Translations under genes and position numbers: made by a program
Notes under the pieces: generated by a model
The model's input: only the letters and a program-made list of their open reading frames with translations
Databases searched by the model: none
What the model was told of the DNA's origin: nothing
NCBI GenBank assembly: GCA_019752015.1
Contig: JAIEMQ010000016.1
Coordinates: 1 to 64,000 of the forward strand
From: Cyanobacteriota bacterium
GTDB taxonomy: Bacteria > Acidobacteriota > Vicinamibacteria > Vicinamibacterales > UBA2999
Direction: 5' to 3'
Length of the DNA stretch: 64,000 nt
Part shown: in pieces, positions 1 through 64,000 of the stretch
Numbering within the stretch: the first letter of the stretch is position 1
How the letters are laid out: each line of letters begins with the position of its first letter

Positions 1-38
1 CACTCTGCTATGAGGTACGGGCATTTCGAGCGTTTCGT

Positions 39-446
39 TTACACGCCGAGCCGCAAACGCGCTTGTACTGGGACTAGTGGCACGAACAGCCTGGCGACAA
101 GACCATACAGCCAACCGAGAAGGCGCTCGAGAAGACCGGGGTGTCGATACAGACAGAGGCCACCGTTGACGGCCCAGATATCGCAGTCGTCTCCCTTTCG
201 CAGTCCGCGGTTTGAGCGAAGCGTGTTGGTCTGCGCCCATGCCACCGTTGTCATCGGCGCGTCCTGTCTCGCCCGGCCCGCGGCAGCCAGCAGCGCCTGC
301 CAATCCGGAAGACGAGTCTTCAGGAGCATTTCGATAGGCGTCGGCGATGGCCCGATGTCCGTGGATTCCTCACGACTACGGGTCGCGGCTCTCAAGCCGG
401 AACCGGTGCGCTCGAGAACGGACTCCGGACTGTCGCCGACTGCCAT
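39..446 (-). CDS. Small hypothetical protein, last gene of the CHAT/caspase operon
   Basis: A 135-residue protein that I do not recognise. The start is well supported: an AGGAGG Shine-Dalgarno sequence (452-457, minus strand) lies 5 nt before the ATG. The N-terminal half is polar; the C-terminus (about residues 100-130) is a leucine/valine-rich hydrophobic stretch that could be a membrane segment, followed by a short arginine-containing tail. It lies 108 bp downstream of the caspase-like gene on the same strand, so it is probably the last member of that operon. No catalytic motif is visible. A membrane-active partner or substrate of the neighbouring proteases is possible, but this is only a guess from context. 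Confidence 0.55.
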   Translation of the reverse strand: MAVGDSPESVLERTGSGLRAATRSREESTDIGPSPTPIEMLLKTRLPDWQALLAAAGRARQDAPMTTVAWAQTNTLRSNRGLRKGDDCDIWAVNGGLCLYRHPGLLERLLGWLYGLVARLFVPLVPVQARLRLGV

Positions 447-554
447 GCGGTCCTCCTGAAGCGATGGAAGCGCTCACAGTAACATGGCGTCCGCTTGCGA
501 GTCGTTACACTTACGGTTCAGGGGTTCATTCGAGAATGAGGATCGGATTCGAAA

Positions 555-2639
555 TCACCGGGGTTCAGCAATATCCCCGTTACCCTGGATCAGTAGCCAG
601 ATCTGGCTGAAAACCGCACGCGAAAACAGCTCCAACGCGAGCGAAGGAACAGCAAGCGAGTCTCCTTCAGCCGAGACCTGAGACTGCAAACCGGCGAGCA
701 TGACTGGCACGCGAGGTCGCGCGACAGGGTCTACGAACGATCGCCCGAGCATCCGCTCGGTAGCCGCGAAGAGAATGTAACCGTCGTCCAGATCTGGCGC
801 GTTCGTCCGAAGCAGACCTGCATATTTCCCCGCCTGGCTCGCATCCTGATTGCCCAAAGCAGCGTAGCCGGCTAACGCCAGAGCCAGAGGCTCGTCATCA
901 AGTCCGTCGAGGAGAGAGACTACATGGGTGCGCCCCTCGGTCTTGAAGAAGCGTTGTGCCCAGATGATCCGTTTCTGCGAGGCGTGATGACGGCGACGTA
1001 GCGGGTTTGGGGCCAGCAACAATTCGATCGAGGGATGTCTGTAGCCGGTGCGATCGATGCCAACGATCGTCATTCTCCCCGCCAGCAATGGCAGCAGCAG
1101 CTGGCACGGCTGCCCGTCGTCAGCTACAAGTCGTAGCTGCGCTACTCCTGGCCTCCCAACGTAGCTGCCATGCACCAACTCCGCAATACCGCTAGGCGGC
1201 GTGGCTGACTGAAGTTCCCTTGGGTCCACCGCTTCGACGGTTGGTTGGATCCCTTCGGCCAGCACTAGGAGCCCTGCCTGGCCAGGGTTCAGGTCCATTC
1301 GAAGACTCTCCCCGCGGTCAAGGCTGTCCAGCAGGCGATCGAGTGGATTCTGCGGCCGGTCAAATGACATCGGAACGACCAGCTCTGTCTGGTCTGCCCG
1401 CAATTCGAATTCCCGCTCGAAATTGCCTTCCGGTGTGGCCATCACGGCTCGGTAGCGATCCGGCGGTACTTGGAGACGGTAGCCACCCCGACTCCTGGCC
1501 GGAAGGTCGACCGGTTGACCACCGCCGTTATACAGGTGGACAGGCAAATGCGGGTCGCAAGGCTCGATCGACAGTTCGACAAGCGCAGCGTCACGACCGC
1601 TGAGCGTGCCCTCGCCGGGTCGTTGCAACCAAAGCTGCACGATGTGGGGTGACGGCCGCACACGGCTATAGCCATAGTGCTCAACGTACCCAGGCGCATG
1701 CGCAACGATCCTATAGAGCTCGTCCTGGAGCAGATCGAAGCGGAATGGGGGTCCGGTGCGCGTCGCCACTGTTGTGAGAGGGCTGTCGCGGTAGATCTCG
1801 ACCGTCGATGAGTGCGCCGCAGCGGGCGGTCTGACATCGACGCGCAACTCTCCCTGGCCGGCAGGACCGAGCCGCGCCACAATCGGATTGCTCGGAATTT
1901 GTCCGCCGGCCACGCACCGCTGGCGGTGATTGGTACGTTTTGGCACCTCGCGCTCCAAGTAGGCGCGCAACGCCTCGAAGTGCACGACACGCTCGCCGGC
2001 GTCGTAGTCGACGGTCGCGTCGGCGGCACCTTCCAGCCCCTCGAGCAACACCTGAGTGAACACGCCTGCATCGTTCATCTCGAAGGCGCGCTTTCCGTAA
2101 CCGGTCGCGTACAGCACATACTGCGCGACATCGGCCGGTGCGGCCCTCGATCGATCGAATGGCAGCCGGGCACTGACTATCTTTTCGAACAGTTGCTCGT
2201 CTTCGTGACGACACGTGTCGAGAAAACAAAGCTGCGTTCGGAAGCCAGTGGTCCCCAGCCATAACTCCAGTTTGGGCCAGGGGATCGCGCTTTCCCCGTA
2301 AGCTCCGGCCCTCGTATCCTGGGGCAACAGCAGCAGTTGATTGTCGAAATAGCCGATGCCGTGACCAGCGTAGAACAGGTAAAGGCGGTCGTCTGGTCCA
2401 GCCTGACGGCCCGCCACCTCCAGTTGCAACAGGGCATCGCCGATCTCTGCTCGAGTCGCTGGGCGCTCACCCCGCTCTGGGATGTGAGGAGCGCAGAGCA
2501 GCGAGACGTGTTGAGCCCAACCCTGTTGGCTTAGCCAGGCCGCTATGCGGCGCGCGTCCTTCGCGGCGCTCTCGAGCCGCTCCTGACCGCTGGCGGGCGG
2601 GTAATCATCGATTCCAATGATCAACGCGCGGCTGGGCAC
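555..2639 (-). CDS. Caspase-family (peptidase C14) protein with C-terminal extension
   Basis: A predicted cysteine peptidase of the caspase/metacaspase clan, about 694 residues. The N-terminal p20-like domain begins ALIIGIDDYP, contains YAGHG (catalytic His) and LDTCR (catalytic Cys), and runs to about residue 230. The rest, some 460 residues, has beta-rich segments and no family I recognise; it may be a sensor or adaptor part. The reading frame is open further upstream, but the GTG at 2639 is the likely start: it lies 15 bp after the stop of the upstream CHAT gene, has a GAGAACAGG-like ribosome-binding site, and puts the caspase beta-strand right at the N-terminus. No signal peptide is visible, so it is probably cytoplasmic. 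Metacaspases usually cut after Arg/Lys; specificity here is unknown. Confidence 0.85.
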   Translation of the reverse strand: MPSRALIIGIDDYPPASGQERLESAAKDARRIAAWLSQQGWAQHVSLLCAPHIPERGERPATRAEIGDALLQLEVAGRQAGPDDRLYLFYAGHGIGYFDNQLLLLPQDTRAGAYGESAIPWPKLELWLGTTGFRTQLCFLDTCRHEDEQLFEKIVSARLPFDRSRAAPADVAQYVLYATGYGKRAFEMNDAGVFTQVLLEGLEGAADATVDYDAGERVVHFEALRAYLEREVPKRTNHRQRCVAGGQIPSNPIVARLGPAGQGELRVDVRPPAAAHSSTVEIYRDSPLTTVATRTGPPFRFDLLQDELYRIVAHAPGYVEHYGYSRVRPSPHIVQLWLQRPGEGTLSGRDAALVELSIEPCDPHLPVHLYNGGGQPVDLPARSRGGYRLQVPPDRYRAVMATPEGNFEREFELRADQTELVVPMSFDRPQNPLDRLLDSLDRGESLRMDLNPGQAGLLVLAEGIQPTVEAVDPRELQSATPPSGIAELVHGSYVGRPGVAQLRLVADDGQPCQLLLPLLAGRMTIVGIDRTGYRHPSIELLLAPNPLRRRHHASQKRIIWAQRFFKTEGRTHVVSLLDGLDDEPLALALAGYAALGNQDASQAGKYAGLLRTNAPDLDDGYILFAATERMLGRSFVDPVARPRVPVMLAGLQSQVSAEGDSLAVPSLALELFSRAVFSQIWLLIQGNGDIAEPR

Positions 2640-2653
2640 AGAGAGCCTGTTCT

Positions 2654-4486
2654 CTACTGAAACTGCACTGGTCGACCTGCCGCGAGCCGGTGCAATACAT
2701 AGCCGAGCGCGGTCAGAATGAGACCGGCGTACAGATTGCCCCGAGGCGGAGTGACCGACGCGGGCGCCAACCACAACAGCGCCACCGGCCCGCACAGCAT
2801 GATATAGCCGGCCGCGATAACCATCGTGTCAGCCCAGTCCCATACAGGCGCCGCGACGCGGGCGTCGGAAATAAGCGCGACGCCGTGACCGACCGCCACC
2901 TGCCAGCTCAGTAGGCCGGCCGGCACAAACAATGTTGCGAGCAGCAAGATCTGGGCGGCCGGCACCAGCGTGCCCCAGAAATTGAACGCCACGAGTAGCA
3001 GCAGCAGCTGCCAGGCATAGCACGCCGGCAGCGCTATCCCCATCGCGGCGGCGCCGAGCATTCGAAGCAGCAGCGCGGCTCGAGCTGACGGGGACCAACC
3101 TGGCCCCGCGGGTATTGATACATGTCCAAACAGGCGTGCGGCAACGGCCATCAGTGGCGGCAACGCCGCCATCGCGGCAATCACCCAGACAACCTGCTCC
3201 GCCGCAGGCGCCGCAGGCGAAGCTCCGCTCAGAACCAGCAGCATCGCGACCAGCAAATGGACACCTCCAAATCCCAGGCTGATCCTGCTAAGCTGCCGCT
3301 GGCCTTCTGGCTGGCGCATCCAGTGCTCGATGCGACTACCAGCCCGAGCGATCGGTTGTTCCTGCGGGGTGCCAAGGCTGGTGTACAGCGTCGGCAAGCT
3401 CCAATCGATCTCCCCGTGCATCTCCGCAGCGATCTTTAGTCGCGTATGGGCCAGCGCCTCCTCGATAGTGGCTCCCAGTTGTACCGCGCCATAGAACGTC
3501 CGCGCGAAAATGACGGCGGCATCCTGCTGAATCTCGTCCTGCATCGCAACAACGTACGGAACGCCGCCGTAAACCAGCTGCATCGCGATGGAGCTCGTCG
3601 CTGTGACACTGGCTCCGTGGCATGAGTTCAGGACGACGAGTTGAACACTCTGAGTGGTGTTGAGGAGGTGCAGGAGGCGTTCGCCGGCTACTGCCTGGGC
3701 CCTGCCGTCCTCATCGGCAAACACCAAGTAACTGTGATGGCGGGAGTCCATCGCGATTTCGCCGTGGCCGAGAAAATGGACAACCTGATGATCTCGTGCT
3801 GTCAAGGTCTCCTGCAGCCGTTGAACTGAGCCGGGTTGGGCCACAAGAGTATAGAAGTCATCCTGCCCAGCGGCCTGACGAATGGCGTCACGCTCTGCCT
3901 GCCAGATCGCGGGCGGGATCTTGACGTACTGCTTGGGTTGGGCCACCACGTGAGCGATACGAAACGGCGCCGACACGAAGAGGGATCCCTGCCGCACCGT
4001 ATCCAGCAAGCGGCGCGTGATGCTCACCCGCTGCATGAGACCGAGGTGCATTTTCAGCTGCTTGAGATAGGCAATTTCCCAAGGCATACTCAGCAGCTGG
4101 TCGGCGTGATCGCCCGCTTTGGCCTCGAACACCAGCCGGACGTTGCGCTCCCTGTCGAACACGTGCTGGAGCAGGCGGGGCAAGGCCTCCCGCAGCGCGT
4201 CGGGCAACAGTTCGTAGAGCTGAACCCCTAGATCCCGGACGGCTGCCGTTGTCGCGGGATCTGCGTCGTCCGGCGCGCGATCGTCACCGCGGCCGGCCAT
4301 CAGGCGATTGGCGTAGAGTTGCCGAAATGCTTCGAGCCGCTTCTCGATATCGGCCTGGAATAGACCGCCTCGCAGCAGGATCGGAGAGTCACGAACCTCA
4401 GCCTGGTAGATGACCTGATCCGGATGGTGGCTTTGCCGCGAAAAACGGACCACCACGTTTTCGATCGGCGCCTGAGGGTGTCTCAC
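2654..4486 (-). CDS. CHAT-domain protease with C-terminal membrane segments
   Basis: A 610-residue protein. Residues about 120-380 form a CHAT domain (caspase-like peptidase fold): VVHFLGHGE carries the expected catalytic His and VVLNSCHGAS the Cys. The C-terminal 200 residues hold several hydrophobic helices, so the protease is tethered to the membrane with the CHAT domain probably in the cytoplasm. Translation starts at a GTG that overlaps the stop of the upstream membrane-protein gene by 4 bp (GTGA), indicating translational coupling. The caspase-like gene follows 14 bp after its stop. Two peptidases of the same clan back to back in one operon suggest a proteolytic cascade or a protease-receptor pair; substrate unknown. 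Confidence 0.85.
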   Translation of the reverse strand: MRHPQAPIENVVVRFSRQSHHPDQVIYQAEVRDSPILLRGGLFQADIEKRLEAFRQLYANRLMAGRGDDRAPDDADPATTAAVRDLGVQLYELLPDALREALPRLLQHVFDRERNVRLVFEAKAGDHADQLLSMPWEIAYLKQLKMHLGLMQRVSITRRLLDTVRQGSLFVSAPFRIAHVVAQPKQYVKIPPAIWQAERDAIRQAAGQDDFYTLVAQPGSVQRLQETLTARDHQVVHFLGHGEIAMDSRHHSYLVFADEDGRAQAVAGERLLHLLNTTQSVQLVVLNSCHGASVTATSSIAMQLVYGGVPYVVAMQDEIQQDAAVIFARTFYGAVQLGATIEEALAHTRLKIAAEMHGEIDWSLPTLYTSLGTPQEQPIARAGSRIEHWMRQPEGQRQLSRISLGFGGVHLLVAMLLVLSGASPAAPAAEQVVWVIAAMAALPPLMAVAARLFGHVSIPAGPGWSPSARAALLLRMLGAAAMGIALPACYAWQLLLLLVAFNFWGTLVPAAQILLLATLFVPAGLLSWQVAVGHGVALISDARVAAPVWDWADTMVIAAGYIMLCGPVALLWLAPASVTPPRGNLYAGLILTALGYVLHRLAAGRPVQFQ

Positions 4487-5805
4487 TGCGTTAGTTCTGT
4501 CTCGCTCCCGGCCATCCGAAGGGCGCCGAGCAACCGCGCGTGCGCCGCAATGCGCGCCAGCAGCACATCGGGCCAGTTTGCCTCTGAACCGCTCTCCGGT
4601 GTCCGGCCTATCGTTCCATAGAGGGCAACGATCGTGTGTTGTAGACCGGTTACGGCATGCGTGATCGTCGGACTGTAGGAAGAATCTAGCAACGCATCCC
4701 TGGCGTCAGACAGGGTCTGAGCGAGTTCCGGAGCCAGACCGGTCTCGGCCAATGTGGCGATCCCCGAATGGTCGGTCAGCGCCGCCAGCCAACGCTGGAG
4801 GTCGGGAGGGATCACGGCCTCCTCTGCGAGCCTGGCGTAGGTCGAAGCGATAGGCCGCATCTGCTCGGGAAATGCTGGCGATAAGTAGCGAATGGCGCCG
4901 GCTCCCCCCGGCTGCAGGCTCAGGCTCAGGGTCAGGCGCTGGGTCTGATCCAGTGTCAGGCGCGAGCTGGCGCTACGCACGATCGGCCCGAGGCTACCGT
5001 CGCGCAGTAGGGCCATGAGGGCGACGCTCGATCGTGCAGCGCACTGCTCGTTGGTCATCAGTGACAGGAGCGATGTGATTGGCGCAGAAAGTGCCCAGCG
5101 TCCGGCGTAGGTCGCCCGAGCGCTCTGGTCCTCGAACACCACTAGCGGACGTCTCACCCAGCACATGACAGCTGCTTCGAACCGCAGGCAAGCCAGCCCG
5201 CCGACCAGCAACGCCACCGCGATCACCACGCCAAGCCCGATCGGCCGTACGAGTGTTAGGCCAGCGATGGCGAGCAAAGCGCAGCTTGATGCGGCTGTCA
5301 GTCGGACCATGCGCGCCCGGTTCTGCCATCGCAGCACCGGCAAATCGGACAAGGGGCCGGGGGAGCGCTGGCGGGAATGCTCGCGTGTGATCGTCCTTGC
5401 CCTGTTGAAAACCCACACGGCGCAGGCAGAAGAAAGCAGCATCCCAATCAGCAGCGGAGCTCCGATCAGCCAGCTGAGGGCCCTGGCGGCCGGCAACACG
5501 ACCCCGATGCCCGATAACACTCCGACAAGCGTTGCAGGTGGTGCGCAGAGGTACAGGAACCACAGCCGCGCGTGGCCAGTCGCCCCCACCGCGATGCCGA
5601 CGAAGAACATCAACGGCGAAATGGGCACCAACGCGTGACTGACCAGAATGACCAAGGAATGGCCCCAGACTGTGGCGACCACGCCCAGGCCCGCCAAAGC
5701 CGCCAGCGCTGTCAATCCGCTGAGCAACCACGCGCGACGCCAGACTTGCCGGTTGGACGGTGCATCAGTGACTAGCCGGTGTGGAGCACAATACAGCCAA
5801 ATCAT
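4483..5805 (-). CDS. Multi-pass membrane protein heading the CHAT/caspase operon
   Basis: A 440-residue protein not assigned to a family. The first 220 residues contain about six to eight hydrophobic segments (for example near residues 28-50, 55-80, 85-135 and 170-205). The remaining half is soluble, alpha-helical in character, and has no motif I recognise. It is the first gene of the operon and overlaps the CHAT gene by 4 bp (GTGA). Together with the membrane-tethered CHAT protease downstream it may form a membrane sensor or scaffold. The 150 bp between it and the divergent MlaD-like gene must hold both promoters. Confidence 0.7.
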   Translation of the reverse strand: MIWLYCAPHRLVTDAPSNRQVWRRAWLLSGLTALAALAGLGVVATVWGHSLVILVSHALVPISPLMFFVGIAVGATGHARLWFLYLCAPPATLVGVLSGIGVVLPAARALSWLIGAPLLIGMLLSSACAVWVFNRARTITREHSRQRSPGPLSDLPVLRWQNRARMVRLTAASSCALLAIAGLTLVRPIGLGVVIAVALLVGGLACLRFEAAVMCWVRRPLVVFEDQSARATYAGRWALSAPITSLLSLMTNEQCAARSSVALMALLRDGSLGPIVRSASSRLTLDQTQRLTLSLSLQPGGAGAIRYLSPAFPEQMRPIASTYARLAEEAVIPPDLQRWLAALTDHSGIATLAETGLAPELAQTLSDARDALLDSSYSPTITHAVTGLQHTIVALYGTIGRTPESGSEANWPDVLLARIAAHARLLGALRMAGSETELTQ

Positions 5806-5955
5806 CGTGGATGACCTGTTTCCAAGTGCAATCTCGCGAGGGTGTGAGCACCCGGTCGGGCGATTCTGTCACAAGCCCCAGACGTGCTGTTCGGACATCT
5901 ACGGATGAAGTATTCGTAACGCAATGCGGCCTCGTGCCATTTCGGTAAAGGCCGC

Positions 5956-6405
5956 ATGAGCATCGTCAGTTTAAGAATCTCCCTGCTCGTGCTGGCGGCG
6001 ATGGTCTGCACGGCCTGCGTTCTTCGCGACCACATCTTCGGCGATCGCATCGAGGTGTCGTTTCGGGACGCGAGTGGACTCGAAGCAGGCGATGGCGTGT
6101 ACCTTGCCGGTATTCGAGTAGGCACGGCGGGCGACCCGGAACTGCGCGATGGAAGGGCGATCGTCCCTGTCTATATCCGCGACGTGAGCGCGCTTCCCAG
6201 GGACGGCATGGTGTTCCTCCTGACCGATTCGTCGCAGGGCGGGAGCCTGTCGGTCGTGGCCGTGCATGGCGCACGCGGCCAGGGCGCACCTTCCCTATAT
6301 CAAGGTGCGACGAATGAACTGGAATTGGCCGGCCTGGTGGGCGTCAGCGAAGCCAAACGGCTGATGCAGGGCTTCTCGGAGTGGCTTCCTTCCCCGAAGC
6401 CATGA
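5956..6405 (+). CDS. MlaD/MCE-domain-like envelope protein
   Basis: A 149-residue protein with an N-terminal hydrophobic signal (residues about 6-22) ending in a cysteine-containing stretch (VCTAC) that could be a non-canonical lipobox. Residues about 33-60 read VSFRDASGLEAGDGVYLAG followed by IRVG, the hallmark start of an MCE/MlaD domain (lipid-binding domain of Mla-type phospholipid transporters). It is a lone, short MCE domain with no MlaE/F partner in the window. It is transcribed divergently from the CHAT/caspase operon and convergently with the anti-sigma gene. Role inferred: periplasmic lipid or envelope binding; a sensor input for the neighbouring signalling genes is possible but unproven. 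Confidence 0.6.
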   Translation: MSIVSLRISLLVLAAMVCTACVLRDHIFGDRIEVSFRDASGLEAGDGVYLAGIRVGTAGDPELRDGRAIVPVYIRDVSALPRDGMVFLLTDSSQGGSLSVVAVHGARGQGAPSLYQGATNELELAGLVGVSEAKRLMQGFSEWLPSPKP

Positions 6406-6418
6406 TCGAATCCTCGTG

Positions 6419-7216
6419 TCACTGACGCCGGGCAACACGGAACGATTGTGTCGCCACCGTCTCGCCGTCGGGGCTACCCGCGACGCGCAGAGTGAGCACA
6501 TAGTCGCCCGGCACCAGTAAAGGTGCATCCACGATCACGGTCGCGTCCGTCGCGCCGTTGGAACGCGTCATCACCGGAGGAGTGACCGGCAGTCGTGCGC
6601 CGCCATCTCGCGCCTGCAACTCGGCGGACAGCCCGGCTCCTTCCGGCACTGTCAGCCCTCTTACGGTCAGCTCGACTCGAGTGTGAGTCGATGCAACTTC
6701 CAACCGGTCAAAACTGGCGCGCGGCGCCCCGCGCTCACCCTGTGCCCCAAGTGTCGCTGTGAGTGTGGAGGCACCTGGCGACAGAATTCCGCTGTTTCGT
6801 TGCCAGAGAAACAATCCAGCTACCAACACGGCACTGGCAACAAAGGCATAGCGAGGCAACGATCCCGACGTCAGTATCCAGGCTCGCAGATGGGACAGAA
6901 AGCCGGGTGACTTGCGCGGTACTGCCCGCGAGGCCTCTGCAGCGCGCAGCACGTTCAATGCTTCCTCGACTCGAGCTCGTCGCGCAGGTGTTGCGTACGA
7001 GACTGCAAAGGACGCGCGTTGCTCCGGCGTCAGCCCGCCACGGTGCCAACGAAGAATCAGGTCGTCATCCAACGCGGCCATACGCTCGTAGTAATCCGGA
7101 TCTTCCGCGAGCCGGTCCAGAATCTGGTCGCGAGTCGTCGCGTCCAACCCCCCAAGCAGGTAATCCGTCATCACGCGTTCTTCGTTGGCGTCCGACACCG
7201 TGGCCTCTTCAGACAT
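6419..7216 (-). CDS. Membrane anti-sigma-like protein with C-terminal beta module
   Basis: A 265-residue protein. The N-terminal 100 residues are acidic and helical (for example MTDYLLGGLDATT and ALDDDLILRWHRGGLTPEQR), a layout typical of acidobacterial anti-sigma-like proteins that lack the zinc HxxxCxxC motif. A single TM helix follows at about residues 120-138. The outer part (about 150-265) looks like a beta-sandwich with a PGDYVLTLRV signature and has a close relative at 13032-13526. It sits 4 bp after the ECF sigma gene in the TPR-CHAT operon. Inferred role: it binds the sigma factor at the inner face of the membrane and senses envelope conditions through the outer module, possibly being a protease target. 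Confidence 0.7.
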   Translation of the reverse strand: MSEEATVSDANEERVMTDYLLGGLDATTRDQILDRLAEDPDYYERMAALDDDLILRWHRGGLTPEQRASFAVSYATPARRARVEEALNVLRAAEASRAVPRKSPGFLSHLRAWILTSGSLPRYAFVASAVLVAGLFLWQRNSGILSPGASTLTATLGAQGERGAPRASFDRLEVASTHTRVELTVRGLTVPEGAGLSAELQARDGGARLPVTPPVMTRSNGATDATVIVDAPLLVPGDYVLTLRVAGSPDGETVATQSFRVARRQ

Positions 7217-7220
7217 GCTC

Positions 7221-7871
7221 TTACAGGGCCTTGCGTTTCATGTGTCCGGTGGCTTTGCGGGGCCGGCGATTGCACTCAGGTAAAGCCTTCTCCTTCAGCT
7301 CCTCCCGAATGCGATGCACTCTTACCCGCAAATGCCCGACCGACATGTTCAATTCCGTCGCATGAGCTTCGTGATTGTCTTCTTCGCTATACCTGCACAG
7401 AGTCTCCCATTTCTCGGGAGTCAGCAATCGCTGCATCTCGCGCAGCATCAACCGTGCTTCAATTTGTGCCGTTTCGTCGTAACTAGACGACTTGGCTTGC
7501 CACGCAGTCTCGTCCAATTGCTGTGACCGTGGTACGTGCTTCCAGCCCTCCCGTAAGACGTTCTTCGCAAAGCCAAACACGTAGGCACGAAATCCGGAGG
7601 TACTGATGTCGGTGACCTTATCTAGCTTCTTCAGAGCACGGTGGAGAGCTTCCGCGGCGACCTCATCGGGATCCTGACAGCCATGCATTTCGAGGGATCG
7701 CGCGAGATGCTTCAGCAGCTTCTCGATCTTCTGATCAGCAACGACAGGATCAGGACCGATGAAGTCCATCAGGTCCGGTACAACGTCTCCGGTTCGAGTC
7801 ACCGGATCGGCCTGATCGTGCTCGTCCGCGCCCTCCGTAAGCGGCCTCCGCTTCTTCGGCGATAGGCTCAT
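7221..7871 (-). CDS. ECF-type RNA polymerase sigma factor
   Basis: A 216-residue sigma-70 family protein. Region 2 lies at about residues 40-115, including ISTSGFRAYVFGFAKNVLRE, the ECF pattern of a conserved core-binding helix. Region 4 lies at about 140-195, with MSVGHLRVRVHRIREELKE as the helix-turn-helix. The ATG overlaps the TPR-CHAT stop by 4 bp (ATGA), and the anti-sigma-like gene begins 4 bp after its stop, so the three genes are translationally coupled. Known ECF factors are held by a cognate membrane anti-sigma and released by proteolysis or conformational change; the coupled protease makes the proteolytic route attractive here, but this is inference. Confidence 0.85.
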   Translation of the reverse strand: MSLSPKKRRPLTEGADEHDQADPVTRTGDVVPDLMDFIGPDPVVADQKIEKLLKHLARSLEMHGCQDPDEVAAEALHRALKKLDKVTDISTSGFRAYVFGFAKNVLREGWKHVPRSQQLDETAWQAKSSSYDETAQIEARLMLREMQRLLTPEKWETLCRYSEEDNHEAHATELNMSVGHLRVRVHRIREELKEKALPECNRRPRKATGHMKRKAL

Positions 7872-10800
7872 CTCGGATCGCCGACAAACACGAACGCGCT
7901 CCAGTAGAATGGATCGTTGAAGCGCCGGTTGCGCAGCATGCTCAATTGCGCCTCACGGAGCGCCGCTGCGGGACGCCGCCGGCGAGGACCAAGCAGCTCG
8001 CCGTACATCGCCTTCATCAACTCCACGGTTGGCTCCTCATGCACATTGTTGAGCGAGCCGATCACAGACGCAGCGCCCGCGGCGAGGAAACCTCTGGCCA
8101 GGCCCATGACGCCCTCTCCAGGCAGATCCGGCCCGTCCACTGAACTGCACGCACTCAGGACGACGACATCCGCCTGCAGCGTGATGTCGGTGGTGATCTC
8201 GTTAAGCCGGACGCGGCCTCGCCGCCGACGACCCTCGGCATCGTACTGGGAGAGAATCACTGCCGACAACTCAGGCCTGAGACCGTCGGAAACCGCATGG
8301 GCCGCGAGATGCACGATTTGGTAACTACCAATCCGCTGCATCGCGTCACGATTTGCGGCGAAATCAAATGCGGCGAACCTCGGTTCAGACCTCGCATACG
8401 CCAATATCGAGTCCGCCTCGGTCCGCGCCAGCATCAGTCGTCCGCCCCTGAACTCGTCGCCGGCGAAATCGCCATCCGGCGATTCTGTTGGCAGCGGGCG
8501 TAGCGGCGTCAGACGCGGATCGTCTTCCTCGTAGACAGCATCCGCCACGACCGCGATCAAGCCGGGCGCCGCTGTGCGACCAGCGCGCTGCTTCAGTTCG
8601 ATTCCCGCCGACGCCGACGGCAGCATCGCTATCTCATGCTGAACGATCAGCGCCGTCTCGCGTCCAGGCTCGGGCATTGCGGCAAAAGGCACGAGCTGCA
8701 GCAGGCCGTCGCAAATCAGCAGCAGACGATGCTGGCGCAGGTCAGCCCTGAACTGGCCGAGCAGCATTTCGCTCAATGCACCGGCCTCGCGCTGCATCTC
8801 TGCCCGCAACTGTAGCGCCGTTGTGGGCGTACGTGCGGTGCGCATCAACTCCACGATCCTCGCGCTTAACCGATCGATCTCGTCTCTTGGCGGCAGGGTA
8901 ACTGCGGTAATCGACCCTGGTGCCACGAACCAGGCGTAGCTCTGACTTTCACCGAGCGCAATCCGCAGCAGGCGCGTCGTCGGATCCAGGAGGTGGCGCT
9001 GGATCTCCCGCAACGAAAAGATGGGCGGGCTTGCCGGTGTTGGGCCGACGCCTGCCCCACGAATCCGGCTGTCAAGCGTGCGATACGCGGTCAGGTGCAC
9101 GTTCATCTGCTCGAACGCTGCCTTCGCGTCGACCGCAGAGCCCGGCTGATTGGAGAGACGCGCAAGCCGGCTCGCCCAAAAGTCCAGTCGCCGCTGGTGC
9201 TCACGTTGCTGTTCTCGAAGCTCTGGATCCACGCCTCGGCGCGCGTCCGTACCGGACTCGCGCAAGAGGTCGATCAGCGACCGGGCCCGTTCGCGCTCCG
9301 CCATCTCGAAGGCCGCGATCGCGTAACCGTTAGCGGGCCTGACGGCATGCAGCCGCATCAAGACATCGATCATCGCGGCGAAGTACTTCTGGCGATTCGC
9401 AAAGTACAACGTGCGCGAGTACTCGCCGGATACTCGGCCACGAACATGTTCAATGAGCGTGATGGCGGCATCGAGATGCCGGCGCGCCACGGGAAGCGCG
9501 CCCGCATCGCGCTCGAGCACACCGAGTTCGTAACTGGTCTCTGCCTCGGGGTCGGTCAGTCCGATCTCGCGGCGCATGGCCAGCGCCTCGGTCAGCACAG
9601 CGCGCGCGGCATCGACGCGGCCAAGATGCCGGTTGGCCACTCCAATGTGATGCAGGGCGGTGGCAACACCTCGACGCACCTCAGCACGGCGATAGATCGC
9701 GAGGGCTTGCTCATGGTTGGCCAACGCCGCGGCGAAGCGACCAATGGCTGTCTCGACTTGACCGAGCAGGTCGAGCGCCTCGGCTTCGAAGAGGCGATCG
9801 GGAGTGGACGCGCCCCGAATCGCCGCGAGCGCGTCGTGCACGCCGGCGCCGGCAACATCGACGTGGCCTCGGCCAAGCGCGATCTGCGCCAGCCGCAATC
9901 CCAATCTGGCGATTCGCGGATCGTTCGGGGGCAGCGCGGCGCGCGCGCGCACGAAGTACTGTTCGGCGGCGTCAAGATCGCCGACCGCGCGATACGCAAC
10001 GCCGAGCAGATTCAGGAGCGGCGGTCCAAGCCGAGGATGCCGCTCCAGTACCGGGGCCGCCAGCAGCAGGCGTTCGAGTGCGGCGTAGTAGTCGCCGCTC
10101 TCCACCAGCATCGCGGCCTCGTTGGACAGCGTCGCAGCCCGATCGATCTCGACGCCAGGCAATGACGACCACAGCTCGAGCGCCTTCTTATAGTGCTTGC
10201 CGGCTTCGTCAAGCACACCGCGGTTGTATAACGTGGCGCCGAGATTGTTCTCTAGAAGGGCCACCTGATATGTCTGCCCCGATGATCGAAACAACTCCAA
10301 GGCGCTGGCGTATGCGGCCTCAGCCTCCTTGGGCTTGTTGGTGACTCGGAGCATGTCACCAGTCCGTGCCAGCGTCGTCGCGATACCACGAGTGTCGTTT
10401 ACCTCACGCCAGATAGACAGCGCAGAACGCAAAGCGACCAGTGCCTCAGCGGGCACGGGACGGTCCCCGGTCGCCAATCGCTTGCCATCGCTTTCAAGCC
10501 GCTCGGCCTCGGCGGAATGTTGATCGGCTGGGGTTACGGGATGCGGCTCGCCGTCGATCGAAATTTTGTACTGAATCCGCGCGGAGAGTGGCCCTTTAGG
10601 GGCGATCGCGATCTGGAACGTGTCATCGCTTTCGGCAATAAGCGTCGCCGACTCGACGCCACGCTCCCGCATGTCGAGGTTATAGACGGCACCGCCAGGC
10701 GGCGTGATCGCCAGGACCAGATCGGTCTGAAACTGCTCCACCAAGACACGAACCGCCGTGCCCCGATGCAGTGCAACCTCGAACCGTCCGCGACGGTCGG

Positions 10801-10951
10801 CCGACAACTCGGCCTCCACCGGGGCGCCCGGTACAAGCATCGCCTCGCCACAGGCCATCGAGGTAATGGTGATCAAACCGGCGCCGAGCAGGCCCCAGTT
10901 CCGTCCACTCAACTGGCCAGCGCTTCGGCTCACCGGCGCCCGCGACAACAA
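7868..10951 (-). CDS. TPR-CHAT protease, exported or lipid-anchored
   Basis: About 1,027 residues. It begins with a basic/hydrophobic leader ending TSMACGE (possible lipobox Cys), then a beta domain, then tetratricopeptide repeats over about residues 200-540, then a CHAT peptidase domain in the last 350 residues. Catalytic His is in VHLAAHAV and Cys in VVLSACSS. The open frame continues to a GTG at 10990, but a TTG at 10951 is better: a perfect AGGAGG at 10961-10966 stands 9 nt before it. TPR-CHAT proteins include separase-like proteases and Csx29 of Craspase. It is the first gene of an operon with the ECF sigma and anti-sigma-like genes. If exported, its CHAT domain would face the outer module of the anti-sigma protein. 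Confidence 0.85.
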   Translation of the reverse strand: MLSRAPVSRSAGQLSGRNWGLLGAGLITITSMACGEAMLVPGAPVEAELSADRRGRFEVALHRGTAVRVLVEQFQTDLVLAITPPGGAVYNLDMRERGVESATLIAESDDTFQIAIAPKGPLSARIQYKISIDGEPHPVTPADQHSAEAERLESDGKRLATGDRPVPAEALVALRSALSIWREVNDTRGIATTLARTGDMLRVTNKPKEAEAAYASALELFRSSGQTYQVALLENNLGATLYNRGVLDEAGKHYKKALELWSSLPGVEIDRAATLSNEAAMLVESGDYYAALERLLLAAPVLERHPRLGPPLLNLLGVAYRAVGDLDAAEQYFVRARAALPPNDPRIARLGLRLAQIALGRGHVDVAGAGVHDALAAIRGASTPDRLFEAEALDLLGQVETAIGRFAAALANHEQALAIYRRAEVRRGVATALHHIGVANRHLGRVDAARAVLTEALAMRREIGLTDPEAETSYELGVLERDAGALPVARRHLDAAITLIEHVRGRVSGEYSRTLYFANRQKYFAAMIDVLMRLHAVRPANGYAIAAFEMAERERARSLIDLLRESGTDARRGVDPELREQQREHQRRLDFWASRLARLSNQPGSAVDAKAAFEQMNVHLTAYRTLDSRIRGAGVGPTPASPPIFSLREIQRHLLDPTTRLLRIALGESQSYAWFVAPGSITAVTLPPRDEIDRLSARIVELMRTARTPTTALQLRAEMQREAGALSEMLLGQFRADLRQHRLLLICDGLLQLVPFAAMPEPGRETALIVQHEIAMLPSASAGIELKQRAGRTAAPGLIAVVADAVYEEDDPRLTPLRPLPTESPDGDFAGDEFRGGRLMLARTEADSILAYARSEPRFAAFDFAANRDAMQRIGSYQIVHLAAHAVSDGLRPELSAVILSQYDAEGRRRRGRVRLNEITTDITLQADVVVLSACSSVDGPDLPGEGVMGLARGFLAAGAASVIGSLNNVHEEPTVELMKAMYGELLGPRRRRPAAALREAQLSMLRNRRFNDPFYWSAFVFVGDPR

Positions 10952-11048
10952 CCCCGCCCACCTCCTCAGACTCCGCCACCGGAGCCACACGAAGTATCCC
11001 CTCGGGTTGCAGGGAGATCAACCGCGGTGACATGAAACCAAAAGTCGC

Positions 11049-11077
11049 CGGCCAGGCCGCTGTCATGGGCCTGGCCG
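11049..11077 (-). promoter_or_regulatory. GC-rich hairpin in leader of TPR-CHAT operon
   Basis: A perfect 10 bp inverted repeat (arms 11049-11058 and 11068-11077, 9 nt loop). On the minus strand the stem is followed by GCGACTTTTGGTTTC, a modest T-rich run. It lies between a possible 12-residue leader ORF and the start of the TPR-CHAT gene, so it could be an attenuator-like terminator. The T-run is imperfect, so a simple RNA structure or an operator are alternatives. Confidence 0.4.
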
Positions 11078-11110
11078 ACGGAGGAGTTCACGCCGAATGT
11101 TGCGCCGACC

Positions 11111-11149
11111 TTACGCGAAGATCGGGGGCCACACAATCACGATTTCCAT
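11111..11149 (-). CDS. Possible 12-residue leader peptide
   Basis: A short open frame encoding MEIVIVWPPIFA. It is preceded by an exact AAGGAG ribosome-binding site (11158-11163) with 8 nt spacing, better than that of most genes in the window. It lies in the 436 bp between the zinc-finger gene and the TPR-CHAT start (11387 to 10952), followed 33 nt later by a GC-rich hairpin. No homologue is known to me. The strength of the ribosome-binding site is the only evidence for translation; chance occurrence cannot be excluded. The rest of this intergenic stretch (about 11165-11387) shows nothing I can name. Confidence 0.35.
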   Translation of the reverse strand: MEIVIVWPPIFA

Positions 11150-11387
11150 GTGACGGTCTCCTTTCGCTGGAGAACCGCTCACGGCCGATCGCGATCTAAG
11201 ATGGGCGCGAGATCTCGGGCTACGTCATGCAGCGACACCCGACGGCAACGGCGGAACCGCTGGTCGCCGGCGGCCAGTTGCCTTGGCAGCCGAAATAGTT
11301 AAGAAGACTGAGAACGTACGGACGATCGACGCGAGGACTACTTGCGTGACACGACGCAGGCGACCCGGTCGACTCGGGGGCGAGCCG

Positions 11388-12122
11388 TTAGGAAATCGAC
11401 AGGCTGATGCTGTCTATCGGGAGTGAACAGCTCTCGACCGGCAGCGCTTCATCGTCGAAGCGTGCCGAGAGATTGCCGGTCTCGGCAGTGGCCACAATCA
11501 AGGCTTCGAAGACGACGGGCGCCACCGTCGGCAACGCGATCGTGCACAAGAGCCGCCGCCCCTGACACGCCACGTCCTTCGTTGTGACTTCGAACTGGAA
11601 TCGCCGGTCAGCGGTGATCACAGGGGGAGAGGACACCTGAAAGCTGACTGTCGTGCCTGATGGATCGCCGGTCGGCGTCAACAGGTCTGCGGCCAACGCG
11701 CGCACTGCCGCTCCGCGGGCACGAAGCGCGCCGCCTTCCGGATTCACGAGAGCGGCAAAGCCGGCCCGAATTTCGTTCAGACGAGACTCCACCCATTCGG
11801 CGGCGTTGCTGTCGGACATCCCCTCCATGACCCTGCGCCACGCCCCCTCGGGCTCTCGAGCACGCAAGTAGGTCTCGTAGATCGCAGGCGATGGAATGCT
11901 CGGCGGCGTAAGCAGCGGTAACTCACCCGTTTCGACTTGCTGCATCAGCATGTCGGCCAACACGTCGCTGCAGTCATCACACGTAAGCAGATGCGCTTCA
12001 ACCGCGCCGCGAGCGGATGGGCCCAGTCGCCGCGCCGCAAAATCCGCGAGCGACCTGCGGACTTCAACGCAGCGGGGTGGCACGTGCGGATTCTCGGAGC
12101 TCAAGAACGTCCTCATATTCAT
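11388..12122 (-). CDS. Zinc-finger (zf-HC2) anti-sigma-like protein
   Basis: A 244-residue protein. Residues about 43-53 read AHLLTCDDCSD, the HxxxCxxC zinc-binding signature of zf-HC2/ZAS anti-sigma domains. No convincing transmembrane helix follows; instead the C-terminal half (about 130-244) is beta-strand rich and may be a sensory domain. The start codon lies just 1 nt after the stop of the sigma-like gene upstream, an operon arrangement typical of sigma/anti-sigma pairs. ZAS proteins bind their sigma factor between regions 2 and 4; a soluble, possibly redox- or ligand-sensing type is inferred here. Confidence 0.7.
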   Translation of the reverse strand: MNMRTFLSSENPHVPPRCVEVRRSLADFAARRLGPSARGAVEAHLLTCDDCSDVLADMLMQQVETGELPLLTPPSIPSPAIYETYLRAREPEGAWRRVMEGMSDSNAAEWVESRLNEIRAGFAALVNPEGGALRARGAAVRALAADLLTPTGDPSGTTVSFQVSSPPVITADRRFQFEVTTKDVACQGRRLLCTIALPTVAPVVFEALIVATAETGNLSARFDDEALPVESCSLPIDSISLSIS

Positions 12123-12123
12123 C

Positions 12124-12927
12124 CTATACCGGGGCCAACCCGCCGTCCGGACCGAAAGCCCTGCGCCATAACTTCCTGAACTCCTGCAGCCGCACGTCGA
12201 GGGTCCCCCGCGAGATCTTGAGCCGTGCCATCGTGAACTTGTTCATTTCCTCGGACGATGCCTCGACAGCGTGACGATCCAGCAGGGGCACGAGTTCATC
12301 GAGCGAGAGTGACTCCGCATTTGCCACGCCAACGACGGCACGCACGCAACACTCGCGAAGGTACGCCTCTCTAGCGTCGAAGACGGCCTCCAGCGCCGGC
12401 CTCCCTCTGCACACTTCCTTGCATCCCCCCAACCTCTCGACCATGGCCTCGATGGCCGCGCGCGTGTGAGCCACTTCGATCAGGTGCTCCTCATCAGCTG
12501 GAACGGGCGGCAGGACCACATCCAGCTCCTGCGCAGTGACGCCCGCAGTCCGACGAGTCGGAGCGGTCACACGGAGTTCGGCACGACGACGATCGAGGCA
12601 GCGCCTCTTGAGGTACTGCCCAAACAAACCAGCAAACTGTGATTCGCCGCGCCAGGAAAACCCCTCGGCGGCGATCCTCGCTTCGAGGTTCGACAGCGCT
12701 GCGTCCGAGGCCTCGGCTGCCCATGCTTCTGCGGTCAGATCGTCTGGCGCCATGGTCCGGCAGAACGGGACTGCCCACGAACAGTTCAAGTTCCACAACC
12801 GCGTCCACGCTTCGTCACGAGCGGCGGGATCTCCGGACCTCCAGGCGTCGAACAACTGCTCGTCGACCGTGGCGAGAACCGGCGACACCAACGGTTCTGT
12901 CGTGTCTTCGTGGTCGCGTTCCGTCAT
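12124..12927 (-). CDS. Divergent sigma-70-like protein
   Basis: About 267 residues from the ATG at 12927 (the frame extends to an ATG at 12969; the inner ATG has a GGGTGG-like site and begins with an ordinary charged N-terminus). The first 130 residues follow the sigma region 2 pattern: LFDAWRSGDPAARDEAWTRL, then FSWRGESQFAGLFGQYLK and RRCLDRRRAE. The C-terminal part ends in a helix-turn-helix-like segment (MARLKISRGTLDVRLQEFRK) that may replace region 4. The middle contains an unusual cysteine-rich stretch (GGCKEVCRG, LRECCVR). It is followed at once by the zinc-finger anti-sigma-like gene. Similarity to standard ECF factors is weak, so the assignment rests on pattern plus neighbour. Confidence 0.6.
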   Translation of the reverse strand: MTERDHEDTTEPLVSPVLATVDEQLFDAWRSGDPAARDEAWTRLWNLNCSWAVPFCRTMAPDDLTAEAWAAEASDAALSNLEARIAAEGFSWRGESQFAGLFGQYLKRRCLDRRRAELRVTAPTRRTAGVTAQELDVVLPPVPADEEHLIEVAHTRAAIEAMVERLGGCKEVCRGRPALEAVFDAREAYLRECCVRAVVGVANAESLSLDELVPLLDRHAVEASSEEMNKFTMARLKISRGTLDVRLQEFRKLWRRAFGPDGGLAPV

Positions 12928-13031
12928 AGATGGAAACCACCCTGGTCCCGCCTTGCCCTCGACCCGCATGGCGGCACACGTCGCGGCGTTACAGGTCAGA
13001 TAGTAGCGAGGGAGCCGATCGTCCGATACCG

Positions 13032-13526
13032 TTATCGCAACGGAATCCGGCTGACGCGGAAGGCGCTCGTGACCACCACTTGTGACGACGCGCCTGCCAC
13101 CAGGCGCAATCGCAAGACGTAGTCACCATCCGCCGGTGCGGGCATCGTTACACTCACCATCGCGCCGCGCGAGGACGGGTCGACTGTCGGGCTGGGGAGT
13201 GGGATCGCGCCACCGCCGTCGACAGATTGCAGCTCGGCATCGAATCGCTCGCCGGGTCCGGGCTTCGACGTCATCAGAGACAACTGCACCTCCGTGGTCT
13301 GCGCCGGAACGCGGATCCGATCAAAGCCGTTGGACGAACGTGGTCCTCTCTCTCCGGCGGCGGACAGGTTGTAGGCGAGGACCACTCGTCCTTGGGCAGT
13401 CGGTTGCGATGCGGCGCGATCGGAGGGTCGCGTCCCGCTCCCGACGCGAGTAGCGACCCACGCGGCCACGAGCAACGTCAGTGCTACGAGCGACAGCGCC
13501 CTAACGCGTCTCTGGTCGTCGCCCAT
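13032..13526 (-). CDS. Single-pass membrane protein with anti-sigma-type outer module
   Basis: About 164 residues from the ATG at 13526. The N-terminus is basic, then one TM helix (about 10-28), then an extracytoplasmic beta module. That module matches the outer part of the anti-sigma protein at 6419-7216: compare ERGPRSSNGFDRIRVPAQTT, ELQSVDGGGAIPLPSPT and DGDYVLRLRLVAG with the corresponding blocks there. The N-terminal sigma-binding half is missing. The frame stays open to an ATG at 13715, but that extension has no hydrophobic or family features. It may be a stand-alone sensor or decoy for the same ligand or protease. It points away from the divergent NE0113-like gene. Confidence 0.6.
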   Translation of the reverse strand: MGDDQRRVRALSLVALTLLVAAWVATRVGSGTRPSDRAASQPTAQGRVVLAYNLSAAGERGPRSSNGFDRIRVPAQTTEVQLSLMTSKPGPGERFDAELQSVDGGGAIPLPSPTVDPSSRGAMVSVTMPAPADGDYVLRLRLVAGASSQVVVTSAFRVSRIPLR

Positions 13527-13801
13527 CAGCGCAATCCGGCAGACACCATCTCTTGGAAATGGCCGTTCGGCCGCGATCGTTACCGCCGTGCGTTGCGCTT
13601 TGTCATAGATCGCTGGAACGCTTGAACGGATCTCCATCGAGGACAGTGCCAAACCTTGGCGATTCACCGGGCGCGCGCTGTAACGACGCGGTCGAAACCA
13701 ACCATGTGTAGGCACATGCGAACGACCGCCCGCTCTGGATTTCCTCGACGAGGGTTTCCCGTGTCCTCGCCATCAATCCGTTGAATGTCGTGAAGTAAGC
13801 G

Positions 13802-15010
13802 ATGTTGTTGCCAGCATTGAGCGCAACCTTGATTCAATCGACTGGCGATCCTCGAGAAGGTATTCACTCAGGGTCACTGGCTGCAGCGCCCGCCGGCAAC
13901 TCCGATGCCGGCACTCTGCCGTCCAGCCTCACTACGTCTGTGCGCCATGTCTTGCTTCTCGTCGTTGGGTCCTCGGTCGCATCACTTGACGACGCCATCA
14001 CGGCGTTCGTAGGGGCCCGCCATGGCATCGATGATCTTTATGTTGTCGTGAGCGCGGATGCTGAAGAGGCTGCTCGGGACGTGATGTGCGCCTGGCTCAA
14101 GAAGTCCAGCGCCTTTGCGCGGATGTGTCGGACCGCCGGCATCGATCGTCACCGCCTGTTGCTGGGAACTCGAGCGCTCCGCGTCGTCGATGTGAAGCTC
14201 ACAGGCGGAATCGACTGGGACCTGGCCAATGGGTTGCTCGACATCGTCCGAGAGATTTGCACAGCGCGGACCGACCTGACGATCATCGTCCCTCAGCACG
14301 CTGGCGCGATGGCGGTCGCCGCACATGCCGCCTTACAGATTGGCGGACGTCCGCGTGACCGTTTCTATCTGCTAGCGGAGCCGTCGGCGTCGGAGCCGGC
14401 AACAACGGCGCGACTGCGACCGTCTTCGAAGCCACAGCCACGAACTACATCGCGGTTGATGGAGTTCCCGGTCGTACTCGAGGAGCGACCGTCAGCGGTC
14501 TCTTACCAGGAACTCGCCGTCGAGCGCCAGCGGGCAAGGCGGCGGTTGGCGGACCCGAGCCCCATGATCATCAGTCCACGTCGACGGACCATCACCATCG
14601 ACGGTACCGCGATCCGCCTGCCTCGTCTCGCCTTCTATTGGGTATGGGCCACGGCACGCTGCGCACCACGAGTGCTGCCCACTCGCGCGTTGTACGGCAA
14701 CTTCGACGTGGATCGCAGTGGCCGGCTGACAATCACGGCCGACGCAGACGCGCGGCCGCGGGCCGAGGCGGCGGTGCGGCAGTTGGAGCAACTCTTCGTG
14801 ACATTGTTCCCGACATCCGCTGACGAGTTCGCGCTGCTGCTCAAACGCGCATGCGGCGCCTCACCAGGATTGCCTGGCACGATGTCGCGCATCAACGCTG
14901 CGCTGAAGCGGGAACTGGGCATCGCAGCAGATCCGTACACGATCGTCAGTGAGCGAGGGAGCGATGGCTATCGGTTCAAGGTGCCCATCCGCATTCGCTT
15001 CGAATCGTGA
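13802..15010 (+). CDS. CRISPR-associated NE0113 (Csx/ring-nuclease-like) family protein
   Basis: A 402-residue protein. After an unstructured N-terminus, residues about 46-195 follow the Rossmann-like plan of the NE0113 family (TIGR02584 / Cas_NE0113): HVLLLVVGSS opening strand, DDLYVVVSADAEEAARDVM, an ICTARTDLTIIVPQHAGAMA strand-loop, then LQIGGRPRDRFYLLAE. The second half has the family's winged-helix-like part (ITIDGTAIRLPRLAFYWVWA). The usual ligand loop (SxAGGRKTM in family members I recall) is replaced by VPQHAGAMA, so cyclic-oligonucleotide binding may be lost or altered. No CRISPR repeats or cas genes occur in the window. It is divergent from the sigma/anti-sigma cluster. Assignment is from remembered family pattern, not a search. 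Confidence 0.6.
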   Translation: MLLPALSATLIQSTGDPREGIHSGSLAAAPAGNSDAGTLPSSLTTSVRHVLLLVVGSSVASLDDAITAFVGARHGIDDLYVVVSADAEEAARDVMCAWLKKSSAFARMCRTAGIDRHRLLLGTRALRVVDVKLTGGIDWDLANGLLDIVREICTARTDLTIIVPQHAGAMAVAAHAALQIGGRPRDRFYLLAEPSASEPATTARLRPSSKPQPRTTSRLMEFPVVLEERPSAVSYQELAVERQRARRRLADPSPMIISPRRRTITIDGTAIRLPRLAFYWVWATARCAPRVLPTRALYGNFDVDRSGRLTITADADARPRAEAAVRQLEQLFVTLFPTSADEFALLLKRACGASPGLPGTMSRINAALKRELGIAADPYTIVSERGSDGYRFKVPIRIRFES

Positions 15011-15112
15011 GTGGAGTCACATGCAATGTTGCATGCGACATTTGCGCACACGTTGATTCCCTTCAGCTCGAGATTTCCGTGGTCGATGATGCTCGGCAAT
15101 GGAGGCTCTTTG

Positions 15113-15526
15113 ATGAAAGTGACAATGCGTTCCCTGATTGCGACCACCCTCGTCCTTGCCCTATCGTCCACGCCGGCACTTGCGTCGGACTTGTTGGCCA
15201 GCGCGACCAAGGCTGCGACGGAAGCGGCACAGACCCAGCGACCGGCTGCTCGCGGGCAGAATCCGTACAAGACGCCCGGCATCATTCTCTTGAGCGCCGG
15301 TGCCGGCCTGACGCTGCTCGCCTTCCTGGCGCCGAGCGGGGTCAGCTGCCAGGAGACCGGTCGAGGACTCTTCGACGTCAGTTGCGGTACGACGACGAAC
15401 AAGGGCCTGTTGTTCGGTGGCCTCGGCGCCATGGGCGTCGGTGGATTTCTCCTGATGAAGAAACCGAGCCCCTCGATCCAGTTCGGCCCGGGCCACGTCG
15501 GTGTGACACACCGCATCGCCTTCTGA
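15113..15526 (+). CDS. Small exported or membrane protein
   Basis: About 137 residues from the ATG at 15113, chosen because GGAGG (15101-15105) stands 7 nt before it and a clean signal peptide follows (basic start, hydrophobic core, cleavage near STPALA-S). The mature part has two hydrophobic glycine-rich segments (about 60-75 and 100-118) flanking a loop with two cysteines (SCQE, VSCG) that could form a disulfide. No family recognised. It is followed 11 bp later by another exported protein on the same strand, so it is probably co-transcribed downstream of the NE0113-like gene. Confidence 0.65.
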   Translation: MKVTMRSLIATTLVLALSSTPALASDLLASATKAATEAAQTQRPAARGQNPYKTPGIILLSAGAGLTLLAFLAPSGVSCQETGRGLFDVSCGTTTNKGLLFGGLGAMGVGGFLLMKKPSPSIQFGPGHVGVTHRIAF

Positions 15527-15537
15527 CACCAGGCGCC

Positions 15538-16428
15538 ATGTCCAGACCGAGTCGCTCGCTGTTGCTGGCCCTAGCGCTGATCGTCGGGTTAGCCATTGAA
15601 CCAGGGTTGACCCAGCAGTCGACCAGACCATTCGGGAACGACGATGTTGTGCGTATGGTCAACGCCGGTTTGAGCGAGCGTGTCGTCCTCGCGGCAATCG
15701 AGCAGGCGACGCAGGTGGCGTTCGACACCTCAACTGACGGCCTGCTGGCGCTGAAGAAAGCCGGCGTGCCGGAGGCGGTGCTTGCGGCCATGCTCGGCAG
15801 GCGTGTAGGGGTTTCTAGGCTGGCGGCTGTGCCGCCATCACCTTCGATCGAGACGCGATCGCCTGCGGCGTCACGATTGGCCCCCGGTATCTACCTAGCG
15901 TCCGCGTCAGGAACGATGGATAACGTGACCCCACTTGAGCCAACCGTGATCACACGCCTGCGATCGCGCGGCGGGTGGGGCACGGCGCTGAGCGGCGGCA
16001 TCGCGAAGACGGACATGATCGCCGAGATCCGGGCCAGTAGGGCTACCCTCCGGACCGCAATCGAGACGCCGACCTTTTACTTCGTCTTTGGTCAGCCATC
16101 GGGAGATTTCGGGTCCAGCCCGTTCGTGGGCTGGCTGGCCTCCGCGTCCAGCCCAAACGAGTTCGTGCTCTTGCAGATGTACGTCGAAAGGGACCGCCGC
16201 GAACTCGTGGTCGGTAGCGGCAACGCCTATTCGCGGACGTCTGGCGTTGAATCCGAAAACACCGTCCCCGTCAATATCGAACGTCTGGCGCAAGGTGTCT
16301 ACAAGGTGGTTCCGACCGAGCCGCTCGGCGCTGGCGAATTTTGCTGGTTCTATGCCGCAGGCGTTGGGACCCTGCAGACAGGCGGAATGGTCGGCAAGCT
16401 ATTCGATTTCAGCGTCACCAGCCGATGA
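15538..16428 (+). CDS. Exported protein with NDDVVRM-type N-terminal repeat motif
   Basis: About 296 residues from the ATG at 15538; the frame is open upstream but a signal peptide begins exactly here (hydrophobic core then GLTQQ). Residues about 34-85 carry a pattern seen often in exported acidobacterial proteins: NDDVVRMVNAGLSERVV, a short spacer, then LLALKKAGVPEAVLAAML. I know no function for it. The rest (about 110-296) looks like a beta-rich domain. It lies 11 bp after the preceding small exported protein; the next gene starts 160 bp on. Envelope location is likely; role unknown. Confidence 0.65.
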   Translation: MSRPSRSLLLALALIVGLAIEPGLTQQSTRPFGNDDVVRMVNAGLSERVVLAAIEQATQVAFDTSTDGLLALKKAGVPEAVLAAMLGRRVGVSRLAAVPPSPSIETRSPAASRLAPGIYLASASGTMDNVTPLEPTVITRLRSRGGWGTALSGGIAKTDMIAEIRASRATLRTAIETPTFYFVFGQPSGDFGSSPFVGWLASASSPNEFVLLQMYVERDRRELVVGSGNAYSRTSGVESENTVPVNIERLAQGVYKVVPTEPLGAGEFCWFYAAGVGTLQTGGMVGKLFDFSVTSR

Positions 16429-16588
16429 TCCGGTTACTGCGTTCTCGCGAAATCGTGGGTCTGCTGACACGGAAAGCGCACCGACAAAGGCTATCGGCTG
16501 CTCAAACAGTTGGGCTAAACTCCGCTCCGGCTTCTGTCCACTCGTTGCCAAGCGTGACTTCCAGTTTCGGCTGCTTTGTCGAGGTGTC

Positions 16589-17503
16589 GTGGTCCCACGT
16601 CCGCGCTTCTCCCAGGTTGCAATCGCCCTAGCCATCGCATTCGCTGCGTGGGTGGTCGTCCGCCCCCACGACGTTGCACCGACGTTCGCCATGCTCTTCC
16701 AACAGGCCACTCGTATCGCAAGCGCAGTCTCTCGCCGCCTTCCGCCGCGCTCCGCGCCGGCGGCGTCGCAAACGCCACCGCCTCTTCCAATCGAGAAGAA
16801 GCTCATTCACGCCAAGCATGATCTCGCTAAGCGCCACGTTGAAGGAAACCTGTCGTTCGATACGCTCACCGTTGACATCCTAAGGACGCCGATTCGCCTA
16901 TATCGTCAAGATTCCTCTGGTGGACCGCTCGGAAGCATCGAGCAGCTGAAGCAGTTCGTCGAAGAGTCAGACCATCGATTGATTTTCGCAACCAACGCCG
17001 GCATCTTCGCGCCCGGCTTGGCACCGCAGGGCCTCTATATTGAAGACGGACGGGAGCTGTTCCCGATTGACCTTGGTAAGCCCAAGAAAGGGGACCAGTC
17101 TAATTTCTATCGACAGCCCAATGGAGTCTTCGCACTTTCTCCAACCAAGGCCTTCGTCGTTGAATCGTCGCGCCTCAAGGACTTGGCAGGAAAGACGACG
17201 ATCACTTACGCAACGCAGTCCGGCCCCCTCTTGCTAGTCAAAGGCAAGATCAACAGCTCATTCAATAAGACGTCGACCAGTCGCTATATCCGGAGCGGTG
17301 TCGGCATTGTCGATGAGCACACCGTCGTTTTCGCGATTTCAAACGAACTCGTCAACTTCCACGAGTTTGCCACCCTGTTCGCCAAGCTCGGCTGCAGCGA
17401 TGCGCTCTATCTCGACGGCGCCATTTCTCGCATGTATCTGCCGGCACTTGAGCGCAGGGATCTAGACGGCAACTTCAGCGCGATGTTCGCAATCGTGGAT
17501 TAA
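16589..17503 (+). CDS. Phosphodiester glycosidase (DUF2233/NAGPA) family protein
   Basis: About 304 residues. A GTG at 16589 with GAGG just upstream is the likely start; it places a membrane anchor/signal (VAIALAIAFAAWVVV) at residues about 8-25, followed by a proline-rich linker. The catalytic region has typical DUF2233 blocks: LIFATNAGIFAPGLAPQGLY, NFYRQPNGVFAL, ATQSGPLLLVKGKIN, RSGVGIVDEHTVVFAISNE and DALYLDGAISRMYLP. The family hydrolyses phosphodiester-linked sugars (as in uncovering enzyme NAGPA) and occurs in envelope polysaccharide contexts. It overlaps no neighbour and is followed 4 bp later by a second membrane protein, suggesting an operon. Confidence 0.75.
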   Translation: MVPRPRFSQVAIALAIAFAAWVVVRPHDVAPTFAMLFQQATRIASAVSRRLPPRSAPAASQTPPPLPIEKKLIHAKHDLAKRHVEGNLSFDTLTVDILRTPIRLYRQDSSGGPLGSIEQLKQFVEESDHRLIFATNAGIFAPGLAPQGLYIEDGRELFPIDLGKPKKGDQSNFYRQPNGVFALSPTKAFVVESSRLKDLAGKTTITYATQSGPLLLVKGKINSSFNKTSTSRYIRSGVGIVDEHTVVFAISNELVNFHEFATLFAKLGCSDALYLDGAISRMYLPALERRDLDGNFSAMFAIVD

Positions 17504-17507
17504 GCCA

Positions 17508-18614
17508 ATGCTTAACAACCCGACCCTCCCAGCGCGACGCAGGACGCTTGTTGGCGGGTTGGTGTTGATCCTGCTGATGGTGATTACACGTCCGTCAGCA
17601 GCGTTCGATCTTCAGGCGTACTACGCGACTCGCTCTACGCAGACACTGGAGGTATTCGTCGCCAATTTCCCGTTTGAGCAGTATCTGCAAACAACACGCT
17701 TCACTGATTTCGCGGAACTCCAGCGGGATCGCCTCTTCTTGTACCAGCGACTTGGTGACGGCGATCTGTTTTTGTATCACCTCGGGAATTTCTTTGTCCG
17801 GAAATATCCCGTCGATCCCGCACTGTCAGCGTTGACCGCGCGAACTGCAATCGCAGAAGAGTACCTAGCCCGTCATCCGCAGTTTTCAACGGGCACCGAT
17901 GACATCTACCACATCATCGGCTACTTCCTGCTGGGGACGGTAGGCCGCGAGATCGAGCGGCAGATTGCGGCACGAACGTTCGATCGTAACAACCGCGAGA
18001 ACGTCGCACTGCTGGAGCGCCTGGAAAAAAACAAGGTCCACGTCGCTCTTGAGGAAAGCACCGGCGCAAAGATAGGGACTGCCATCACAAGTGGAAACTT
18101 CGGATACCTCTTCACCCGCGCAACCGATAAATTAATCCAACACTCTCGCGTCATTCTAGTTTTCTGCGTCACCTTCGCAATCGTGCTGTTCGTTGCATGG
18201 CGCGTGTTCAGCGTGCCCGCGTTCGGCGCTGGAGGGATCCTTGTAGTCGTTGTGACCATTGTCGTGGTGCTGGTAACCGGCGTACCCACTTTCAAGCCAT
18301 TGGCCCCATCAACGGCGAGCGCTGCGACGCAACTGCGCACGTCGTTTACGCTTTCCGATCGTCAGACTTCCTTTCAGGCGCCAGCCGGTGCGGCGCTTGA
18401 GACCTATCGGCTCCTTGATGGGACGAAGGCGGAAATCGGGCATGCGATGTGGTTGCCTCGCACGGGTTTTGTAGCCCGCTATATGGCGGAGGGCAACGTG
18501 CCGCAAAAGTACAGCCGCTTGCGTTCAAATCGGCGCATTTTGTTGGCTGTATCTGGCGGCTTCACCAATATCTCTGCACAGCCTAGGCCTGATCCGATTC
18601 AGTGGACGGTTTAG
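17508..18614 (+). CDS. Membrane protein with truncated-looking C-terminus
   Basis: A 368-residue protein with an N-terminal signal/TM segment (residues about 13-32), a helical region of some 150 residues, and two adjacent TM helices (about 205-255). The last 60 residues, including RRILLAVSGGFTN, resemble the beginning of a phosphodiester-glycosidase-type catalytic domain, but the frame stops 14 residues later. After the TAG the same frame stays open for about 200 nt more (to 18818) without recognisable motifs. So the gene may be truncated or decayed. Starts 4 bp after the DUF2233 gene, so both are probably one transcript. The interval 18615-18842 holds no other gene I can support. Confidence 0.55.
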   Translation: MLNNPTLPARRRTLVGGLVLILLMVITRPSAAFDLQAYYATRSTQTLEVFVANFPFEQYLQTTRFTDFAELQRDRLFLYQRLGDGDLFLYHLGNFFVRKYPVDPALSALTARTAIAEEYLARHPQFSTGTDDIYHIIGYFLLGTVGREIERQIAARTFDRNNRENVALLERLEKNKVHVALEESTGAKIGTAITSGNFGYLFTRATDKLIQHSRVILVFCVTFAIVLFVAWRVFSVPAFGAGGILVVVVTIVVVLVTGVPTFKPLAPSTASAATQLRTSFTLSDRQTSFQAPAGAALETYRLLDGTKAEIGHAMWLPRTGFVARYMAEGNVPQKYSRLRSNRRILLAVSGGFTNISAQPRPDPIQWTV

Positions 18615-18842
18615 TTACGCTGTTTGAGTTCTTCGTCGTTCTTTCTTCGTTCTCATGATAACAACGATGATCGGCTTGTGGGAATGTGGGAATCTTGCGG
18701 TCTTTGCAAGATTTCCAAGTCGCCTGGCCAACAGCGCAAATACCAAATTACTGCTTTGGGACAGCTTCTACTCATCGGGATCGGCCGGTATCGCGATCCG
18801 AATCAGACCAAGAATTAGAGGAATTGAAGCGTCGACATCCCG

Positions 18843-20399
18843 CTACAACTCAAACTGCCACCGGCGCGCAAAGCGACGAATTACCGCAACGCCAATCGCG
18901 GCAACTAGGGCCGGCCAAAACACCGCGGCAATGGTAACAGCGACCGAGGCCCCTTGAAGCGAGTTCAAGACGAAGCGGCCAAGCCCGACGTCCGGAATAA
19001 GAAATGACTCGATGACCAATGTGAGCACTATTGCTAAGGGTAAGGTGGTTTCGAGGGCCGCCAGAATTCCGCCGATAGACTCAAAAAACATCACGCGCAT
19101 CAGACAAAACAACTCGCCGGCACCGAATACACGGGCCAGCTCCACCCGCCTGCGCGGCGCCGTATAAGCTGCCGACGACACTATCTGCAGCGCAATCAGT
19201 AAGACCGTTAACACAATCAAAAAGAGTCTCTGCAGCTCATTGGCACCAACGAAAAGGCCAATCGCTAATCCGGTCAGTGTGAAGACTGGGAAACCGCGCG
19301 CTAGAGACAGCCAGGGCGACACAAAACGATACACGTCGCGATGGTACCCCAATAGAGTTCCAAAAGGGATCGCGACTGCGAGGCCAAGAACCCATCCGCC
19401 CATCGCACGAAGGACTGTAGTCGAAACATCTCGGACAAGACTGCCGTCGGCCACAAGCGTCAACATCTCACGTAGTACGGAAAATGGTCCTGGAATCAAC
19501 GAAGGGCGACCAACTAAAACACTTGCGGTCGCCCACGCTAACAGCCCCATCATGATTCCAAGAGTGCCGATCAGAACCTTGCGAGTATCATTCTGATCGG
19601 CAAATGAATCTGACAAGGAACGGGAGCCACCAAAATCTTCACCATTATCTTTTTCGTCGCGAGGGGTCGACGACAACTGCACTTCCTTTAAGGAATGAAT
19701 CGGGCTCCCAACTAGCGAAAACGCAACTCCCCTTATCGCTTTTATGTCATCCGTTCTATGTGTTGTGATGATTATAGGTGTTCCTTCTGAGGCCAAGCGC
19801 TCGAGGATCGCTAGCAGCAAGGACCGATTTCGCGAATCTAGTCCCTCGGTAGGCTCGTCGAGGACGATCAACTTTCGATTTGGGACGTTGAGTGCGCGCA
19901 ATAGGGCCACTTGCACGCGCTCCCCGCCGGATAGTTCGCTCACTCTGCGTTCCAAGGGCACGGTGATGCCGTATCGAGTTGCTAAGGTCGATGCGGAGTC
20001 TCGCTTGGGTGCGCCATGGATCTCATCCCATAAGGTCACATTCTGGGCACCCGTTCTCCACGGGAATAGCGTCGAGCCACTACCCTGCGGCATGAAGGCG
20101 ATGTCGGCTGGATGCAGCGGGGCATTCCCGCATTGAACTGAACCCTCTAGTCGAAAACGACTATCAACAATTGCTCGAAGAATCGTTGACTTTCCGCTCC
20201 CATTCGGCCCCACCAGGGCAACTATCCGCCCGCTTGGCAAAGTGATGTCAAGCTCACGTGCGATCATACGGCGTTCACGCAAGGTTCCTGTCACGTACCC
20301 GGCGCTCAGCCTACGGATAATCACATCGCGGCTGTCGGCAGACGGCCGGCGATCACTGACTAATGAGTGTTGTGACATCGATATCGTTCTTAAGGACAC
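18843..20399 (-). CDS. Fused ABC ATPase-permease, nitrate/sulfonate/taurine type
   Basis: A 518-residue single chain combining both inner-membrane parts of an importer. Residues about 25-235 are the ATPase: GPNGSGKST (Walker A), LSGGERVQVALLRAL (signature), LIVLDEPTEGLD (Walker B) and TTH (switch His). Residues about 265-515 are a permease with five to six TM helices and the family's EAA-like loop (RRVELARVFGAGEL). Family members such as SsuB/SsuC, TauB/TauC or NrtD/NrtB are usually separate, and fusion in this order is unusual. The start is uncertain (GTG 20399 or ATG 20378); both overlap the end of the substrate-binding protein gene, so the two are coupled. Local base composition looks less GC-rich than the flanks. 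Confidence 0.85.
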   Translation of the reverse strand: MSLRTISMSQHSLVSDRRPSADSRDVIIRRLSAGYVTGTLRERRMIARELDITLPSGRIVALVGPNGSGKSTILRAIVDSRFRLEGSVQCGNAPLHPADIAFMPQGSGSTLFPWRTGAQNVTLWDEIHGAPKRDSASTLATRYGITVPLERRVSELSGGERVQVALLRALNVPNRKLIVLDEPTEGLDSRNRSLLLAILERLASEGTPIIITTHRTDDIKAIRGVAFSLVGSPIHSLKEVQLSSTPRDEKDNGEDFGGSRSLSDSFADQNDTRKVLIGTLGIMMGLLAWATASVLVGRPSLIPGPFSVLREMLTLVADGSLVRDVSTTVLRAMGGWVLGLAVAIPFGTLLGYHRDVYRFVSPWLSLARGFPVFTLTGLAIGLFVGANELQRLFLIVLTVLLIALQIVSSAAYTAPRRRVELARVFGAGELFCLMRVMFFESIGGILAALETTLPLAIVLTLVIESFLIPDVGLGRFVLNSLQGASVAVTIAAVFWPALVAAIGVAVIRRFARRWQFEL

Positions 20400-21342
20400 C
20401 TGCTTGGCGCAAGTCCGCGATAAATCTCTTTAGCGTGTCGACAACACCTGGAGCGACTGGCTCGACAAGATTAGAGAACGCCAAGGTCTTTCTGACGTTT
20501 TCGTCCAAGGCTCCGTAATCATTCTTTGAAAAGTACGCTCGCACTTCATCAGGGCGGGCTTTCTGATGGTCGAGCGCCGCTCGGTAGAGTCCCAAGAACG
20601 CCTTATAAGCATCTGGATGTTCACGAACAAAAGACTTCCGAATCACAGATGCGGAGAGCGGTACTGGCTGGCCGTTGTATAAATACTGGCTTACCGGACC
20701 TTTTGCGATTACTGAATGACCCTGCGCGGCGGCGCGCGAAATGGCTGGTTCAAGTCCAAAGAGCGCGTCGTGTTCGCCTGATTCGAGACCAAGCAGCGGT
20801 GCGCTCGGATTGTAGTCAGATATCTTGACCTGTTCTGGGGGAATGCCCGAGCTCAGGAGGATTCGTCGCACTAGCCATCTGGCTTGATCGGTGGGCAGGC
20901 TAGCGACAGTCTTGCCGGATAGATCCTTAACCGAGACATTTCCTAGGCGCCGATTCGCAACCAAACTCACCCAGCCCTCATTGGGTATGTCAACTTGGAA
21001 ATAGAACGCCAAGAAACCGGGATCCTTTTGGTCGGCGATTCGTTGTAGAACAGATTCCATGGTGAGGCCAGCAATGGCATCGACCTCGCCGGCATCGAAT
21101 CGCTGCAGTGCAATTTGCGGGCTTGGTACCGCGACAAGTTCAACACGAACACCGTCAGAGGCAATCCGTCCAGATTCCTTCATGATGACTGGCGTAACAT
21201 CCGCCAGGGCGAGCGGTCGATACGCCAAACGTAGGATGACATTGGTTTCGCGTGGCGTCGCGTTTTCTTGCCGGGTGCATCCCCACAGTGCCATCGTGGC
21301 CAGGGACAACAGGACGACTATTACTAGCGAATGTTTTTTCAT
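20353..21342 (-). CDS. ABC substrate-binding lipoprotein, NMT1/SsuA-like
   Basis: About 329 residues from the ATG at 21342, where a lipoprotein signal begins (MKKHSLVIVVLLSLATMAL then WGC, lipobox Cys). The mature part follows the type 2 periplasmic-binding fold of nitrate/sulfonate/taurine and thiamine-precursor binders: LRLAYRPLALADVTPV, ALQRFDAGEVDAIAGLT, VKDLSGKTVASLPTDQARWL. It delivers a small organic or anionic solute to the fused transporter encoded immediately downstream (46 bp overlap). The substrate cannot be read from sequence. The upstream HTH gene ends 40 bp before and may regulate or be co-transcribed. Confidence 0.8.
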   Translation of the reverse strand: MKKHSLVIVVLLSLATMALWGCTRQENATPRETNVILRLAYRPLALADVTPVIMKESGRIASDGVRVELVAVPSPQIALQRFDAGEVDAIAGLTMESVLQRIADQKDPGFLAFYFQVDIPNEGWVSLVANRRLGNVSVKDLSGKTVASLPTDQARWLVRRILLSSGIPPEQVKISDYNPSAPLLGLESGEHDALFGLEPAISRAAAQGHSVIAKGPVSQYLYNGQPVPLSASVIRKSFVREHPDAYKAFLGLYRAALDHQKARPDEVRAYFSKNDYGALDENVRKTLAFSNLVEPVAPGVVDTLKRFIADLRQAGVLKNDIDVTTLISQ

Positions 21343-21382
21343 AAATGTTTGTTCTAATAGAGTTGCGGTGTGAGGCGGTGGT

Positions 21383-22213
21383 TCACAGTGAGCGCCGCCA
21401 AAAGCCAAGCTCCTCCCTCTTGAATTCGTGAGCATCCTCGCGCCAAGCAAGTGTGATTGCTTGGAAATAGGCAGTCCACGATCCATGCTCCGTCACAGGA
21501 TATTCGGGCGCCTCTACCGCTGCAGGTCTAAGCTCGTCGAGATCTTTCGTTCTCACCCACAGAAACAATTCAGTCTGTTCTGAGACACCATCGAGTGCGC
21601 GGACGACGAGCACTTGGCGACTCCAGTACGGCGGTATCAAGGTTTTTCCGAAATCCTGGCAAGGAACGAAAACCGCAACGTTGTTTTGTGCCTCAGGACC
21701 CGCTCGTCGTTTGAGTTCCTTGGCATAGGCTTCGACGGATAACCTGACACCTCGATAGATATTCTCAAGATGCTCTGCGCCGGGGATCTCAGGAAGGTCA
21801 ACGGACTTAGGGTATGGGACGACGAGACCAAAACATCCATGACCGGATTGAACAAACTCAACGACGGCTGCTACAAGCGCAGGATCCGACGGCGCTTTCG
21901 GTGCTGAACTGAAGCAGGCAAGCACAAGCGAAGGATGCTGTTCGACTTTCAGTTGTTGGAACAATTCGACCGCGAAGTTCGCGCCGGCCACCAGCGCGCG
22001 AACGACTTCTTCGTCCAGCTCGAGCACTTTGGCGTACTCAGCGAGCTGCTGGTCGTTCGGCGCAAGGTGACGCCGTTCCCATAAACTGACGATCTTTTGC
22101 GCGTACGATTCTGAGGGAGCATCGGCACCAGTGGTGGCCCTCAGAACCTTCACGCCGACTTCGGCCTGCGACAATTCCAGCGCCTTTCGACGCTCGATCA
22201 ATTTCTCACTCAA
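21383..22213 (-). CDS. HTH-domain protein with C-terminal sensor-like domain
   Basis: A 276-residue protein. Residues about 1-65 form a Cro/C1 (XRE)-type helix-turn-helix: ERRKALELSQAEVGVKVL, then AQKIVSLWERRHLAPNDQQL. The remaining 210 residues are an alpha/beta domain I do not recognise, with VLACFSSAPKAPSDPALV and VAVFVPCQDFGKTLIPP; the layout could be a ligand- or nucleotide-binding sensor. It is the first gene of the ABC importer cluster (gap 40 bp), so substrate-responsive control of the importer is a reasonable inference. The 220 bp upstream (22214-22433), shared with the divergent GGDEF gene, are AT-rich with several TATA-like strings and presumably hold both promoters. Confidence 0.65.
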   Translation of the reverse strand: MSEKLIERRKALELSQAEVGVKVLRATTGADAPSESYAQKIVSLWERRHLAPNDQQLAEYAKVLELDEEVVRALVAGANFAVELFQQLKVEQHPSLVLACFSSAPKAPSDPALVAAVVEFVQSGHGCFGLVVPYPKSVDLPEIPGAEHLENIYRGVRLSVEAYAKELKRRAGPEAQNNVAVFVPCQDFGKTLIPPYWSRQVLVVRALDGVSEQTELFLWVRTKDLDELRPAAVEAPEYPVTEHGSWTAYFQAITLAWREDAHEFKREELGFWRRSL

Positions 22214-22433
22214 TCAAGGCCCTCACGAACTTGTAAGTATATAGACCGTAAACACATCTCCATCAATATCTTAGCAGGCACAAACGGGGCTGTAAATTTG
22301 TGTAGTTTGGAACGTCCAGCCCATAGCTACCTGTATATCGGACGTTATATCTATTCGGTATACCACCGTATGATATTCTTACCTCGACCCTGCACCAACT
22401 TTCGCACCCTGCAGGCGGAGAGGACGGTTCCAC

Positions 22434-22970
22434 ATGAACCCATCCGGCGTAATGATCTCCCCGACGTTGCTTCGGCGACTCAGACGCGCCGCTGAAGCCG
22501 CCGATCGCGACTTCTTGACCGGTTTGTTCAACCTTCGACGCTACCGCCGCGAGTTGGCGCGTCTGCTTCCACGATTTCGCCGCGGCCAAACTGGCCCCTT
22601 CGCGCTCGTCCTGATCGACATTCAGCAGTTCGGCGCGCTCAACGAGAAGTTTGGCCATGCATACGCGAACATGGTCCTCCAGAGATTTGCCAATCTTCTA
22701 TTCGGCCGGCTGAAGAGCGATAAGGATTTTCTGGCCCGGTTCGGTGGCGATGAGTTTGCCGGAATAGTCAGGCTGAAGAATTACGAACAACTTGATTCCG
22801 TCCTCTTGCGTTTGCGACGTGTGTACCGCATCGCAGTGGCGGACAACGAACACGAGTTGAACGTTTACGCCGTCGGAACATTGGCGCGACGAAAGTCGGA
22901 CGCAGATTTCATTGAGGGGCGCCTGCACGAGATGCTTAAAACGGCGAAGCGCGCCGCGCACAGAAAGTGA
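22434..22970 (+). CDS. Stand-alone GGDEF protein (diguanylate cyclase)
   Basis: A 178-residue protein made of one GGDEF domain with no sensor domain. DFLTGLFNLRRYRREL is the usual domain entry, FALVLIDIQQFGALNEKFGHA the metal-binding strand, and FLARFGGDEFAGIV the intact active-site GGDEF. It is on the short side (a GGDEF domain is about 160 residues). Known enzymes of this family make cyclic di-GMP from two GTP as dimers; dimerisation here would have to come from partners. It starts an operon with a small membrane protein (3 bp gap), a coiled-coil membrane protein and a coiled-coil soluble protein, which may position or regulate it. Confidence 0.8.
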   Translation: MNPSGVMISPTLLRRLRRAAEAADRDFLTGLFNLRRYRRELARLLPRFRRGQTGPFALVLIDIQQFGALNEKFGHAYANMVLQRFANLLFGRLKSDKDFLARFGGDEFAGIVRLKNYEQLDSVLLRLRRVYRIAVADNEHELNVYAVGTLARRKSDADFIEGRLHEMLKTAKRAAHRK

Positions 22971-22973
22971 TCC

Positions 22974-23336
22974 ATGGTGCATAACAAAGACGTCTCTCTG
23001 AAGCAATTCGTCTCGGCGTGCAGTGCGACAGCAGTACTCCTCCTGATCTTGGTCTGGTTGCCATCGGCGGGACCATTCATTGCGGGTTCGGTTGGCGGTT
23101 GGTTGAGCCGCTCGCCCGCCATCGCCGCGGCGATGCTGTTCACCGTATCCGTGGTGATCGCCGGCATGATCGCCGGCACCACTGGCATCTTGACCGGCAT
23201 CACCGGCATTGGCGTAGTGATCGGCGCCGCTAGCTGGGTGATCCTGTTGTTGCACTTCGGGCCGCTGGTGATTGGCACGATCGTCGGCGTAATCGCTCGA
23301 ATGGCGCTCGATCTCTATCAACGGCGGCGGCCATGA
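22974..23336 (+). CDS. Small multi-pass membrane protein in GGDEF operon
   Basis: A 120-residue hydrophobic protein with about four TM helices (near residues 15-38, 45-62, 65-85 and 90-110) and many Gly-Ile-Thr turns (ITGIGVVIGAAS). No family recognised. It begins 3 bp after the GGDEF stop and ends in a 4 bp ATGA overlap with the next gene, so the operon assignment is firm. It could anchor the cyclase or form a small channel. Confidence 0.65.
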   Translation: MVHNKDVSLKQFVSACSATAVLLLILVWLPSAGPFIAGSVGGWLSRSPAIAAAMLFTVSVVIAGMIAGTTGILTGITGIGVVIGAASWVILLLHFGPLVIGTIVGVIARMALDLYQRRRP

Positions 23337-24469
23337 CGTTCAAACGCCTGCTGCCGATAATGGGCGCGCTATTCATCGTCGGCTACCTGCCCACCGCCGC
23401 GATTTTCACCACGCGCTTCTTCCTGGACCACGCGCCGATCGTCGCCAACTTCAACATCCTCGGCCTGCCCGCCGTGAAAGTGTTGCCGATGTCCGTCGCG
23501 GTGTTGCTCTGCAGCATGGAGCTGTTTGCATTCCGTCTGGCCCTGGTCTTTTGGAACGCGTCCGGCAGCTCAACGCGCCTCGCTGTGATAAGCGTGATGC
23601 TTTTCGCGGCGCTCCAGATTCTGCCTTCCAGCTCCACATATCTCGGCACGCGCGCAGCGGCCTATCAGCAGCTCGTTCGGCAAGCTGAAGGCCGTGTCCG
23701 TGAAGCTCAAGACGCTAACGCGCGTGAAGACACGCGACGTGCTGCCGATGTAGCTGTCCGCGCCAATGATCTCGCCCGCCTTCAGGGGCAGCGAGCCAAC
23801 ATTACCTCCGAGATCAGGCAGGCCAGTGACGCGATCGCGCGGCTGCAGCGCTCCAGTAGGGCGGTGACGCCATTTGTCACCGCGGAGCTGTCGCGGCTGG
23901 ATGAGCTACTGAGATCACAGACACGACTTCGAAACCAGATCGATGAGCAGCTGATCGCGAGAAGCGCCGCGAGCCTCGAGACTCCCAAGACCGTGTCCTC
24001 GTCGGTCGGGGTTCCGCCATTCAGCGACTTTCTTGCAGATAGCTTTTGGTCATTTGAAGCGCTGTTGTCGCTGATGGTTTCGCTAGTGTTTCCGCTTGCC
24101 GTGCTCGCTTACGGATTCATCTGCACGAAAGGAATCGAGCGTGCCGAGATGCCGGTCTTCGATCTCACCCGCGAGTTGGAAATCGGCGCTGCACGTCCGG
24201 TGGCAGAACACGTGGCGTTCGCAGAACTGTTGAAATCCGCCATAACCGCATATGCGATCGCGCAGCGCACCGGGGGGAATCTTGCCGACGAAGCAGTGAT
24301 TCTGCGGATGCGGGACGACAGGGCAATCGAACTCATCGAGATGTTCAACGACTTGAAGGACCAGATCGGCGGAAGCAAGTTATCGCCGGAAGCGAAGAAG
24401 GAACTCGTCGTGCATATCGACGAACTCCAGGCACACGGAATACATCGTAAACAGAAGGAGGCAGCATGA
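23333..24469 (+). CDS. Membrane protein with periplasmic or cytoplasmic coiled coil
   Basis: A 378-residue protein: three TM helices in the first 105 residues, a long heptad-rich helical region (about 115-215, rich in Arg, Glu, Ala and Gln), another TM pair near 235-262, and a charged C-terminal helical domain. The plan suggests a membrane scaffold with a coiled-coil hairpin between TM segments. No catalytic motif is visible. It overlaps both neighbours by 4 bp (ATGA), so the GGDEF, small membrane, coiled-coil membrane and following soluble protein are one translationally coupled unit. Confidence 0.65.
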   Translation: MTFKRLLPIMGALFIVGYLPTAAIFTTRFFLDHAPIVANFNILGLPAVKVLPMSVAVLLCSMELFAFRLALVFWNASGSSTRLAVISVMLFAALQILPSSSTYLGTRAAAYQQLVRQAEGRVREAQDANAREDTRRAADVAVRANDLARLQGQRANITSEIRQASDAIARLQRSSRAVTPFVTAELSRLDELLRSQTRLRNQIDEQLIARSAASLETPKTVSSSVGVPPFSDFLADSFWSFEALLSLMVSLVFPLAVLAYGFICTKGIERAEMPVFDLTRELEIGAARPVAEHVAFAELLKSAITAYAIAQRTGGNLADEAVILRMRDDRAIELIEMFNDLKDQIGGSKLSPEAKKELVVHIDELQAHGIHRKQKEAA

Positions 24470-25032
24470 ACGGTCAAACGAAGGGGTCGGCCGTCGTTCG
24501 GGACGCGCGCACAAGCGATAGCCCAGTGACGTTCTCGCCCGAAGAGATCTTCAGGCGCATCGAGACGGTGCGCCAGAGCTTCCGGCCCGAGCCGAGCTTG
24601 ATCGAGCAGCTCATCTCGCGCGAGGCTCGAAGTGAGGCCGCGGCACTCCATGAAGTGAATGCCGCCGCCATCCGCGCAAAAACCAAGATGATCGACGGCC
24701 TCGCCGAGTGCATCGCCACTTACGTCTCGGCGCACCGCGGCGATCTCACGGTGCGCGCGCACTCGTTCATCCTGCACACGTTCACTGGTCTCTACCGCGG
24801 CTTGACCGCGGTCATCGAGCAGACACACGTCGGTCTGCTCGACAATTATTCCCGCTCCGCGCTAAGGATCGAGAACATTCCGGGACTCACCGACGAGATG
24901 CGACGCGACCACTCACGTCGCGCGTACGATCGCGCGCTGCGCGCTATGGATGCCAGCGAACAGCGGTTTGAAGAACTGCTCGATCAGGTCAGCGCCGAGG
25001 TTCGTCGGGTTATCGAAGAAATCGGTAGCTAG
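24466..25032 (+). CDS. Helical soluble protein ending the GGDEF operon
   Basis: A 188-residue, almost entirely alpha-helical and charged protein without TM segments or motifs I recognise. SPEEIFRRIETVRQSFRPEP and EQRFEELLDQVSAEVRRVIE suggest coiled-coil packing against the preceding membrane protein. It overlaps that gene by 4 bp (ATGA) and is followed 23 bp later by a strong hairpin terminator. Conserved coupling of four genes implies that they act in one complex, but the function is unknown. Confidence 0.6.
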   Translation: MNGQTKGSAVVRDARTSDSPVTFSPEEIFRRIETVRQSFRPEPSLIEQLISREARSEAAALHEVNAAAIRAKTKMIDGLAECIATYVSAHRGDLTVRAHSFILHTFTGLYRGLTAVIEQTHVGLLDNYSRSALRIENIPGLTDEMRRDHSRRAYDRALRAMDASEQRFEELLDQVSAEVRRVIEEIGS

Positions 25033-25055
25033 CGCCACGTCGAGCTAGCGAAAAG

Positions 25056-25090
25056 ACCAAGTAGGCCGCCATTAGTTCGGCCTACTTGGT
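25056..25090. terminator. Bidirectional hairpin terminator
   Basis: A perfect 13 bp inverted repeat, arms 25056-25068 and 25078-25090, with a 9 nt loop; A-rich before and T-rich (TTTCTC) after on the plus strand. It separates the GGDEF operon from the convergent HTH remnant and overlaps the stop codon of the latter, so it can terminate both. Confidence 0.8.
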
Positions 25091-25505
25091 TTCTCGCGCA
25101 AACAGACTATCTACAACGACCAAACAGCGCTTGGAAGGTCTAGAAAGCCCGCTTTCCCATCGGGCCAGCGTGGCAGGATCAACATTCAGACCTTTGGCCA
25201 AAGCCCGCTGCGACACACCTCTTCCCTCACGCCAACGGCGAATGCCAAGCACCAATAGAAATACTTTGTGGTCGCGGATCGTATCCAAGCCAATGAATCA
25301 CAGGCGGTAAATGTCTAAGACCCGGCTGCCGATGGCCGAGTTCCCAGCCTGACACGCTCTGTTCGTCGGCACCGAGTTGGGTTGCGACCTGCTTGACCTG
25401 AAGCCCAAGATCCATCCGCCTTCGGCGGATGTGCTCGCCGATGGTTTGCGGATTCTCGGGATAATTCGCCGGTTTCCAGGTAGTTCGGAGGGTTGTCCTC
25501 AACAC
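25082..25505 (-). pseudogene. Frameshifted XRE-family HTH gene
   Basis: Two adjacent minus-strand frames together make one known type of double-HTH regulator. The first (25505 to 25227) reads NPQTIGEHIRRRRMDLGLQV, SVSGWELGHRQPGLRHLPPV then IHWLGYDPRP; the second, in another frame (open from 25288 to 25082), continues LGIRRWREGRGVSQRALAKG then DPATLARWESG. In intact relatives these blocks follow each other in one chain of about 150 residues. A single-base indel near 25240-25270 explains the split. The first half could still make a short HTH protein. A sequencing error is an alternative to decay. Confidence 0.75.
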
Positions 25506-25983
25506 GGCAACGCAGCAGTGTCCGTGCGGCTATCACGGCGACAAGCAGCGCGCGTGTCGATGCGCGGCGTCGCAGATTGCGCGGTACCACAATCGGCTGT
25601 CGGGGCCGCTCCGCGATCGCATCGACCTAATCGTTGAAGTGGATGCGGTACCCATCACCGAGCTGACCGAGGGGCCTGCGGGCGAAACGTCGGCGACGGT
25701 GCGCGAGCGCATCCTCGCAGCTCGGGCCGTGCAGTCCGCGCGCGCGATTCGCGCCCGCGTCAACGCGCAGCTGTCGGGACCGGAGATGAAGCGCATTGCG
25801 CCACTCGATGCGGCCGGGCGGCGGCTGCTCGAACGCTCGGCCGCGCGCCTGCACATGTCCGCCCGCGGCTTTCATCGCGTCGTTCGCGTGGCCCGCACCA
25901 TCGCCGATCTCGCCGGCGCTGCGAGCGTGACCACCGATCACCTGGCGGAGGCCCTGCAGTACCGATTCGTGGAGAGGCACTAG
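25501..25983 (+). pseudogene. comM: 5'-truncated comM (Mg-chelatase-like ATPase) remnant
   Basis: The plus strand from 25501 carries only the C-terminal 160 residues of a ComM/YifB-type AAA protein: CPCGYHGDKQRACRC (zinc-binding type motif), SGPLRDRIDLIVEVDAVPIT, then MSARGFHRVVRVARTIADLA to the stop. The AAA core with Walker A and B, which should precede it, is absent; the homology begins right at the start codon of the divergent frameshifted HTH gene. The family helps natural transformation by branch migration. The remnant cannot work alone. The breakpoint marks an old insertion or recombination event. Confidence 0.8.
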
Positions 25984-26046
25984 TGCTAGGAGGCAGTGAT
26001 GGTGAACGACGATCTGACGAGGCAGATTGACCGCGGCACGGCGATG

Positions 26047-26076
26047 TTGTTATGGCCATATGGCTATGGCTATAAT
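26047..26076 (+). promoter_or_regulatory. Promoter and operator-like repeats of the Phd/VapC pair
   Basis: TTGTTA (26047-26052) and a consensus TATAAT (26071-26076) are 18 bp apart. Between them lie palindromes ATGGCCAT and CCATATGG and repeated TATGGC units, suitable as an antitoxin autoregulatory operator. The predicted transcription start falls at or next to the ATG at 26083. Confidence 0.55.
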
Positions 26077-26082
26077 GACCAG

Positions 26083-26307
26083 ATGAAGACCCTCGCCGCG
26101 GGAAAATTCAAGGACGTCTGCCTGCAGGCCCTGGACGAAGTGGCGGCCAGCCGCCGGCCGATCGTGATCACGAAACGTGGCAAGCCGGTCGCGAAGCTCG
26201 TGCCGATCACGGCGCCGACCCGCGCACGGTCGCTGGCCGGCAGCGTCATCCATGAATCCGGCGATCCATTCAGCACCGGCGAAGTCTGGGATGCCGAGCG
26301 TTCTTGA
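26083..26307 (+). CDS. Phd/YefM-type antitoxin
   Basis: A 74-residue antitoxin from the ATG at 26083. AGKFKDVCLQALDEVAASRR followed by PIVITKRGKPVAKLVPI is the classic Phd/YefM (prevent-host-death) N-terminal DNA-binding fold; the C-terminus (PFSTGEVWDAERS) is the toxin-binding tail. A longer frame opens at 25993-25996 but has no Phd homology and crosses the promoter. The toxin gene overlaps its end by 17 bp. It is expected to repress its own promoter and neutralise the PIN toxin. The pair sits directly after the comM remnant, in a region of rearrangement. Confidence 0.85.
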   Translation: MKTLAAGKFKDVCLQALDEVAASRRPIVITKRGKPVAKLVPITAPTRARSLAGSVIHESGDPFSTGEVWDAERS

Positions 26308-26689
26308 CACCCACGCCTGGATCTGGTGGGTCGACGGCGACCGCCGACTGTCCCGCCGCGCGCGCGCGACGATCGAGCGCGCTGGGGCCCGCGGCGAACT
26401 CTTCCTCTCCCTTTACTCCGTTTGGGAAGTGGCGAAGAGAGTCGAGAAGGGTCAACTCGGGTTCGACCGCCCTCTCGATGAGTGGCTTGATGCCGCACTC
26501 GCGGCCGAGGGCCTGCAGATCGTCGACGTGACCCGGAGGTTACTTGTCGACAGTTGCCGGCTGCCGCAGCCGTTTCACGGCGATCCCGCCGATCAGATCA
26601 TCGTCTCGACAACCAGATCCCTGTCTGCGACGCTCGTGACAAAAGACGCGCGCCTTCGCGATTACGCACACGTTCGGACCGTTTGGTGA
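26291..26689 (+). CDS. VapC-type PIN-domain toxin
   Basis: A 132-residue PIN-domain ribonuclease. The acidic active site is visible: VLDTHAWIWW (first Asp), LYSVWEVAKRVEKGQL (Glu), HGDPADQIIVSTT (Asp) and LVTKDARLRDY (last Asp). The start is the ATG at 26291, inside the antitoxin gene (17 bp overlap). VapC toxins cut tRNA or rRNA when free of antitoxin; this one is of the type found with Phd-like partners. All acidic residues are present, so it is probably active. Confidence 0.85.
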   Translation: MPSVLDTHAWIWWVDGDRRLSRRARATIERAGARGELFLSLYSVWEVAKRVEKGQLGFDRPLDEWLDAALAAEGLQIVDVTRRLLVDSCRLPQPFHGDPADQIIVSTTRSLSATLVTKDARLRDYAHVRTVW

Positions 26690-26858
26690 TTCGGTCAAAT
26701 ACACGAACGCAGAACTGCGTAATTCTTCTGTAATACCAGCGATCACAAGGCGAAAATCCAGCTGAGTACGGCACTTTTCGTTTCCGGATCCCAAAGCCTT
26801 AGTGCTAGCCTTTGAAGCTCTCAACTAACGGGGCAATTTCAATTAGTTCAGGTACTTG

Positions 26859-27779
26859 ATGCTTTCGAAGCGTTACACCCTCGTTCTGGCCGATCGCACC
26901 ACTGGTGTCGTCCGCCGTTTCACGGTCAGCGTGAAACCGGTGCTGATCGCGGCCCTCACGATCGTGACCCTGCCGATCCTGATCGGCACGGGCGCGGCGC
27001 TCAAGGCCCAGTACGACGTCAAGAACCTCTACGCTTCGCACGCGACGCTCGAGCTCGAGAACGCGAATTACCGCACAGCGACTGAAGAACTCGCCGGCCA
27101 GATCATGGCGTTGCAGACCGCGATGTCGGATCTCGGCGCGAAGGCCGCGCTCGATCCCTCGCTGCAGAATTCCATGGAGAAACTGCCGGCGGTGGTGAAG
27201 AGCCGCGCGATGGGTGGCCCGACGGCAAACACCACGCTCGCGCTGGTGACGCCCGGCCTCACCACACCGGAAAACACGTTCGGCTTGCTGAAGGATCTGC
27301 TGTCCGGTCTCGAAGATCGTCTGCAGACGGTCCGCAGCGACGTGAACAAGCGCAACCAGCTCGCCGCCGCGACCCCGTCGATCTGGCCGACGCATGGCTG
27401 GCTGTCGTCGAGCACCGGCAATCGGACCGATCCGTTTACCGGCGAGAAGGACTATCACCCCGGTCTCGATATTTCTGCCGACAAGGGCGACCCCGTGTAT
27501 TCGACGGCTGACGGCACGATCGTCAACGCCTCAGCGGCGGGCAACTACGGCAACCTCGTGATCATCGACCACGGCTACGGTATCGAAACCCGCTACGGTC
27601 ATCTCTCGGCGTTCAAGGTCAAGGTCGGCCAGACGGTCAAACGCGGCGACCTGCTCGGGCTGGTCGGCTCGACCGGCCGCGCCACCGGCGCGCATCTCCA
27701 TTACGAAGTCCGGGCTAACGGCCGCATTCTCAATCCGTTGCAGCTCCTGCTCACCCCGCGCCGCCCGGCCGGGAACTAA
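26859..27779 (+). CDS. M23 family metallopeptidase (cell-wall hydrolase)
   Basis: About 306 residues. One TM helix near residues 28-50 anchors it, followed by a helical/coiled stalk (about 55-165) and a C-terminal LytM/M23 domain. Zinc ligands are visible in YHPGLDISADKGD (H, D) and GAHLHYEVRANGRILNP (HxH). The family cuts peptide cross-links in peptidoglycan or activates amidases. ATG at 26859 is used; a TTG sits directly before it. It precedes secA by about 60 bp with a separate promoter-like element between them. Confidence 0.85.
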   Translation: MLSKRYTLVLADRTTGVVRRFTVSVKPVLIAALTIVTLPILIGTGAALKAQYDVKNLYASHATLELENANYRTATEELAGQIMALQTAMSDLGAKAALDPSLQNSMEKLPAVVKSRAMGGPTANTTLALVTPGLTTPENTFGLLKDLLSGLEDRLQTVRSDVNKRNQLAAATPSIWPTHGWLSSSTGNRTDPFTGEKDYHPGLDISADKGDPVYSTADGTIVNASAAGNYGNLVIIDHGYGIETRYGHLSAFKVKVGQTVKRGDLLGLVGSTGRATGAHLHYEVRANGRILNPLQLLLTPRRPAGN

Positions 27780-27799
27780 AGACCCTCGGCGCAAGTCTG

Positions 27800-27805
27800 T
27801 ATAAT
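27800..27805 (+). promoter_or_regulatory. Candidate -10 element for secA
   Basis: TATAAT, 32 bp before the secA start. No good -35 is visible at 17 bp. A small dyad AGTCA-TAC-TGACT (27814-27826) follows it in the 5' leader. Confidence 0.35.
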
Positions 27806-27837
27806 GAGGAGATAGTCATACTGACTGTCTCCCTCTA

Positions 27838-32381
<4,544 letters not shown>

Positions 32382-32411
32382 CCGCCCTCCGCGGCGGTAG
32401 AATGACGCGCT

Positions 32412-33698
32412 ATGCGGTCATTCATCGCGGTCCTCTTCCTGGCGGTCGCAGTGGATGCGGCCGCTCAACCAACGCTCACCGTGCTCAGCTCGAACGCGAC
32501 CAGCGAGCTGATTCACGAGCTCGCGCCGCGCTTCAAGAAGGCGTGCGCCTGCGAGCTGCACGTCACGTTCGACAACTCGGCGGCGCTCAGGGCGCGCATC
32601 GACAAGGGCGAGGCCTTTGATGTCGCGGTGATGACCAGCACGTTGATCAGCGATCTCGCGATGTCGGGAACGCTGGCGGCCGCGTCCCGCAAGGACGTCG
32701 CGCGCGCCGGCGTCGGCATGGCGATCCATCCGATGGCCACGAAGCCCGACATCAGTTCGCTCGATACGTTGAAGGGCGCGTTGATTACGGCGCGATCGAT
32801 CACCTACGTCGAGCAGGGCGCGACCGCCGTCGTCCTGCGGTCGATCTTCGCGAAGCTGGGGCTCACCGAGCTGATGAACGCAAAGACGGTCTACTCCGCC
32901 AGCGCGGCGCATGCGGTCGCGGAGAAAACGGCGGAGCTCGGATTCACGCAGATCAGCGAGATCCTCAACGTGCCGGGCGCCACCTTCGCCGCTCCCCTGC
33001 CGCCTGAAGTGCAGGTCTACACGACATTCGCCGCAGCGGCGAAGCCCGGCGCATCAGCGGCGGCCACGCAGTTCATCACCATGCTTGCCGCGACGGATGC
33101 CGCCACGATCAAGAAGGTCGGGATGGAACAGATTCCCGCCGATCGCCTGCCACCAATTGCCGCGGATCAACTGACGCCGGCGCAGCGCGAGGCGGTCGAG
33201 GCCTTCCGCATCGCGCGCGGCACGGCGATCAGCGGACCGTTCTATCCACTCTTGAGAAGCCCGGAGTTGATGACGCGCACGCGCGCGATGGGCGATTACC
33301 TACGTTACAAGAGCGCCCTGCCGCCGCGGCTGAGCGAGTTCGTAATCCTGCTCACCGCGCGCGAGTGGACGCAGCAGTACGAATGGAACGCGCACTATCC
33401 GATCGCGGTGAAGGCGGGAGTCAAGCGCGACATCCTGGATGCGATTGCCGAAGGCCGCCGGCCGACAGGAATGTCGGAGGAGGAAACAATTCTGTATGAG
33501 TTCTGCCACGAATTGCATCACGACAAGGCAGTGAGTGACGGCACCTATGCGCGCGCGCTCAAGGCATTCGGCGAACTCGGAGTCGTCGACACGATCGGCA
33601 TCACCGGCTACTACACGATGCTGGCGATGACCCTGAATACGGCCCGCACACCTGCCGGCGAGTCCGGCAGCCCGATCCTTCGTCCGCTCCAGCGATAA
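32412..33698 (+). CDS. ModA-like binding domain fused to carboxymuconolactone decarboxylase-like domain
   Basis: A 428-residue two-domain protein. A signal peptide (residues 1-18, ending AAAQ) precedes a molybdate-binding (ModA-like, type 2 periplasmic) domain to about residue 245: LTVLSSNATSELIHELAP, FDNSAALRARIDKGEAFDV, then GFTQISEILNVPG. Residues about 260-425 match carboxymuconolactone decarboxylase-like helical domains: PPRLSEFVILLTAREWTQQY, EWNAHYPIAVKAGVKRDI and GELGVVDTIGITGYYTMLAM. The CxxC of AhpD-type members is absent. I know of no standard protein with this pairing; a secreted ligand-binding enzyme is possible. The frame is continuous, so it is not an obvious assembly artefact. 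Confidence 0.75.
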   Translation: MRSFIAVLFLAVAVDAAAQPTLTVLSSNATSELIHELAPRFKKACACELHVTFDNSAALRARIDKGEAFDVAVMTSTLISDLAMSGTLAAASRKDVARAGVGMAIHPMATKPDISSLDTLKGALITARSITYVEQGATAVVLRSIFAKLGLTELMNAKTVYSASAAHAVAEKTAELGFTQISEILNVPGATFAAPLPPEVQVYTTFAAAAKPGASAAATQFITMLAATDAATIKKVGMEQIPADRLPPIAADQLTPAQREAVEAFRIARGTAISGPFYPLLRSPELMTRTRAMGDYLRYKSALPPRLSEFVILLTAREWTQQYEWNAHYPIAVKAGVKRDILDAIAEGRRPTGMSEEETILYEFCHELHHDKAVSDGTYARALKAFGELGVVDTIGITGYYTMLAMTLNTARTPAGESGSPILRPLQR

Positions 33699-33742
33699 GG
33701 AAGTGTTATTATCTTTCGGTTCCTCACAACCGAAAGCGCTAC

Positions 33743-34255
33743 ATGAACATCTTCAGGAGAGGCCTACTGCTCTGCCTCCTGCTCGCTGCCACTGCGGGCT
33801 GCGATCGCATAACGAAGCACCTTGCCGTCACGACGCTCGCGGGCCAACCTGAGCAGTCGTACCTCGGCGATATGGTCCGGCTGGATTACTACGAGAATGC
33901 CGGCGGCTTTCTGAGCACCGGCGCTGGTTGGCGTCCGTCCACTCGCGCGGCAGTCTTTCAAATCGCCAATGGCTTCTTCCTACTGGTCACGATCGTCATG
34001 GCGGTGCGCTACAAATGGTCGAGGTTGGGCGCGGTCGGCCTGGTGATTTTTCTGGCGGGCGGTCTCTCGAACCTGATCGATCGCATGGCGTTCGGGAGCG
34101 TAATCGACTTCCTGAATATCGGGGTCGGGCCGGTCCGGACCGGCATCTTCAACGTGGCCGACGTCGCCATCATGGCCGGCGTTGCCCTGCTGCTGGTCAA
34201 CGCCAACCGGTCTCGCCGAAACCCGGAACGAGCGGAGGCGGACGCCAGTGTGTAA
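33743..34255 (+). CDS. lspA: Lipoprotein signal peptidase (signal peptidase II)
   Basis: A 170-residue membrane aspartic peptidase that removes lipoprotein signal peptides. The family blocks are clear: DRITKHLA, YYENAGGFLSTG, GGLSNLIDRMAFGSVIDFLN (first catalytic Asp in NLIDR) and RTGIFNVADVAIMAG (second Asp). Four TM helices. N- and C-termini fit the normal length. It stands alone between the ModA-fusion gene and a small ORF; a weak inverted repeat GTGTAAG/CTTACAC overlaps its stop. Confidence 0.9.
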   Translation: MNIFRRGLLLCLLLAATAGCDRITKHLAVTTLAGQPEQSYLGDMVRLDYYENAGGFLSTGAGWRPSTRAAVFQIANGFFLLVTIVMAVRYKWSRLGAVGLVIFLAGGLSNLIDRMAFGSVIDFLNIGVGPVRTGIFNVADVAIMAGVALLLVNANRSRRNPERAEADASV

Positions 34256-34398
34256 GGGATTTCACTCTTACACTCCCACCTGGGCAGAAACTTCGGGCAC
34301 CGGAAGACAGTCCTCCGGGGCTACCGCGATTTCCGGCCTGAGCCGATAAGACTTCGTCAGCGGTCGCGCTGGCATTCGATATGCACTATCAGGGAAGT

Positions 34399-34566
34399 AT
34401 GAGTGAGCTTCTTCAGAGGCTCGGAGTCGTGATCGGGATCTCGCTGGTCCTCACGGTGCTGCTGATGGTCCTCTACCAGGACGATACGTCGGCGCAGTTC
34501 CAGGACGACCCGGCGGGCGTCACGCAGGCGGCGACGGTCACGGCCAGCGGCCACGGCACCCCGTAG
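34399..34566 (+). CDS. Possible small single-TM protein
   Basis: A 55-residue open frame starting at ATG 34399 (AGGGAAGT just upstream as ribosome-binding site). One strong TM helix (LGVVIGISLVLTVLLMVLY), then an acidic tail (QDDTSAQFQDDPAG). No family recognised. It is convergent with the TonB/BlaR1 pseudogene. Confidence 0.4.
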   Translation: MSELLQRLGVVIGISLVLTVLLMVLYQDDTSAQFQDDPAGVTQAATVTASGHGTP

Positions 34567-34589
34567 CCGCCGAACCGCACAACCCGAAA

Positions 34590-35925
34590 CTACTCCACCG
34601 TGAAATTCACGGTGACGAACATCCGCACTTCCACCGGCTCGCAATTCAAGTAGGTCGGCGAAAACTCCCACAAGCTCACCGCCGCAATCGCCTCGTCATC
34701 GAGCTCCGCGGAATCGGTTCCCGAGATCAGCTCGACGTTCCGCACCCTGCCGTCGGTGCCGATCGTCGCTTGCATCATCACGCTGCCCTTCAGATTCTGT
34801 CCGTTCCAGGCTTGTTTGTAGCGCGGACGCACGTCGCGGATCTTCGCCGGCGGTGACAACTGGCCACCCACATTCGAGCCGCAGGTCGGCGGCGCATACG
34901 GCGCCGCCGTCTGCACATAGCGCTGACCATCCTGGCCGGGACCCCTGACCGTGACGGTTTCGCGCAACGTCCCGACAGGCAGCCTGATCGTGAACGTCAC
35001 AGCTCCGCCCGCAAGGCGGATGCGCTGACGCTGCGTCGAGAATCCTGGGGATCTCACCGACAGCAGATAGTCTCCGGCCGGTACTTCCGGCAATTGGAAG
35101 TTGCCGTTCGCATCCGTCTTCGTGTCGAACACCTGCTCGCTGTTCATGCCTTGCAGACGCACGGCGGCATCGCCAAGCGGACGCCCGCTTGGATCGGCGA
35201 CGGTGCCGCCCGGCGTGTTTTGCGCGCGCGCCGCCGCGGCGATCGGCACCGCGATCGCGATTAGCAACATGGCAAACGCCAGCCGCCGCGACACGGACAC
35301 GCGACGACGATTCACCTGTGGGTTCAACATGGCGCGAACTCTCCTTTCAAGCGTTGACGGTCGTGCAATGGACGGCGCCGGCAGCCACGTGCGGCCATGC
35401 ATGCTGAACGTGCGCGCCAGATCGACGAGATGCGAGGCGTACGATGTGCCGCCGATGCCCAGGCCAAGGACGATGTCGTCACACGCGTGCTCGCTCTCGC
35501 GGCGCAGCCGCGCGCACGCGATCCAGAACAGCGGGTTGAACCAGTTGAGCGCGCAGCCACGAAAGCCATATCGCGCCGAGCAACATGACCGACAGGCTGA
35601 TGCCGGTTCCGGCGAGCCAGCCGATCATCAGCATGCGGCGCCAATCAATGGCCGCGACTCGCGGCGCGGTCACGACAACGAGCTCGTCGGCGTGGAAATT
35701 CGCGTCGAAGACCGGCCCTTCGATCTCGACCGACGTCACCGTGGCAGGCATCCGCAATGCCGGCGCGATTGAATTCAGCAGCGGCTGCGCGGCCGCGAGG
35801 ACCAGAGCGGCGGCGAGCACCCAGTGGCGGAACGCCGCGGGCTGCCGGCGCAACAACCACAGTCCCGCCAGGCCGACCGCCATGACCAGCGACGATCGCA
35901 GCATCATTTCGAGGAAGACATTCAT
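34590..35925 (-). pseudogene. blaR1: Broken blaR1-type M56 peptidase with CarbR and TonB C-terminal domains
   Basis: The first frame (35925 to 35479) encodes the N-terminal TM part (LRSSLVMAVGLAGLWLLRR). A second frame, shared from about 35560 and running to 34590, encodes LNWFNPLFWIACARLRRESE, HACDD, LPAPSIARPSTLERRVRAML, a carboxypeptidase-regulatory beta domain (PLGDAAVRLQG) and a TonB C-terminal domain (VRPRYKQAWNGQNLKGSVMM). In intact acidobacterial relatives these belong to one chain. Between TM3 and the LNWFNP block the catalytic HExxH segment (about 100-150 residues) is missing, and the junction changes frame. So the protein cannot be an active peptidase. The TonB/CarbR part could still be made from the ATG at 35402 or 35336. 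Confidence 0.8.
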
Positions 35926-36314
35926 TTCGACTCCTCTGCTCTTGCCCTGGCCACGATATCGGCGATGCGATCCAGCTCCTCGTCGCTCAGCTTGCCGCCA
36001 TCCGGACCGAGGAGCGCGGCGACGACTTTCTCAGCGGAACCGTCGAAGAAGGTGTTCATCACGTGCTTGAGCGCGGACTTGCGGACGACGCGGCGCGGCA
36101 CCACCGGGTAATAGACGTATTTGACACCGTCCTCTTCGTGACGGACGTGGCCCTTGGTCTCGAGCACGCGCAGCTGCGTGCGGACGGTCGAATCGCTCGG
36201 CTCGCCCGGCAGCGCTTTCATCAGGTCGCCGGCGGTCGCCCGCCCCAGCTGGTAGAGGATGTCCATGATCTGGCGCTCGCGGCGCGACAGCGTGGCGTGC
36301 GGGGATTTGCTCAC
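35922..36314 (-). CDS. blaI: BlaI/MecI-family transcriptional repressor
   Basis: A 130-residue winged-helix repressor: LSRRERQIMDILYQLGRATA and SDSTVRTQLRVLETKGHVRH are the DNA-binding helices; the C-terminal third is the dimerisation region. The stop overlaps the blaR1 start by 4 bp (ATGA). In the known system, the M56 peptidase cleaves the repressor on sensing a signal; here that peptidase is broken, so the repressor may be permanently active or controlled by another protease. A nested palindrome lies directly upstream of the start. Confidence 0.9.
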   Translation of the reverse strand: MSKSPHATLSRRERQIMDILYQLGRATAGDLMKALPGEPSDSTVRTQLRVLETKGHVRHEEDGVKYVYYPVVPRRVVRKSALKHVMNTFFDGSAEKVVAALLGPDGGKLSDEELDRIADIVARARAEESK

Positions 36315-36315
36315 C

Positions 36316-36350
36316 GTTATTTTCCTAACGGCAAACGTTATAAAAATAAC
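36316..36350 (-). promoter_or_regulatory. Operator/promoter of blaI
   Basis: A perfect inverted repeat GTTATTTT (36316-36323) / AAAATAAC (36343-36350) with an inner AACG/CGTT pair. On the minus strand it contains TATAAC, a fair -10. It ends 2 bp before the blaI start codon, as expected for autoregulation. Confidence 0.65.
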
Positions 36351-36415
36351 AGTGGAGCTGTCAAGCCCCCGGAAAAGCCAACCGGCCGCCGGCCGGCGGC
36401 CGTCGTATTGACGTT

Positions 36416-36458
36416 CGATAGGAGTTCGGCGACACTCCTATCGGATTACGATAGGAGT
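36416..36458 (+). promoter_or_regulatory. Operator of the PadR gene: inverted plus direct repeats
   Basis: CGATAGGAGT (36416-36425), its exact reverse complement ACTCCTATCG (36434-36443) and a further direct copy (36449-36458). A TTGACG -35-like box (36408-36413) is just upstream, and the last copy supplies the AGGAG ribosome-binding site 3 nt before the ATG. Confidence 0.75.
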
Positions 36459-36461
36459 CCC

Positions 36462-36791
36462 ATGGCTGAATCGCGCGCGACCGTCCTGCAAGGCACCCTC
36501 GATTTGCTGATCCTGAAGGCCCTCAGTGCCGGTGAGTTGCACGGGCTGGGTGTCTCCCGCCGGATCGAACAGATCACGCGCGGCACCTTCTCGGTCCAGC
36601 CAGGCTCGCTGTTCCCGGCCCTGCACCGCCTCGAGGAGGCCGGCGCCCTGTCCTCGTCGTGGCAGCCGTCGGAGAACAACCGGCGCGCGAAGTTCTACTC
36701 GCTGACCAAGGCCGGCCGCCGGCGGCTCGGCGACGAGACGGCCCAGTGGAATCGCGTGGCGCTCGCCATCGCCCACGCGTTGGAGACGTAG
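36462..36791 (+). CDS. PadR-family transcriptional regulator
   Basis: A 109-residue winged-helix regulator: LQGTLDLLILKALSAGELHG opens the domain, VQPGSLFPALHRLEEAGALS is the recognition region, and RAKFYSLTKAGRRRLGDE the wing. It is of the PadR-s1 type that, in Acidobacteriota, almost always precedes a large ABC permease; that permease follows here but is broken. The operator with three copies of CGATAGGAGT lies just upstream, and the last copy doubles as the ribosome-binding site, so binding could also block translation. Confidence 0.9.
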   Translation: MAESRATVLQGTLDLLILKALSAGELHGLGVSRRIEQITRGTFSVQPGSLFPALHRLEEAGALSSSWQPSENNRRAKFYSLTKAGRRRLGDETAQWNRVALAIAHALET

Positions 36792-36793
36792 TG

Positions 36794-37769
36794 ATGCCCT
36801 TCTCCCGCCTCGCAGCGTGGTGGCGGAACCTGCGCCATCGCGATCGGGTCGAGCGTGATCTCGACGAGGAATTGAAGGCGACGCTCGATCTCCTGATCGA
36901 CGCAAAGGTCACGGCGGGCGTCGAGCCGCGCGAAGCACGCCGCCGCGCGATGATCGAGTTGAACGGCATCGAGCCGATCAAGGAACGCTTTCTCATGGGA
37001 CCGAACCATCGCCGGCAGCACCAACCGCTGGGCGCGAGGGCTGGCCGTGGCTCAGGTCGCGCTGTCGGTCGTGATGCTGATCGGCGTCCTCGAACGGCAG
37101 GTCAAGATCAGCACGCAGCGCGATTCGCAGAACCTGACCATCATCGGCGTGGTCGCGAGCGCGACTCGCGGCGATCCGAAGGAAAACGCCGCCAGGATCC
37201 TGTACCGCACCATGCCGCAGTCACGCGTCTTCTCGGCCGCGAACGTGATCGTGCGCACATCCGGCGCTCCGGAAGCGGCAATGGCGTCGATCAGGCGCAT
37301 CGTGCAGGACGCCGGCAAGGAATACGTGCAGCAGGTGTCGGAGCTCGAGGCCTGGTTCGATCAGATGCCGACGAGCGAGCGCATGAGCGCCATCCTCGCG
37401 ATGATCGTCGGCGGCTTGGCGGTCGTGCTCGCGCTGATCGGCGTGCATGGCGTGCTGGCGTATTCGGTGTCGAAGCGCACCCGCGAGATCGGCGTGCGCG
37501 TCGCGGTTGGCGCCAATCCGGCCACCGTCGCTCGCGCCGTCGTCCGGGAGGGCGCGGTCCTGACGGCGTTGGGCATTGCGACCGGTCTTCCCGCGGCCTA
37601 CTTGGCGGCGCGGCTGATTCGGTCGATGCTGTTCGGTGTCAGCGAAGCGGATCCATTGACGTTCGCCGCCGTATCGACGTTTTTCATCGTGCTTGGCGTG
37701 ATGGCCGGCACGCTGCCGGCTCGCCGCGCGGCAAACGTCGATCCGGTCAAAGCGCTGCGGGCTGAGTAA
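36794..37769 (+). pseudogene. Deleted and frameshifted ABC permease (acidobacterial ADOP/MacB type)
   Basis: Pieces of a roughly 800-residue permease. The start (36794) encodes the cytoplasmic N-terminus (AAWWRNLRHRDRVERDLDEE). After about residue 65 the homology jumps, in a different frame, to NRWARGLAVAQVALSVVMLI (normally mid-protein), then again directly to ILYRTMPQ and the last 220 residues (ALIGVHGVLAYSVSKRTREI, ADPLTFAAVSTFFIVLGVMA). At least two internal deletions and one frame change are needed. The last 23 bp overlap the convergent tsaE. The piece 37047-37769 might still be translated as a four-TM fragment. Confidence 0.8.
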
Positions 37770-38175
37770 TCGTGATCTCGCGGATGTCGCCGCCGCGATC
37801 CGCGACCGTCACGGCGATCGCGCCCGGGATCGAACGCGACAACCGCTCGGACCATTCGATCGCGATCACACCGGCCGCCGCAAGATCCTGATCGAGGCCG
37901 ATCTCGTCGAGGTCGGCGCGATCCAGTCGATACAGGTCGACATGAATCAACGGCAATCGTCCGCCGCGGTATTCATGCACGAGCGTGAACGTCGGGCTGG
38001 TCACATCGTCCGGGTTGATGCCGAGGCCCGCCGCGAGCCCGCGAACGAACGCGGTCTTCCCTGCTCCCAGATCGCCGGAGAGCAACAACACCGATCCCAT
38101 CGCGAGATCGCGCGCCAACGCGGACGCAATCTCGCGCGTTTCCTGCTCTGAGTTGGACGGGATGGCGCTGCTCAC
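37747..38175 (-). CDS. tsaE: tRNA threonylcarbamoyladenosine biosynthesis ATPase TsaE
   Basis: A 142-residue P-loop protein needed for the t6A modification of tRNA (with TsaB/C/D). SGDLGAGKTAFVRGLAAGLG is Walker A; TSPTFTLVHEY and LIHVDLYRLD are family blocks; IEWSERL is the Walker-B-side strand. The start is a GTG overlapping the nnr stop by 4 bp (GTGA). It is the last gene of the gcvT-gcvH-gcvP-nnr-tsaE run; nnr-tsaE adjacency is common in bacteria. Confidence 0.95.
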   Translation of the reverse strand: MSSAIPSNSEQETREIASALARDLAMGSVLLLSGDLGAGKTAFVRGLAAGLGINPDDVTSPTFTLVHEYRGGRLPLIHVDLYRLDRADLDEIGLDQDLAAAGVIAIEWSERLSRSIPGAIAVTVADRGGDIREITITQPAAL

Positions 38176-39748
38176 TCGCTCTTGCTGGCCGCCACACGGC
38201 GGCGAGCCGTCACTTCGAGAATCGCGTCGCCGATGTGATCGACGAGATCGCCGGCGGTCATCGAAACTTCGCCATTGTCGGCGTCGGCGAGCTCGCCGGC
38301 CGATCCGTGCAGGTAGACCGCGAGCTTGCAAGCGGCCTCGGCGTCGAGCAACTGCGCGAGCCAGGCGCCAAGCATTCCGGCGAGGACGTCGCCGGTGCCG
38401 CCGGTCGCCATGCCGGGGCATCCGGTGGGATTGACGAACACCTTTTCATCGGGCGTGACGACGAGACTTCGATAGCCCTTGAGAACGACGTACAGTTTGT
38501 GGCGCTTTGCGAAGTCGGAGGCGATCCCGATGCGATCGACCTGCAGGTCGTCAACAGTGCAGCCAACGAGGCGCGCCATCTCGCCCGGATGCGGCGTGAT
38601 GATCAGGTCGCGGCCTTCGCGTCCAACCAGCAACGCAGGCTCGTCAGCGAACGCGTTGAGCGCGTCGGCGTCGAGCACCAGCGGTCCCTCGCACTTGTCG
38701 AGCAGCTCGCGCACGAAGGTGGTCACCGCTTCGCCGCGGCCGAGGCCGGGCCCGGCGACGATGACGTCCGCGTCGATGCCGAGGACGGCATCGACCGCGG
38801 AACAGTGAATGGTGCCCTCCGGTGTTTCGTCGAGGCCTTCGGTCATGTATTCCGACGCGTGCGCGGCGATGGTCGGCTGACAGGACTTCGGCGCCGCCAC
38901 CGTCACGAGCCCGGCTCCCGCGCGCATTGCGCCCTGCGCGCACAACACCGCCGCCCCCGCCTTGCCCATCGATCCAGCTACCACCAGCACGCGTCCGAAG
39001 TCACCCTTGTGCGCATCGGGCGCGCGCGGCTGGATCAAGGCGCGCATCCGCTCGCGGGTCAGCAGCTCGAGTTCCGGGCCGTCGAGCTGATCGATCACGT
39101 CGCCCGGAATGCCGATGTCGGCGATGACGACTTCGCCGGCTTTCATTTCGGCCGGCGGCAACACCAGCGGCAACTTCGGCGCCGCCAGCGTGACAGTGAC
39201 CGTGGCCTCGATCGCGTCGCCGATCAGATCCGGCGTGTCCGCGCTCATGCCGGATGGGATGTCGATCGCGACGATCGGCACGCCCGCCTCGTTGATGTCC
39301 GCGACCACCGTTTCGTAAAACCCGGTCAGCGGCGCCGACAGGCCGGTGCCGAACATCGCGTCGACGATCAGATCGTGCCCGGTGATTTCGGCGCCGTGCA
39401 GCTCCCACGCCGTTTCGTCGGCGACTTCGACGACGGTCTGGCCGATGTTGCCGAGAATCGTCAGGTTGGTGCGGGCATCGCCTTTGACTTCGCCGAGATG
39501 GCCGATGACGAACACCGACACGTCGAAGCCGCGCTGCTGCAGCGTGCGGGCGACGACGAAGCCGTCGCCGCCGTTATTGCCCTTGCCGCAGACGATCGCA
39601 ATGCGGCGATCGGCCAGATCGGGATAGAGCGATTCGATCGCCGCCACCACCTGGCGGCCGGCGTTCTCCATCAACACCAGCGATGCGATGCCGATGTCCT
39701 GGATCGTGCGACGATCGGCTTCGCGCATCTGCTCGGCGTTGAGGATCC

Positions 39749-39752
<4 letters not shown>
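38172..39752 (-). CDS. nnr: Bifunctional NAD(P)H-hydrate epimerase/dehydratase
   Basis: A 526-residue enzyme repairing hydrated NAD(P)H. The N-terminal YjeF epimerase domain (residues 1 to about 215) has [15 protein letters not shown] and [18 protein letters not shown]. The C-terminal ribokinase-like dehydratase (about 225-520) has [43 protein letters not shown] and [17 protein letters not shown]. The ATG at 39752 overlaps the gcvP stop (ATGA), and the gene is coupled to tsaE downstream. The longer open frame to 39854 lies within gcvP and is ignored. Confidence 0.95.
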
Positions 39753-42654
<2,902 letters not shown>

Positions 42655-42658
<4 letters not shown>

Positions 42659-43032
42659 TTTTGAATCAATTGTTCGTACGCGGCCGCATCCATCAGCGAG
42701 CCGAGCTCTCCGGAGCCGGCGAGCTTCACCTTGACCATCCACGTGTCGTGCGGCTTGCTGTTGACGTGATCGGGGCGATCCTTCAGCGACCCGTTGACCT
42801 CAGTCACTTCTCCAGTCACCGGCGCGAACAGCTCCGACACCGCCTTCACGGATTCAATGGTGCCGAACACCTTGCCCGCGGTGATCGTGGATCCGACCTC
42901 CGGCAGCTCGACGTAAACGACGTCGCCCAGCTGCTGCTGCGCGAAGTCGGTGATGCCAATGGTGCCGGTGCCGCCGTCAACGCGAATCCACTCGTGCTCT
43001 TTCGTGTACTTCAGATCAGTCGGATAGGCCAT
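42655..43032 (-). CDS. gcvH: Glycine cleavage system H protein
   Basis: A 125-residue lipoyl carrier protein. [20 protein letters not shown] is the usual N-terminal strand set; the lipoylated lysine is in [20 protein letters not shown]. It shuttles the aminomethyl group between GcvP, GcvT and lipoamide dehydrogenase. It follows gcvT after 47 bp of tandem repeat and overlaps gcvP by 4 bp. Confidence 0.97.
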
Positions 43033-43079
43033 AGGGGTCCTGGGACTTGGGTCCTGGGTCTTGGGTTCTGGGTCTTGGG
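43033..43079 (-). repeat. Tandem CCCAAGACCCAG(A/G)A repeat between gcvT and gcvH
   Basis: About three and a half degenerate 14 bp units fill the gap between the gcvT stop and gcvH start (minus strand). No clear Shine-Dalgarno other than AGGACCCC next to the gcvH ATG. Confidence 0.75.
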
Positions 43080-44201
43080 TTACTTCTTGGGTCTCTTGTA
43101 GAACGGTAGTGGTACGACCACCGCTTTGGCCTTGCGGCCGCGGATATCAATCTCGAGCTCGGTGCCCGGCGCCTTCAGGGCGGGCGGAACGTACGCAAGG
43201 CCGATCGCCTTTTTCAAAAAGGGCGTTTGCGTCCCGCTGGTGACGACGCCAACCTGCTGGCCGTTGTGCAGCACCGGATGTCCGTGACGCGCGATGGCGC
43301 GATCGACCATCTCGATGCCGACCATCGTCTTGTCGGTGCCGTTGGTCTTCTGCGCGTGCAAGACATCGCGGCCCAGGAACGCGTCCTTCTTCCAGCCGAC
43401 GATCCACCCAAGGTCGGCTTCGACCACGGTGTGCTGCTCGTCGATGTCGTTGCCGTGCAGCCGCATGGCCGCTTCAAGGCGGAGCGTGTCGCGCGCGCCG
43501 AGGCCGGCGGGGATCAAACCGTGCGGCTGCCCTGCCGCCAGCAATGCATCCCACACTTTCGCGGCCATCGCCGGCGGAATCATGACTTCGAATCCGTCTT
43601 CGCCGGTATATCCGGTGCGCGACACGGTGCCGCGCACGCCGGCGATCTCGCCATGCGCGAACCAGTAGTACTTGATAGCGGCCAGATCGATCGCGGTGAG
43701 CGTCTGGAGAATCTCCTCCGCTTTCGGACCCTGGACGGCGATCAAGGCATAGCGATCGCTAGAATTGACGATGCCGACGTCCGGCGAGGCTTCTTTGGCA
43801 CGCGCCGTGATCCACGGCACGTCCTTGTCGATGTTGCCGGCGTTGATCACGAGCAGATAATGCGACGGTCCGAATCGATAGACGAGCAGGTCGTCGACGA
43901 ACGTGCCTTCCTTCGTCGTCAGGCCCGAGTATTGAATCTGTCCGACCTGCAGCTTCGAGGCGTCGTTCGACGTCATGTGCTGCACGGCTTCGAGCGCGCC
44001 CTTGCCGGCGATCTCGACTTCGCCCATGTGCGACACATCGAACAGCCCCGCCGCCGTGCGGACCGCCATGTGCTCGGCGGTGATGCCGGAGTACTCGACG
44101 GGCATGTCCCAGCCGCCAAACGGGACCATGCGGGCGCCAAGCGCGATATGTGAGGCGTGCAGCGGGGTTTTCTTGAGTGGTGCGCCGTCGGAATCAGCCA
44201 T
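43080..44201 (-). CDS. gcvT: Glycine cleavage system aminomethyltransferase
   Basis: A 373-residue tetrahydrofolate-dependent T-protein. [20 protein letters not shown] and [20 protein letters not shown] then [10 protein letters not shown] are the folate-binding N-terminal blocks; [13 protein letters not shown] and [16 protein letters not shown] follow. It releases ammonia and makes methylene-THF. First gene of the gcv operon; a strong hairpin in its 5' leader buries the nearest GAGG sequence. The paralogous blocks and length are normal. Confidence 0.97.
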
Positions 44202-44208
44202 TAAACGA

Positions 44209-44237
44209 GGGGGTCACCTCGAGTGAGGTGAACCCCC
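44209..44237 (-). promoter_or_regulatory. Strong leader hairpin just before gcvT
   Basis: Arms 44209-44220 and 44225-44237 pair over 12 bp with one bulged base and a 4 nt loop. On the minus strand the 3' arm begins GAGGTG, the only ribosome-binding-like sequence, and ends 7 nt before the ATG. I do not see the conserved core of a glycine riboswitch. It could instead end the upstream transcript, although no T-run follows. Confidence 0.5.
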
Positions 44238-44277
44238 GAAAGGTACTATGCGCAATGGCCCGGGCGCAACCGGACTT

Positions 44278-44610
44278 TCACATTTCCGTCAGCAGGATCA
44301 GCAGGAATGCCGTCATCGCCAGCGGATAGACGGCGATCAGCCTGAACACAAAGGTCATCTCCGGTGTCGGCGTCTGGTGCTCCACTTCCTGTTTCATGAG
44401 GAAGCGCAGGCCGTGAACGCAAAGCGAGAGCGCAGCGACCGCGAGCCCGCCAAGCGCGATTGCGATCACCAGGCGCTCGTGGCTCAATCGCCAAAGTAAC
44501 GGAGGCTGCAGGATCACGGCGCACGCACCGCACTGGATCGCGAGCTGCCGCCGGGTCGTCAGGTACCGCCGCGGATACTCCACGGTGCGCACTAGGTGCA
44601 CCACCACCAC
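44278..44610 (-). CDS. Small membrane protein
   Basis: A 110-residue protein with about three TM helices (near residues 25-42, 48-70 and 85-108) and no recognised family. It overlaps the end of the preceding Tat-signal gene by 19 bp, so it is expected to be co-expressed with it; it may be its membrane anchor. The gcv operon starts 77 bp downstream. Confidence 0.55.
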   Translation of the reverse strand: MVVVHLVRTVEYPRRYLTTRRQLAIQCGACAVILQPPLLWRLSHERLVIAIALGGLAVAALSLCVHGLRFLMKQEVEHQTPTPEMTFVFRLIAVYPLAMTAFLLILLTEM

Positions 44611-45302
44611 TGCATCGCCTTGTAGCTGGCGACCACCAGGCCGGCGGCGGCGCAGAACGGCTCCAGCGCCAGCGTCGGTTCGAGCACCGCGATCCAGCAG
44701 ATGATCCCCATGGCGATTTCCGCGAGCTCGATGGCCCGCTTGACGTCGGCGCAGAAATCGAACTGGGCCGTCCCGGCCATCGCCGCCTGGAACTGATCCG
44801 GGGCATTCAGACGGGCGGCCCGCAACGCTCGACGCAGCTCGCGCATGATGTCCGAGACGCCGCCGCGCTCGAGCCTGGTCAGTGCGTCGTCGACGAGCTC
44901 GTGGGTGACCGTGTGCCGCTGGTGATCGCGCGCGGACTTCACGATGTCGTCGATCAACGCGGCGCGCCCGGCACGTCCCTGACGGCGTTTCAGACCACGT
45001 TGGACTTGCGGGTCGTAGTGCAGCGCGATGTGCGTGGCCTGGATATCGAGCGTGGCTTCAATCGCGCGCGCGCTCTGCTTGCGCGAGGCTGGTCTGGCGT
45101 CGCCTTCGGCGACCAGCGCGCGAAGCGTGTTGATGGTTTGCTCGAGCACCGGATCGACGAGCACGGCCTTGCCCTGGCCGGTGGCGACGGCCGCCTGTGG
45201 CGCGAACGCAGCCGGCGCCGCCGCGCCCGCGTAAGCGAGCATTGGCAAGCCGGCGAGCGAAGTGGTCACGAACTGACGACGAGATGTCTGCTGCATATCC
45301 AT
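44592..45302 (-). CDS. Tat-exported hypothetical protein
   Basis: About 236 residues from the ATG at 45302. The N-terminus has a twin-arginine signal: SRRQFVTTSLAG followed by a hydrophobic stretch and an AFA-type cleavage site near residue 35. The mature part is helical, with a basic middle and a hydrophobic C-terminal segment containing two clusters of Cys and Trp (FCAAAGLVVAS, WWWCT). Export by Tat suggests folding or cofactor loading in the cytoplasm, but no cofactor motif is recognised. Coupled to the small membrane protein downstream; lies about 90 bp after the sigma54-type regulator gene's end. Confidence 0.6.
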   Translation of the reverse strand: MDMQQTSRRQFVTTSLAGLPMLAYAGAAAPAAFAPQAAVATGQGKAVLVDPVLEQTINTLRALVAEGDARPASRKQSARAIEATLDIQATHIALHYDPQVQRGLKRRQGRAGRAALIDDIVKSARDHQRHTVTHELVDDALTRLERGGVSDIMRELRRALRAARLNAPDQFQAAMAGTAQFDFCADVKRAIELAEIAMGIICWIAVLEPTLALEPFCAAAGLVVASYKAMQWWWCT

Positions 45303-45392
45303 ACCCCTGTCACCGAAGCCGGCGCATGACCACGCGGCACTTCCGCCCCGCCTCGCCGTCTTCAACGCCGGAGGCTTCCGGCAACCAGTCCA

Positions 45393-46814
45393 TCAGTTCT
45401 GCGAGTTCACCAGCTCGCGCGGCGGACGCGCGCCGGCGGCCGTCGCAGGCCGATATCGCAAATAGGAATTGAGCGTGTGATAGCTGATGTCGAGCGCGCG
45501 GCAGGCCTGGCGCTTGTTGCCGGCGTTCTTTTCGAGGACCAGCCGCGCATAACGGCTGCCCCACGCGCGCATGGTGTCGCCGAGCTGATACGACGGCAGG
45601 AGATGCTCGCCGTAACCGCCGCGCAGGCTGACCGGCAGATCGTCGATGCGAATCTGCCGCGACTCCGCCGTCGCAATCGCGCCTTCGATCATGCGCTCGA
45701 GCTCGCGCACGTTCCCAGGCCAGTCATAGGCGATCAACGCATCCACCGCTGCCGGCGTCATCGTCAACCGGCCGCGCCCTTCATGACGCGACAGGAAGTA
45801 CTGCGTCAGCTCGAGGATGTCGGCCTTGCGCATGCGCAGCGGCGGCACGCGGATCTCGACACCGCTCAAGCGGTAGAACAAGTCGGTGCGGAACAGCCCC
45901 CGATCCACCAGACCGGACAGCGGGCGATTGGTTGCCGCGACAATGCGCGTATTGATCTGGCGTGGACCAATGCCGCCGACGCGCTCAACGGTCAGGTCCT
46001 GGATGACGCGCAGCAACTTGGCTTGCGCCGCGAGCGACAGATCGGAGATCTCGTCGAGGAACAGCGTGCCGCCGTCGGCGTGCTCGAACTTGCCGCGGCG
46101 TCCACGCACCCCCGTGGCGGTGCGCTCCTCGATGCCGAACAATTCCGCTTCGATCAGGGTCTCGACGAGCGCCGCGCAATTGATGGCGACGAACGGTCCC
46201 TGGCGGCGCGGCCCGAGCTCGTGAATCTGCCGGGCCACCAGCTCCTTGCCAACACCACTCTCTCCTTCGATCAGCACAGTGAAGTTGGTATTGGCGACGC
46301 GCTCCACGCGCTCGCGCAGCAATCGCATGATTTCGCTCGAGCCGATCAGCGGCGCCGCGCCGTCGCGCTCCGCCGTGGTCAACGGCGCCGGCGTGCAGGC
46401 GAGCCGCTCCGCTTCGAGCAGCAGTGCGGCGATGCTGGCGGCCGCTTCAATCAACTGGCAGGTCCAGTCGTCCGGGCCGGTGCGCGCGTCGAACGACGCC
46501 TCGAGCATCACCTGGCGCCCTGCTTCCTTTACCGGCACGGCGAACGCGACGTAGTCGCGGGCGCGCACCGGTTGAATCGAGCGCGGCGACATCGTGCTCG
46601 AAATCTCTTTCAACCCGATGCTGCGCACGCGCGCGAGGTGACGCAAACGATCGGTCAGGATGCGCGACAGATCGCGGCGATCGGTGGCGCCGATCAGATC
46701 CGCGGCGACGTAGCGCAACAACAGATCGAGCCCGGCCCGGCGATCGGCGCGGCGCAGTTGCCGCGGTGTCGCAATGGTGATGTTGGGGCCGGCGTCCATG
46801 TCGGCGTGAGCCAT
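45393..46814 (-). CDS. Sigma54-type AAA activator lacking the GAFTGA loop
   Basis: About 473 residues from ATG 46814; the frame is open to 47192 but that part overlaps the PilZ-like gene and is Arg-rich shadow sequence. Residues about 20-165 look like a GAF-type sensor. The AAA domain (about 180-400) has GESGVGKELVARQIHELGPR (Walker A), GGTLFLDEISDLSLAAQAKL (Walker B) and YDWPGNVRELERMIEG. Where GAFTGA should be, the sequence is ELFGIEERTATGVRGRRGKF, so contact with sigma54 is doubtful. A Fis-like HTH closes it (QACRALDISYHTLNSYLRY). It may regulate sigma70 promoters as TyrR-like or PspF-divergent proteins do. Confidence 0.85.
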   Translation of the reverse strand: MAHADMDAGPNITIATPRQLRRADRRAGLDLLLRYVAADLIGATDRRDLSRILTDRLRHLARVRSIGLKEISSTMSPRSIQPVRARDYVAFAVPVKEAGRQVMLEASFDARTGPDDWTCQLIEAAASIAALLLEAERLACTPAPLTTAERDGAAPLIGSSEIMRLLRERVERVANTNFTVLIEGESGVGKELVARQIHELGPRRQGPFVAINCAALVETLIEAELFGIEERTATGVRGRRGKFEHADGGTLFLDEISDLSLAAQAKLLRVIQDLTVERVGGIGPRQINTRIVAATNRPLSGLVDRGLFRTDLFYRLSGVEIRVPPLRMRKADILELTQYFLSRHEGRGRLTMTPAAVDALIAYDWPGNVRELERMIEGAIATAESRQIRIDDLPVSLRGGYGEHLLPSYQLGDTMRAWGSRYARLVLEKNAGNKRQACRALDISYHTLNSYLRYRPATAAGARPPRELVNSQN

Positions 46815-46942
46815 AACAAGATCGATGCCGCGCGCGATCGATAACGCGTCGCTGAATTGAGGCGGAACTTTTCGGGGGGCGAACGTGAAGCAGTGCGAAG
46901 CGAGAAGCAAGTGCCCGAACTTCGGCGGAGTCAGGGCACCTG

Positions 46943-47260
46943 CTACTCGTCGCCAACATCGACGCGCTCGTCGAACACGAGCACGCCGCGATAACGCATC
47001 GGCTCGATCGCCGCGACGTAGCAGCGATCGAGACGGCCGCCCACGCTTGCGCGCGTGTGCACGCCGGCAAGCAGCACCTCGGTGCGGGCGCCTGGACGCA
47101 GCCGCGCGGCGGATTCGACGAGCGCCGCGCGACTGCTGATATTGAGGAGTGTGACCGGCTGACCGGGACGGAGCACGGCGTGCGCGCGCCACAGCGCGCC
47201 GCCGCCGGACGAGCGTCGCTCGCGGCGCCGCTCAATCGGGTCGAGGGCTACGGGAGCCAT
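46943..47260 (-). CDS. PilZ-like small protein
   Basis: A 105-residue protein with a beta-rich pattern resembling PilZ domains: RERRSSGGG near the N-terminus, PGQPVTLLNISSRAALVESA, RLRPGARTEVLLAG, then VGGRLDRCYVAAIEP. The canonical RxxxR and D/NxSxxG c-di-GMP motifs are only partly present (NISSRAA in place of DxSxxG), so ligand binding is uncertain. It overlaps the pseudopilin gene by 13 bp. Confidence 0.55.
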   Translation of the reverse strand: MAPVALDPIERRRERRSSGGGALWRAHAVLRPGQPVTLLNISSRAALVESAARLRPGARTEVLLAGVHTRASVGGRLDRCYVAAIEPMRYRGVLVFDERVDVGDE

Positions 47261-47829
47261 TGCCGCGTCGGCGCGTCGAACATCAGCACGCGGACACGGC
47301 CGGTCGCTCCGAACACGCGAATCGCCATCTGTGGACCCCGATGCGCCGCCACGTATACCGTGCCGCTGGTCGCACTGCCGACCGGACTGAACGTCACCAG
47401 CGACGTATTGCCGATGCGCAGCGCGTCTTCGCCGGGCTCGAGCCGTGCGCCCGACGTGTCGGTGACCGGCTGATTGATGCGTAATGAAATGCCGGGGGCC
47501 TGATCATCCAGCCAGCCCGGCGGCGTCAACGGCGTATCGGTGCCGCGATCGATATCGCGCTGCAACATGCCGTTGCCGTTGCCGTCCGCGTACAACCGCA
47601 GCGCGGTTCGATCGCCGATCACCTCGAGGCGCACCGCGACCGATCGCGATCGCTTCAGCGACTCGAGACGCGCGCGCTGCAGTTGTCCGGCAAGATACTG
47701 CGCGCCGACGATCGTCCGCTCGCGGTCGAGCGTGCCGCCGATCACGGGAACCGCGATCGCCGCCATCAGGAAACACAACGACACGGCGACGATGATGTCG
47801 ATGAACGCGGCGCCGCGCGCATCAGTCAC
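47248..47829 (-). CDS. GspH/FimT-type pseudopilin
   Basis: A 193-residue protein with a type IV prepilin-like N-terminus: ARG then AAFIDIIVAVSLCFLMAAIA, in which the usual FTLIE is replaced by AAFID (Asp in place of Glu5). A C-terminal beta domain follows (QYLAGQLQRARLESLKRSRS is the amphipathic helix; then strands with RLYADGNGNGML). GspH/FimT pseudopilins act in type II secretion or DNA uptake. It overlaps comEA-like (8 bp) and the PilZ-like gene, forming a three-gene unit. Confidence 0.75.
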   Translation of the reverse strand: MTDARGAAFIDIIVAVSLCFLMAAIAVPVIGGTLDRERTIVGAQYLAGQLQRARLESLKRSRSVAVRLEVIGDRTALRLYADGNGNGMLQRDIDRGTDTPLTPPGWLDDQAPGISLRINQPVTDTSGARLEPGEDALRIGNTSLVTFSPVGSATSGTVYVAAHRGPQMAIRVFGATGRVRVLMFDAPTRQWLP

Positions 47830-48157
47830 CGGGGGCCTTGTCGGGCCTGGGCGGCGTCACGATCACGAGCGGCTTCAATTTCAGGAAGCTCTTTTCGCCG
47901 ATGCCTTTGACGTTCATCAGCTCCTCGATCCGCTTGAAGCTGCCAACCTTGGTGCGGTGTTCGAGAATGCGCTCGGCCGTCTTGCGGCCGATGCCCGGAA
48001 GTGTCTCGAGCTGATCGATCGTTGCGGTATTGAGGTTGACGGCGGGCTTGGCCGGCGAAGCGGCCGGCGCCTGCTCCGACTGTGTGAGTGCAAAGGCGGG
48101 CGTGGAGATCAGGACCGTGGCGCTCAACGCGAGCGCGGCGGCAAGAGTGATACGCAT
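47822..48157 (-). CDS. ComEA-like helix-hairpin-helix protein
   Basis: A 111-residue exported protein from the ATG at 48157, preceded by GGAGG at good spacing. Signal peptide to about residue 24 (TPAFA-L), a Pro/Ala linker, then two HhH motifs: LNTATIDQLETLPGIGRKTA and ELMNVKGIGEKSFLKLKPLV. ComEA binds double-stranded DNA in the periplasm during natural transformation. Neighbouring pseudopilin supports a role in DNA uptake or type IV pilus function. Confidence 0.85.
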   Translation of the reverse strand: MRITLAAALALSATVLISTPAFALTQSEQAPAASPAKPAVNLNTATIDQLETLPGIGRKTAERILEHRTKVGSFKRIEELMNVKGIGEKSFLKLKPLVIVTPPRPDKAPGD

Positions 48158-48372
48158 GGGGTTCCTCCGTTGTGAATGTGTGGATTGCTGCGCGCGAATC
48201 ACCTGTTTGGGTCACTCGTAGTCAGGGAGCAATCCGTCAGAAAGTTCGCGCGCAGTCGGGCTCCGGTCAGCAAGAGCAACGCCGCGGCCGTTCGATCGCC
48301 GCAACTCGTTCGCAGGATGATGTTTGCGCCGCGGGAACCGCCATCAGGCGGCGCGCGTACCAGAAGGAAACG

Positions 48373-48472
48373 GCAACCCCGGTTGCGCCAGGCGGTGCGA
48401 TGCGGGCAAAACCGGCCGGGAATCACGCGACGGTTCGGGAACCCGAGTTGCGCCGTGAGCAACCCGGGTTGC
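48373..48472 (+). promoter_or_regulatory. Three 14 bp palindromic operator sites and kinase-gene promoter region
   Basis: Within the 364 bp between comEA-like and the kinase-fold gene: GCAACCCCGGTTGC (48373-48386), GGAACCCGAGTTGC (48438-48451) and a perfect palindrome GCAACCCGGGTTGC (48459-48472). Centres are 65 and 21 bp apart, about six and two helical turns. TACAAT (48497-48502) is a likely -10; the last site overlaps the -35 zone, so binding there should repress. Nothing else is seen in 48158-48372. Confidence 0.65.
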
Positions 48473-48521
48473 ACTGTCGCGCGGGACAAGTCCGGCTACA
48501 ATGCGCTCGAAAGGAATCTCC

Positions 48522-49358
48522 ATGCGCCGTGCCCCCTCGCTCCTTGGCGTCATCACACTCGTACTCTCGGCCGCCACGCTGTCAGGCTTGCGCTCCGAAG
48601 CCTTGGCGAAGGAGCGCCAGGTCGCGATCCCGGCGCCGGATCCCGCGAAGTGCGCCGTCAACTGGACCGGTAACGAGCCGGCGATCGAGCAGTTCATGAT
48701 CGACGGCAAGGTGATGAAGTCGGAAGACGTGCCGATCGGCGTCACCAAGCCGCGGCGCGTCTACCTCGAAGGGGGCGGCCCCGCGGCGCGGTTCGCGTTC
48801 AAGCCAATCCGCCCCGGCTACAGCAAGGGCTTCATGGAGAGCTACAAGTCGGAGATCGCCGCCTACAAGCTCGATCGCATGCTCGACATGCACATGGTCC
48901 CGCCAATCGTCGAGCGGAAGATCGACGGCATCACCGGCGCCGCGATTCTCTGGGTGGACAACGTGCAGGGCTGGAGCGTCGCCAAGCCGCCGCAAGGGCC
49001 CGAGCCGATGTGGAGCAAGCAGCTGACGCGCATGAAGATGTTCGATCTGCTGATCGCCAACATCGATCGCAACCAGGGCAACCTGATCTACGACGCCGAC
49101 TGGCACTTGATCCTGATCGATCACTCGCGCGCGTTCATCGACAAGAACGATCTGAAGAACATCGCGCCGCTCGGCCGGGTCGATCGCCAGCTCTGGGAAA
49201 AAATGCAGGCGCTGACGATGCAGGATCTCGATCGCGGCCTGGCGAAATGGGTCGGCGACAGAGAGAAGAAGGCGTTGCTGCTCCGCCGCGACTTGATGGC
49301 GAAGAACATTCAGCAGCTCGTGGCGAAGAGCGGCGAGAAGTTCGTGTTCTACGAGTGA
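48522..49358 (+). CDS. Exported kinase-fold protein (HipA/PI4-kinase-like)
   Basis: About 278 residues from the ATG at 48522 (AAAGGA 7 nt upstream). A signal peptide runs to about residue 29 (SEALA-K). The rest follows the atypical-kinase plan of the HipA/PI3-4K/FAM20 group: ARFAFKPI (ATP lysine), YKSEIAAYKLDRML (glutamate helix), DLLIANIDRNQGNLIYDADW (catalytic Asp with N) and LILIDHSRAF (metal-binding Asp). So all catalytic residues appear present, yet the protein is exported, where ATP is scarce. Substrate unknown. Single gene with its own triple-operator promoter. Confidence 0.7.
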   Translation: MRRAPSLLGVITLVLSAATLSGLRSEALAKERQVAIPAPDPAKCAVNWTGNEPAIEQFMIDGKVMKSEDVPIGVTKPRRVYLEGGGPAARFAFKPIRPGYSKGFMESYKSEIAAYKLDRMLDMHMVPPIVERKIDGITGAAILWVDNVQGWSVAKPPQGPEPMWSKQLTRMKMFDLLIANIDRNQGNLIYDADWHLILIDHSRAFIDKNDLKNIAPLGRVDRQLWEKMQALTMQDLDRGLAKWVGDREKKALLLRRDLMAKNIQQLVAKSGEKFVFYE

Positions 49359-49408
49359 CTCGCTGTGCCCTAACGGAACATTCCTTCTATCTCAATGGTA
49401 TCTATGCA

Positions 49409-49446
49409 CTTATTCGATTTATGTCTCGTCCAGTGTCTCGAATAAG
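49409..49446 (+). promoter_or_regulatory. AT-rich inverted repeat after the kinase gene
   Basis: CTTATTCGA (49409-49417) and TCGAATAAG (49438-49446), extendable to 13 bp with one mismatch, loop 20 nt. It lies in the 216 bp AT-rich gap (49359-49574) between the kinase and RedB-like genes. No T-run follows, so an operator or RNA structure is as likely as a terminator. Confidence 0.4.
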
Positions 49447-49574
49447 CGCATACAGCTACAAAAGTGCCGTGACTGGTTACCCGATATACACCCGTAAGTC
49501 ACTATAGAAAAGCCGCTTAAAAGCATCAGATTCGATCCTGTTGATCGGCTTACATATTGCATCATTAACGTCCA

Positions 49575-50203
49575 TTGATGCCCATGGACGCTACTGATCT
49601 GCCCAAACAGCGCCAATTCACGTCGTTTTGGGTAGCCGGCATTGCCGCCTTCTGGCTGGCGACCGCCGTTGGCGGCCTGTACGTGATCTGGGCCTACGAG
49701 AACGGCGCCGGCGTTCCGTCGCATGCCGGTCCGCAATGGCCGGCGGGTACGACGCTGACCGCAGCGACCGATCGGCCCACACTGATATTTCTGGCTCACC
49801 CCCGGTGTTCCTGCACCACCGCGAGTCTCGGCGAGCTGGCCGAAGCGCTCGCGCGCGCGAAGACGCTGCCAAAAACCTACGTCGTATTCCTGAAGCCCTC
49901 TTCAATGCCTGATGGCTGGGAGAAGACGGCGCTATGGACGTCGGCGCAGGAGCTTCCGGGCGCCACCGTGATTCGCGACGAAGACGGCCGCGAAGCCGAG
50001 CGATTCGGCACGGTCACGTCGGGACAGACGCTGCTCTACGACGTGCACGGTCACCTGGTGTTCAACGGCGGCATCACCAGCGCGCGCGGACACGCTGGCG
50101 ACAACGCGGGGCGATCGTCGCTCGTGGATCTTCTCAACCACGCCACTCCAGCGACGAGCGCCACTGACGTGTACGGCTGCTCGCTCGTCGCGCAGGCGAC
50201 ATC

Positions 50204-50207
<4 letters not shown>
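49575..50207 (+). CDS. RedB-like membrane-anchored thioredoxin-fold protein
   Basis: A 210-residue protein with one TM helix (about 18-40) and a thioredoxin-like domain. PTLIFLAHPRCSCTTASLGE contains a CSC motif at the position of the redox CxxC, followed by ELAEALARAKTLPKTYVVFL. Proteins of this kind (RedB) often precede sensor kinases of the type encoded next. The stop overlaps the histidine-kinase start by 4 bp (ATGA), so they form one unit. Redox sensing for the kinase is an inference. The start may be the first or second of two near ATGs (49575 or 49584). Confidence 0.6.
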
Positions 50208-51652
<1,445 letters not shown>

Positions 51653-51659
51653 TTCGATC

Positions 51660-52040
51660 ATGACGACGATCCTGCGTGTGGAAGACGGCGAACCGAGCCG
51701 CGACGCGCTCGGCCGCCGCCTCGAGCGGCGTGGCTACAAGGTGGTGCCGGCGATCGACGGCGGCCAGGCGGTGACGCTCGCGCGCACCGCGAATCCGAAT
51801 TTGATCCTGATGGATCTCGGCCTGCCGGTCATCGATGGGTGGGAAGCCACGCGGCAGCTGAAGAGTGACGATGCGACCCGCCACATTCCGATCATCGTGC
51901 TGAGCGCGCACGCGATGACCACGCATCGCGATCTGGCCATGGCCGCGGGCGGCAACGACTTCGACTCGAAGCCGATTCACTTCGAGCGGCTGCTCGAGAA
52001 GATCGAGACGCTGCTCGCGAAAGGCGCGGTCGGGCAGTGA
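51660..52040 (+). CDS. Single-domain response regulator
   Basis: A 126-residue receiver domain. Phospho-acceptor Asp in NLILMDLGLPVIDGWE; switch Ser in IPIIVLSAHAM; Lys in DFDSKPIHFE. The acidic pocket reads VEDGEPS rather than the usual DD pair, an atypical but tolerated variant. It begins 7 bp after the kinase and its stop overlaps the next gene by GTGA. Probably relays phosphate from the kinase to the large c-di-GMP protein downstream or to a partner. Confidence 0.9.
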   Translation: MTTILRVEDGEPSRDALGRRLERRGYKVVPAIDGGQAVTLARTANPNLILMDLGLPVIDGWEATRQLKSDDATRHIPIIVLSAHAMTTHRDLAMAAGGNDFDSKPIHFERLLEKIETLLAKGAVGQ

Positions 52041-54148
52041 AGCGCCAGGCCTCACTGCTCGTCGTCGACGATAACGAAAACAACCGCGACGTGCTGGCGC
52101 GGCGGCTGCGTCAGGGCGGCTATCTGGTCAGCATGGCGTGCGACGGCGCCGAAGCGCTGGCGGCAATCGAACAGGGGTCGTTCGATCTGGTCCTGCTCGA
52201 CGTCGAAATGCCGGGTATCAGCGGCCTCGAAGTGCTGGCGACCCTGCGCGAGCAATATACGCATGCGCAGCTGCCGATCATCATGGTGACGGCGCGCTCG
52301 TCGGGCGACGACGTGGTCGAGGCGCTCAGGCTCGGCGCCAATGATTACGTCACCAAGCCGATCGATTTTCCCGTCGCGGTCGCACGCATCGACACGCACC
52401 TGGCGCACAAGTGGGCGGTCGCCGATCTGCGCGACAGCGAAGAGCGCTACGCGCTGGCGGTGCAGGGCGCCAACGACGGCCTCTGGGACTGGAACCTGAC
52501 CACCGGCGAAGTCTACTGGTCGCCGCGCTGGCGATCGATTCTGGGTCTCAACGAAGAAGAGGTCGGCGCATCGGCCGATGAATGGCTGCTGCGCGTTCAT
52601 CCGGAAGACATCGAGGGCGTGCGCGCCGCGCTCACCAATTATCTGGCCGGCGCGGGCGTGCACTTCGAAAGCGAGCATCGCGTCCGCCATCGTGACGAGA
52701 CCTATCGATGGGTGCGCTGCCGTGGCGCCGCGGTCCGCACGGAAGCGGGCGTGGCCAGCCGCCTCGCCGGCTCGCTGACCGATATCACCGAGGCCAAGCT
52801 CGCCGACGCGCTGACGGGCCTGCCCAACCGGCTGCTGTTCGTCGATCTGGTCGACCGCGCGCTCAAGCGAACCGAACGGCGCGCGGAATATACGTTTGCG
52901 ATCCTGGCGTTGTCGCTCGACCGCTTCCGCGTCGTGCACGACAGCCTGGGGCCGCTCGCGGCGGATCAATTGCTCGTCGCTGTCGCACGCCGCCTGCAAT
53001 CGAGTCTCCGCGCCACCGACATCGTCAGCCGCGATGAGCCCGGCTTCACGCTGGCCCGGCTCGGCGGCGATGAGTTCATGGTGCTGGTCGACGACATTGC
53101 CGATGCGAGCGATGCCGCGCTCGTCGCGGATCGCCTGCGGCAGTGCCTCGAGTATCCGTTCGACGTCGACGGCCACCAGGTGTTTGCGTCGGCGCGAATC
53201 GGCATTGCCGCCAGCAGCAGCGGCTACACGCGCGCCGACGACATCCTCCGCGACGCCGCGATCGCCCTGACGAGGGCGACGGTGTCATCCGCGCCGTATG
53301 AGATCTTCGACCCGGCCATGCGGCAGCGGGCGATCACGCGCCTGCAGTTCGAGACCGATCTTCGCAACGCCATCGACGACCAGGCGTTCGAGATGCACTA
53401 TCAGCCGATCATCGCACTCAAGTCGGGACGCATCGCGGGATTCGAGGCGTTGTTGCGCTGGCGTCATCCGGCGCGCGGGCTCGTGCCGCCCGCGGATTTC
53501 ATCGCGGTCGCCGAGGACACCGGCATGATCCTCGACATCGGCCGGTTGACGCTGGCCGAGTCGTGCCGGCAGATGGCGGCATGGCTGGCGGACTTCGGCG
53601 CCGCCGCGCCGCAGGTGATGTGCGCGAACGTGTCGACCAAGCAGCTCGCGTATGCGGGATTGATGACCGACATCGCGGCGACGCTGCGCACCACCGGGCT
53701 GCTCGCCGAAAATCTCAAGCTCGAAATCACCGAGAGCGCGTTCATCAACGACGTCCCGTCGGCGCAATCGACGTTGAATCACGCGCGGGCGATGGGCATC
53801 GGCTGGAGTCTCGACGATTTCGGCACCGGCTTCTCGTCGCTCAGCTTCCTCCACCGGCTGCAGGTCACCACCGTCAAGGTCGATCGCTCGTTCGTCGCCG
53901 AGATCGGCATGGGCGGCAGCGGCTCGGAAATGGTCCGCGCGATTGTCGGCCTCGCCCACACGCTCGGGATGGACGTCGTCGCCGAAGGCGTCGAGACCGC
54001 CGAACAGGCGACGGCGCTTCGCAACCTTGGTTGCGAATACGCGCAGGGCTACTTCTTCTCGAAGGCCGTCGACAACGGCACGGCGGCGCGTCTGATCGAG
54101 ACACAGCCGTGGCAGACGGCGGCGGGCACGCAACATCTCGTGCAATAG
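52037..54148 (+). CDS. REC-PAS-GGDEF-EAL response regulator
   Basis: A 703-residue protein starting with GTG inside the preceding stop. Receiver domain (about 1-125; FDLVLLDVEMPGISGLEVLA), PAS domain with PAC (about 135-250; YRWVRCRGAAV), GGDEF domain (about 255-420; DALTGLPNRLLFVDLVDRAL, RLGGDEFMVLVDD) and EAL domain (about 430-690; GFEALLRWRHPARG, LKLEITESAF, SLDDFGTGFSSLSFL, VAEGVETAEQA). GGDEF and EAL motifs are both intact, so it could make or break cyclic di-GMP; which dominates is not readable. Output of the kinase operon. Confidence 0.93.
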   Translation: MKRQASLLVVDDNENNRDVLARRLRQGGYLVSMACDGAEALAAIEQGSFDLVLLDVEMPGISGLEVLATLREQYTHAQLPIIMVTARSSGDDVVEALRLGANDYVTKPIDFPVAVARIDTHLAHKWAVADLRDSEERYALAVQGANDGLWDWNLTTGEVYWSPRWRSILGLNEEEVGASADEWLLRVHPEDIEGVRAALTNYLAGAGVHFESEHRVRHRDETYRWVRCRGAAVRTEAGVASRLAGSLTDITEAKLADALTGLPNRLLFVDLVDRALKRTERRAEYTFAILALSLDRFRVVHDSLGPLAADQLLVAVARRLQSSLRATDIVSRDEPGFTLARLGGDEFMVLVDDIADASDAALVADRLRQCLEYPFDVDGHQVFASARIGIAASSSGYTRADDILRDAAIALTRATVSSAPYEIFDPAMRQRAITRLQFETDLRNAIDDQAFEMHYQPIIALKSGRIAGFEALLRWRHPARGLVPPADFIAVAEDTGMILDIGRLTLAESCRQMAAWLADFGAAAPQVMCANVSTKQLAYAGLMTDIAATLRTTGLLAENLKLEITESAFINDVPSAQSTLNHARAMGIGWSLDDFGTGFSSLSFLHRLQVTTVKVDRSFVAEIGMGGSGSEMVRAIVGLAHTLGMDVVAEGVETAEQATALRNLGCEYAQGYFFSKAVDNGTAARLIETQPWQTAAGTQHLVQ

Positions 54149-54183
54149 CCATTTGCATCCCTGAGTTACGATTAGGTATACGC

Positions 54184-55389
54184 ATGCGGCCGGCTGCCCT
54201 CCTCGTTGCCGTTTTCCTGTTGTGCACGAACGCGCCCGCGCGGACCGCGCAGGCCGCGGCGCGCATCTATGCCATCGGCGACATCCACGGCAGCATCGAC
54301 GCTTTCAAATCGATCCTCAGGAGCACAGGCCTGGCCGATGCCAACGGCACGTGGACCGGCGGTCGATCGCAGCTCATTCAGACCGGCGATTACACCGATC
54401 GCGGCGAGGGCACGCGCGCGGTGCTCGACTTACTGATGGCCCTCGAGCCGCAGGCCAAGAGCGCGGGCGGCCGCGCGTTCGCGCTGCTCGGCAATCACGA
54501 GGTCATGAACCTGATTGGCGAGACGCGCGATGTCACGCGTGACATTTTCGCGACCTTCGCCGACAGCAACTCAGAGAAACGGCGCAACGAGGCGTGGGAA
54601 GACTACGCCAAGCTCGCGGCGGCGAAGACCGAAAAGGGCGAGCCGGTGCCCACCGTCTACGCACAGACGCGCGAAGCGTGGTTGACGACTCACCCGCCGG
54701 GCTACGTGGAGTACAAGGACGCGCTCTCCGCCAAGGGCAAGTACGGACAGTGGCTGCGCGGCAAGCCGATCGTCACGATGGTCGACGGCAACATTTTCAT
54801 GCATGCCGGCATTCCGCCGGCCAGCGCGCCCGCGAAGCTCGACGACCTCAACGATCAGATCCGCGACGAGATCAAGCGCCTCGATCAATTCCTCGATCGC
54901 CTGATCAGCCTCAAGCTGGCGACGCGCGACTTTTCGTTGAGCGAAATTCTCCAGGTCGCGTCAGCCGAAATCGGCCTCGCCAACGCGCGCATTGCCGCGG
55001 CGAAGGCCGAAGGCAAGGAACCCGATCGCGGCAAGCTCAACATCCCGCTGCTGATGGAAGCGCAGGAGATCATGAAAGTCGACGGCTGGCTGGCGATCCA
55101 GCCGGAGGGCGCGCTGTGGTATCGCGGCCTGTCGACCGAGAAGGACGATCCGGCGGGCGGCCCGTTCGCCGCGCTGTTGACGAAGTACGGGGCGAAGCGA
55201 TTCGTGACCGGGCACACGCCGCAGGCGGGCCGATCGATCACGATGCGGTTCGGCGGCCGCGCGCTGCTGATCGATACGGGAATGTTGACGAGCGTCTACA
55301 AAGGCCGCGCGTCGGCGCTCGAAATCGACGGCAACAAGCTCACGGCCCTCTACGAAGACGGCCGCGTGACGCTCGCTACGACGCCTTGA
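54184..55389 (+). CDS. Exported calcineurin-like metallophosphoesterase
   Basis: About 401 residues from the ATG at 54184, where a signal peptide begins (hydrophobic core, cleavage near AQAAA). Metal ligands are visible: IYAIGDIHGSIDAF (DxH), LIQTGDYTDRGEGTRAVLDL (GDxxDRG), FALLGNHEVMNL (GNHE), FMHAGIPP and VTGHTPQAG (His). The plan is that of the Shewanella-type/PPP-like phosphatases. Its target is unknown. The 3' end overlaps the convergent epimerase by 14 bp. Confidence 0.87.
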   Translation: MRPAALLVAVFLLCTNAPARTAQAAARIYAIGDIHGSIDAFKSILRSTGLADANGTWTGGRSQLIQTGDYTDRGEGTRAVLDLLMALEPQAKSAGGRAFALLGNHEVMNLIGETRDVTRDIFATFADSNSEKRRNEAWEDYAKLAAAKTEKGEPVPTVYAQTREAWLTTHPPGYVEYKDALSAKGKYGQWLRGKPIVTMVDGNIFMHAGIPPASAPAKLDDLNDQIRDEIKRLDQFLDRLISLKLATRDFSLSEILQVASAEIGLANARIAAAKAEGKEPDRGKLNIPLLMEAQEIMKVDGWLAIQPEGALWYRGLSTEKDDPAGGPFAALLTKYGAKRFVTGHTPQAGRSITMRFGGRALLIDTGMLTSVYKGRASALEIDGNKLTALYEDGRVTLATTP

Positions 55390-56299
55390 ACCACTTCACC
55401 GTTTCGCGCAGGCCTTCCTCGAGACCGACGATCGGCTGGTAGCCAAGCAGCTTCTCCGCCTTGCTGATGTCCGCCTGCGAATCGCGCACGTCGCCCTGCC
55501 GCGCCTCCTTGTAGATCGCGTCGAGCGTCGTTCCGAAAATCTTGTTCAGCGTCGCCAGGAGCTGGTTGAGGGAAATGCGGCTGTTGGTCGCGACGTTGAA
55601 CACATGGCCGCCGACACCCGGCGTCTCCGCCGCCCTGATCACGCCGTCGACGACGTTGGTGACGTAGGTGAAGTCGCGCGTCTGGCCGCCATCACCGTAG
55701 ATCGTCGGACGCCTGCCTTCATGCAGGGCCTTGATGAAGAGCGAGATCACCCCGGAGTACGGCGACCCCGGATCCTGCCGCGGCCCGAACACGTTGAAGT
55801 AGCGCGTGGTCACGGTCTCGAATCCGTAGAGCCGCGTGAACATCTGGCCGTACTGCTCGCTCATCAGCTTCTGCAGCGCATACGGCGTCATCGGGTTGGT
55901 CGGCATGGTCTCGGTCTTGGGCAGCACTTCGGTATCGCCGTAGACCGACGAAGAGCCCGCGAAGACCAGTCGCTTGACGCCCGCATCGCGCGAGGCGAGC
56001 AGCATCTGCAGCATGCCGTCCACGTTGGCGCGGTGCGACTCGAGCGGCTTCTCGACGGAGCGCGGCACGGATGGGATCGCGGCCTGGTGAACGACGTAAT
56101 CCATGCCGGCGACGATCTGCTTTGCGAACGCCGGATCGGCGCAGTCGCCTTCGAGGAATTCCACGCCGTCGCGGATGTTCTGGCGGTAGCCGGTGACGAA
56201 GTTGTCGGCGGCGCGCACGCGATGGCCGCGTTTGACGAGTGCTTCTGAGATGTGCGAGCCGATGAACCCGGCGCCGCCCGTGACGAGGTAGTTGGCCAA
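55376..56299 (-). CDS. NAD-dependent NDP-sugar epimerase (GalE/WbpP-like)
   Basis: A 307-residue extended short-chain dehydrogenase. LVTGGAGFIGSHISEALVKR binds NAD; the catalytic pair is in MTPYALQKLMSEQY (YxxxK); GSSSVYGD and TTRYFNVFGPRQDPGSPYSG are family blocks. It probably interconverts UDP-glucose/galactose or a UDP-acetamido sugar for envelope glycans. Single gene, just downstream of rnpB on the same strand. Confidence 0.9.
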   Translation of the reverse strand: MANYLVTGGAGFIGSHISEALVKRGHRVRAADNFVTGYRQNIRDGVEFLEGDCADPAFAKQIVAGMDYVVHQAAIPSVPRSVEKPLESHRANVDGMLQMLLASRDAGVKRLVFAGSSSVYGDTEVLPKTETMPTNPMTPYALQKLMSEQYGQMFTRLYGFETVTTRYFNVFGPRQDPGSPYSGVISLFIKALHEGRRPTIYGDGGQTRDFTYVTNVVDGVIRAAETPGVGGHVFNVATNSRISLNQLLATLNKIFGTTLDAIYKEARQGDVRDSQADISKAEKLLGYQPIVGLEEGLRETVKWFKAS

Positions 56300-56338
56300 T
56301 CTGAAATCCGCCCGATCCGAGATCCGAAATCGTTAAGT

Positions 56339-56746
56339 GCTGCAGTGAGCCTGTAAGCCGAATTCTGTTCCCCCTTGGCGCTTGCGCGCGGCGGGGGACA
56401 GCGATCATTCCTCTAGTCCCGGCATTGCTGACGGGATCCAGCAACCTACCCGGAAGCGCGAACGGGCCGTTCGATCAGCTTCCCTATTTGGTCTTGCTCC
56501 ATGCGGGGTTTGGCCTGCCACGTCTGTTGCCAGCCGCGCGGTGGGCTTTTACTCCACCTTTTCACCCGTTCCCACCTTCGCTCTTGCGAGCTACGGCGGG
56601 TGGTTTGTTTTCTGTGCCACTTTCCGTCGGGTCGCCCCGCCCGGGTGTTACCCGGCGCATTGCCCTGTGGAGTTCGGACTTTCCTCTCTCGCGCCGTAGC
56701 CCCGTAAGGGGCGTAGGCGGACAGCGATCGCCCGGCTCACTACAGC
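56339..56746 (-). ncRNA. rnpB: RNase P RNA (type A)
   Basis: About 408 nt. The conserved elements are all present on the minus strand: AGAGGAAAGTCCGAACTCCA, GGTAACACCCGG, GAAAGTGGCACAGAAAAC, GGCCAAACCCC and the terminal GAACAGAATTCGGCTTACAG. The 5' (56734-56746) and 3' (56339-56351) ends pair over 13 bp as helix P1, which sets the boundaries. It is the catalytic RNA maturing tRNA 5' ends. A TAGAAT -10-like box (56755-56760) lies at the end of the ntrC gene, 11 bp before. Confidence 0.97.
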
Positions 56747-56757
56747 AACTATCTATT

Positions 56758-58157
56758 CTACCCGTCTCGTTCCTGGGAAATCTGGTACTGCTCGAGCTTC
56801 TTGTAAAGATTGCTGCGCGGCGTATCGATCACTTCCGCGGTCTTCGAGATATTCCAGCTGTTTTCCCTCAGCTTGGCCACGAGATAGGCGCGCTCGGAGC
56901 CCGACTTGAACTCCTGCAGCGTCGGCGCCTGCATCCACGATTGCTCGGCCACACTGGCGCTGATCTCGCTGGTGGCTGCCGCAACAGGCAGTTCGCCGCG
57001 AATCACGCCGCCTTCGGGAACGTCCTTCGCGTCGATCGACTCGGCGCCCGTCATGATCACCAGGCGCTCGACGAAATTGCGCAGCTCGCGGATGTTGCCG
57101 CGCCAGTGCTGCTGTTTCAAGCGCTCCATCGCGGCCGCGGTGAACGTGCGCCGGTGAAAATTGTTTTCGCGCGCGAACAGGTCCGCGAAATGCCGGACCA
57201 GCGCCGGAATGTCGTCGCGGCGCTCGCGCAACGCCGGCACGTGAATCGGCACCACGTTCAGCCGGTAGAACAGGTCCTCGCGGAAGGTGTTCTTGTCGAT
57301 CTCTTCTTCGAGGTTCTTGTTGGTGGCGGCAATCACGCGAACGTCGACCTTGAGCACCTTGTTGCTGCCGAGCCGCTCGAGCTCCTGCTCCTGCAGCACG
57401 CGCAGCACCTTGGCCTGCGTCTTCAGGCTCATGTCGCCGATCTCGTCGAGGAAGATGGTGCCCTTGTCGGCCTGCTCGAACTTGCCGATCTGGCGATCGG
57501 TCGCTCCCGTGAACGAGCCTTTCTCGTGGCCGAACAACTCGGACTCGATCAGCTCGTCGGGAATCGCGGCGCAATTGACCTGCACGAATGGTCCGTCGCG
57601 GCGCAGGCTTTCACGATGGATGGCGCGCGCGACGAGCTCCTTGCCGACGCCGCTCTCTCCCCAGATCAACACCGTGGCGTTGGTCGGGGCGGCCTTCTGG
57701 ATGGCGCCTCGCACCGCGGCCAGCGCCGGCGAATCGCCGACAATCTGGTACTTCTTCTCCGCATCGCGCCGATAGCTCTTGTTCTCGGTCTTGAGGCGCC
57801 GCGTATCGACGGCGTTGCGCACCGTTAACAACACGCGGTCCTGCTCTATGGGCTTGTTGATGAAGTCGAAGGCACCGAGCTTGATGGCCTTCACCGCCCC
57901 CGCCGTCTCCTCGTGACCGGAGATCACCACGAATGGAATGCTTTCAACGAGGTGATGCACCTTTTGCAGGACCTCAAAGCCATCCATACCGGGCATCTTG
58001 ATGTCGAGAAACACGAGATCCGGTGTTTCCCGTTCGAGCAATTTGACGCCTTCCTCGCCAGTAGCAGCAAGGCTCACGTCATAGCCTTCATATTCAAGAA
58101 TCATCCTGAACGAGTCGCGAATGGCCGACTCGTCGTCGATCACCAGGACGCGTGGTT

Positions 58158-58161
<4 letters not shown>
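56758..58161 (-). CDS. NtrC-family sigma54-dependent response regulator
   Basis: A 467-residue regulator. Receiver (about 1-120; VLVIDDESAIRDS, PDLVFLDIKMPGMDGFEVLQ, INKPIEQD), AAA domain (about 140-375; WGESGVGKELVARAIH, ELFGHEKGSFTGATDRQIGK with intact GSFTGA, GTIFLDEIGDMSL, HWRGNIRELRNFVERL) and Fis-type HTH (WNISKTAEVIDTPRSNLYKK). Contrast with the regulator at 45393, which lacks GAFTGA. It overlaps the htrA-like gene by 4 bp; no histidine kinase is adjacent. rnpB follows at once. Confidence 0.93.
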
Positions 58162-61712
<3,551 letters not shown>

Positions 61713-61729
61713 ACGCGTCGGCCGCGATC

Positions 61730-62731
61730 TTACCGATCGCGAAGGAGGACGTAGTCGGCGAGGCCCATCAGGGCTTCGCGTTCCTGGCTGGGCGCGAACA
61801 GGCGCAGCTGGCGCTTCGCCGTTTCGCCGAATTCAACGGCGCGCCCGTAGGCGTATTCGATCGAGCGATGCTCGTGCAGCAGCGCCTTGAGGCGCGCCCA
61901 CTTCTCCGGCGAGATGTCGCGATCGCGCACGGCGTTGCGAATCAGATCGCTGGTCTCGAGGCCGCCGTGATGCAAGAGATGAATCAACGGCAGCGTGATC
62001 TTGCCTTCGCGCAGATCGCCGCCGATCGGCTTGCCGAGCGCTTCGGCGGCGCCGGTAAAGTCCAGCAGATCGTCGACGAGCTGGAACATGATGCCGAGGC
62101 TGAAGCCGTATTCGCGGAGCGCCTGCTCTTTTTCGGCGCCGACCTCGCCGAGCAGGCCGCCAATCTGCGCGCAGCCGCCGAACAGGTAGGCCGTCTTGCG
62201 GCGGATGATTTCGAAGTGCTCATCCTCGGTCAGATCGACGACGCCGTTCTTGGTGAGCTGGTAGATCTCGCCTTCGATCATCCGCAGCGTCACGTCGCAC
62301 AGCAGCCGGACGATGTCGAGGGTGTCCTGCGACAGCGCCATCGCCATCGACTTGATGTAGAGGAAATCGCCGGCCAGCACCGTGACGTCGTTGCCCCACT
62401 GCGAGTGCACGGCTGTGCGGCCGCGCCGCACGTCGGCGTCGTCAATGATGTCGTCGTGCACCAGCGTGGCGGTGTGAATGAATTCCACGACCGCGGCGTT
62501 GAGGACCGCGCGAGAGCCGGTGTAGCCGCACAGGCGCGCGCTCATCAGCAGCACCGCCGGGCGCACGCGCTTGCCGCCGCTCTTCAGCACGTAATTGCCG
62601 ATTTCCGGGATGACGTGGATCTGCGACTGGACCTGGCGGGCAAACTCGCGCTCCACCGCCTCAAGATCCGCTCGGACGGGCTCGAATAATTGAAGTAAAT
62701 CCGCCTGGGTCCGGGGCGCGGCGTTGGACAC
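61730..62731 (-). CDS. Trans-polyprenyl diphosphate synthase
   Basis: A 333-residue isoprenoid synthase making the side chain of quinones or a similar long prenyl chain. First aspartate motif: [15 protein letters not shown]; second: MFQLVDDLLDFTGAAEALGK; GKRVRPAVLLMSARL is the substrate-binding block. Homologous to octaprenyl diphosphate synthase (IspB) and HepT-type enzymes; chain length cannot be told with certainty. Lies 74 bp after the tatD start region on the same strand. Confidence 0.92.
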   Translation of the reverse strand: MSNAAPRTQADLLQLFEPVRADLEAVEREFARQVQSQIHVIPEIGNYVLKSGGKRVRPAVLLMSARLCGYTGSRAVLNAAVVEFIHTATLVHDDIIDDADVRRGRTAVHSQWGNDVTVLAGDFLYIKSMAMALSQDTLDIVRLLCDVTLRMIEGEIYQLTKNGVVDLTEDEHFEIIRRKTAYLFGGCAQIGGLLGEVGAEKEQALREYGFSLGIMFQLVDDLLDFTGAAEALGKPIGGDLREGKITLPLIHLLHHGGLETSDLIRNAVRDRDISPEKWARLKALLHEHRSIEYAYGRAVEFGETAKRQLRLFAPSQEREALMGLADYVLLRDR

Positions 62732-62805
62732 GTGCGTAGATCACACCATACGGCCCGCGCACTGTCAACGAGCGCGAGGCGGTTAATGCTTTGAACTGCA
62801 AAGCC

Positions 62806-63594
62806 TTAGCGCCGTCGCGGGCGGAAGAGCCGGTCGAAATTGTGATCGGTCTGGGCGCCGATCTCGCCGGCAGTGACACCCCGCACGGCGGCGAGCTGCT
62901 CTACCACCTTCGCGACATAAGCGGGCTCGTTGCGCTTGCCGCGATACGGAATCGGGGCGAGGTACGGGCTGTCGGTCTCGACCAGCAGTCGGTCCCCGGG
63001 CGCCGCCGCCGCGGCTTGCCGGAGCGTTTCGGCCTTTGGAAATGTCGCGACGCCGGGAATCGACAGGAAGAAGCCGGTCGCCAGCGCGCGATCGGCAGCG
63101 GCCTGATCGCCGGTGAAGCAGTGAAACACGCCGCGCAGCCGCCCCTGCCCTTCTTCACGGATGATGCGCAGCGTGTCGTCCTCGGCCTCGCGGGTGTGAA
63201 TCACGATCGGCAGATCGCGCTCGAGCGCGAGACGGATTTGCACGCGAAAGACGTCGTGCTGCACGGATCGCGGCGAAAAATCATAGTGATAGTCGAGACC
63301 GATCTCGCCAATCGCGCGGGCCGCCGGCAGCGCGTCCAGGCGCGCCGCAACCGTGTCCGCGGCCGCTTGCGGGTTCGACTCGAACACCCTGGCGTGATGA
63401 GGATGAACGCCGACCGAAAACCGGCATTCGGGCCACGCGGCAAGCACCGTGGCCGCTCTCGCAATCTCGGCGTCGTCTTCGGCCGCGAGGATCACGAGCG
63501 CGCGCGACACACCAGCGGCGCGCGCCCGCTCAACGACCGCATCGAGATCGCCGGCGAATTCCTTGCCGGCGATGTGGCAATGACTGTCTGTCAA
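62806..63594 (-). CDS. tatD: TatD-family metal-dependent hydrolase
   Basis: A 262-residue TIM-barrel nuclease. MTDSHCHIAGKEFAGDLDAV has the HxH ligand pair; ARAIGEIGLDYHYDFSPRS the glutamate; LPIVIHTREAEDD, GVFHCFTGDQAAAD and LLVETDSPYLAPIPYRGKRN (Asp) the rest. The family acts as 3'-5' DNase or D-aminoacyl-tRNA-like hydrolase. It follows 3 bp after the small exported-protein gene. Confidence 0.93.
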   Translation of the reverse strand: MTDSHCHIAGKEFAGDLDAVVERARAAGVSRALVILAAEDDAEIARAATVLAAWPECRFSVGVHPHHARVFESNPQAAADTVAARLDALPAARAIGEIGLDYHYDFSPRSVQHDVFRVQIRLALERDLPIVIHTREAEDDTLRIIREEGQGRLRGVFHCFTGDQAAADRALATGFFLSIPGVATFPKAETLRQAAAAAPGDRLLVETDSPYLAPIPYRGKRNEPAYVAKVVEQLAAVRGVTAGEIGAQTDHNFDRLFRPRRR

Positions 63595-63597
63595 GGC

Positions 63598-63903
63598 TTA
63601 CGGCGCAATCGCGCCGGTCACCTGGAACTGATACTTGCTGCCGAACTCGGCCGCGCCGGGCTGGCTGTGCGCATGCTCACCGGCCGCTTCCCTGGCCTCG
63701 TGATCGCCGGCGCCAATCTTCACGAAGACGCCTTCGGCACTGGCCTTCTGCCCTTTGAGCGACATCGGAAACACGATCTTGCCGTCATGTTCGGCCTGGA
63801 AGCGCACGGCGTGATCGGGGTTATCGGTGGCGCCGATCGCCAGCCAGCCGTACGTGATCACCGCCAACGCCAACACGACGAACCGAATCATCACGCGCAG
63901 CAT
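63598..63903 (-). CDS. Small membrane-anchored or exported hypothetical protein
   Basis: About 101 residues from ATG 63903, which has a strong GAGGAG 6 nt upstream (an in-frame ATG at 63921 overlaps the preceding stop and is less likely). One hydrophobic segment (IRFVVLALAVITYGWLAIGA), then a polar domain rich in Gly, His and Ala (for example GQKASAEGVFVKIGAGDHEA). No family recognised. Flanked by tatD and a partial gene on the same strand. Confidence 0.6.
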   Translation of the reverse strand: MLRVMIRFVVLALAVITYGWLAIGATDNPDHAVRFQAEHDGKIVFPMSLKGQKASAEGVFVKIGAGDHEAREAAGEHAHSQPGAAEFGSKYQFQVTGAIAP

Positions 63904-63920
63904 GTCCACTCCTCTCACCA

Positions 63921-64000
63921 TCAGCGAACCTTCGTGCCCGGCGGCGCCGGTTCTGAATTCAGCACGAACGCCTTGCCGCCATCCGGACTCGCGGCGAGCA
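63921..64000 (-). CDS. C-terminal end of a gene cut by the window edge
   Basis: The last 26 codons of a minus-strand frame, ending GKAFVLNSEPAPPGTKVR before the TGA at 63921-63923. The stop overlaps an ATG of the next gene (TGATG). Too short to assign. Confidence 0.5.
   Translation of the reverse strand, partial: LAASPDGGKAFVLNSEPAPPGTKVR

Follow-up and report, generated by a model that had tools for sequence, protein, structure and literature searches.

The window (the whole 64,000-nucleotide stretch of DNA that was analysed) begins where contig C7 begins, in a draft genome of 5.9 Mb, and is hence cut at its left edge. All of the parts that a preliminary description had noted in its first 15 kb are frames with coding-type composition (Table 1). 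The three caspase-clan proteins (P0002, P0003 and P0008) are present, with His/Cys dyads that are intact by sequence, as are two anti-sigma-like proteins (P0006 and P0009), the extra copy of an anti-sigma outer module (P0011) and the lone MCE domain (P0018). The true starts of P0002 and P0011 probably lie inside the listed frames. A further frame, P0001 (39-446), gave no match and has no support as a part, and P0005 and P0015, which are ORFs overlapping better frames, were discarded. P0018 is on the opposite strand, and its membership in the cluster is doubtful. The 15-kb stretch as a whole seems to be made up of three or more separable modules lying side by side.

Table 1. Predicted genes of the 15-kb stretch, with positions in the window
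Gene	Position	Strand	Predicted product	Match or basis	Grouping
P0002	555..2795	-	Caspase (H145/C195) with C-terminal region of unknown type	PF00656 1.4e-9; PADLOC caspase 3.4e-23	Module B
P0003	2654..4486	-	CHAT (H241/C289) with ~6 C-terminal TM segments	Pfam CHAT 6.3e-26	Module B
P0004	4483..5805	-	Multi-TM membrane protein	Hydrophobic segments	Module B
P0018	5956..6405	+	Lone MlaD/MCE lipoprotein-like	Pfam MlaD 1.4e-6	Between modules A and B
P0006	6419..7216	-	Anti-sigma-like: Zn-less N domain, TM 119-137, outer beta-type module		Module A
P0007	7221..7871	-	Diverged ECF-type sigma, 216 aa	TIGR02937 2.1e-8; Sigma70_r2 0.0026	Module A
P0008	7868..10990	-	TPR-CHAT, 1040 aa; CHAT 734-1038, H899/C948	Pfam CHAT 1.4e-52; TPR_12 8.8e-36	Module A
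P0009	11388..12122	-	zf-HC2 anti-sigma-like, HxxxCxxC at residue 44	zf-HC2 1.3e-5	Paired with P0010
P0010	12124..12969	-	Helical, weakly sigma-like	hhalign to sigma set	Paired with P0009
P0011	13032..13715	-	TM-anchored (71-89) second copy of P0006 outer module	Identity to P0006	
P0012	13802..15010	+	CARF (about 47-227) with C-terminal wHTH-like region	CARF5; fold	

The three genes of module B overlap head to tail, with the stop of P0004 overlapping the start of P0003. Relatives of P0003, counted as CHAT-region matches at 1e-10, were found in 13 of 347 genomes of the phylum (this genome included), and no sigma gene lies near the CHAT-TM gene in any of 16 related loci. No relative of P0002 was found at 1e-15 among the 347 genomes. 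Module B looks like an accessory island, perhaps one of a defence type. P0004 gave no family match above the cut-off in the Pfam profile search, and P0002 and P0003 retrieved no CHAT or caspase sequence from the PDB. The order of P0003 and P0002 recurs in a distant member of the phylum (L136:2001-4756), where a CHAT-TM gene and the caspase gene downstream of it overlap.

P0012, which is divergent from P0011 and forms module C, is a CARF protein by fold and profile. All three members of its family match the PADLOC model CARF5, the strongest at 1e-12. In the predicted model of P0012 (mean pLDDT 65) the N-terminal domain is CARF-like, and the structures that match the model best are almost all CARF proteins (121-160 residues aligned at Z 9.4-12.3), among them ring nucleases, Csm6, Cad1, Can2 and Csa3. 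The C-terminal third, modelled as helical with short strands, agrees with the wHTH of the Csa3/NE0113 regulators (PMC4012209). Like P0012, these regulators have a CARF domain and then a wHTH-like region, and they lack an effector domain. Of the earlier assignment of P0012 as NE0113-like, the CARF fold is borne out; two of the three family members match PF09623 (best 0.002), and P0012 itself does not reach this model. P0012 also differs from the Csa3/NE0113 regulators in lying outside a CRISPR locus, in a genome that gave no match to the Cas10 models TIGR02578 and TIGR02577. The RAMP model PF03787, used to look for Cas7-11/gRAMP or another RAMP protein, found no match in the draft genome either, although a diverged or unassembled gene could escape it. 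The proposed independence from CRISPR thus looks right. P0012 probably controls its own divergent neighbours when it senses a cyclic nucleotide. With the patterns used, about 85,000 GTDB species genomes yielded only two relatives, both of them in Acidobacteria MAGs of the same order, so that the genome of the window is probably acidobacterial as well; neither relative has a CHAT or sigma gene beside it on the available flanks, which are short on one side in each. We regard P0012 in this genome as a rare, separate addition beside the CHAT/sigma genes.

Two further loci lie elsewhere in the genome. Contig C31 carries a CBASS operon (L147:4606-8880) made up of a SAVED-endonuclease effector, a CD-NTase, an E1/ThiF protein and a small protein of E2-like appearance that has no family match. 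On contig C12, a Cas2-like gene and a Cas4-Cas1 fusion (Cas1g) accompany a 32-copy CRISPR array (L024:1061-5700), with no interference genes beside the array on the stretch read.

The preliminary description had joined all three proteases, the two sigma pairs and the protein now recognized as CARF into one relay triggered by a nucleotide or envelope signal. These genes do cluster physically within 15 kb and keep their dyads, and the CBASS cyclase of the genome could supply a cyclic nucleotide. However, the modules did not occur in combination in any other locus seen: sigma genes are missing from the CHAT-TM loci (0/16), CHAT and sigma genes are missing beside the relatives of P0012 (0/2), and P0002 stands without a relative in the phylum set. 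That the whole 15 kb works as one relay therefore seems to us very improbable. Since neither module B nor module C turned up with module A elsewhere, the single relay is not our main account, and neither of the two need belong to the module A system.

The claim of two sigma-like proteins stands for P0007, a clear sigma, and is doubtful for P0010. P0010 has no family match, and its hhalign match to the sigma set (76%, E 2.3e-5) is weak and covers residues 33-130, that is, sigma region 2 only. The one relative that turned up in 162 genomes is an ECF sigma (E 3.5e-4), and an AF2 model of the protein folded alone was uninformative (pLDDT 46). P0011 is 38% identical to residues 148-263 of P0006 over 118 aa (E 1e-16) and lacks the anti-sigma N domain; it is possibly a decoy or a co-receptor.

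The genes of module A are co-directional, and the start of P0007 overlaps the stop of P0008 by 4 bases. The match of P0007 to the sigma70-ECF model TIGR02937 spans residues 49-195 and covers sigma regions 2 and 4, at a value (2.1e-8) that is under the NCBI curated cut-off. P0006, for which hydrophobicity predicts a single-pass topology, matches the antisigma model NF052375 at 0.014, below the cut-off. Its hhalign match to the set of anti-sigma partners (97.5%, E 8e-12) is partly circular, as the set includes P0006 itself, and is given no weight here. Homologues of P0007 are present in loci L058, L059 and L061, and those of P0006 in L058, L061 and L115. The N-terminus of P0008 has an export-type hydrophobic segment (residues 35-53) and an imperfect lipobox, which together form the basis for predicting export, and the protein is probably an exported, envelope-located cysteine protease. 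Among PDB sequences, phmmer returned only TPR proteins for P0008 and no CHAT match. Inverted repeats upstream of P0008 and near the divergence of P0011 and P0012 are weak and not interpretable as operators.

To survey the neighbourhoods of CHAT genes, we called genes by a simple frame-composition script and built CHAT and sigma profiles iteratively. The survey covered 48 neighbourhoods (the window, its own genome and loci of the order similar to P0008) and then 20 loci of the class drawn with the Pfam CHAT model. A loose profile for sigma picked up false positives (of its 48 hits, 4 matched LuxR-type GerE, and Pfam confirmed Sigma70_r2 in 31), and the recount demanded sigma regions 2-4. A complete sigma in this sense lies at most three genes away from 42 of the 71 full-length TPR-CHAT genes (own genome 5/8, order 25/42, class 12/21), and is absent nearby for the remaining 29. 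Near the TPR-CHAT genes, 42 of 381 genes were sigma genes, as compared to 0 of 242 at five or more positions away (Fisher 5e-10, a value that is not exact, since the order set was picked by similarity to P0008 and the loci share ancestry). The class set, a few genomes of which also belong to the order, was drawn in a less biased way and gave a similar share; its near/far difference, with only 35 far genes, was not significant (p 0.07). The co-occurrence of TPR-CHAT, sigma and anti-sigma that had been suspected from the window is real and recurrent in the order and class.

A zf-HC2 match was found in 18 of 37 partners downstream of a sigma, mostly with a TM segment, and the alignment consensus of these partners shows a conserved outer region. 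Locus L061 has the same gene order as the window (CHAT, sigma, anti-sigma), in L058 CHAT and sigma precede a STAS-type gene (148 aa) and a P0006-like gene, and L115 has sigma, a P0006-like gene and CHAT; many loci place CHAT in a convergent or divergent orientation relative to the sigma pair. Export-type hydrophobic N-termini are carried by 49 of 71 TPR-CHAT proteins, as compared to 4 of 49 sigmas and 280 of 672 other genes.

Based on these observations, our leading account, which we hold tentatively, is that the probably exported TPR-CHAT protease P0008 gates the anti-sigma factor, with modules B and C as separable neighbours. The TPRs of P0008 would sense an envelope signal, and its CHAT domain would then cleave the outer module of P0006 in the manner of a site-1 protease. 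Further proteolysis would release P0007, and the freed sigma would switch on a stress or defence regulon. Relief of sigma inhibition by cutting of the inhibitor is known from DegS/RseA. It is also the mode of action of Csx29 on Csx30 (PMC10028731).

The roles might also be distributed the other way around, with the sigma/anti-sigma pair as the sensor that switches on CHAT as the effector (a protease or an executor of cell suicide) rather than CHAT as the upstream protease. We rate this, the main rival account, as possible rather than probable. Sigma and zf-HC2 genes lie together with CHAT convergent or divergent in L063, L066, L067, L078, L088 and L095, an arrangement that also fits sigma-controlled expression of CHAT, and many of the anti-sigma partners have a TM segment and an outer sensor-like domain of their own. 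On the other hand, CHAT comes first, upstream of sigma and in the same direction, in the window, L061 and L058, and proteases that cleave anti-sigmas, as in the two systems just named, are a well-known arrangement.

Of 91 aligned CHAT sequences, 82 retain both residues of the His/Cys dyad, the two CHATs of the window among them, and the caspase P0002 does so too, so that the protease sites on which the earlier proposal depended appear intact by sequence. These counts argue against the idea that the CHAT/TPR proteins are scaffolds or pseudo-proteases that bind the anti-sigma without proteolysis, which we consider improbable, although two paralogues in the same genome do lend themselves to it. 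Three TPR-CHAT frames of this genome (L020, L021 and L022) have an N-terminal zinc-finger motif of the anti-sigma type, which would physically join both functions in one protein, and two of them (L021:2030-5545 and L022:5995-9243) have lost the dyad. These two are likely pseudo-proteases, and because of this loss some CHAT members cannot act as proteases.

The recurrent CHAT-sigma-anti-sigma neighbourhoods in this group of Acidobacteria suggest a stress response switched on by a relative of caspases. Among the closest known parallels in organization is Craspase/CASP (Cas7-11, the TPR-CHAT protein Csx29, Csx30 and CASP-sigma; PMC10028731), in which, as in the window, a TPR-CHAT is coded with a sigma and its inhibitor. 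There, proteolysis has been demonstrated to lift the inhibition of the sigma, which is what we propose for module A. P0008 shares with Csx29 the TPR-CHAT architecture and a His/Cys dyad (H899/C948), but it gave no Csx29 sequence match in the PDB search and appears to be exported; P0006 is an anti-sigma-like membrane protein and not Csx30, and the genome lacks a RAMP or Cas10 match. More broadly, envelope TPR-CHATs may serve throughout this lineage as site-1 proteases of membrane anti-sigmas, in a CRISPR-independent signalling that would be the non-CRISPR counterpart of Craspase and perhaps its ancestral stock; we offer this as a speculative and somewhat unlikely extension. Craspase looks at present like an isolated invention, in which a caspase-like protease acquired by CRISPR relieves sigma inhibition. 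If TPR-CHAT/sigma/anti-sigma cassettes are a general type of signalling among Acidobacteria, several to a genome, Craspase may be one member of a wider class that CRISPR captured, and what the many unexplained CHAT proteins of bacteria do would, if this is true, become directly testable.

Parts of this picture are known, namely the Craspase relay and the occurrence of CHAT genes near ECF54 sigmas. In the open literature we found no description of an acidobacterial sigma/anti-sigma/TPR-CHAT cassette; prior notice in subscription papers or in the supplements of the ECF classification is possible. ECF54 neighbourhoods contain CHAT, subtilase and carboxypeptidase genes (PMC8999054) and thus resemble the window in placing an ECF sigma in the context of CHAT; proteolytic control has been proposed for them (PMC8999054). 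ECF54 was, however, described without an anti-sigma and with an actinobacterial model protein, whereas here an anti-sigma is often present and the hosts are Acidobacteria. The sections of PMC8195603 that we drew on do not describe the TPR-CHAT/anti-sigma pairing of the window, and P0002, with a score of 53.5, stays below the cut-off (140) of the model for EACC1-associated caspases. The EACC1 caspase and EACC2-caspase systems (the latter with ECF sigma and TPR genes) that these sections present do, as here, place a caspase-clan protein near an ECF sigma and TPRs.

Follow-up and report, generated by a model that had tools for sequence, protein, structure and literature searches.

The closest described relative of the locus analysed here is the DdvA/DdvS pair of Myxococcus xanthus (PDB 8rot, 8rw5), which likewise combines an ECF sigma factor, a transmembrane anti-sigma and a TPR–CHAT protein, with the anti-sigma and TPR–CHAT parts of DdvA on one polypeptide. 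The DdvA CHAT domain reportedly has an incomplete His–Cys site, and the authors of the structure reportedly considered self-cleavage, then RseP. DdvS becomes active once DdvA is inactivated (PMC4374960). A TPR–CHAT protease also acts on the inhibitor of an ECF-type sigma factor in the type III-E Craspase (Cas7-11/Csx29/Csx30/CASP-sigma), which is activated by RNA via Cas7-11. Craspase is cytoplasmic and its Csx30 is no transmembrane anti-sigma. The cut that Csx29 makes in Csx30 falls in a small flexible loop and relieves inhibition of a sigma factor (PMC10028731). CHAT genes also occur in the genetic context of ECF54 sigma factors, for which proteolytic control without an anti-sigma has been proposed (PMC8999054). 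Literature searches on CHAT proteins together with ECF sigma and anti-sigma factors yielded only Craspase and this ECF54 remark.

The locus lies on the minus strand of the window, the 64,000-nucleotide stretch of DNA that we analysed, and comprises the genes for a TPR–CHAT protein (7868–10951), an ECF sigma factor (7221–7871, 216 residues) and a single-pass anti-sigma (6419–7216, 265 residues). The 1027 residues of the TPR–CHAT protein are counted from a TTG start at 10951, with an AGGAGG sequence ~9 bp upstream; the longest frame has an alternative GTG start at 10990. Reading of the DNA located the 4-bp ATGA overlap between the CHAT stop and the sigma start (7868..7871) and the 4-bp gap between the sigma stop and the anti-sigma gene where a preliminary description of the locus had placed them. 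These junctions support translational coupling, as judged from the sequence; the stoichiometric synthesis deduced from them earlier does not follow from gene overlaps. Relatives that keep the gene order have CHAT–sigma gaps of 7 to 232 bp, which shows that the operon is conserved but the coupling of these genes is not.

The TPR–CHAT protein matches the Pfam CHAT (E=1.4e-52) and TPR_12 (8.8e-36) profiles, scoring 179 bits against a gathering cut-off of 24 for the CHAT family PF12770, and its AlphaFold2 model has a mean pLDDT of 85.9 and a pTM of 0.84. A predicted export signal, disordered in the model (residues 1–34, 10850..10951; hydropathy, pLDDT <50), precedes an eight-stranded N-terminal β domain (residues 45–138, 10538..10819), a TPR superhelix (residues 141–537, 9341..10531) delineated by TPR_12, the model and structural matches of the MalT/Rap/Csx29 type, and the CHAT domain (residues 659–1024, 7880..8977), which was placed by Pfam and the model. 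The CHAT domain harbors the His–Cys pair that characterizes PF12770: the catalytic-type residues His885 (HLAAHA, 8297..8299, confirmed on the DNA) and Cys935 (LSAC, 8147..8149) are invariant in alignment A5, which contains the window protein and 20 relatives, and a loop immediately following Cys935 (residues 937–946) is predicted to be disordered. A sequence search with the CHAT domain alone matched no solved structure; only profiles and fold comparison succeeded. DdvA, separase and Csx29 head the PDB matches of the model, with DdvA (8rw5/8rot) as the best Foldseek match (E=2.6e-15) and Csx29 chains at Z values of 23–26. Separase likewise joins a TPR-like arm to a CHAT/caspase-fold protease, but it is eukaryotic, cleaves cohesin and has no link to sigma factors.

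The sigma factor is divergent in sequence, and aligns with positions 10–164 of the 165 in TIGR02937 (E=2.1e-8), a coverage that includes regions 2 and 4 of the ECF profile, at a score of 34 bits that lies below the curated cut-off of 42.9. A profile built without it recovers it at 3.8e-18, and TIGR02937 is matched by all 35 sigma candidates adjoining CHAT genes in the family, including the one in the window. Used as a query, it found no relative in the genome's own contigs or in 42 family genomes because its sequence is too divergent, and the CHAT protein and profiles were used instead.

The anti-sigma has no good match among curated families (best NCBIfam E=0.014) and was identified at ~1e-18 by a profile built without it, solely from eight distant Acidobacteriota anti-sigmas (Z=1e5). 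Its AlphaFold2 model (mean pLDDT 85.4) comprises a helical anti-sigma domain, predicted to be cytoplasmic (residues 2–97, 6926..7213), with a YLLG...LID-type motif common to the window protein and its relatives, a transmembrane helix with an arginine on its N-terminal side (residues 121–142, 6791..6856) and an Ig-like outer β domain with generic Ig-fold matches (residues 150–264, 6425..6769). The best Foldseek matches of the outer domain are chagasin-type cysteine-protease inhibitors (EhICP2), a resemblance that we rejected as specific since VIA-align returns many unrelated Ig folds with equal or higher Z values. Present in all 25 aligned outer domains and the sole invariant residue among them, Arg162 (6731..6733) is located in an outer loop that is disordered in the model (residues 161–167), and is a candidate cleavage or contact residue. 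We rejected it as a CHAT-specific mark, since 10 of the 14 anti-sigmas without a nearby CHAT carry it too.

The trio recurs across Acidobacteriota. Among 43 family genomes with 48 CHAT genes, 26 of these have a sigma gene on the same strand no more than 2 kb away, compared with the 1.4% expected from sigma density (26 vs 0.7 genes, p ~3e-35 with relatedness ignored). Across the phylum, a sigma gene lies within 2.5 kb at 22 of 42 CHAT sites and an anti-sigma of the same family as that in the window is present at 18 of the 42, so that linkage in relatives, to which the preliminary description had tied its proposal, holds well beyond the family. The reverse test, which starts from the anti-sigma family and is partly dependent on the forward one because its seeds come mostly from CHAT loci, detected a CHAT gene within 4.5 kb of 24 of 38 stand-alone anti-sigmas, 16 of the 24 having the window order of CHAT, sigma and anti-sigma. 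The nearest cyanobacterial CHATs have a sigma neighbour in 0 of 33 cases, as against 9 of 18 in Acidobacteriota. The genome from which the window comes encodes at least seven further TPR–CHAT proteins, most adjoining an ECF sigma gene, and three of its loci (L013, L014, L015) carry sigma, anti-sigma and TPR–CHAT genes. In the tree, the window CHAT falls in a 15-row clade (SH-aLRT 97) with several same-order trios (e.g. L114, L116, L117, L124 and L130). Some close CHAT relatives have no sigma neighbour and instead adjoin a CHASE2 cyclase or protein kinases, indicating that CHAT is not specific to anti-sigmas; this suggests that exported TPR–CHAT proteins are general input modules.

We propose that the three genes encode one transmembrane signalling unit. 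The cytoplasmic helical domain of the anti-sigma would hold the ECF sigma factor, and its single helix is predicted, from sequence and model, to cross the inner membrane and bear the Ig-like outer domain. A signal bound by the TPR/β part would activate the His885/Cys935 site, CHAT would cut the outer part of the anti-sigma, possibly at the flexible loop with Arg162, and RseP would complete the cleavage; the released sigma factor may also switch on its own operon. We consider it likely that CHAT is the upstream input to the window sigma, and it probably serves as the external sensor through which the anti-sigma brake is released. That it acts by cutting the anti-sigma is evenly balanced, and we give the whole scheme, including cleavage followed by RseP, the same even chance. 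Site-1 cleavage of the outer part, then RseP, is plausible as the simplest mechanism. The RseA/DegS/RseP system of sigma E likewise has a single-pass anti-sigma and a periplasmic trigger, although its site-1 protein is a PDZ serine protease, whereas the candidate here is a clan CD cysteine-protease relative encoded in the operon. The preliminary description had regarded the route as distinct from that of RseP and DegS, a view that we revise: genes for RseP and for several HtrA proteases are present in the genome, and RseP would normally take over after an outer cut. The route thus probably leads into RseP instead of replacing it, and CHAT would stand in for DegS, not for the whole pathway.

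The His–Cys pair is retained in 199 of 201 unfused CHATs, that of the window among them, which indicates that catalysis is probably used by CHAT in split form. This retention, arguing for selected catalysis, speaks against the rival that fares best, in which CHAT is a non-catalytic sensor arm that binds a ligand and the outer domain and alters the grip on sigma by conformation, with any cleavage left to an HtrA protease and RseP. We regard this reading as doubtful, although the genome has those proteases and a clade of fused anti-sigmas bears pseudo-CHAT domains devoid of both His and Cys. A direct pairing is also suggested by L015, where the outer module of the anti-sigma recurs at the N-terminus of the CHAT protein paired with it (38%, 4e-20) and also in the fused L016 (39%). 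The pseudo-CHAT clade comprises five fused CHATs, L087 and L090 among them, and the tree resolves their dyad loss as a single event. It follows that CHAT can act without catalysis and that catalysis is not needed everywhere. We therefore disregarded the statistic for catalytic loss in fused (5/9) versus unfused (0/22) proteins, p=0.0007, since only one loss appears in the tree. Alignments A1 and A3 proved too heterogeneous to scan a collection with.

Returning to the signalling unit, twelve loci encode anti-sigma, transmembrane helix and TPR–CHAT on one polypeptide: L016, L018 and L019 in the window's own genome, L078, L081, L084, L087, L088 and L090, and three more in other genera that emerged from the reverse test (L261, L262 and L273). 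Together with the common outer module of L015, these fusions indicate that CHAT is part of the signalling device and not a target gene. They are hard to reconcile with the reading of CHAT as an output, that is, an envelope effector such as a defence or death protease under the control of its own ECF sigma, with the anti-sigma sensing by other means. The neighbourhood of the locus would fit such an effector, as it encodes a C14 caspase and a membrane CHAT, with caspase/CHAT genes at 555–5805, and gives a weak CARF-like match; so would the CBASS–CRISPR island that DdvA and DdvS are reported to control in M. xanthus. We judge this reading improbable.

The preferred scheme places CHAT outside the cytoplasm. 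An N-terminal export signal (hydrophobic segment) is found in 38/45, 78/82 and 21/24 CHATs of three wider sets, compared with 37% of other long frames. In the window protein this signal is weaker than in relatives, with a hydrophobic stretch at about residues 21–35 (hydropathy 1.67 over 15 residues) and a weak SMAC lipobox-like site. Approximately 18 CHATs, several of which adjoin sigma/anti-sigma genes, have a C-terminal transmembrane helix with an Arg/Lys-rich tail behind it; by the positive-inside rule, this arrangement locates CHAT on the extracytoplasmic side. In the fusions, the anti-sigma domain precedes the transmembrane helix and TPR–CHAT follows it, a layout in which CHAT shares the outer side of the membrane with the anti-sigma outer domain. 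Export of the window TPR–CHAT protein to the outer face of the anti-sigma is strongly indicated by these sequence features. The preliminary description had made its proposal depend on protease and target sharing a compartment, and the signals, C-terminal anchors and fusions predict that they do. These same three features, and the presence of an anti-sigma in the window, unlike the ECF54 case, make a cytoplasmic site of action for CHAT highly improbable, whether on the cytoplasmic anti-sigma domain or on sigma itself, the latter as in the review proposing proteolytic control of ECF54 sigmas by proteases including CHAT proteins (PMC8999054).

The locus thus differs from the ECF54 arrangement of CHAT in context without an anti-sigma, in that it has an anti-sigma and its CHAT protein is apparently exported. 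It shares with the DdvA type an ECF sigma encoded alongside and a predicted single-pass anti-sigma with a cytoplasmic domain, and a profile of the fused Acidobacteriota proteins aligns with DdvA over a stretch that begins with the anti-sigma domain and runs to the end of the TPRs. The single polypeptide of DdvA is seen in L016, L078, L261 and others, whereas the window has two genes; moreover, the window anti-sigma bears an Ig-like outer domain of its own, unlike DdvA, and the window CHAT has both His and Cys. The window locus is a split, dyad-intact, extracytoplasmic relative of the DdvA type. Its two-polypeptide state weakens the statement that it is a DdvA, not the statement that it works like DdvA. 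The TPR–CHAT fold is shared with Craspase, and no Cas7-11/gRAMP was found among the Pfam and PADLOC matches of neighbouring genes; by analogy, the locus would in effect be a counterpart of Craspase outside the cytoplasm.

The idea is not new in kind, DdvA and Craspase being close precedents. A broader possibility, to which we give tentative weight as rather unlikely in its full extent, is that throughout the phylum Acidobacteriota employ one family of exported TPR–CHATs, caspase/separase-like and catalytically intact, as dedicated site-1 proteases. These would cut membrane anti-sigmas at a loop with a conserved arginine; protease and substrate would have fused repeatedly to give DdvA-like proteins, and one clade would have lost catalysis. 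The natural series of split/active, fused/active and fused/inactive proteins lets the need for catalysis be tested directly. If the proposal is true, DdvA and Craspase would belong to one wider pattern of TPR–CHAT control over sigma inhibitors, and ECF sigma release would have a further class of extracytoplasmic triggers among enzymes, the caspase/separase-type cysteine proteases.

In trios with the window's gene order of CHAT, sigma and anti-sigma (loci L201, L206, L266, L268 and L269), the C-terminus of the CHAT protein comprises a transmembrane helix and an Arg-rich tail, which would anchor CHAT next to the anti-sigma protein.

The Ig-like outer domain of the window anti-sigma protein recurs (38% identity, 1e-16) in the product of 13032-13715 (minus strand), which retains a transmembrane helix and lacks the anti-sigma domain; its sequence suggests either a decoy or a truncated duplicate. 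Also upstream of the trio, a zf-HC2 protein gene immediately follows, with a 1 bp gap, a gene whose product appears weakly sigma-like by eye and gave no match with profiles (11388-12969, minus strand), and the two possibly represent another sigma/anti-sigma pair. The product of 13802-15010 (plus strand) has a weak CARF-type match over residues 248-395 (PADLOC CARF5, 2.4e-4) and is perhaps a defence sensor adjoining the trio.

Three minus-strand genes at 555-5805 may form a second operon. The product of 555-2795 has a C14 caspase domain; that of 2654-4486 is a CHAT protein that carries five transmembrane helices at its C-terminus and whose PADLOC SAVED_CHAT match (4e-9) covers the CHAT part; and that of 4483-5805 is a multi-transmembrane protein of no family. 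The window frame at 10-459 starts near-identically (MRYGHFE...) to that at 15-557 of L015, a locus with separate sigma, anti-sigma and TPR-CHAT genes; both frames are contig-terminal (contigs C7 and C25), have CHAT genes nearby, and are perhaps a repeat at which assembly broke.

Some TPR-CHAT genes adjoin CHASE2-adenylate cyclase or Ser/Thr kinase genes, with no sigma/anti-sigma genes there (loci L126, 7922-9763; L110, 9932-11890; L131, 1628-3634; L115, 9153-10985). Many fused or related CHAT genes are followed by a gene for a ~315-aa protein (loci L018, 1067-2005; L019, 8266-9201; L016, 7873-8838; L082, 5752-6699; L084, 678-1628). A Pfam search with the proteins at these five loci returned no match; some have a Tat-like MNRR start, and they carry a motif near F-GM--F. 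These proteins are a possible fourth partner.
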